From positions 1 through 22,855 of IMG/VR virus record IMGVR_UViG_3300010354_014810: 22,855 bases of DNA; one strand, 5' to 3'. The first letter of the stretch is position 1, and each line of letters opens with the position of its first letter. A model generated the notes under the pieces. That model ran no database searches, had not been told where the DNA came from, and was given only the letters and a program-made list of their open reading frames with translations. Made by a program: the position numbers and the translations under genes. This document shows, one piece after another, positions 1 through 22,855 of the stretch. The stretch is from a virus.

Positions 1-116
1 ACTTGTTCTTGCGAAGTATATTGATTTACACCTTCAAGATTCAGTTCAGCAGCAGTTACTGGGGCAACAAGACCCAGAGTAACAGAAGCAAGCATTAGTC
101 GTTGAAAATTTTTCAT
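1..116 (-). CDS. Cyanobacterial-type SLH/OprB-family porin, N-terminal fragment
   Basis: Partial gene cut by the left edge; 38 codons are visible from ATG at 116. The protein opens with a Sec-type signal peptide: K2, then a hydrophobic stretch around residues 7-19, with a likely cleavage near VTAA/EL at residues 20-24. The mature start reads ELNLEGVNQYTSQEQ. This strongly resembles the mature N-terminus of cyanobacterial outer-membrane porins, which continue into a single S-layer-homology domain and a beta barrel. Those parts are outside the window. A sigma70-like promoter lies 55 bases upstream, so the gene seems independently expressed. No good Shine-Dalgarno sequence is seen. A host-like porin in phage DNA implies transfer from a cyanobacterial host. 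Porin identity rests on 38 residues only. Confidence 0.6.
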   Translation of the reverse strand, partial: MKNFQRLMLASVTLGLVAPVTAAELNLEGVNQYTSQEQ

Positions 117-170
117 ATAGTTTTGTTTAATTTAAAAAATACATTATTTAAAGCTCTCGCTTCAAGTTGA

Positions 171-199
171 ATTTTATGACAAATGTTTCTTTTTGTCAA
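171..199 (-). promoter_or_regulatory. sigma70-like promoter for the porin gene
   Basis: On the minus strand: TTGACA (194-199), a 17-nt spacer, then TAAAAT (171-176). This is a perfect -35 and a 5/6 -10. It is preceded by CCCC, a context shared with the promoters at 8723-8751 and 9253-9280. It faces the porin start at 116. Confidence 0.75.
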
Positions 200-205
200 G
201 GGGAA

Positions 206-227
206 GGGACAGATTAAATTCTGTCCC
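206..227 (-). terminator. Hairpin after the rlpA-like gene
   Basis: GGGACAG (206-212) and CTGTCCC (221-227) form a 7-bp perfect stem with an 8-nt AT loop, 15 bases after the stop codon of the RlpA-like gene. There is no clean U-tract on the minus strand (TTCCCC follows), so termination is plausible but not certain. Confidence 0.4.
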
Positions 228-241
228 ACATGAAATTTAGA

Positions 242-715
242 TCAGTTTAGGACTTGGATCCTTACGGGAGCAATCCCTGAACTTTTCATACCAATAGCCT
301 CTGCAGCGGTTTCAGAAAGATCAATGATCCTACCACCAACAAAAGGTCCCCTATCGTTAATTCTTACGGTAACTGATCTCCCATTATTTAAGTTTTCGAC
401 CCGGACACGAGTGCCAAAAGGAAGAGACCGATGGGCTGCGGTCATAGTACCTAGTCTATAAATTTCACCATTTGCGGTTCTATTACCATAAAACCCTGGC
501 CCATAAAAACTAGCTTTGCCACGATAAACACTCGCCAATGGCATTTTATAATCAGGGAATTTATGCTCAAATTTAGTTTCCCATTCGGTTTTTGTATTGA
601 TTGATGGGTTAACAAATTGAGATACAGAAATGGCCTGGGATTCAATAGGAGCAAAAATAGTGGCCCCAATTGCACCACAGGCTACAGTCGTTAGAATTTT
701 TTTAGAAAAAAGCAT
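242..715 (-). CDS. Secreted RlpA-like double-psi beta-barrel protein
   Basis: A 157-residue protein if started at ATG 715; an upstream ATG at 778 would add 21 residues that would displace the signal peptide from the N-terminus. From 715 it begins with two lysines at 5-6 and a hydrophobic segment to about residue 22, a convincing signal peptide ending near SQA. No Cys lipobox is seen. The C-terminal ~90 residues carry RlpA hallmarks in order: ASFYG, TANGE, MTAAH, LPFGT, NGRSV, INDRGPF and RIIDLS. RlpA proteins act in the periplasm on peptidoglycan; several bacterial members are lytic transglycosylases on denuded glycan strands. A role in host wall remodelling or lysis is inference. It has both a sigma70-like promoter and a CTAAATA box upstream. 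The RlpA fold is secure; enzymatic activity is not. Confidence 0.85.
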   Translation of the reverse strand: MLFSKKILTTVACGAIGATIFAPIESQAISVSQFVNPSINTKTEWETKFEHKFPDYKMPLASVYRGKASFYGPGFYGNRTANGEIYRLGTMTAAHRSLPFGTRVRVENLNNGRSVTVRINDRGPFVGGRIIDLSETAAEAIGMKSSGIAPVRIQVLN

Positions 716-814
716 TAATTTTAATTGAACTCTACATCCGGATTGATGTCGTGGCATTACCTGTTCTAAAGGCAACATCTCCGGCTCTAATTCACCTGAT
801 TCATAATGAGGAAG

Positions 815-821
815 TATTTAG
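815..821 (-). promoter_or_regulatory. CTAAATA late-promoter-like box before the rlpA-like gene
   Basis: CTAAATA on the minus strand, about 100 bases before ATG 715 and 37 before ATG 778. The same heptamer stands before several other minus-strand genes here (13735, 14969, 18069, 20014, 22825). It resembles the T4 late box TATAAATA. Confidence 0.4.
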
Positions 822-839
822 GAACCAGGTGAATTCACT

Positions 840-868
840 ACGTTAGCACGGGTCTGCCGATCTGTCAA
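840..868 (-). promoter_or_regulatory. sigma70-like promoter for the rlpA-like gene
   Basis: TTGACA (863-868) followed by a 17-nt spacer and TAACGT (840-845, weak -10). The -35 overlaps the stop codon of the upstream glycosyltransferase gene. Transcription would run into the RlpA-like gene. Confidence 0.55.
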
Positions 869-1653
869 CCCCCCTGACCAGAAGAGCCAATAACGCTGTT
901 GAAATAAGGATTATAATTCGTAATTTGTTCCACTGATAATTCAGAACCCTTATTTTCCCAGAAGGCCTTTAACCCCTCATAAGAATTTTTATGAAACGTT
1001 TCTACATGATCCTCATGTATAGTAGAGCCTAATTTTAAATTATATAAAAATAACGGCACGGAAAAAATTGCTCCTGCGCCATAGATCAAATCATCTGCAA
1101 CTGCTCTGGGTCGAATATCTTGATCTAGTTTATATTTACCGTCTCTACAATGAAGATCGATTAGTTTCTTGGCGTATCGTCTTGTTATGGCATAACAAGC
1201 CGTAGAAAATTCATTCATTTGATGTTTGTGAATTTGCAAATGAATGTCCCCAGTGCAGATGATTGCCATTTGTAAACAATCCCATGCGTAATTTACCCTT
1301 GATAAAAATTCTTGCCAAGTAAAATTCCAGCAATTAGCAATAATTAGACAATCATCCTCCATAAAAATCGCATAAGGACTATCACTATTATCATACCAAT
1401 GCTTAATTGCCTTGAGATGACTTGTCAGACATCCAATCTCGGCTGTTGTGACGTTATCAGGATACTTTCCTTTAATAATGTCGCCAAGGTCATCGTTTCT
1501 GCCATCATAAGCAGAAATTCTTGTATAGTTTTCTATTTCCCAGTACTTAAACTGGGATTCCATAAATTCTCGTCTTTCTGGTTGGTCGTCTAGGTTAATG
1601 TAATAGACCGGACCAAAATTATTAAGTTTATAAACCGATTTGTTTCTATCCAT
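865..1653 (-). CDS. GT25-family glycosyltransferase
   Basis: 262 residues from ATG 1653; an in-frame TTG at 1680 is the only extension and is less likely. The N-terminus reads YYINLDDQPERR (about 17-28), then GCLTSHLKAIKHW (74-86) and IFMEDDC (96-102), the latter holding the acidic metal/nucleotide-sugar motif. This order is typical of GT25 (LPS beta-1,4-galactosyltransferase-type) enzymes. Cytoplasmic and soluble by appearance. It is the last gene of a minus-strand glycan cluster and would act with the GT2, GT11 and FkbM genes upstream. Donor and acceptor sugars cannot be read from the sequence. The C-terminal half diverges from classical GT25. Confidence 0.8.
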   Translation of the reverse strand: MDRNKSVYKLNNFGPVYYINLDDQPERREFMESQFKYWEIENYTRISAYDGRNDDLGDIIKGKYPDNVTTAEIGCLTSHLKAIKHWYDNSDSPYAIFMEDDCLIIANCWNFTWQEFLSRVNYAWDCLQMAIICTGDIHLQIHKHQMNEFSTACYAITRRYAKKLIDLHCRDGKYKLDQDIRPRAVADDLIYGAGAIFSVPLFLYNLKLGSTIHEDHVETFHKNSYEGLKAFWENKGSELSVEQITNYNPYFNSVIGSSGQGG

Positions 1654-1696
1654 TATTGTCGCATATAAAATTGTATTCAAAAGTTTTTATTAAAGG

Positions 1697-2278
1697 TTAT
1701 CCAACATAGTAACAAATAAAAGGGAGGATTTTAATGTCTCCATTATACTTGGAAATTTCCATCAAAAATTTAAAATCCTCCGCATTGTCATTACAGAAAA
1801 CAATATTGTTTTCATTGAGAAAACTAGTATTAGAAGCAAAGGAAATTCCCACATGGTTTTGAATAAGTGTATTAACATCAAGAGGGGGTATTATGTTTCC
1901 GTTATTATCCATTCTAAAAACATAACAATCATGATATTCTTTTTTAATCTCATTCTTAAGAATTTCAAGATAATGTTTAGAAATAGTATCGTCATCATCA
2001 AGAAATCCTGTCCATTGATTCCTTTGATTTATTAAAGAGATGATTTTATTTCTCACTTGTCCTGCATTACCATGAAAAGAAAAAGTTCCTAGTTTTTGAG
2101 GTAAATAAAAATAAGTAATTCGGTCATCTTCAATAAGAATATTTTTATCAATTTGATCCTCATTCAAACCATCAAATCCTACATAGGCTCTCCAATTGGG
2201 ATTTGTCTGATTTATGAGAGATTCAAGAGATTTCTTTAAGGTTAGTCTGCCAACACTTGGGATTATAAAGTCAATCAT
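1697..2278 (-). CDS. GT2-like (GT-A fold) glycosyltransferase
   Basis: 193 residues, short for GT2. It starts MIDFIIPSVGR, the usual first beta strand of GT-A enzymes, followed by a long first helix. FLDDDD at 92-97 is the metal-binding acidic motif expected at this distance. The catalytic C-terminal segment is brief and ends in a hydrophobic stretch near residue 190. It overlaps the upstream gene by 4 bases (start 2278, next gene ends 2275), so the two are translationally coupled. Likely adds one sugar in the phage- or host-directed glycan pathway; specificity unknown. Confidence 0.75.
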   Translation of the reverse strand: MIDFIIPSVGRLTLKKSLESLINQTNPNWRAYVGFDGLNEDQIDKNILIEDDRITYFYLPQKLGTFSFHGNAGQVRNKIISLINQRNQWTGFLDDDDTISKHYLEILKNEIKKEYHDCYVFRMDNNGNIIPPLDVNTLIQNHVGISFASNTSFLNENNIVFCNDNAEDFKFLMEISKYNGDIKILPFICYYVG

Positions 2279-2982
2279 AAAAGGTTAAATTTTGTTTTAC
2301 AATAATTAGATTCTTTTAATATAAATTCTTCTTTGTTATCAATGCCACTTGAAATACTATCAGGATGAATTCTATTGGATACCAGTATATCATCAAAATA
2401 AACTGGTTCACCATATTTATTTCGCATATGATAGTAAAAATCTAGATCCATTAGGTAAACAAGATTCTCATCAAATTGGACATCAATTTCGTTTTTAAAG
2501 GCAATAACAGAAGGAGAACTAATGGTATTCACGCCATCTAAAAGATTATCATTAAATCTCGGAAATAATTCCCAGAAAAAGGAATTACCATTATCTATTG
2601 TGTGATTTGTTCCACAAAGAAACCACATTTTTTCTGGATTTCCAGAAAGATTATAATAAATTTTTTCTAATGCCTCATCATCATAAAAAAAATCATCCTG
2701 AAACATTGGTTTAATGATTTCCCCTTTGCATTGAGAAATAGCAGAATTTATATTAGCAGGACTGTTCCCTATTTTCTCTGCATTTTTAAAATAATTAATC
2801 TCAAACTTATCTTGAAACTCTTTTACCTTCTCTAATAATTCATCTGTTTCACTGTGATCAGAAATAACAACCTCAAAATCAGTAAAGGTCTGTATTTCAA
2901 TTGTTCTTAGAAGATCATCAAGAAATTGGAAACCTTTTCCATGATAATGATAAGTTGGAATTGCAACGGATATTCTAGACAT
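2275..2982 (-). CDS. GT2-family glycosyltransferase
   Basis: 235 residues. Begins SRISVAIPTYHYHG, a typical GT2 nucleotide-binding strand. IGNSPANINSAI (71-82) is the conserved helix preceding the acidic motif, and FQDDFF (94-99) replaces DxD as a QDD variant. MDLDFYYHM near 178-186 fits the acceptor-side catalytic ED-like region. Overlaps the genes on both sides by 4-8 bases. Part of the glycan cluster; sugar specificity unknown. Confidence 0.8.
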   Translation of the reverse strand: MSRISVAIPTYHYHGKGFQFLDDLLRTIEIQTFTDFEVVISDHSETDELLEKVKEFQDKFEINYFKNAEKIGNSPANINSAISQCKGEIIKPMFQDDFFYDDEALEKIYYNLSGNPEKMWFLCGTNHTIDNGNSFFWELFPRFNDNLLDGVNTISSPSVIAFKNEIDVQFDENLVYLMDLDFYYHMRNKYGEPVYFDDILVSNRIHPDSISSGIDNKEEFILKESNYCKTKFNLL

Positions 2983-3748
2983 AATTTTTTACACAAATAG
3001 GATCATAAACTACTTCACATTGCGTATATTTTAACCAATAATTTTTTAATTCTTCTTCATCCATTGATCCTAATTTTCTCCAGTGGCTTCCCATAAATTC
3101 TGGAAAATTTGTATTATCATAAGCAAGTTTTCCATTCTTTACTTTTTTGATAAATTGAGGAAAACTTCTATACTGATAATGTCTTATTCCGATAACATTA
3201 GATACCCTCTTTCCTGGATGATTTCTAATATTATGATTACCCATTTCAAGTTCATACCCTTCTGAATAATTAAACGCAACAGCAGAAAATGAATCTGAAT
3301 TTGTCTTACGATAAACCATTCTTTTTATGAAATTGGGTTCATTAAAATTATCAAGAATTGTTGGAACGAAATCTATAGATTTAGCAACAAAAATATCTGC
3401 ATCAATTGTTTTTATCGCTTCACCTAAAGTCTTATCATTATCGAGAGAATACCAAATTTCATCCGCATCAATTGGAATAACGTAGTCCGCTCCCATCTGG
3501 AAACATTCCCTACTCCAACTATTCATTTTAGCTGATTGATAATAACCAACTTCATCATCACAAATTAGAGTAATTTTGTGTGATTCTCTCCATTTTATTT
3601 TCTGAATAGTCTCATAGGTTCCATCTGTTGATAGATTGTCCGCAATAAAAATTTCATCAATATCTTGAGACTGGAGATAACGAATGTTTGCTTCTATTAC
3701 ATCAATCTCATTTTTTACCATTAAAAGGGCGAATACTTTTTTTGTCAT
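2975..3748 (-). CDS. GT2/GT92-like glycosyltransferase
   Basis: 257 residues. Opens with FALLMVKNEIDVIEANI, the 'vKNE' signature of GT2/GT92-like enzymes, then DNLSTDGT (37-44) and IPIDADEIW (91-99) as metal-binding DxD. A later RHYQYRSFPQF motif (around 208-218) is common in this group. It overlaps its upstream neighbour by 4 bases and is cotranscribed with it. Cytosolic; no membrane segments. Good family call, unknown substrate. Confidence 0.8.
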   Translation of the reverse strand: MTKKVFALLMVKNEIDVIEANIRYLQSQDIDEIFIADNLSTDGTYETIQKIKWRESHKITLICDDEVGYYQSAKMNSWSRECFQMGADYVIPIDADEIWYSLDNDKTLGEAIKTIDADIFVAKSIDFVPTILDNFNEPNFIKRMVYRKTNSDSFSAVAFNYSEGYELEMGNHNIRNHPGKRVSNVIGIRHYQYRSFPQFIKKVKNGKLAYDNTNFPEFMGSHWRKLGSMDEEELKNYWLKYTQCEVVYDPICVKNYV

Positions 3749-4401
3749 ACTCCACCTATAGAATCATAAACATGCCTACCATCACCCAAATGATAAACAA
3801 TTCTTTTTTCTAATGCGGCTGTATATAATTGATTATCTTTATAAAAAATACCAACATCTTTTTCACTCATGCCAATACACTTTTCTAATTTTTTATATGC
3901 AGAAAATCTAAAAACGTTCGGATTATAAGTAAAACCAGGCCAACCATTATAACCAGGAATCATTACTCTAAATGCACAATCTGTCCCTTTTTCGTATAAC
4001 TCATCGTGAGTCGGATGGGGAGTATCTTTTCTAAAGGTTACTTGAACAAGATTATCATATTTTTCTAAAATTTTAATACTGGGGGTAATAAAATCATACT
4101 CCTCAAATCCCCAATCGTCCTCGCAATGAAAAACATACTCTGTCTCTACCTCAGAATATGCTCTATCTATGCTACCAGCCTGTCCCAATTTTTCTCCATT
4201 CAGTAAAAGAGTCCACCCTTTAAGATAGCCATTTTGATTATCTTCAGTTAGCCTAGAAAAACACTCGCCATTCACAGAATCATCAACAAGAATCTTTTTG
4301 GGAATTTTACTTAAAATTTCACTAGGAATTGATTTAATAGTTCTTTCTAGTAAATCAAGTCTATTACAACTTGTGAGAACCATTGTTACGTTATCATACA
4401 T
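3745..4401 (-). CDS. GT2-like glycosyltransferase
   Basis: 218 residues. MVLTSCNRLDLLERTI matches the first strand and helix of GT-A enzymes; GQAGSIDRAY (73-82) precedes FHCEDDW (91-97), an EDD acidic motif. The C-terminus contains IPGYNGWPGFTYNP and HLGDGRHV segments. The start at 4401 lies 4 bases beyond the stop of the preceding GT25 gene. It overlaps the next gene by 4 bases. A role in the same surface-glycan pathway is inferred from context. Confidence 0.75.
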   Translation of the reverse strand: MYDNVTMVLTSCNRLDLLERTIKSIPSEILSKIPKKILVDDSVNGECFSRLTEDNQNGYLKGWTLLLNGEKLGQAGSIDRAYSEVETEYVFHCEDDWGFEEYDFITPSIKILEKYDNLVQVTFRKDTPHPTHDELYEKGTDCAFRVMIPGYNGWPGFTYNPNVFRFSAYKKLEKCIGMSEKDVGIFYKDNQLYTAALEKRIVYHLGDGRHVYDSIGGV

Positions 4402-4405
4402 TTAA

Positions 4406-5155
4406 TTACTCTCCTTTTCTTTTTTGATTGACCCAAAATTCTTTCCAAGTTGGATCTAATTTATCATAAATGTCATCGCGCTTTAAAGATTCTGGCCCAA
4501 AAAATCTACCTTCAAATAAGGCAGCGTCATCATAAAGGGCAATGTGATCTGCAAATATACCACATAAATCAGAATAACTAGGTCTTTGCCAAGCAAGATG
4601 TGGGCGAATTATGTAGCAGTTAATGTCTTTTTGGATTTCAGCAAAAAGAACATCATTTGTTTTATTCATTTTTGATAATGTATTTATTGCAAGATCATAA
4701 ACCGTGTTCTTAACAGCATAACAATGTAGTGCCAAAGAATAAGAAACTTTAAAGACATTATCTGCCATAAAAGTAAGCTCCCCTTTTGACCAGGGGTTAT
4801 TACCAGCATGATTACCACCAAAAAGAATAACATCCCAATCGTCTGGAATTCTAGAAAAAATTTCAGAAAACTTAGAATTTAAATTTTCATCAAATTGAAC
4901 ATCATCCTCAAGGATTAAAATGTTATCTAAGTTTTTTTCTTTTGCTTTTTGGATTATTCCTCTATGAGAATAAATTGCCCCGACTTGTCCTGGATTTAAG
5001 TTGGGAAGTGAATCTAAATTATTACCATCAAATGCAGAAAATCTTTCTGCAATAAGATTATGTTTTTTAAATTCTTCTTGACATTCTTGCCACCTATCAG
5101 TTCTTCTATCAAGATTAATACAATGAATTTCTTGAAAGTAATCGGTTAAAGTCAT
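4406..5155 (-). CDS. GT25-family glycosyltransferase
   Basis: 249 residues. IHCINLDRRTDRW (10-22) and GQVGAIYSHRGIIQKA (56-71) are clear GT25 landmarks; ILILEDDV (79-86) is the acidic metal site. It is a paralog-level match to the GT25 gene at 865-1653 but the two differ clearly. The start codon shares its A with a TAA (5155-5157) that is in frame with the interrupted FkbM gene upstream, giving a TAATG junction. This shows that the FkbM gene once ended here. Predicted soluble transferase in LPS- or glycan-type modification. Confidence 0.85.
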   Translation of the reverse strand: MTLTDYFQEIHCINLDRRTDRWQECQEEFKKHNLIAERFSAFDGNNLDSLPNLNPGQVGAIYSHRGIIQKAKEKNLDNILILEDDVQFDENLNSKFSEIFSRIPDDWDVILFGGNHAGNNPWSKGELTFMADNVFKVSYSLALHCYAVKNTVYDLAINTLSKMNKTNDVLFAEIQKDINCYIIRPHLAWQRPSYSDLCGIFADHIALYDDAALFEGRFFGPESLKRDDIYDKLDPTWKEFWVNQKRKGE

Positions 5156-5204
5156 TATTTTTTAATAAAAATAGTATTAATTTCATCAGAATAAATTTCT
5201 ACAT

Positions 5205-5301
5205 AACCATTATTGTTAATATTAATTTCTTAAAATTTTGAAATTAATATTAACCATTATTGTTAATATTAATTTCTTAAAATTTTGAAATTAATATTAA
5301 C
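5205..5301. repeat. Two tandem 47-bp copies of an AT-rich palindromic element
   Basis: Exact period of 47 bases: copy 1 at 5205-5251 and copy 2 at 5252-5298. The array contains two perfect 15-bp inverted repeats, GTTAATATTAATTTC / GAAATTAATATTAAC (5215-5229 with 5240-5254, and 5262-5276 with 5287-5301), each with a 10-nt self-complementary loop TTAAAATTTT. The array sits inside the 3' end of an FkbM gene and introduces in-frame stops. Removing 75 bp restores a continuous frame. Confidence 0.9.
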
Positions 5302-5871
5302 AATTGTTTCAGTTTTAAAATCTGGATGATTATCCACAAGCTCTACAATCATCATTCTAGGCATCCATTCGGTTAAGTCAAAAGAATTAAACACATCATT
5401 TTCATTCCCTTCAACATCAACAACTAAAAGATCAAACTTTTTTTTAACGTTAGCTTTTTTCAAGATTGTATCTAACCTTAATTGTTTAACAACCTGAGTA
5501 GAAAAAGAAGTTTTGTTTGCCCAATTAATATTTTCATATGCTGATATTTGATCGTTTGCTGCTGTGCTTATAGCACCATTAACAAAAATTTTAATTTCTT
5601 TTTCTTCAGATCCTACTGCATTATTATAAAAAATAATATTGTTATTTTTATTCTTTTCTTTGCATTTTTCAAAAAATTGATTGACTGGTTCAATATAAAC
5701 TCCGCTCCATCCCAAATCTCCCAAAAAGGAAGTGTTTGAAAAACTAACCCCATCATATGCCCCAACTTCTACAAAAGTACCTTTTGATGTGCAACCAAAA
5801 AAATCTGTATAAATTTGCTCAAGATTTTTAATTTGGCAATCATTTCCTGGCTTATACATTTGCTTTAACAT
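5269..5871 (-). CDS. FkbM-family methyltransferase, C-terminus truncated by a repeat insertion
   Basis: 200 residues from ATG 5871, chosen because GGGGGGA lies about 9 bases upstream; ATG 5859 is an alternative. TFVEVGAYDGVSFSNT (32-47) is the SAM-binding loop, VYIEPV (58-63) the second SAM contact, and DLLVVDVEGNENDVF the FkbM core signature. FkbM enzymes O-methylate sugars or related hydroxyls. The reading frame ends at TAA 5269 inside the 47-bp repeat array and gains the tail FKILRN. Beyond the array, in the same frame, the usual C-terminal end continues (NNGYVEIYSDEINTIFIKK) to a TAA overlapping the next gene's ATG. About 19 native residues are therefore lost. The product may still fold, since the core is complete. 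Confidence 0.85.
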   Translation of the reverse strand: MLKQMYKPGNDCQIKNLEQIYTDFFGCTSKGTFVEVGAYDGVSFSNTSFLGDLGWSGVYIEPVNQFFEKCKEKNKNNNIIFYNNAVGSEEKEIKIFVNGAISTAANDQISAYENINWANKTSFSTQVVKQLRLDTILKKANVKKKFDLLVVDVEGNENDVFNSFDLTEWMPRMMIVELVDNHPDFKTETIVNINFKILRN

Positions 5872-6484
5872 AAAGTGCATCCCCCCAAATACCACCAGCC
5901 CAATCTGTTTCTACCCTGGTTAATTTATATACAGAAAGAAACTCATCAATTTCCTCAATAAAGGCATTATTCTCATAAACCTCTGCCCTATTAACTTCAC
6001 AATAAACATAATCAACTTGTTTCAGTGTTTTCTTTGCTCCTTTAAGAACTTCTAATTCATATCCTTGAACATCCATATTAAGAAAATTGTAGTTATATGT
6101 ATCAAAAGAATCTAATTTTTTTACTTCTACTTCTTCAGTAGAAGGAAATACAACATTAGGGTGATGGGTAAGGTGTTCTTTTGGTTTTAAAATTGAGCTG
6201 CTTTGTTTCTCATTACTACTAACAAACATTTTAGAAACAGTTTCTTTTGATCCTAATGCAACATTAAATAATTTAATATCTAAACAATTAATATCCTTAA
6301 TAAGGTTAGAAACACTATTAGTTAGGATAGAAAAATTCTCTTGAAGGGGCTCAAAAAGAATCATTTTTTCTATTCCGTTATTAACATAATCTTTTAATTC
6401 CTCTCCATAATGAGCCCCAACGTGAATAGCTCCATTGATATTCATCTCATATTTAGAAATTAATTCAGTAAGACTTATCAACAT
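5852..6484 (-). CDS. FkbM-family methyltransferase
   Basis: 210 residues from ATG 6484, which overlaps the stop of the fucosyltransferase gene by 7 bases; a longer frame to 6544 exists but would run deep into that gene. NGAIHVGAHYGEEL (17-30) is the SAM-binding loop, MILFEPLQENF (41-51) the next SAM contact, and LNMDVQGYELEVLKGA the FkbM signature. The C-terminus includes CEVNRAEVYE. Unlike its truncated neighbour at 5269, this copy is intact. Probably methylates a sugar made or added by the adjoining transferases. Confidence 0.88.
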   Translation of the reverse strand: MLISLTELISKYEMNINGAIHVGAHYGEELKDYVNNGIEKMILFEPLQENFSILTNSVSNLIKDINCLDIKLFNVALGSKETVSKMFVSSNEKQSSSILKPKEHLTHHPNVVFPSTEEVEVKKLDSFDTYNYNFLNMDVQGYELEVLKGAKKTLKQVDYVYCEVNRAEVYENNAFIEEIDEFLSVYKLTRVETDWAGGIWGDALYVKANV

Positions 6485-7272
6485 AATTTCCATCCATCTA
6501 GAAAGAGGTCTTTTGTGTCGTGTTTTAGAGGTGGACCAAACCAATTTTTAGGTGCAATAACGTGATCACTTTTTGCTAACCAAGCCCCCCACCAACTGTA
6601 AGAACTGTTTGCAATAATATGATAAGAACAAAGAGTCTGAAGACAAAGATCAACTGCAGTATTATTTGATTCTGAAATATTAAATCTGTCAGAAGAAAAT
6701 AGTTTTTGTTCTTTACACCACCCAATATCATCTGAAAAAATAATAATGGGTAACTCAGGAAACGTATTTATGGCTTTTTGATAATATTCAATTGGTGGAA
6801 TGGGATGATGCGTATATTTTAAATAATCTCCTCTTCTTACATGAAGTGAAATAACATCAGTCTTACCAAATACACTCATAAAATAAAGCATACAAGAGTC
6901 CTTTACTTCGTCAATAAAAGTAAAATCTTCGCGTATTTCTTTTTCTATATTCTTAAAATATTTCTCTGACTGAAAATAACCAAACAATGAAACATTATCA
7001 GGGCAATTTTCCCATATATTTTCATCTTTCTCAAAACAAGACTCTTCTAGTTGCGGAACATCTAAGAGCAGTCTTGGTGCATCTGGTAGCTTAAAACAAT
7101 CAAAAATATTTACATCAGATCTGGCACAATTTGGATCTAGTTTTCCAACATATTCTTTTGGGGGAAGGCAGTATCCATAATTATGTTTTGCAGCAATACC
7201 TCTAAGGGAGGCATACTGGAACATTTGATTTCCAAGCCTACCCAAATTTCCTAAATGATTAAATCCTATCAT
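6478..7272 (-). CDS. GT11 alpha-1,2-fucosyltransferase-like protein
   Basis: 264 residues, close to the usual 280-300. GRLGNQMFQYASLRG (11-25) is the N-terminal GT11 motif, HVRRGDY (144-150) the GDP-fucose-binding motif, and SSYSWWGAWL (223-232) the third motif. All three are intact, so an active GDP-fucose-dependent fucosyltransferase is likely. Overlaps the upstream membrane-protein gene by 4 bases. Fucosylation of host or phage glycan could alter receptor use or superinfection; that is inference. Confidence 0.9.
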   Translation of the reverse strand: MIGFNHLGNLGRLGNQMFQYASLRGIAAKHNYGYCLPPKEYVGKLDPNCARSDVNIFDCFKLPDAPRLLLDVPQLEESCFEKDENIWENCPDNVSLFGYFQSEKYFKNIEKEIREDFTFIDEVKDSCMLYFMSVFGKTDVISLHVRRGDYLKYTHHPIPPIEYYQKAINTFPELPIIIFSDDIGWCKEQKLFSSDRFNISESNNTAVDLCLQTLCSYHIIANSSYSWWGAWLAKSDHVIAPKNWFGPPLKHDTKDLFLDGWKLC

Positions 7273-7490
7273 GTGATTAGACTAATTAATTTTGAGATTT
7301 CAATAACGGCAAAGAACCCACAAAGGATCAGGGCATCCCACATTTTTAAAAAGACAAAGGAAGGAACAAGTAAAAATCCCCCAAGAGTTTTTACAACTAA
7401 TCCGATTCTTATATCACCCCATAAGATGACGTAGTACCCAATGATTAAAAATAAGTTCCCCAAGTATCGGAGAACCGTAGAAAAGTCCAT
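7269..7490 (-). CDS. Small integral membrane protein
   Basis: 73 residues, strongly hydrophobic, with probably three membrane segments (about 9-24, 30-47 and 53-71) and few charges. It overlaps the fucosyltransferase gene by 4 bases and touches the gene upstream by one base (stop/start sharing at 7490). No recognised domain. It might be a flippase-like or anchoring accessory to the glycan cluster, or unrelated; the sequence alone does not decide. Confidence 0.75.
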   Translation of the reverse strand: MDFSTVLRYLGNLFLIIGYYVILWGDIRIGLVVKTLGGFLLVPSFVFLKMWDALILCGFFAVIEISKLISLIT

Positions 7491-7702
7491 TAGACCACCT
7501 GTAATTCTAAGTCTTCGTAAAGGTAATCAATTAAAATTTCATAATCATCTTCTGGTTCTCCAGAAAAAACAACTCCATTTTGTTCGTAGTACCTCTTTAC
7601 CTTCTTATATAGTTTCGGGTTTTTGATGCCCAAATGTAGTTCGCAATTTGCGGCTTTTTTAAGAGTGTCGATATCTTTTTTGAATTTAGAAGTCAGTGAC
7701 AT
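7490..7702 (-). CDS. Conserved cyanophage hypothetical protein
   Basis: 70 residues. Basic N-terminal half (KFKKDIDTLKKAANCELHLG) and strongly acidic C-terminal half (EPEDDYEILIDYLYEDLE). This pattern is familiar from small cyanophage proteins but no function is known to me. A good sigma70-like promoter lies about 60 bases upstream, so it opens an early-type transcript that may read into the glycan cluster. Confidence 0.8.
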   Translation of the reverse strand: MSLTSKFKKDIDTLKKAANCELHLGIKNPKLYKKVKRYYEQNGVVFSGEPEDDYEILIDYLYEDLELQVV

Positions 7703-7760
7703 TTGTGAGTTTGGTTTTTATTATGTAGCAATGTTTACGGTGGACTTTAGATCCAGTGGA

Positions 7761-7789
7761 AGTCTAGCACGTTTATGGGTGGTTGTCAA
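7761..7789 (-). promoter_or_regulatory. sigma70-like promoter upstream of 7490-7702
   Basis: TTGACA (7784-7789), a 17-nt spacer, and TAGACT (7761-7766, 4/6). It overlaps the 3' end of the 7786-7980 gene. It could drive the small genes and, by read-through, the whole glycan cluster. Confidence 0.7.
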
Positions 7790-7980
7790 GGATCGGTCCA
7801 CCAATCCGGGTCTTTATGGGGTCGCCAGTCGGGTTCTGAGAGGCCGTTTTCGATGTACCAGTCTGAGATGGCCTTTGAGATTTTTTCAGAAATCTCGATC
7901 TGCTTCTTCCTCTCGGTCAATGTCTTCATATGCGCTTGCCACAAAGGGTCCATGGGGTTTTCTGGATTCTTGTTCGGCAT
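7786..7980 (-). CDS. Conserved cyanophage small hypothetical protein
   Basis: 64 residues with charged helical character: DPLWQAHMKTLTERKKQ followed by SKAISDWYIENGLSEPDW and a Trp/Asp/Pro-rich tail. The 'ISDWYIENGLSEPDW' core is of a kind repeated in small cyanophage proteins. Function unknown. The start could be M1 (7980) or M10 (7953). Either way it overlaps the next upstream frame (7886-8086) substantially. Confidence 0.7.
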   Translation of the reverse strand: MPNKNPENPMDPLWQAHMKTLTERKKQIEISEKISKAISDWYIENGLSEPDWRPHKDPDWWTDP

Positions 7981-8086
7981 ATTTAGATTCGTATATGCTT
8001 GATGAGATCAGTAGGGATAGTTTGGTTATTATGATTATTATGGCTAGTGGGAGGAAGCAGAGGGTTATTATGAATGGGTAGTTCAT
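7886..8086 (-). CDS. Putative small membrane protein, overlapping frame
   Basis: 66 residues: an N-terminal hydrophobic segment (about 4-28, isoleucine-rich) followed by a charged tail ending in EEEADRDF. It overlaps the 7786-7980 gene by 95 bases in another frame. No good ribosome binding site is visible. The clear membrane segment argues for a real gene, the overlap against. Confidence 0.45.
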   Translation of the reverse strand: MNYPFIITLCFLPLAIIIIITKLSLLISSSIYESKYAEQESRKPHGPFVASAYEDIDREEEADRDF

Positions 8087-8118
8087 GGTTGGGTTTGGGT
8101 TTTATTCTTTATGCTCCT

Positions 8119-8201
8119 TTAATTGACTGGAATTATTATTTATAAAAGAAAAGACCTCAAGAAGAGGTCTAATCTTTACCTTAAAGAGGCCAGTCAATTA
8201 A
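8119..8201. repeat. 12-bp inverted repeat enclosing a terminator hairpin
   Basis: TTAATTGACTGG (8119-8130) and CCAGTCAATTAA (8190-8201) are perfectly complementary and enclose 59 bases holding the 8152-8170 hairpin. RNA from either strand could form a two-level stem. On the minus strand it would be the 3' end of the transcript that carries the tRNA-like element. Confidence 0.75.
8152..8170 (-). terminator. Rho-independent terminator of the non-coding region
   Basis: AGACCTC/GAGGTCT 7-bp stem with a 5-nt loop. On the minus strand it is followed by TTTTCTTTT, fitting an intrinsic terminator for transcripts coming from 8250-8720. Confidence 0.75.
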
Positions 8202-8234
8202 GGTAGAAGTATTTATTACCTAAAATTTATTAAG

Positions 8235-8242
8235 TATTTATA
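8235..8242 (-). promoter_or_regulatory. TATAAATA late-promoter-like octamer
   Basis: Exact TATAAATA on the minus strand, identical to the T4 late -10 box; a second ATAAATA lies at 8210-8216. They could serve the small genes at 7786-8086, but the terminator at 8152-8170 intervenes, so function is doubtful. Confidence 0.35.
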
Positions 8243-8248
8243 CTTAAC

Positions 8249-8335
8249 AGGTCCTAGTCGGATCGAACGACAAACGCTTCCATCCCCATATTTATAAAGC
8301 GATTGGTTTAGAAGACCAACTGGGGTGTAGGACCC
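8249..8335 (-). tRNA. tRNA-like element, possibly degenerate tRNA-Arg(UCU) without a D-arm
   Basis: Minus-strand reading: acceptor halves GGTCCTA (8334-8328) and TAGGACC (8256-8250) pair over 7 bp. A T-arm GTCG-TTCGATC-CGAC lies directly next to the 3' acceptor half, with a canonical T-loop. A 5-bp anticodon-like stem TTGGT/ACCAA holds the 7-nt loop CTTCTAA, giving UCU (Arg). But only 8 bases separate the acceptor from this stem, too few for a D-arm. About 30 bases sit between anticodon and T-arms. They include CGCTT/AAGCG, and TGGGG that could pair with upstream CCCCA to form a pseudoknot. It may be a decayed tRNA, an unusual tRNA, or a tRNA mimic. No CCA is encoded. Confidence 0.4.
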
Positions 8336-8339
8336 ATAA

Positions 8340-8715
8340 AACCCCAATGTTTGAGCATAAAAACCAATAAAAACCAGTACTTTCTAGAATTTTCCTAATT
8401 TTTACTTAAAGGAATCCAGAGGCTTAAGGGGTTATTTTTGATGGACCTGCCGTGATCGTGCTTCATAAGAACACGCCAGAGGACTGACCTCTATCGTTTT
8501 TTATTTAGGAGGGGTATCCCACACGAAGTCACTTATGGATTACGCTTCGTAGCCTTAAGAATCCTGCCATCATCTGATGGTGACTAGAAATCCCTGCCCA
8601 ATTCCAGTTTATCACTAAATCCTCCATCACAAAACCGGTAAAAACTATGTGAAGGATTTAGTTGCTGCCCCATCTAAAATGGCGTCTTTTTGGGCTATGT
8701 GCCTAACGACTTCCA
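8340..8715 (-). ncRNA. Candidate structured non-coding RNA region
   Basis: No convincing protein gene is seen here, although a sigma70-like promoter at 8723-8751 points into it. Several stems can be drawn: CTAAATCCT/AGGATTTAG (8615-8623, 8653-8661) extended by TCACA/TGTGA; CCATCA/TGATGG (8567-8580); ACGAAG/CTTCGT (8523-8550); AGAGG/CCTCT (8478-8492). Transcription would run on through the tRNA-like element to the terminator at 8152. Short minus frames exist, such as a 32-codon one starting with MEDLVINWNWAG, but they lack good ribosome binding sites. No known RNA family is recognised. Confidence 0.35.
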
Positions 8716-8722
8716 CCTTTTA

Positions 8723-8751
8723 AGTATCTCACATGTTCTCTGATTTGTCAA
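8723..8751 (-). promoter_or_regulatory. sigma70-like promoter facing the non-coding region
   Basis: TTGACA (8746-8751), a 17-nt spacer, GATACT (8723-8728, 4/6). The upstream flank CTGTCACATACCCC resembles that of the promoter at 9253-9280 (CTGGCACACCCCC). Confidence 0.7.
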
Positions 8752-8998
8752 GGGGTATGTGACAGTTGATCAAGTGGTCCTCCCCTTTTAAGTAAGTGTA
8801 AGTATACAATTGAGGCCAAGTGTCTCTTATAATCTCTGAGAGTTTATAAGGTGTAGTAGAAGTTATCATAAGTCTTGTGTGATAGACATAATAAAAAGGA
8901 ATACTCCGAAACTTATGAAGAATTCGAGAATGGTGAGCATAAAAAGAGTCTTAGAACTCCCCTATTTATTTTATAGAAGACACCAGAATTTTTCCATA
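8752..8998. other. Intergenic stretch without a convincing gene
   Basis: Contains a hairpin CTTATAA/TTATAAG (8826-8850) with inner CTC/GAG pairing, which has no U-tract on the minus strand. A 24-codon minus frame (8866-8940, MLTILEFFISFGVFLFIMSI...) would encode one membrane helix, but it has no ribosome binding site. The plus-strand frame starting at 8879 runs into the opposite gene and looks like a shadow. Confidence 0.4.
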
Positions 8999-9223
8999 TT
9001 AATTCTCTGGTCCTTTGTTTTCCAGCAGATTAAAACTACTTTTGATCTGCTGGAATCCTATAATAATTTTTTGAATAATATTTACATTATGGGGAATAAT
9101 TTCTTTCACCATAGAAAATGATGAATTATGATTTTCATCAATTTTAAAAATTTGTGGAATTCCATAATAATCAAACTCGGGATGATATAAAATCTGGCTG
9201 TCTTGTTTAATAAGAGTTTTCAT
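8999..9223 (-). CDS. Hypothetical protein
   Basis: 74 residues, no family recognised. Mixed charged/hydrophobic, with FDYYGIPQIFKIDENHNSSF in the first half and an Ile/Asn-rich helix-like second half. It is favoured over the plus-strand frame here because a sigma70-like promoter stands 30-57 bases upstream in the right direction. Its 3' end includes a long inverted repeat (9022-9053). Confidence 0.6.
   Translation of the reverse strand: MKTLIKQDSQILYHPEFDYYGIPQIFKIDENHNSSFSMVKEIIPHNVNIIQKIIIGFQQIKSSFNLLENKGPEN
9022..9053. repeat. Long hairpin within the 3' end of 8999-9223
   Basis: CCAGCAGAT (9022-9030) pairs with ATCTGCTGG (9045-9053). The pairing extends inward through AAAA/TTTT with one T-G wobble, giving about 14 bp and a 4-nt loop. 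It lies inside the coding frame, so it could block ribosomes or nucleases, or attenuate read-through. Confidence 0.7.
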
Positions 9224-9252
9224 TTGAATTAGTTTTTATTTTGGACGGATTC

Positions 9253-9280
9253 ATCCTAGCACTTTTTGTAGATTTGTCAA
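9253..9280 (-). promoter_or_regulatory. sigma70-like promoter for 8999-9223
   Basis: CCCCCTTGACA with -35 at 9275-9280, a 16-nt spacer and TAGGAT (9253-9258). Transcription would start about 20-25 bases before ATG 9223. Confidence 0.7.
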
Positions 9281-9293
9281 GGGGGTGTGCCAG

Positions 9294-9629
9294 TTAAAAA
9301 AGTGGATCAGATTCGATTACCAACTTCCAATCTCTTTTATAAGGAGTCGAGGTTGAATACACTCCAGGTTCAAATTGACCAGTTCTTAGAACTATTTCTA
9401 GAGCAGTTTGAGTTTCTTTATGTAACTCATAATATTCATAAGACAAATCATCATCTAATTCGCCATCTGGATATTCACCGGTTAAAATTTCATGAATATC
9501 CCCCTCCACAAAACTATTTCCATAGGGTCTTTTGGGGTCAATCTCTGGAGCACCATACTCACAATGACTCCACCCAACATACATAGATCTAAGTAATTTT
9601 ATGTGAGATTCAGTAAGTGTAAATTTCAT
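9294..9629 (-). CDS. Conserved cyanophage hypothetical protein
   Basis: 111 residues from ATG 9629; the longer frame would need TTG 9638. MKFTLTESHIKLLRSMYVGW, EYGAPEIDPKRPYGN, then GDIHEIL and a C-terminal FEPGVY/DWKLV segment form a pattern I associate with small conserved cyanophage proteins of unknown role. Soluble and acidic. The last of a run of small minus-strand genes extending from 11956; likely early in infection. Confidence 0.8.
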   Translation of the reverse strand: MKFTLTESHIKLLRSMYVGWSHCEYGAPEIDPKRPYGNSFVEGDIHEILTGEYPDGELDDDLSYEYYELHKETQTALEIVLRTGQFEPGVYSTSTPYKRDWKLVIESDPLF

Positions 9630-9644
9630 AATTGACAATTAGGA

Positions 9645-9887
9645 TCAACTGGCCAACTCTTGCATAATCTCCGAGAGTCTCATCTGGGTATCATAAGACA
9701 AAGAATCTAGTTCTTTTTTATGGTCTTCAACTCGCTTTAAAAATCTCCAATAATCCTCCTTGATCTGATCCAAAGTAATGGCCTGATTATCGGTCAACCA
9801 CTCATAATCATTCTGAACAACGGCGGCAGTATCCATAATTTCAGAAGTCAGGGTTTTAAAACGTCTAAACAACTGTTCTTCTTTCAT
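9645..9887 (-). CDS. Hypothetical helical protein
   Basis: 80 residues, almost entirely charged helix (EEQLFRRFKTL, LDQIKEDYWRFLKRVEDHKKEL). Overlaps the upstream gene by 4 bases (ATGA type). No family recognised. Coupled to the small-gene run. Confidence 0.7.
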   Translation of the reverse strand: MKEEQLFRRFKTLTSEIMDTAAVVQNDYEWLTDNQAITLDQIKEDYWRFLKRVEDHKKELDSLSYDTQMRLSEIMQELAS

Positions 9888-10105
9888 GATAAATGCAAAG
9901 AATAAAAAGGATCATCGGCACTAATGGAAAGAACCATTTTGTCAAGATACCAATATTTGGTAAATCCATCGTCAACATCTTCTTGGCGAGCCTTGCTCTT
10001 AAATTCGTCAAACGAAAGCCCTCCAGAATAAGATGGAAAATCAGCAATAAAATATTCCCGAGCATCAGGAGCACAATCGTCTTCCTGGAGTAGTAAAATA
10101 GACAT
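9884..10105 (-). CDS. Hypothetical acidic protein
   Basis: 73 residues, acidic, with aromatic-rich C-terminus (FTKYWYLDKMVLSIS). No domain recognised. Preferred over the overlapping frame starting at 10074 because its start and stop mesh with the neighbours: its stop overlaps the ATG at 9887, and its own ATG lies 5 bases after the upstream stop. Confidence 0.7.
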   Translation of the reverse strand: MSILLLQEDDCAPDAREYFIADFPSYSGGLSFDEFKSKARQEDVDDGFTKYWYLDKMVLSISADDPFYSLHLS

Positions 10106-10110
10106 GGATA

Positions 10111-10344
10111 TTATTCCTCAATTGTAGATGTTGTATTAATATAAGTTCTAGAACTCTGTGGAGAACCATCAATATAAAGCCCTGAAGGAATTACAAAAGT
10201 TTCCTGTTTAATGTTTACCACCTTATTAACAGCAATATCCAACAAGGCTTCTTTTATAGAGTCAGCAAAACCAGACTTCGTTGTTTCACCATCTGGACCA
10301 TTGCGAAGCTCCCAATAAACGGGTTGGGAATTTGGGTTGTTCAT
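10111..10344 (-). CDS. Hypothetical protein
   Basis: 77 residues. PVYWELRNGPDGETTKSGFADSIKEALLDIA suggests a short beta hairpin followed by a helix; Ser/Thr-rich tail. Start shares one base with the preceding stop (10344). Function unknown. Confidence 0.7.
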   Translation of the reverse strand: MNNPNSQPVYWELRNGPDGETTKSGFADSIKEALLDIAVNKVVNIKQETFVIPSGLYIDGSPQSSRTYINTTSTIEE

Positions 10345-10649
10345 TAGATATTCTCTAGTTCATTAGCGATAGCAAGAAGTTTTCTTTCTGTCGCTACCTG
10401 GACCTTCTTTTTATGTATAGCAAGATTGTAATTATAATCTCTCTGGCTAATTGAATCAACCCATAAATAGTCCCCAAAAGACTCATCACATGGACCGACC
10501 GGTTCCGCTTGTATGTCATCGATTTTAACAAGGGCACGGATGATAGCGGCGGCAATTTGTTCGTCTGTTGGGTAACTCAGTTCATCTACTTCATAGGTGG
10601 CCCTTATTGCATCAAGTACTATCTGAGTATCTGGAGAAATGTCTTTCAT
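10344..10649 (-). CDS. Small protein of tandem 'SPDTQ' paralog family, copy 1
   Basis: 101 residues. N-terminus MKDISPDTQIVLDAI and C-terminus RKLLAIANELE, with an Ala-rich central helix (EQIAAAIIRALVKI). Both ends match the two genes upstream (10646-10921, 10927-11190), marking it as a diverged tandem duplicate. Similar 'LSPxTQAVLDA...AALRAAADQ...RxxLLAIAxELE' proteins are common in cyanobacteria and their phages; their role is unknown to me. Overlaps the next copy by 4 bases. Confidence 0.8.
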   Translation of the reverse strand: MKDISPDTQIVLDAIRATYEVDELSYPTDEQIAAAIIRALVKIDDIQAEPVGPCDESFGDYLWVDSISQRDYNYNLAIHKKKVQVATERKLLAIANELENI

Positions 10650-10921
10650 AAAATGGCCTCTAGTTCATCGACAATAGCGAGGAATTTGCGGCGAAAATGT
10701 TGATTGTTTTGCCACTCACGATCAGCTTCATCGTCCCAGAACTGACTCAAACCTGGGTTTGGTTCATCTGAAACCAGCTGGTTCATGGCTACACGGAGAG
10801 TAATAGCGGCAATGCGAGCCATACGAGCCGCCTCATTTGGAATGTCAACAGGATCAAGACCATATTCGCTTTGAGTTAGAGAGGTCAACACTATCTGAGT
10901 ATCTGAAGATAAATCAGTCAT
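10646..10921 (-). CDS. Small protein of tandem 'SPDTQ' paralog family, copy 2
   Basis: 91 residues from ATG 10921, chosen because MTDLSSDTQIVL aligns with the starts of both sister copies; GTG 10930 is the alternative. Central Ala-rich helix (EAARMARIAAITLRVAMNQL) and RRKFLAIVDELE end. The middle is diverged, including FWDDEADREWQNNQ. Translationally coupled to its neighbours. Confidence 0.8.
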   Translation of the reverse strand: MTDLSSDTQIVLTSLTQSEYGLDPVDIPNEAARMARIAAITLRVAMNQLVSDEPNPGLSQFWDDEADREWQNNQHFRRKFLAIVDELEAIL

Positions 10922-10926
10922 AATTA

Positions 10927-11190
10927 TCACTTTATAAGTTCATCTATAAGATCGATAAGTTTGCGGCGAATAAATTTCCGCTCTTCACAATTTTGCTCAG
11001 TAGCCAAGCAAGTGGCGGAAATAATTAAAGAAGCAACAGCAGCTTTAAGGCCGCTCTCATTAGTCTCTATAGTGATTGGCAAGAAATCATCAGTCATAGA
11101 GAGGCTAATTTTACAATGTGGTTGCAATGCTCTAATTATCTCATTAGTGCTTAGGCACACTTCCTGAGTATCTGGAGATAGGTTAGTCAT
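10927..11190 (-). CDS. Small protein of tandem 'SPDTQ' paralog family, copy 3
   Basis: 87 residues from ATG 11190 (MTNLSPDTQEVCLST), whose ATG lies within the stop region of the upstream gene; a longer start at 11205 is possible. It carries Ala/Ile-rich helix GLKAAVASLIISATCLATEQ and the family end FIRRKLIDLIDEL. Three Cys residues are present, unlike its sisters. Confidence 0.8.
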   Translation of the reverse strand: MTNLSPDTQEVCLSTNEIIRALQPHCKISLSMTDDFLPITIETNESGLKAAVASLIISATCLATEQNCEERKFIRRKLIDLIDELIK

Positions 11191-11551
11191 TAGATTCTCC
11201 TTCAATTATGGAACATTGGATATAATTAGTGTCAAAAGATGACGAGTCAAGTGCAAGGCCCCAGATCGTGGTAGGGCCATGAAGCGAATAGATAAGACTA
11301 ACTGCCCGTAGGTTGTCGGCTAGTATATATTCACTAAAATCGCTACTGATTACATATGAATGCCGAATCCATTGACTTTTTGTGGAAGTAGTTGGTTTGA
11401 GCCAAAATTGCCACCATTTGGGTTTGGTAATTATTGTCTTAATTTCCCTTGCCCACCAAGATAAAACGTGATTGATCGGAAACAAGTGTGGTGGCAAGAG
11501 CACGGCCTCTAGGCACGGCAAGCCATCTGGTCCTATTAATTGATCAGTCAT
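11183..11551 (-). CDS. Hypothetical protein
   Basis: 122 residues from ATG 11551 (MTDQLIGPDGLPCLE). Tryptophan-rich centre (VLSWWAREIKTIITKPKWWQFWLKP), followed by HSYVISSDFSEYILADNLRAV. No transmembrane segment is certain. Overlaps copy 3 of the SPDTQ family by 8 bases. Unknown function. Confidence 0.7.
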   Translation of the reverse strand: MTDQLIGPDGLPCLEAVLLPPHLFPINHVLSWWAREIKTIITKPKWWQFWLKPTTSTKSQWIRHSYVISSDFSEYILADNLRAVSLIYSLHGPTTIWGLALDSSSFDTNYIQCSIIEGESND

Positions 11552-11553
11552 AA

Positions 11554-11769
11554 TCAGCACCTAATAAGTCCACCACCATGAATCTGATTTAACTGATTCT
11601 GATGAGAAGGAGGACCATAAGACGGGTCAATTTCGTGTTTAAAAACTAGGGCCAGATGTTTCTCAATAAGCTCTACTTGCTCATGAGTAAGAGCCATCCC
11701 AGATTGGGCCTCGCCACGACGAAGTTCAAAATAGCCTTGTAACCAATAGCAAAATTCAGTTGATTTCAT
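11554..11769 (-). CDS. Conserved cyanophage hypothetical protein
   Basis: 71 residues. STEFCYWLQGYFELRRGEA, QVELIEKHLALVFKHEIDPSY and a Pro/Gln/Asn-rich tail: a compact helical pattern I know as widespread among cyanobacterial phages, without known function. Overlaps the upstream gene by 14 bases. Confidence 0.8.
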   Translation of the reverse strand: MKSTEFCYWLQGYFELRRGEAQSGMALTHEQVELIEKHLALVFKHEIDPSYGPPSHQNQLNQIHGGGLIRC

Positions 11770-11956
11770 AATTTAAACTCCTATTATGTAACACGTTTAA
11801 AAGGCGGTTCTCTTCCAATGATAAGGCATATATTGTAGCATCCTGTTCATGGAAAAATGTAATTAATTTTTTATCGCCATCATAAACCACCCAATCATTA
11901 CATGCACAAGTTTCGGGATGACAATTGCAATAGTTTTGTTTGACTGTAAATCTCAT
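11756..11956 (-). CDS. Cys-rich small cyanophage protein
   Basis: 66 residues. The N-terminus has a dense Cys/His motif, YCNCHPETCACNDWVVYDGD (four Cys and one His in about 12 residues), suggesting metal binding. The rest is FHEQDATIYALSLEENR. The motif recurs in small cyanophage proteins. A promoter lies 50-78 bases upstream, making it the first gene of the run down to 9294. Confidence 0.8.
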   Translation of the reverse strand: MRFTVKQNYCNCHPETCACNDWVVYDGDKKLITFFHEQDATIYALSLEENRLLNVLHNRSLNYEIN

Positions 11957-12005
11957 ATTTCACATAATAACAAGGTTTTAATGGGATGGCCTTGACCACA
12001 CCATA

Positions 12006-12034
12006 ATACTACCAGAATTCTCCTGATACATCAA
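12006..12034 (-). promoter_or_regulatory. Probable sigma70-like promoter for the small-gene run
   Basis: TTGATG (12029-12034, 4/6), a 17-nt spacer and TAGTAT (12006-12011, 4/6). Position fits the gene starting at 11956. Confidence 0.45.
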
Positions 12035-12060
12035 GAGTACTATACCAGTTTAAAAATCGT

Positions 12061-12237
12061 CTACTTTTCTTCAACGAAGTTCTTAATCTGATCTGCCAGG
12101 GCCTGAATTTGGCGTACTGAAGGGAATGGAATGTTTCTACCATCCTCCTTGGCAGCCTCTTTTTTATTACAAAAATCTTCGGTGGCAATTAGTCTGGCTT
12201 CTTTAAAAACCTCAAAACGTAATTCATAAGGCGTCAT
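12061..12237 (-). CDS. Small conserved cyanophage protein
   Basis: 58 residues (MTPYELRFEVFKEARLIATE...). Reads ATG 12237 to TAG 12061, with AGGAG eight bases before the start. Ends QIQALADQIKNFVEEK, a helix typical of a very common small cyanophage protein ('YELRFEIfKEA...ALAxKxYxFV'). Function unknown. Lies just downstream of tRNA-Pro. Confidence 0.8.
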   Translation of the reverse strand: MTPYELRFEVFKEARLIATEDFCNKKEAAKEDGRNIPFPSVRQIQALADQIKNFVEEK

Positions 12238-12263
12238 TTGTTTTCTCCTGTGTTTGTGTGTGT

Positions 12264-12280
12264 TTGGACTTTTTGTCCAA
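12264..12280. repeat. Hairpin abutting the tRNA-Pro 3' end
   Basis: TTGGAC/GTCCAA 6-bp stem with a TTTTT loop, immediately 3' of the tRNA on the minus strand. It may mark the 3' trailer or help processing. No U-tract follows, so it is not a standard terminator. Confidence 0.5.
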
Positions 12281-12356
12281 TCCGGTTATTAAGATTTGAA
12301 CTTAAATTTTTCCTCCTCCCAAAGGAGGTGCCATAACCAAATTAGGCGATAACCGG
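12281..12356 (-). tRNA. tRNA-Pro(UGG)
   Basis: 76 nt, full cloverleaf. Acceptor CCGGTTA/TAACCGG 7 bp; D-arm GCC...GGC with GG in the loop; anticodon arm CCTCC-TTTGGGA-GGAGG giving anticodon UGG with G37, as is usual for proline; T-arm TTAAG-TTCAAAT-CTTAA; discriminator A. No CCA is encoded. Phage tRNAs of this type may offset codon-usage differences with the host. Confidence 0.9.
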
Positions 12357-12379
12357 TTGTAATCTATATAGCACGCTTT

Positions 12380-12826
12380 CTACTCCTTGTCTACCCACGG
12401 AGCCTTCATGCCCATTTCCCCACCTAAAAGACTCTGAGCATTGCTTCCATCAGGTTCTTTCTCATAATAAACAGCATCCTTAACTATTTTCTTTTGAGTT
12501 TCAGAATATTTGTCTTTTTCTATTTCCTTTAAAATAACCTCATTTTTCATATTAACTGGTTCTGGCTCTTCTAATTTTTCATAATTAGCAATAGCCTTAT
12601 CAACATCTCTTTCAACACGTTGATCAAGAAGTTCTGGGGTTTTTATGATGTACTCATTGAGCGTATCATCAATCAAACCCCTTTTATAAAATTCTCTCTG
12701 GATCTCATCAACCAGGGGCCATAGTTTATCTTTCGGGATCTTAAAAACCCTAGAGATAAACTCTATAATGGCCTCAATAATAAGGGAAATTTTGGCCCAA
12801 TCAAAAATAGTTCTTTTGGTTTTCAT
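12380..12826 (-). CDS. Hypothetical protein, possibly conserved in cyanophages
   Basis: 148 residues. N-terminal region KISLIIEAIIEFISRVFKIPKDKLWPLVDEIQ is an amphipathic or membrane-proximal helix; the middle is DPELL-like (TPELLDQRVERDVDKAIANYEKLEEPEP). The C-terminus is QSLLGGEMGMKAPWVDKE. No enzymatic motif. The tRNA-Pro gene follows 23 bases after the stop. Overlaps the upstream small gene by 26 bases. Confidence 0.7.
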   Translation of the reverse strand: MKTKRTIFDWAKISLIIEAIIEFISRVFKIPKDKLWPLVDEIQREFYKRGLIDDTLNEYIIKTPELLDQRVERDVDKAIANYEKLEEPEPVNMKNEVILKEIEKDKYSETQKKIVKDAVYYEKEPDGSNAQSLLGGEMGMKAPWVDKE

Positions 12827-12941
12827 GAGTCCAAAAATCGTCGTGGATCATGTCATCATCATAAGGCTCCTGCATAAGTTCTTGGATCCTATAATTTAGG
12901 ACCCTATTTAAAAGTAATTGATAGCTTTCTTCTTCAATCAT
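12801..12941 (-). CDS. Hypothetical acidic small protein
   Basis: 46 residues (MIEEESYQLLLNRVLNYR...DDDMIHDDFWTHENQKNYF). ATG 12941 overlaps the stop of the upstream gene (ATGATTGA), a coupled junction. Acidic and His/Asp-rich toward the end. No family recognised. Confidence 0.6.
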   Translation of the reverse strand: MIEEESYQLLLNRVLNYRIQELMQEPYDDDMIHDDFWTHENQKNYF

Positions 12942-13080
12942 CGTTTAATAATTTATCTAATGGATCGCCAGCTCCTTTTAATATCTGGCAGGCTCGTTTG
13001 TAGTACATATTATCGGTGTTACCCGATTCCTCCATCGTCTCTTTAATCTTTTTCCAATTGTCTCTGGTTTTTTGATCCAT
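12934..13080 (-). CDS. Small conserved cyanophage protein
   Basis: 48 residues. MDQKTRDNWKKIKETMEESG, then MYYKRACQILKGAGDPLD: a 'KTRxNWxKIKExxExxGxTDxxxYxRAxxIxxxGxDPLD' pattern shared by many cyanophage small proteins. ATG lies one base after the previous stop TAA (TAAAATG). Function unknown. Confidence 0.8.
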   Translation of the reverse strand: MDQKTRDNWKKIKETMEESGNTDNMYYKRACQILKGAGDPLDKLLNDD

Positions 13081-13081
13081 T

Positions 13082-13453
13082 TTAGTAACCGTGGTTTTCG
13101 ATGGTTTTTGTATAATGTCTCATAATTTCACCAGCAACAGAATTGGCCTCATTTTCGCAATTTGATCCTGATGTTGGATCTAATTCTGCCCCTGAAATTT
13201 TTTGTTTATAATGGACCATCTCGTGGGCCAAAGTTCTCAAAATGTCTAATGGGTGACGATTGGATACCTGAATCTTTATAATGTCATTCATAAGATCAAA
13301 ACACCCAAAGGTCTTGTTTTCAATAGAAAACTTTGGATCATTAATAACAACAATTTCTGGTAGATCTTCTAACTCAAGATAATCCTTTACAAATTTTGCA
13401 AAAGACATAATTTGTTTTTCTTTGGACTCTACCAGAAATTGTTTATAAAACAT
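13082..13453 (-). CDS. HExxH metallopeptidase-like protein
   Basis: 123 residues. LRTLAHEMVHYKQ (72-84) carries the zinc motif HEMVH (H77, E78, H81); ENEANSVAGEIM (100-111) provides a likely third ligand Glu at 102, a gluzincin-like layout. N-terminal FYKQFLVESKEKQ resembles starts of other small phage proteins. Cytoplasmic; target unknown. It could process a phage or host protein. ATG 13453 lies 12 bases after the upstream stop, with an ATAAATA box overlapping that stop. Confidence 0.8.
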   Translation of the reverse strand: MFYKQFLVESKEKQIMSFAKFVKDYLELEDLPEIVVINDPKFSIENKTFGCFDLMNDIIKIQVSNRHPLDILRTLAHEMVHYKQKISGAELDPTSGSNCENEANSVAGEIMRHYTKTIENHGY

Positions 13454-13462
13454 TTTTAATTC

Positions 13463-13469
13463 TATTTAT
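13463..13469 (-). promoter_or_regulatory. ATAAATA late-promoter-like box
   Basis: ATAAATA on the minus strand overlapping the stop of 13466-13702 and 10 bases before ATG 13453. Its closeness to the ATG makes function uncertain. Confidence 0.3.
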
Positions 13470-13702
13470 CGGATTTCAAAGTCTAGTCTTTTTACACCAC
13501 GTTTTTTCCTTTCCTCTTGCCACATAAGATCCGAATTAGTCAGATACTTATTTGAAGCCTTCTCATAAGTCTCTAGCATAACCACTTGAGAAAGATTAAG
13601 GGCCGTGATTTTATCATTGCGGATAGATGCCATATTCGGGCAACCGCAGGTTCCAGAACCATGTACTTCATTTCCACACATTCTACATCTAATTTTAATC
13701 AT
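13466..13702 (-). CDS. Cys-rich small protein, possible zinc ribbon
   Basis: 78 residues from ATG 13702, preferred over TTG 13717 because GAGGT lies 8 bases upstream. MIKIRCRMCGNEVHGSGTCGCPN has CxxC (6-9) and a CxC pair near 19-21, a candidate zinc-ribbon. The rest is basic, ending EERKKRGVKRLDFEIR. No recognised function. The ribosome binding site lies in the stem of the hairpin at 13707-13739. Confidence 0.75.
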   Translation of the reverse strand: MIKIRCRMCGNEVHGSGTCGCPNMASIRNDKITALNLSQVVMLETYEKASNKYLTNSDLMWQEERKKRGVKRLDFEIR

Positions 13703-13706
13703 TAAA

Positions 13707-13739
13707 AAATACCTCAAGTTATTTGAACTTGAGGTATTT
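13707..13739 (-). terminator. Strong hairpin with U-tract between 13750 and 13702
   Basis: AAATACCTCAAGTT and AACTTGAGGTATTT (14 bp, perfect) with a 5-nt loop. On the minus strand TTTTTT runs through its 3' side, so it fits an intrinsic terminator for the upstream group (13750-14536). It also contains the GAGGT of the next gene, so folding could hide that site. Confidence 0.8.
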
Positions 13740-13741
13740 AG
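13735..13741 (-). promoter_or_regulatory. CTAAATA late-promoter-like box
   Basis: CACTAAATACC on the minus strand at the foot of the hairpin, 33 bases upstream of ATG 13702. Same motif and similar spacing as at 14969 and 20014. Confidence 0.45.
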
Positions 13742-13749
13742 TGAATAAT

Positions 13750-13905
13750 TTAAAGATCGTTCTTAAAAACTTCTAACTTAAGCCAATTAACCAAGGCATT
13801 AAGTTCCATCCGCTTTTCTTGCGGTAAATCAAACTTTTTATTATAGGAATAAAACTCTAATGCCTCAATGGCAAGTTTTCGGTCTTTTTGTGAAATCAGT
13901 GACAT
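13750..13905 (-). CDS. Small conserved cyanophage-type protein
   Basis: 51 residues (MSLISQKDRKLAIEALEFYS...WLKLEVFKNDL). ATG 13905 follows the upstream stop by 2 bases, with GGAGG a short distance before. Helical, charged; no function known. A terminator hairpin follows the stop. Confidence 0.75.
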   Translation of the reverse strand: MSLISQKDRKLAIEALEFYSYNKKFDLPQEKRMELNALVNWLKLEVFKNDL

Positions 13906-13907
13906 TT

Positions 13908-14333
13908 CTAATCCTCCCAGTTTTCGTAAAGAAATCCATCATTAGTTGAATAATGGATATGATAAATTCCGTTTTTTATAAGATAAATTGAACATAGCCT
14001 ACACGGCCTGGCATTTCTTATGTATTTTTTACCATGCCCACCAACACGACAAACAACGATAGTATCGGCATTTTCTTTTTTCTTCAATAAGGCCTTGATT
14101 TCTGCATGAAGATACTGCTTTTTTGCAAGGGAATTATCATTAAAAATCTTCGCAGCATTTTGGGCCGCCCAATATTGAACTGGATGGGTCTTTTCGTAAT
14201 CATTGACAGCGGCCGAAATGATCTTATTCCTTTTAAGAAGAATGGCTCCCATTTTTTTAGGGGCATCGGAGGCCATGGCAACGGCGATGGCCTGATCAAG
14301 AATACTCTTTTTTAGATGACTTTTTTGGATCAC
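13908..14333 (-). CDS. Cytidine/dCMP deaminase-like zinc protein
   Basis: 141 residues with a GTG start that overlaps the upstream stop (GTGA). YLHAEIKALL (74-83) gives the zinc His and catalytic Glu (H76, E78), and ARPCRLCSIYL (108-118) the two zinc Cys (C111, C114). This is the HAE...PCxxC arrangement of the deaminase fold. The substrate could be a pyrimidine nucleotide, which would fit the nucleotide-metabolism role of the RNR genes. No specificity residues are recognised. Confidence 0.8.
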   Translation of the reverse strand: MIQKSHLKKSILDQAIAVAMASDAPKKMGAILLKRNKIISAAVNDYEKTHPVQYWAAQNAAKIFNDNSLAKKQYLHAEIKALLKKKENADTIVVCRVGGHGKKYIRNARPCRLCSIYLIKNGIYHIHYSTNDGFLYENWED

Positions 14334-14536
14334 GATTTGCCATTAATCAACGAATAAAAATATTCCCTGGTCACAGGATCATAAGAATTTATAAGTTGAC
14401 CCCAGTATTGAAAGGGAAGCCAGAGACGTGAAAGTTGGTAACGTAATTCGGACATGAAACATAATGCAACGAAACCCAACAATAACACAAAAAACAGGCA
14501 ATCGTGTAATGAGTGGACAGTTTTCTTTTTGTCCAT
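14330..14536 (-). CDS. Small single-pass membrane protein
   Basis: 68 residues from ATG 14536 (a TTG at 14575 would add 13). One membrane helix around residues 13-29 (CLFFVLLLGFVALCFM), followed by a basic/aromatic tail (RLWLPFQYWGQLINSYDP). Ends in a GTGA overlap with the deaminase-like gene. Function unknown. Confidence 0.7.
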   Translation of the reverse strand: MDKKKTVHSLHDCLFFVLLLGFVALCFMSELRYQLSRLWLPFQYWGQLINSYDPVTREYFYSLINGKS

Positions 14537-14584
14537 TAGAGTAGCATGAGTAGTGGAATAATAATTGTCAAACAACCAATAATG

Positions 14585-14614
14585 GCTCCAGACACTTCAT
14601 TTAGTGCCTGGAGC
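14585..14614. repeat. Two-tier hairpin after the HNH gene
   Basis: GCTCCAG (14585-14591)/CTGGAGC (14608-14614) outside CACT/AGTG (14593-14596, 14603-14606), 6-nt loop. It lies 7 bases after the HNH stop codon. No U-tract on the minus strand, so it may stabilise the 3' end rather than terminate. Confidence 0.6.
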
Positions 14615-14620
14615 AATGTA

Positions 14621-14947
14621 CTATCGTCTTCCATTTTGCCAGTTAATAATTTCAGAAAGTCTCTCTGTTGTAAAAAAATTTTGTTTTAAATACCATTCGG
14701 ACCAAAATTCTTGTCCTTTATCATGATTACATTCTTTACATGCACACACAATATTTGTGATTTTATCAGATCCACCCTTTGATCTAGGAATTATATGATC
14801 TAAAGTTAATTTTTCAGACGAACCACAATAAGCGCATTCATAATTCCACTCTTCTTTTATTGATTCTCTCCATTTTTTTCTTGCTTCTGAACTTTTGGTT
14901 GCTTCTAGGTTATAAAGGAGTTCGTCTGAAGTTGCGTAGAGTTGCAT
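14621..14947 (-). CDS. HNH endonuclease
   Basis: 108 residues. CAYCG (38-42), LTLDHIIPRSKGG (47-59), NIVCACKECNHDKGQ (65-79): the two CxxC pairs and D50-H51...N65...N74/H75 give a complete HNH/zinc module. N-terminal helix AIRK-like region (ARKKWRESIKEEW) matches free-standing HNH nucleases common in T4-like cyanophages. It may be a homing nuclease or act in DNA processing. A CTAAATA box 22 bases upstream suggests late expression. Confidence 0.9.
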   Translation of the reverse strand: MQLYATSDELLYNLEATKSSEARKKWRESIKEEWNYECAYCGSSEKLTLDHIIPRSKGGSDKITNIVCACKECNHDKGQEFWSEWYLKQNFFTTERLSEIINWQNGRR

Positions 14948-14968
14948 TCTTTAGAGTTGTACTAAGAA

Positions 14969-14975
14969 TATTTAG
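14969..14975 (-). promoter_or_regulatory. CTAAATA late-promoter-like box before the HNH gene
   Basis: ACTAAATAT on the minus strand, 22 bases before ATG 14947. Confidence 0.5.
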
Positions 14976-15027
14976 TGTTTCTTTTAAGGTTATTAGAATG
15001 TAATGCACTTGTTCTTTTAGGGTTATT

Positions 15028-15300
15028 TTATGGGGCATTTCTAGTGTCATCTTTTTGTTGTTTTTTAAGTTTTCTCAATCCCTCTTTCCGTTCCATTTCC
15101 ATAAATTTTATGCGGGCTAGTCTTTCGGGTGAATTTGGCTCGGTTCCTTCTCCACCATAATTAATGATAGCTGGTCTAGGAGTTTGTTTTCTCTGAATTT
15201 TTACTTCTTTTGCAACTTTTTCAAATTCTTTTTTAAATTTTTTTGTATCCTTTTTCTTCCCTTCTTCTAGAAATTCTTTGTAAGTTTTCATATTTTTCAA
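15028..15300 (-). CDS. Hypothetical basic protein
   Basis: 90 residues, very lysine-rich (KKKDTKKFKKEFEKVAKEVK), with start at ATG 15300 or internal ATG 15291 (MKTYKEFLEE, a start common among phage small proteins). The middle has a Gly/Glu/Pro turn (NYGGEGTEPNSPER). No domain. Divergent from the plus-strand island starting at 15338. Confidence 0.7.
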   Translation of the reverse strand: MKNMKTYKEFLEEGKKKDTKKFKKEFEKVAKEVKIQRKQTPRPAIINYGGEGTEPNSPERLARIKFMEMERKEGLRKLKKQQKDDTRNAP

Positions 15301-15306
15301 CTATTA

Positions 15307-15314
15307 TATAAATA
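15307..15314 (+). promoter_or_regulatory. TATAAATA late promoter box for the plus-strand island
   Basis: An exact T4 late-type octamer 23 bases before ATG 15338, in the only divergent intergenic region of the window. It likely drives the 15338-16340 genes. Confidence 0.55.
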
Positions 15315-15337
15315 TATATGTATCATTAATTCGTATA

Positions 15338-15529
15338 ATGTCAAGGGAATTTAATACTCCTCACCGTGAAAAGTGGAATGCGCCGATACACAATATACTA
15401 AAGGCGATAGACAACCACACACATGAATACTTCAAATCTCAAGACCCTTGGCACCTACAAAAAGCACAAGAACTTAGAGAATATGTTTCGGAACTTAAAA
15501 CTTGGATACACCAAGAGGAGAAAAAATGA
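15338..15529 (+). CDS. Conserved cyanophage hypothetical protein
   Basis: 63 residues. NTPHREKWNAPIHNILKAIDNHTHEYFKSQDPWHLQKAQELREYVSELKTWIHQEE is a pattern I recognise from T4-like cyanophages; function unknown. Helical, His-rich. First gene of the plus-strand island and overlaps the next start by 4 bases. Confidence 0.85.
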   Translation: MSREFNTPHREKWNAPIHNILKAIDNHTHEYFKSQDPWHLQKAQELREYVSELKTWIHQEEKK

Positions 15530-15633
15530 TGAGTGATGTAGTTTGGTCAGTTAATATTTTACTTGGGATTGGATTGATCGCAGTTGCTTTTGTCCTTTAT
15601 TACATCCTAACTCTAGACAATAAGGAAAAATAA
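15526..15633 (+). CDS. Tiny single-pass membrane protein
   Basis: 35 residues (start ATG 15526 or 15529) with one membrane helix covering roughly residues 10-30 (ILLGIGLIAVAFVLYYILTL) and a charged tail DNKEK. GAGGAG is present just before the start. Short enough to escape ordinary gene calling. Role unknown; it sits between two conserved genes. Confidence 0.75.
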   Translation: MMSDVVWSVNILLGIGLIAVAFVLYYILTLDNKEK

Positions 15634-15634
15634 A

Positions 15635-15970
15635 ATGCACACCTATAAAATTAAAAAAATAACCAAAATTATTGATGGTGATACTTTAGACGTTGAAATT
15701 GATTTAGGATTTTCTGTAACAATAAAGGAAAGGATTCGTCTTAAAGATATTAATGCACCTGAAATAAGAACCTTAAATATTGAAGAAAAATCTAAGGGTA
15801 TTTTAGCAAAGGAGTGGTTAGAAAAAGAGCTTTCTCAAAATGGTGAATGGGTTATTCAAACATTCAAAGAAGAAAAATATGGAAGAACACTTGGTATCAT
15901 CTATCTAAAAGGAAATTCAATCACAGTTAATGAAAAAATGTTAAACGAAGGTATCGTTAGCCCATATTAA
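15635..15970 (+). CDS. Thermonuclease (SNase)-like protein
   Basis: 111 residues. IIDGDTLDVEIDLGF (12-26) holds the calcium-site aspartates, IRLKDINAPE (34-43) the R35/E43 catalytic region, and KYGRTLG (81-87) the second catalytic Arg (R84), all in staphylococcal nuclease order. The position of SNase Asp40 is Asn (N40). No signal peptide, so it acts in the cytoplasm and may degrade host DNA. ATG lies one base after the previous stop. Confidence 0.88.
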   Translation: MHTYKIKKITKIIDGDTLDVEIDLGFSVTIKERIRLKDINAPEIRTLNIEEKSKGILAKEWLEKELSQNGEWVIQTFKEEKYGRTLGIIYLKGNSITVNEKMLNEGIVSPY

Positions 15971-16040
15971 AAATCTATCGGTAAGATACTAATAATATCA
16001 ATTTTTCTAAAACTCATAACCAACAAAAGAATATTTTCAA

Positions 16041-16340
16041 ATGCAAGAAGACCAATCCCCAAAAGACAAGCAAGAAAACCCCTCGGGTCCACCAAAAAAA
16101 GGTCTTTGCCTTTTGGATAAACTTATTGTAGTTATTGTAGCAGTAACAATTGGATATGTTGGAATCACTTTTGTTAACTGCAACTTTATGGTCCCTGGAA
16201 GTATTGAGCGGGCAAATGCATTAGGCGGACTAAAAAACCCACCTCCTCTAGAATGTGAAGAATCTACAAGTCAAGGGTATAATGCTCTTTTTATGTTGCT
16301 AACTGCAATTTTGGGATTAAAAGCAAAAGTAGAGGATTAG
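16041..16340 (+). CDS. Hypothetical two-helix membrane protein
   Basis: 99 residues. Charged/Pro-rich start, a membrane helix at about 26-45 (LDKLIVVIVAVTIGYVGITF), a Cys-containing loop, and a second hydrophobic helix (NALFMLLTAILGLKA) near the end. Could be holin-like by layout next to the lysozyme gene, but it faces the other strand; no evidence beyond topology. Its end overlaps the minus-strand gene 16337-16687 by 4 bases. Confidence 0.7.
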   Translation: MQEDQSPKDKQENPSGPPKKGLCLLDKLIVVIVAVTIGYVGITFVNCNFMVPGSIERANALGGLKNPPPLECEESTSQGYNALFMLLTAILGLKAKVED

Positions 16341-16687
16341 ACTCCGTGATAAGAAGTTTCTTCCACCAGACAGGTTCCTTTTGTTTCTAACTTTATAGAC
16401 TGATCTGGATAAACAACAAAAATATCAAAATAATTCCGGCCTTCTATTAAATCAGAAGTTACTAGGTTATCCATGGTTAATTTTATTTGACCTTGTGTTC
16501 TATTAACATAAACAATACCAAACGTTTCAAAAGTGGCCGAAGTCGGGAATTTTTTTATCCTTGCAATAACAGTGCAATCCGTTAGATTAATAGGGGTTTT
16601 TATTTGGGATTTTTGGAACAGTTGAAAAGGTTCTTCAAAATCTGTTCCCTTAAAAATCCTAAATCTGACTACTTCTAAAACAGACAT
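16337..16687 (-). CDS. Hypothetical protein, possibly virion structural
   Basis: 116 residues from ATG 16687, whose A overlaps the lysozyme stop (TAATG); a longer start at 16705 lies inside that gene. A beta-rich sequence, FRIFKGTDFEEPFQLF, CTVIARIKKFPTSATFETFGIVYVNRTQGQIKLTM, then YFDIFVVYPDQSIKLETKGTCLVEE, recalls small beta-sandwich baseplate/BppU-like domains of phages. This is a pattern match only. Coupled to the lysozyme gene. Confidence 0.6.
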   Translation of the reverse strand: MSVLEVVRFRIFKGTDFEEPFQLFQKSQIKTPINLTDCTVIARIKKFPTSATFETFGIVYVNRTQGQIKLTMDNLVTSDLIEGRNYFDIFVVYPDQSIKLETKGTCLVEETSYHGV

Positions 16688-17307
16688 TAGAGACCTTCCA
16701 TCCACAATTTTCCTTCGGCCTTACGACGACGGAGTAATCCAGCCTCAACAGAACTACCAGGGTTTTTAAAAAGTTCTAAAGTTTTAGGAATTGCTTTCCA
16801 GTCTTTTTCTCTCAGGTTTTTAGAAATGGTATTAAAACCAGAAGACCCATAAAAGTTAGCACCTAAATTATAGGCAAAAGATAAAAGTGCCCCTTGCTGA
16901 TTCTCAGTCATTTCATTCCAATAAGGAATTTTCTGTAAGGAAGGTAAAAACTCACGGCGAAGCTGGAAGTATAGAAGATCATCCGCCTCATCTTGAGTAA
17001 TAGTGTTCCCAATCATAAAACGAGATCCATCTTTTCTGCGAGTGCTGCCCCATCCGATTGTAATTGGGAGACCACCAGTGAGGGGATCATAATATGCTTT
17101 AAGATGACACCCCTCAAATTCCTTGATAAGTTTAATTCCAGGTTCTGGTATCCCTTCAAGTGTTGGTTCTACTTTTTCATTTCTAAAACGTCTTGAGAAT
17201 TCATCTAGAATTTCTTTATGAACAGATGCCTGAATAAAATTCCACGCATCTACTTGATGTGGGAGTTCTTTATAAAACTTAGCGGCATCCGTGAATTTAA
17301 TGGTCAT
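16687..17307 (-). CDS. GH24-type phage lysozyme with N-terminal extension
   Basis: 206 residues. The catalytic domain starts near residue 55: LIKEFEGCHLKAYYDPL...PITIGWGST has the E-D-T triad of T4-like lysozymes (E65, D74, T83). Its first ~50 residues (FYKELPHQVDAWNFIQASV...LDEFSRRFRNE) are an extra helical part seen in cyanophage wall-hydrolase genes. No signal peptide, so it needs a holin or the virion to reach the wall. C-terminus has RRKAEGKLW as in GH24. Adjacent to a C39-like peptidase. Confidence 0.9.
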   Translation of the reverse strand: MTIKFTDAAKFYKELPHQVDAWNFIQASVHKEILDEFSRRFRNEKVEPTLEGIPEPGIKLIKEFEGCHLKAYYDPLTGGLPITIGWGSTRRKDGSRFMIGNTITQDEADDLLYFQLRREFLPSLQKIPYWNEMTENQQGALLSFAYNLGANFYGSSGFNTISKNLREKDWKAIPKTLELFKNPGSSVEAGLLRRRKAEGKLWMEGL

Positions 17308-17333
17308 CTTAAATTATCCTTTACAGGCACTTC

Positions 17334-17340
17334 TATTTAT
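17334..17340 (-). promoter_or_regulatory. ATAAATA late box before the lysozyme gene
   Basis: CCATAAATAG on the minus strand, 27 bases before ATG 17307, straddling the stop of the C39 gene. Confidence 0.5.
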
Positions 17341-18050
17341 GGTAGAAATACCCTACCCCACCCATCAGCCGGATGTTTTACGGTCCACCTTTTTTCCATT
17401 GTTCTTCTTGAATAAACAACTCCTCTCCCTTTAGATACTGCTCCAGTGTAGCCATCCGCAAGATCTCCGTATGGGTCATTCGCCACGTAGTCTCCTTTAT
17501 CAGTTTTGCCTCGAATTATAATCATATGGCCCGATCCAGTTGGAGCACTTTCTGGTCCTCTGTGTAAAAACCCAATCACAACAGGTCTTCCGGCCTCTAG
17601 TTCTTTATCAAGATCTGCAAATGTCATGTCATATCTAAAAACCGATTCAACACCATAACTTCTCAAAACTCTGGTCTGAACACCATGATCCGTAGATTCA
17701 CCAATGACCAATACTTTTCTCAAATAAGCGTCATCGCCTTTTGGTCCAGGTGGAAGTGATCCGGGTTTTAGAAACTCTAGGCACATCGCACAGGCAGAAG
17801 AATTGCATGTGGAATCGGGTAGAGAAAAATTATCCGTTTGTGGATACCAGGGAACATTTAATAAAATACCAGATGGTTTTGTGACCTCTTCTGGTTCCCT
17901 ATAAATCCTTACCCAATTTGCATTATCCTCAAGCAGTTCAGGAGCCTTTTGTTCTAGAAGTCGGACCAAATCATCAACGGCGGCCCGGTGTTTTGGTAGA
18001 TTGTGGTTATAATATCTAAAGAAATTTTGAAGTTCTATTTTCATTACCAT
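17337..18050 (-). CDS. C39-like peptidase domain protein
   Basis: 237 residues. An N-terminal part of about 60 residues (FFRYYNHNLPKHRAAVDDL) is followed by a C39_2-type papain-like fold: LNVPWYPQTDN (64-74), STCNSSACAMCLEFL with catalytic Cys82, GSGHMIII with His175, and ANDPYGD with Asn191/Asp192. The GWGRVF end is also typical. Probable peptidoglycan-crosslink or substrate peptidase; with the lysozyme just downstream it suggests a two-enzyme lysis or entry pair. No signal peptide. A CTAAATA box lies 19 bases upstream. Confidence 0.8.
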   Translation of the reverse strand: MVMKIELQNFFRYYNHNLPKHRAAVDDLVRLLEQKAPELLEDNANWVRIYREPEEVTKPSGILLNVPWYPQTDNFSLPDSTCNSSACAMCLEFLKPGSLPPGPKGDDAYLRKVLVIGESTDHGVQTRVLRSYGVESVFRYDMTFADLDKELEAGRPVVIGFLHRGPESAPTGSGHMIIIRGKTDKGDYVANDPYGDLADGYTGAVSKGRGVVYSRRTMEKRWTVKHPADGWGRVFLP

Positions 18051-18068
18051 AAATAACTGTTACGTAAG

Positions 18069-18075
18069 TATTTAG
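18069..18075 (-). promoter_or_regulatory. CTAAATA late box before the C39-like peptidase gene
   Basis: ACTAAATACTTACG on the minus strand, 19 bases before ATG 18050. Confidence 0.5.
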
Positions 18076-18081
18076 TTTTCT

Positions 18082-18510
18082 GTGTGGTATTTTAACGGTC
18101 AGGAATTTAATGAAGTCGATAAAAAATATGAGGGATTTGTTTACTTGATAACAAACCTAGAAAATGAAATGAAATATATCGGCAAAAAACATTTTTGGGA
18201 AAGAAGAAAAAACCCAAAAACAGGAAGACGCCAAACCAAAGAAAGCGATTGGAGGACATATTTTGGCAGTTGTGATCAACTAAAAGAAGACGTTAAGGAA
18301 TTAGGAGAGGACAAGTTTAAAAGAGAAATTTTATATTTATGTCCTCATAAAAAAAGTATGTCTTATTATGAGACATACGAGCAATTTAAAAGAAATGTTT
18401 TAATGGAAGAAAGTTATTATAATACCAATATTGAAGGAAAGTTTTATTCTAGTGAAGTCGAGAGGATTTATGGTTTAGTCACAGAAGCATTCGATCAACA
18501 AGAAAAATAA
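18082..18510 (+). CDS. GIY-YIG-type nuclease
   Basis: 142 residues with a GTG start at 18082 (MWYFNGQEFNE). GFVYLITNLENEMKYIGKK (18-36) is the GIY-YIG-type motif (here VYL...YIG), followed by FWERRK and SDWRTYFGSCDQL, as in a nuclease family common in T4-like cyanophages and related to homing enzymes. The catalytic region continues through FKREILYLC. It is the only plus-strand gene in the 16341-22855 block and its 3' end overlaps a minus-strand gene by 32 bases, consistent with insertion as a mobile element. No Shine-Dalgarno is clear. Confidence 0.8.
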   Translation: MWYFNGQEFNEVDKKYEGFVYLITNLENEMKYIGKKHFWERRKNPKTGRRQTKESDWRTYFGSCDQLKEDVKELGEDKFKREILYLCPHKKSMSYYETYEQFKRNVLMEESYYNTNIEGKFYSSEVERIYGLVTEAFDQQEK

Positions 18511-18631
18511 CCTCATCGAGGTATTTGTCAGTAAGGTCTTTTTCTTGTTGTGATCTTTTTTCTGAATAAAGTTTATGCTTTAAAAGATTTAATCTGGCCT
18601 TTAAAGCATAAACGTCGGTTAAGTGAACCAT
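18479..18631 (-). CDS. Small conserved cyanophage-type protein
   Basis: 50 residues (MVHLTDVYALKARLNLLKHK...YLDEVIFLVDRMLL). ATG 18631 overlaps the TAA of the 451-residue gene (TAATG), and its 3' end overlaps the plus-strand GIY-YIG gene by 32 bases. Helical, basic then hydrophobic. It resembles other small 'vYxLKxRLxxLKxxLYSE' phage proteins. Function unknown. Confidence 0.7.
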   Translation of the reverse strand: MVHLTDVYALKARLNLLKHKLYSEKRSQQEKDLTDKYLDEVIFLVDRMLL

Positions 18632-19986
18632 TAGTCGTTTAAGTATTCAAGAGCAATGTCAACTACGCTATCTTCGGTTAGGGATTCAAGAATATCCAGG
18701 GCCTCAGATTCATTACTAGCATAACCGATATCTATAATATCTTCAAGGATAAAATCAATTAGATCATAATAATCTGACTCTTTTAATTGGCTTGCAAATT
18801 TGGCGGCGCGTTCACGAACACCAGTGCTGGCTCTTTGTGAAGAAAGTACCCCACCAGGAGCCGCGAATCTTACGCCTCTTGAAGATTTAACTTTAGCGGC
18901 TTTTTCTAGTTTTTTGGCTGCCTCGGCTTTTCTGGCAGAAATTTGCTTTCTTTGCACTGCTGGTTGACCAGATGTAGAGGCCGGTAGGGCTTTTCTTGGG
19001 GCCGAAGTTTTTACGTCAGTGCCAGTAGTACCTTTAGCGGCAACATCTAGTTTACGTTGAACAGCCGCCCGACGAGTTGCAGTTTCTGGGCGAGCCGGGG
19101 GAAGAGCCTTTGGTTTTGCAAAAGCATCACCTACTTCTTTTTTTGCGGCAGCGGTTCTTTCGGCCTTACGCTGTTCATAATCTGAACGGGTCATTCTAGG
19201 AGTTTCTTTTTTGCCAGCCTTTCTTTGCAGTGCAACACCAACTTTACGGATAGCCCGACCCACTGAAGAAGCCGCACTACCGGCCTTTTCTTTAGTGGAT
19301 GGTTCAAAATCTAGGGCCATTTGACCAGAACGGGTCGCTCTACCAGACTGACGTGAAGAAAGACCAGATTTAGAAGCACTTGTTCCACTAGCCATCATTT
19401 TTTTACCAACACTACTAAGAGCCTTGCCACCACGACGAATTAGACCTTTAAGGAGAGCCTTGCCTCTTTCAACAACTGAACCACCAGCGGCTTTTGCAGC
19501 ACGTCCCATACCACCAGAAGATCCGGCAATCCCCTGCTTGACTGAAGAAATAGGGCCACTAAGTTTAGACATCCTAGATTTAACGGAACGACTTGCAGTC
19601 TTAACCTGACCAAGTCGTTTTGCCCTACGCTCAACTTCTTGAGGGTCAAAACGATAAGTTTTACCGGTGGTTACACGACCTTGAGCCGAACCAGCAAATT
19701 TAGACCGATCTTTGGCCCTAGTTACGGTTGCCTCATAAAGAACATCAGAAATAAGTTGATCATAAGACTCACAGATTACTTGATCCTCTAAGGCATAATC
19801 AATCATCTCAAAAGATTCTTCTAGGGTATGGCCATAATCTCGGAATTCCCAGACCAGTTCTTCGATTACTTCTTCAATGTGTTCAGGAAGCATATAATCA
19901 ACAAATCGAAAATTGTCAAAAGACTCTTCAATTTTGCGGTGGTCGTAGATTTCAGAGTAGGCTTCAGTCAGGGCGTATTTATACAT
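18631..19986 (-). CDS. Long Ala/Lys/Arg/Ser-rich protein with acidic ends
   Basis: 451 residues with three parts. Residues 1-90 are acidic and helical (EAYSEIYDH, MLPEHIEEVIEELVWEF). Residues ~90-395 are strongly basic and low-complexity, rich in Ala, Lys, Arg, Ser and Gly, like histone H1-type or DNA-packaging tails. Residues ~400-451 are acidic again (YYDLIDFILEDIIDIG...EALDILESLTED). The two ends look alike (helix-rich, Tyr/Asp/Glu), and could mediate binding to a virion protein. An internal or DNA-associated virion protein is possible but not shown. CTAAATA and a terminator lie just upstream. Confidence 0.7.
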   Translation of the reverse strand: MYKYALTEAYSEIYDHRKIEESFDNFRFVDYMLPEHIEEVIEELVWEFRDYGHTLEESFEMIDYALEDQVICESYDQLISDVLYEATVTRAKDRSKFAGSAQGRVTTGKTYRFDPQEVERRAKRLGQVKTASRSVKSRMSKLSGPISSVKQGIAGSSGGMGRAAKAAGGSVVERGKALLKGLIRRGGKALSSVGKKMMASGTSASKSGLSSRQSGRATRSGQMALDFEPSTKEKAGSAASSVGRAIRKVGVALQRKAGKKETPRMTRSDYEQRKAERTAAAKKEVGDAFAKPKALPPARPETATRRAAVQRKLDVAAKGTTGTDVKTSAPRKALPASTSGQPAVQRKQISARKAEAAKKLEKAAKVKSSRGVRFAAPGGVLSSQRASTGVRERAAKFASQLKESDYYDLIDFILEDIIDIGYASNESEALDILESLTEDSVVDIALEYLND

Positions 19987-20013
19987 ATTTGTCGAATGGT
20001 TAAGTTCTTTTAT

Positions 20014-20020
20014 TATTTAG
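20014..20020 (-). promoter_or_regulatory. CTAAATA late box before 18631-19986
   Basis: ACTAAATAATAAAAG on the minus strand, directly after the nrdB terminator and 28 bases before ATG 19986. The gene itself begins ATGTATAAATAC, so another TATAAATA lies in codons 2-4. Confidence 0.55.
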
Positions 20021-20021
20021 T

Positions 20022-20042
20022 AAAAAAGCCCCGTAAAGGGGC
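20022..20042 (-). terminator. Rho-independent terminator after nrdB
   Basis: GCCCC-GTAAA-GGGGC stem (20028-20042) followed on the minus strand by TTTTTT. Seven bases after the nrdB stop codon. Textbook form. Confidence 0.9.
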
Positions 20043-20049
20043 CAGAGTT

Positions 20050-21198
20050 TCATAGTTTAAAGTCAGCAAAACTATCTGGTTTAATGTCCTGATTAAGACC
20101 ACCGACTAGATAAGACGTAATCTGAACCTCTTGAGGTGCAACCTGCACTCCCTTTGAACTGAGCCAATTATCTGTCCATGGAAGAGGATTATTATTAGCC
20201 GGAATATCATAAAGAGGTTTAAACCCAATAGCCTTCATACGTCTGTTACAAACCCACTCAACATATTGACAAAGAAGAGCGGAGTTTAACCCTATAAGCG
20301 AGCCGTCCTTAAAAATATATTCGGCCCATCTTTTTTCTTGATTAACTGCCTCTTCAAATGTCTTATAAACCCATTGCTCTTCTTCTTTTGCAATTTTTAC
20401 CATATCAGGATCATCACCTGATTTCCATTTTGAAAGAATATTTTGGGTTATATTTAAATGAATGGCTTCATCGCGGCTAATTAGCGAAATAATCTTAGCA
20501 CTTCCTTCCATCAACTTCAGCTCACCGAAAGCAAAAGAGCAGGCAAAGGAAACATAAAAACGAATTCCTTCTAGAATATTAACAGTCATTATGGCCCGGT
20601 AAAGTTTTCTCTTTACTTCATAAAGTTCATTTTTACCTAGTTCTACACCTTCATTATTAAATTGCCAAAGATTTGAAGAAGAGTATTGTTGAGCATGTTG
20701 AATGTATTCATCATAATTATCAGTAATGCTCTTGGCTCTTTCTAAAATTCTATCATCTCCAATAATAGTATCAAATATTTCAGATGGGTTAGAATAAATA
20801 TTTTTTATAATATAAGTGTATGATCGACTATGGATCATTTCCATAAATCCCCAGGCCTCTATACATGATTCAAGTTCTGGTAAAGAGCAGTAAGGCAGAA
20901 AAGCGATTGAAGTTCCTCTCCCCTGAACAGAATCAAGCATAATCTGGTACTTTAAATTGGAAGTATAAATGTGCTTTTGTTCAGGGCGAAGAGTCTGATA
21001 ATCCGCCCTATCTTTTTGAAGATTTATTTCTTCCGGGCGCCAGAAGAAACTGAGCTGCTGTTGTGTGAGTTTTTCAAAAACTGGGTATTTATACTCATCA
21101 TATCGTTGGATCCCCAATGGAGCACCAAAAAACATTTTTTGCTTTTTGGTGTCAATTTCTTCTGTATTAAAAACAGTCATTCCTTTTACTTTAGACAT
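20050..21198 (-). CDS. nrdB: Ribonucleoside-diphosphate reductase class Ia small subunit
   Basis: 382 residues, near the E. coli NrdB length. All diiron ligands are present: D89, E120, H123, E210, E244, H247, and the radical tyrosine Y127 (HSRSYTYI), each shifted +5 or so from E. coli numbering (D84, E115, H118, Y122, E204, E238, H241). C-terminus ends DFKL, the tail that docks on the large subunit. The N-terminus (FGAPLGIQRYDEYKYPVFEKL, in pieces) matches the family. Starts 12 bases after the nrdA-C stop, with AAGAGA ahead of ATG. With the split NrdA it makes dNTPs for phage replication. Confidence 0.97.
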   Translation of the reverse strand: MSKVKGMTVFNTEEIDTKKQKMFFGAPLGIQRYDEYKYPVFEKLTQQQLSFFWRPEEINLQKDRADYQTLRPEQKHIYTSNLKYQIMLDSVQGRGTSIAFLPYCSLPELESCIEAWGFMEMIHSRSYTYIIKNIYSNPSEIFDTIIGDDRILERAKSITDNYDEYIQHAQQYSSSNLWQFNNEGVELGKNELYEVKRKLYRAIMTVNILEGIRFYVSFACSFAFGELKLMEGSAKIISLISRDEAIHLNITQNILSKWKSGDDPDMVKIAKEEEQWVYKTFEEAVNQEKRWAEYIFKDGSLIGLNSALLCQYVEWVCNRRMKAIGFKPLYDIPANNNPLPWTDNWLSSKGVQVAPQEVQITSYLVGGLNQDIKPDSFADFKL

Positions 21199-21210
21199 AG
21201 ATCTCTTAGA

Positions 21211-21750
21211 TTAAACGTTACATGCAATACATTCTTCTTCTGATGATAAAATTTCAGAAATTAAATCATTATTTTTAATTTCTTCGGCAGAAACATCATC
21301 AGTTTTGCCGTCATATGTGTTATGATAATATGCAGTCTTTGCACCATATTTGTATAGTGAAAGAACGTCATTTACCAAAACGCTAACAGGTACTTCATTG
21401 TTTTGGTAATTTTCGGGATTATAACTTGTATTTACACTAATGCCCTGGTCAAAGAACTTTTGCATAACAGAAACACAATTAATGTATCCTTCATTTGAAG
21501 ACATTTCCCAAAGAAGTGTATAATTGTTTTTTAGTTTATTATACTGAGGTACAATCTGTTTGAGAGTTCCTTTTTTAGATTGTTTAATAGAAAGATAATC
21601 CCTAGGAGGTTCTACTCCATTTGTTGCATTACATGAAACTGAACTGTTGTGAGATACTAGCCCTTCACAGTTGTAATGATGAACTTCTGGAACTTCAATG
21701 TCGTAAGTTGGAAGAATTTCTCCTTCAAATTGAATCGTTTTTACTTTCAT
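21211..21750 (-). CDS. nrdA: Split-intein C-fragment fused to C-terminal part of NrdA
   Basis: 179 residues. Residues 1-35 look like an intein C-terminal fragment: block F YDIEVPEVHHY (16-26) and block G NCEGLVSHN with penultimate H34, terminal N35, and extein +1 Ser36. From 36, SSVSCNATNGVEPPRDYLSIK matches E. coli NrdA from about residue 625 (SSQISNATNGIEPPRG), then LLWEM, FFDQGISVNTSYNP, YKYGAKTAYYHNT, and ends CIAC (174-177), the redox-active C-terminal Cys pair. Its own AAGGAGA sits 6 bases before ATG 21750, so it is an independent gene rather than a frameshift. Upstream, the active-site N-terminal half of NrdA is absent in this window. Confidence 0.9.
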   Translation of the reverse strand: MKVKTIQFEGEILPTYDIEVPEVHHYNCEGLVSHNSSVSCNATNGVEPPRDYLSIKQSKKGTLKQIVPQYNKLKNNYTLLWEMSSNEGYINCVSVMQKFFDQGISVNTSYNPENYQNNEVPVSVLVNDVLSLYKYGAKTAYYHNTYDGKTDDVSAEEIKNNDLISEILSSEEECIACNV

Positions 21751-22801
21751 GTGTCTCCTTAAATTTTTTGTACTCGGTTAAAAGGTGGGTTTTAGTAATA
21801 GAACATTTATGTTGTTTTGAGCCATTAACACTTCCCGGAAGCATTTCTAAATTTACTATTGATCCAATTATTTCTGGGGGAATATTATTTATAAATCCCA
21901 TTTTAATTGAATATTTGTGATCTAATTGAAATTCTCTAGATCTTAATTCTAAATTCTCAATTGTTCCACCGTAAAATAATAAACTCTGATTAGTATACCT
22001 AATTACAAGAGTTTTATATTTTTTAAAGTCGTCAACGATGTCATTTTCAATCCATACTCCCAATTCCTCCATTCTTTTTCTATATTTTTCAGATACTTGA
22101 AGATAAACTTCTTGCCAAGTATCAGGATATTTTTCACGAAGATATTCTGTGTTTCTTGTATGATTAGGTTTTTTCTTGTCTATTTTATTTAAAATAACGG
22201 AAATTTCATCCTCGCTATAACCTCGTTGTCTATAATATTCTCTATGAACACCAGAGGTTGATCTTTGATATTTACTAACTTCAATTTTAGCTTCTTCTAA
22301 ACTATATCCACGATGAGTCCAATATTCTACAGTTCGTTTAGATTTTCTTTTCATAGCATATGATTTTTCCTCTTCCCAGGTTTCCCCATATTTTTCTTTG
22401 AACCATTCATCAGAAGACGGATATGCGCTGGTTAATCTAAATTTTTCATACATTTCTAAACCTTTTTCTTCTCCATGCCTTTTTATAAAAGCCTCTTTTG
22501 TTTGACCATTATCTATTTTATTTTGTTTAATAAGCTCAACAGCCTCATCATAAGAAAGGTTTCTTCTGTACATCCAATATTCTGGTTCATATTGAAGTTT
22601 TCTTTTATTTGGGTATAGAAAAACATAACTAACATATTTTTTAACAACTTCAATATTAAATCTTTCTGGTGGAGTTTCTTCAAAAGGCTTTCTTAGTGAC
22701 CTAGGATCAATTTTTCCGATTTGTTTCAATTCTTTAAGAAGTTGATGAGGATTATGAATATTAAATTTAGTTTCCATTAGTGTAGTTAATTTTATCTTCA
22801 T
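21725..22801 (-). CDS. HNH-type homing endonuclease between split nrdA halves
   Basis: 358 residues (start 22801; ATG at codon 10 is an alternative). The C-terminal end (LDHKYSIKMGF 293-303, NLEMLPGSVNGSKQHKCS 317-334) has an H295...N317...N326-K329 HNH-like arrangement typical of free-standing phage homing enzymes. The middle has degenerate repeats of 'EYW..RG.S.EEA' type (about 74, 159, 188) and 'EW/YL(K)EKYG.TW' type (132, 219). These are likely DNA-binding modules. It overlaps the IntC-NrdA gene by 26 bases and is preceded by a hairpin and a CTAAATA box. Location exactly between intein parts fits homing into the intein-containing nrdA site. Confidence 0.8.
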   Translation of the reverse strand: MKIKLTTLMETKFNIHNPHQLLKELKQIGKIDPRSLRKPFEETPPERFNIEVVKKYVSYVFLYPNKRKLQYEPEYWMYRRNLSYDEAVELIKQNKIDNGQTKEAFIKRHGEEKGLEMYEKFRLTSAYPSSDEWFKEKYGETWEEEKSYAMKRKSKRTVEYWTHRGYSLEEAKIEVSKYQRSTSGVHREYYRQRGYSEDEISVILNKIDKKKPNHTRNTEYLREKYPDTWQEVYLQVSEKYRKRMEELGVWIENDIVDDFKKYKTLVIRYTNQSLLFYGGTIENLELRSREFQLDHKYSIKMGFINNIPPEIIGSIVNLEMLPGSVNGSKQHKCSITKTHLLTEYKKFKETHESKNDSI

Positions 22802-22848
22802 TGATGCCTTTACTAAACTATTATTATTTAGTAAAGTAAAGGCATCAA
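22801..22848 (-). promoter_or_regulatory. Hairpin abutting the endonuclease start codon
   Basis: TTGATGCCTTTACT (22801-22814) pairs perfectly with AGTAAAGGCATCAA (22835-22848) around a 20-nt loop; an inner TTTACTAAA/TTTAGTAAA offers an alternative pairing. The stem runs up to the ATG, so it could hide the start from ribosomes in longer transcripts, as hairpins do for T4 I-TevI. It may also end the upstream transcript. Confidence 0.7.
22825..22831 (-). promoter_or_regulatory. CTAAATA late box inside the endonuclease leader hairpin
   Basis: ACTAAATAATAATAG on the minus strand, 24 bases upstream of ATG 22801, within the hairpin loop. A transcript starting below it would lose the 5' arm and free the start codon. 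Confidence 0.45.
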
Positions 22849-22855
22849 CGCATTA

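Follow-up and report, generated by a model that had tools for sequence, protein, structure and literature searches.

GOLLD and ROOL are large structured phage RNAs that occur near tRNAs. AbiF, a HEPN RNase belonging to the Abi_2 family, has the abiF RNA as its antitoxin, and the C. difficile abiF RNA (RCd22) neutralises AbiF both in cis and in trans (PMC12373285); AbiFr is a further abiF RNA antitoxin of AbiF/Abi_2 (PMC12737573). An abiF sRNA has already been reported in the cyanophage S-CREM1, with no mechanism proposed in the relevant part of that report (PMC9964418). Phage counter-defence has mostly been studied as proteins, and the one precedent we found for a phage RNA that mimics an RNA antitoxin is the pseudo-ToxI of phage PhiTE (PMC3475682). 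Here, we describe a viral interval that may be a counter-defence cassette of RNA antitoxins, a reading we hold with slightly less than even confidence.

The window, that is, the whole stretch of DNA analysed, is a 22.9-kb virus record (22,855 nt), and the locus of interest lies on its minus strand. Gene order around the locus matches that of B23 (Kyanoviridae), with correspondence judged by order and size: both have a tRNA-Pro(TGG), small genes, the interval, two small genes and a glycosyltransferase family 11 gene. Because this order is shared, we take the window to be a cyanomyovirus fragment. About 560 nt lie between a promoter-like site (8751-8723) and a terminator (8170-8152), an interval which the sequence-only reading had proposed as a novel phage ncRNA with several stems, a tRNA-like element and no convincing ORF. 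From 5' to 3' the features are:

8723..8751, minus strand: promoter of early, sigma-70-like type (TTGACA-17-GATACT, a TG preceding the -10), with the L099 and L032 copies near-identical
8679..8716, minus strand: motif A, nested stems (GTC/GAC plus a 6-bp hairpin) with an ANAYA loop, at the presumed RNA 5' end
8615..8661, minus strand: long hairpin CTAAATCCTTCACA...TGTGATGGAGGATTTAG, present in the minimum-energy and centroid folds
8508..8609, minus strand: module D, hairpin CCATCAGATGATGG plus an H-type pseudoknot inside an outer stem, structure by inspection
8440..8492, minus strand: module E, pseudoknot with an internal hairpin, from covariation in 25 relatives and comparison of the window and syntenic copies
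8340..8433, minus strand: abiF-like hairpin, RF03085 letters matched, 20.6 bits
8250..8334, minus strand: tRNA-Arg(UCU)-like element with a UCU anticodon arm and long variable region, from sequence and fold
8190..8201, minus strand: left (5') arm of the inverted repeat around the terminator, perfect in the window, L032/L099 and L124
8152..8170, minus strand: intrinsic terminator stem-loop with a T-rich tail, from sequence
8119..8130, minus strand: right (3') arm of the inverted repeat, directly before the AAAGGAG of the next ORF

The earlier description of the sequence holds. Over the promoter and the first ~100 nt, the related contigs L099 and L032 are 96% identical to the window. The 12-bp inverted repeat said to wrap the terminator (TTAATTGACTGG/CCAGTCAATTAA, 8201-8190 / 8130-8119) is perfect, and its arms have changed together in L032/L099 and L124. 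Of 100 dinucleotide shuffles of the 586-nt strand, none folds as well as the strand itself (z = -3.85), and the longest listed ORF within the interval reaches 43 aa from a TTG start, in agreement with the lack of a convincing gene. The presumed RNA start is near 8716, and a non-coding early transcript of ~560-580 nt is predicted, which would be the form that the cyanomyovirus tRNA/RNA-module locus takes in this phage; the prediction is as tentative as the whole explanation to which it belongs.

A 46-aa ORF (8869-8729, minus strand; MITSTTPYKLSEIIRDTWPQLYTY...) runs at its 3' end into the promoter and has relatives in other phages; at the DNA level these include unannotated stretches between psbA and psbD in Syn30 and S-SCSM1. 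A stretch similar to the promoter recurs at 9271-9305, and two further promoter-like sites on the minus strand (7761-7789 and 9253-9280) begin with CTTGACAA as the promoter does, again with a TG ahead of the -10.

The modules run in the order A, long hairpin, D, E, abiF-like hairpin and tRNA-Arg(UCU)-like element, and A, D, E and the abiF-like module recur between tRNA genes of other phages. Searches against Rfam 15 gave neither a match at the gathering score nor a credible weak match for A, D and E in the window, S-SZBM1 and other loci; weak matches under the cut-off at 8000-9000 (Spy490380c, ureB sRNA, U4 and miRNAs) were set aside as chance. A structured, gene-less phage ncRNA, as claimed, is supported, and its novelty has to be narrowed: the interval is no isolated case but a patchwork of modules which relatives hold inside tRNA arrays, one part of it resembles the known abiF RNA and another derives from tRNA-Arg(UCU). 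The sequence-only reading had also proposed covariation across related phages as a check; measured on relatives, covariation is present in motif A and module E.

Motif A (38 nt) is represented by 34 distinct variants, with 95.7% of cells paired and six pairs changed on both sides, a degree of pairing approached by none of 500 shuffles and none of six slid controls. A degenerate pattern for the motif found 94 viral stretches; the few hits without the stem are regarded as chance. Across all loci examined, 81 of 100 pattern hits for motif A directly follow a tRNA, starting 4-6 nt past the predicted tRNA 3' end, behind 12 different anticodons. In the window and its close relatives it stands at the promoter, not behind a tRNA. 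In L032, B23 and L119 it lies ~110-190 nt before a DUF2828 gene, which in L032 (3221-1757, minus strand), L025 (from 1661) and L119 sits between motif A and the remaining RNA locus; the window and L099 have no such gene at that place. A Ro/Y-RNA reading prompted by this neighbour was dropped, the window having no such gene there. An apparent tRNA-like element before motif A in B23 proved, on comparison with L032, to be the promoter region, which contains a hairpin. Other copies of motif A, in L054, L072, L092 and L106, lie away from tRNAs and are followed by a conserved ACAGGACGCAAGTAAGTCGCGGAACGG stretch. Further recurrent inter-tRNA modules occupy spacers after motif A in L030, L031, L040, L108 and L115, some of them tRNA-like without a normal anticodon arm (for example, CCTCTGGTAGTCTATTGGTAAGGACAGGCAGACAATGCACTTGG...CAGAGG).

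Module D (102 nt) is 95% identical to its copy in L061 and 92% identical to those in L068, L085 and L091. Its pseudoknot pairs GGATT/AATCC with ACGAAG/CTTCGT (8564-8523), and its core pattern occurs at 26 loci besides the window, all in tRNA arrays and nearly always between tRNA-Asp and tRNA-Glu; no match was found among sequenced phage isolates. The outer stem is GGGAGGG/CCCTCCC in L061 and GGAAGGG/CCCTTCC in a related element in L066, and is mismatched in the window copy.

Module E is common in many inter-tRNA spacers. Its pseudoknot helix was examined in an alignment of 25 distinct sequences, of which one came from a host-family genome; both sides have changed in all six helix pairs, and every cell of the helix is paired. 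The window copy and three syntenic relatives, whose register is shifted by one base, were excluded from this alignment, and the window has one A-A mismatch in the helix. Sequenced isolates that match the window's module E stretch are S-SZBM1, S-SRM01, S-CREM1, S-RIM8 and S-RIM32.

At the homologous place after module E, two phage sequences carry an abiF RNA (RF03085; S-SZBM1, 55.7 bits; L103, 50.6 bits), with a tRNA-Ala ~5 nt past it in both. The window hairpin reads AACCCC UUA AGC CUCU, a 61-nt insert, then GCU CAAACAUU GGGGUU. The conserved letters AAGCCUCU...GCUCAAA and the 3-bp inner stem are all present and the outer stem AACCCC/GGGGUU can pair, with joining segments of 3 and 8 nt versus 1-2 and 4-7. 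Its 20.6 bits are below the RF03085 gathering score of 37; we make no claim of family membership and call it abiF-like. Common descent of this hairpin with the abiF RNA of S-SZBM1 and L103 is nevertheless very likely, because position, flanks and letters agree. The relatives L099, L032 and L124 have kept module E and lost the abiF letters. The viral contigs examined contain 75 abiF RNAs with a confirmed structure; 37 of them have a tRNA no more than 300 nt away, and in 25 of the 75 a tRNA starts within 30 nt downstream. Solitary abiF-like hairpins are also found in phages away from tRNAs, and these could have another role. The abiF part of the S-SZBM1 query matches ~30 mycobacteriophage records (including Baka, Optimus, Wanda, Thibault and Redno2), often where no feature is annotated.

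The tRNA-like element noticed earlier is real in that it has a 7-bp acceptor stem, a 5-bp anticodon arm with a CUUCUAA loop and a 4-bp T arm with a UUCGAUC loop, the acceptor and anticodon stems being perfect; it has no D arm, and neither ARAGORN nor Rfam calls it a tRNA. A tRNA-Arg(UCU) stands at the equivalent place in L124 and is intron-split in L099/L032. The L099 intron is a group I intron inside the anticodon loop (5051-5248; RF00028, 53.6 bits); that of L032 was placed by sequence identity (about 1050-830, minus strand). In another phage contig, L108, a permuted cyanobacterial-type tmRNA (1945-2196; RF01851, 119.7 bits) lies inside the tRNA array.

Judging from the cyanophage relatives, the host family is likely that of Synechococcus WH 5701. 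PF07751 (Abi_2) genes are present in 13 of 400 genomes of this family, and for 10 of the 13 a structure-based scan (background, 3 matches in 327 kb) placed an abiF hairpin immediately upstream of the gene. The host hairpins have expanded apical loops, most starting with CUCU, like the window, and one (L370) has its outer stem and flanks in common with the S-SZBM1 phage copy. An exact abiF letter pattern had given an apparent absence of the RNA from hosts (1 of 400 host-family genomes; upstream of 0 of 8 Abi_2 genes), which the structure-based scan overturned; host abiF RNAs differ from the exact pattern in the inner stem and apical loop. In L333 and L372 an E-type pseudoknot stands ~100-160 nt upstream of the Abi_2 gene, instead of the abiF hairpin; these two loci are near-identical and thus count as one lineage. 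No counterpart of motif A was found in 370 host-family genomes at the sensitivity used, nor one of module D in 370 such genomes, the latter search having no positive control. Matches of a phage spacer to two cyanobacterial sequences (L376 and L378) were an unlisted tRNA and contained no module. On the viral side, no PF07751 gene was found in 50 records with these or related RNAs, including the complete S-SZBM1 and B23; the named controls gave no match over the cut-off, and the same model gave strong cyanobacterial matches. Nor did Abi_2 match any of the six predicted proteins that flank the interval in the window.

Our best explanation, which falls a little short of an even chance, is that the interval is a phage RNA-antitoxin cassette for counter-defence; transcription, toxin binding and benefit to the phage we infer. 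It would be a stand-alone module locus under its own early promoter, with small structured RNAs strung together up to a tRNA-Arg(UCU)-like end. The abiF-like and E modules would most likely be RNA antitoxins without a toxin, produced early in infection, which bind a host abortive-infection toxin of AbiF type (Abi_2, HEPN RNase) and keep it in check. They would be needed once host transcription stops and the host antitoxin RNA is depleted; in relatives, the co-produced tRNAs could take the place of host tRNAs that these RNases cut. For A and D, any function is likewise inferred. This antitoxin reading is supported by the recurrence of the modules between tRNAs, the covariation in A and E, the abiF RNA at the homologous place, the toxin-less phage records and the matching RNAs beside Abi_2 genes of the host family, together with an abiF RNA that neutralises in trans (PMC12373285) and the pseudo-ToxI precedent (PMC3475682). 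It is weakened by the sub-cut-off score and odd joining segments of the window's abiF-like hairpin, the mismatch in E, the loss of the abiF letters from L099, L032 and L124, and the single lineage of the E-bearing host loci. For A and D, two of the four modules, searches of the sensitivity used gave no host counterpart, and the solitary phage hairpins away from tRNAs could act otherwise.

Some of these weaknesses can also be read as decay. The window copy may be partly decayed, because its abiF score is below the cut-off and E has a mismatch, and with the tRNA lacking a D arm there is a real chance that it is a relic. The corresponding alternative, which we consider somewhat improbable, is that the ancestor was a working tRNA array with modules and the window is its functionless remnant, perhaps still transcribed; the missing D arm of tRNA-Arg, the abiF score of 20.6 versus 37 and the mismatches in the E pseudoknot and D outer stem all fit. 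Against this, good preservation is seen in the promoter, motif A, the terminator repeat and module D (95% identical to L061), and the acceptor and anticodon stems of the tRNA-like element are perfect.

A processing role would also suit the fixed place of motif A (4-6 nt past tRNA 3' ends, and this behind 12 anticodons), and the nearly constant position of D between tRNA-Asp and tRNA-Glu points the same way. The modules would then be structured spacers that guide maturation or stability of the polycistronic tRNA transcript and inhibit no toxin. We regard this as unlikely, given that motif A stands at the promoter in the window and its close relatives and that E-type and abiF RNAs beside bacterial Abi_2 genes are left unexplained. 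Least probable, and in our view very unlikely, is a leader RNA controlling a downstream gene: motif A does precede DUF2828 in L032, B23 and L119, but in the window and L099 no gene intervenes between motif A and the terminator, and the motif mostly follows tRNAs.

A broader form of the antitoxin reading, which as a whole we think rather doubtful, is that cyanomyovirus tRNA arrays double as RNA counter-defence islands. In these, E and abiF would neutralise two kinds of host Abi_2 toxin, A and D would be two undescribed classes of RNA inhibitor against other host systems, and the window would be a four-RNA stand-alone cassette with its own early promoter. If the antitoxin reading is true, mimics of RNA antitoxins are a common feature of phage tRNA arrays, the occurrence of abiF RNAs with no toxin gene is explained, and the upkeep of tRNA clusters by phages becomes testable as toxin inhibitors and replacement tRNAs made in one transcript. 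Also described here are three recurrent RNA modules absent from Rfam and a second, pseudoknot-type RNA beside Abi_2 genes.

Compared with GOLLD and ROOL, for which the window gave no Rfam match, the interval is a chain of small separable modules, and that reading was rejected. With phage tRNA arrays it shares the locus, the neighbours and a tRNA-derived 3' element, although only one degenerate tRNA-like element is kept. Like the abiF RNA (RF03085), the window hairpin has the AAGCCUCU and GCUCAAA letters, an NGC/GCN inner stem and C-rich/G-rich stretches that could form an outer stem. Unlike that RNA, it has a 61-nt insert in the apical loop, a weak outer stem and a sub-cut-off score, and it lies without an adjacent toxin gene within a longer RNA that ends tRNA-like. 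S-CREM1 likewise represents an abiF RNA in a cyanomyovirus; beyond what the relevant part of that report describes (PMC9964418), the abiF-like hairpin of the window shares its locus with E, D, A and a tRNA-like element, and abiF is tied to host-family Abi_2 loci. Pseudo-ToxI consists of tandem repeats and concerns another toxin family and other RNA folds, whereas the window holds a chain of different modules. As with pseudo-ToxI, a similar RNA lies beside a toxin gene in possible hosts and, if our reading is right, the window would encode another phage RNA that imitates an RNA antitoxin.
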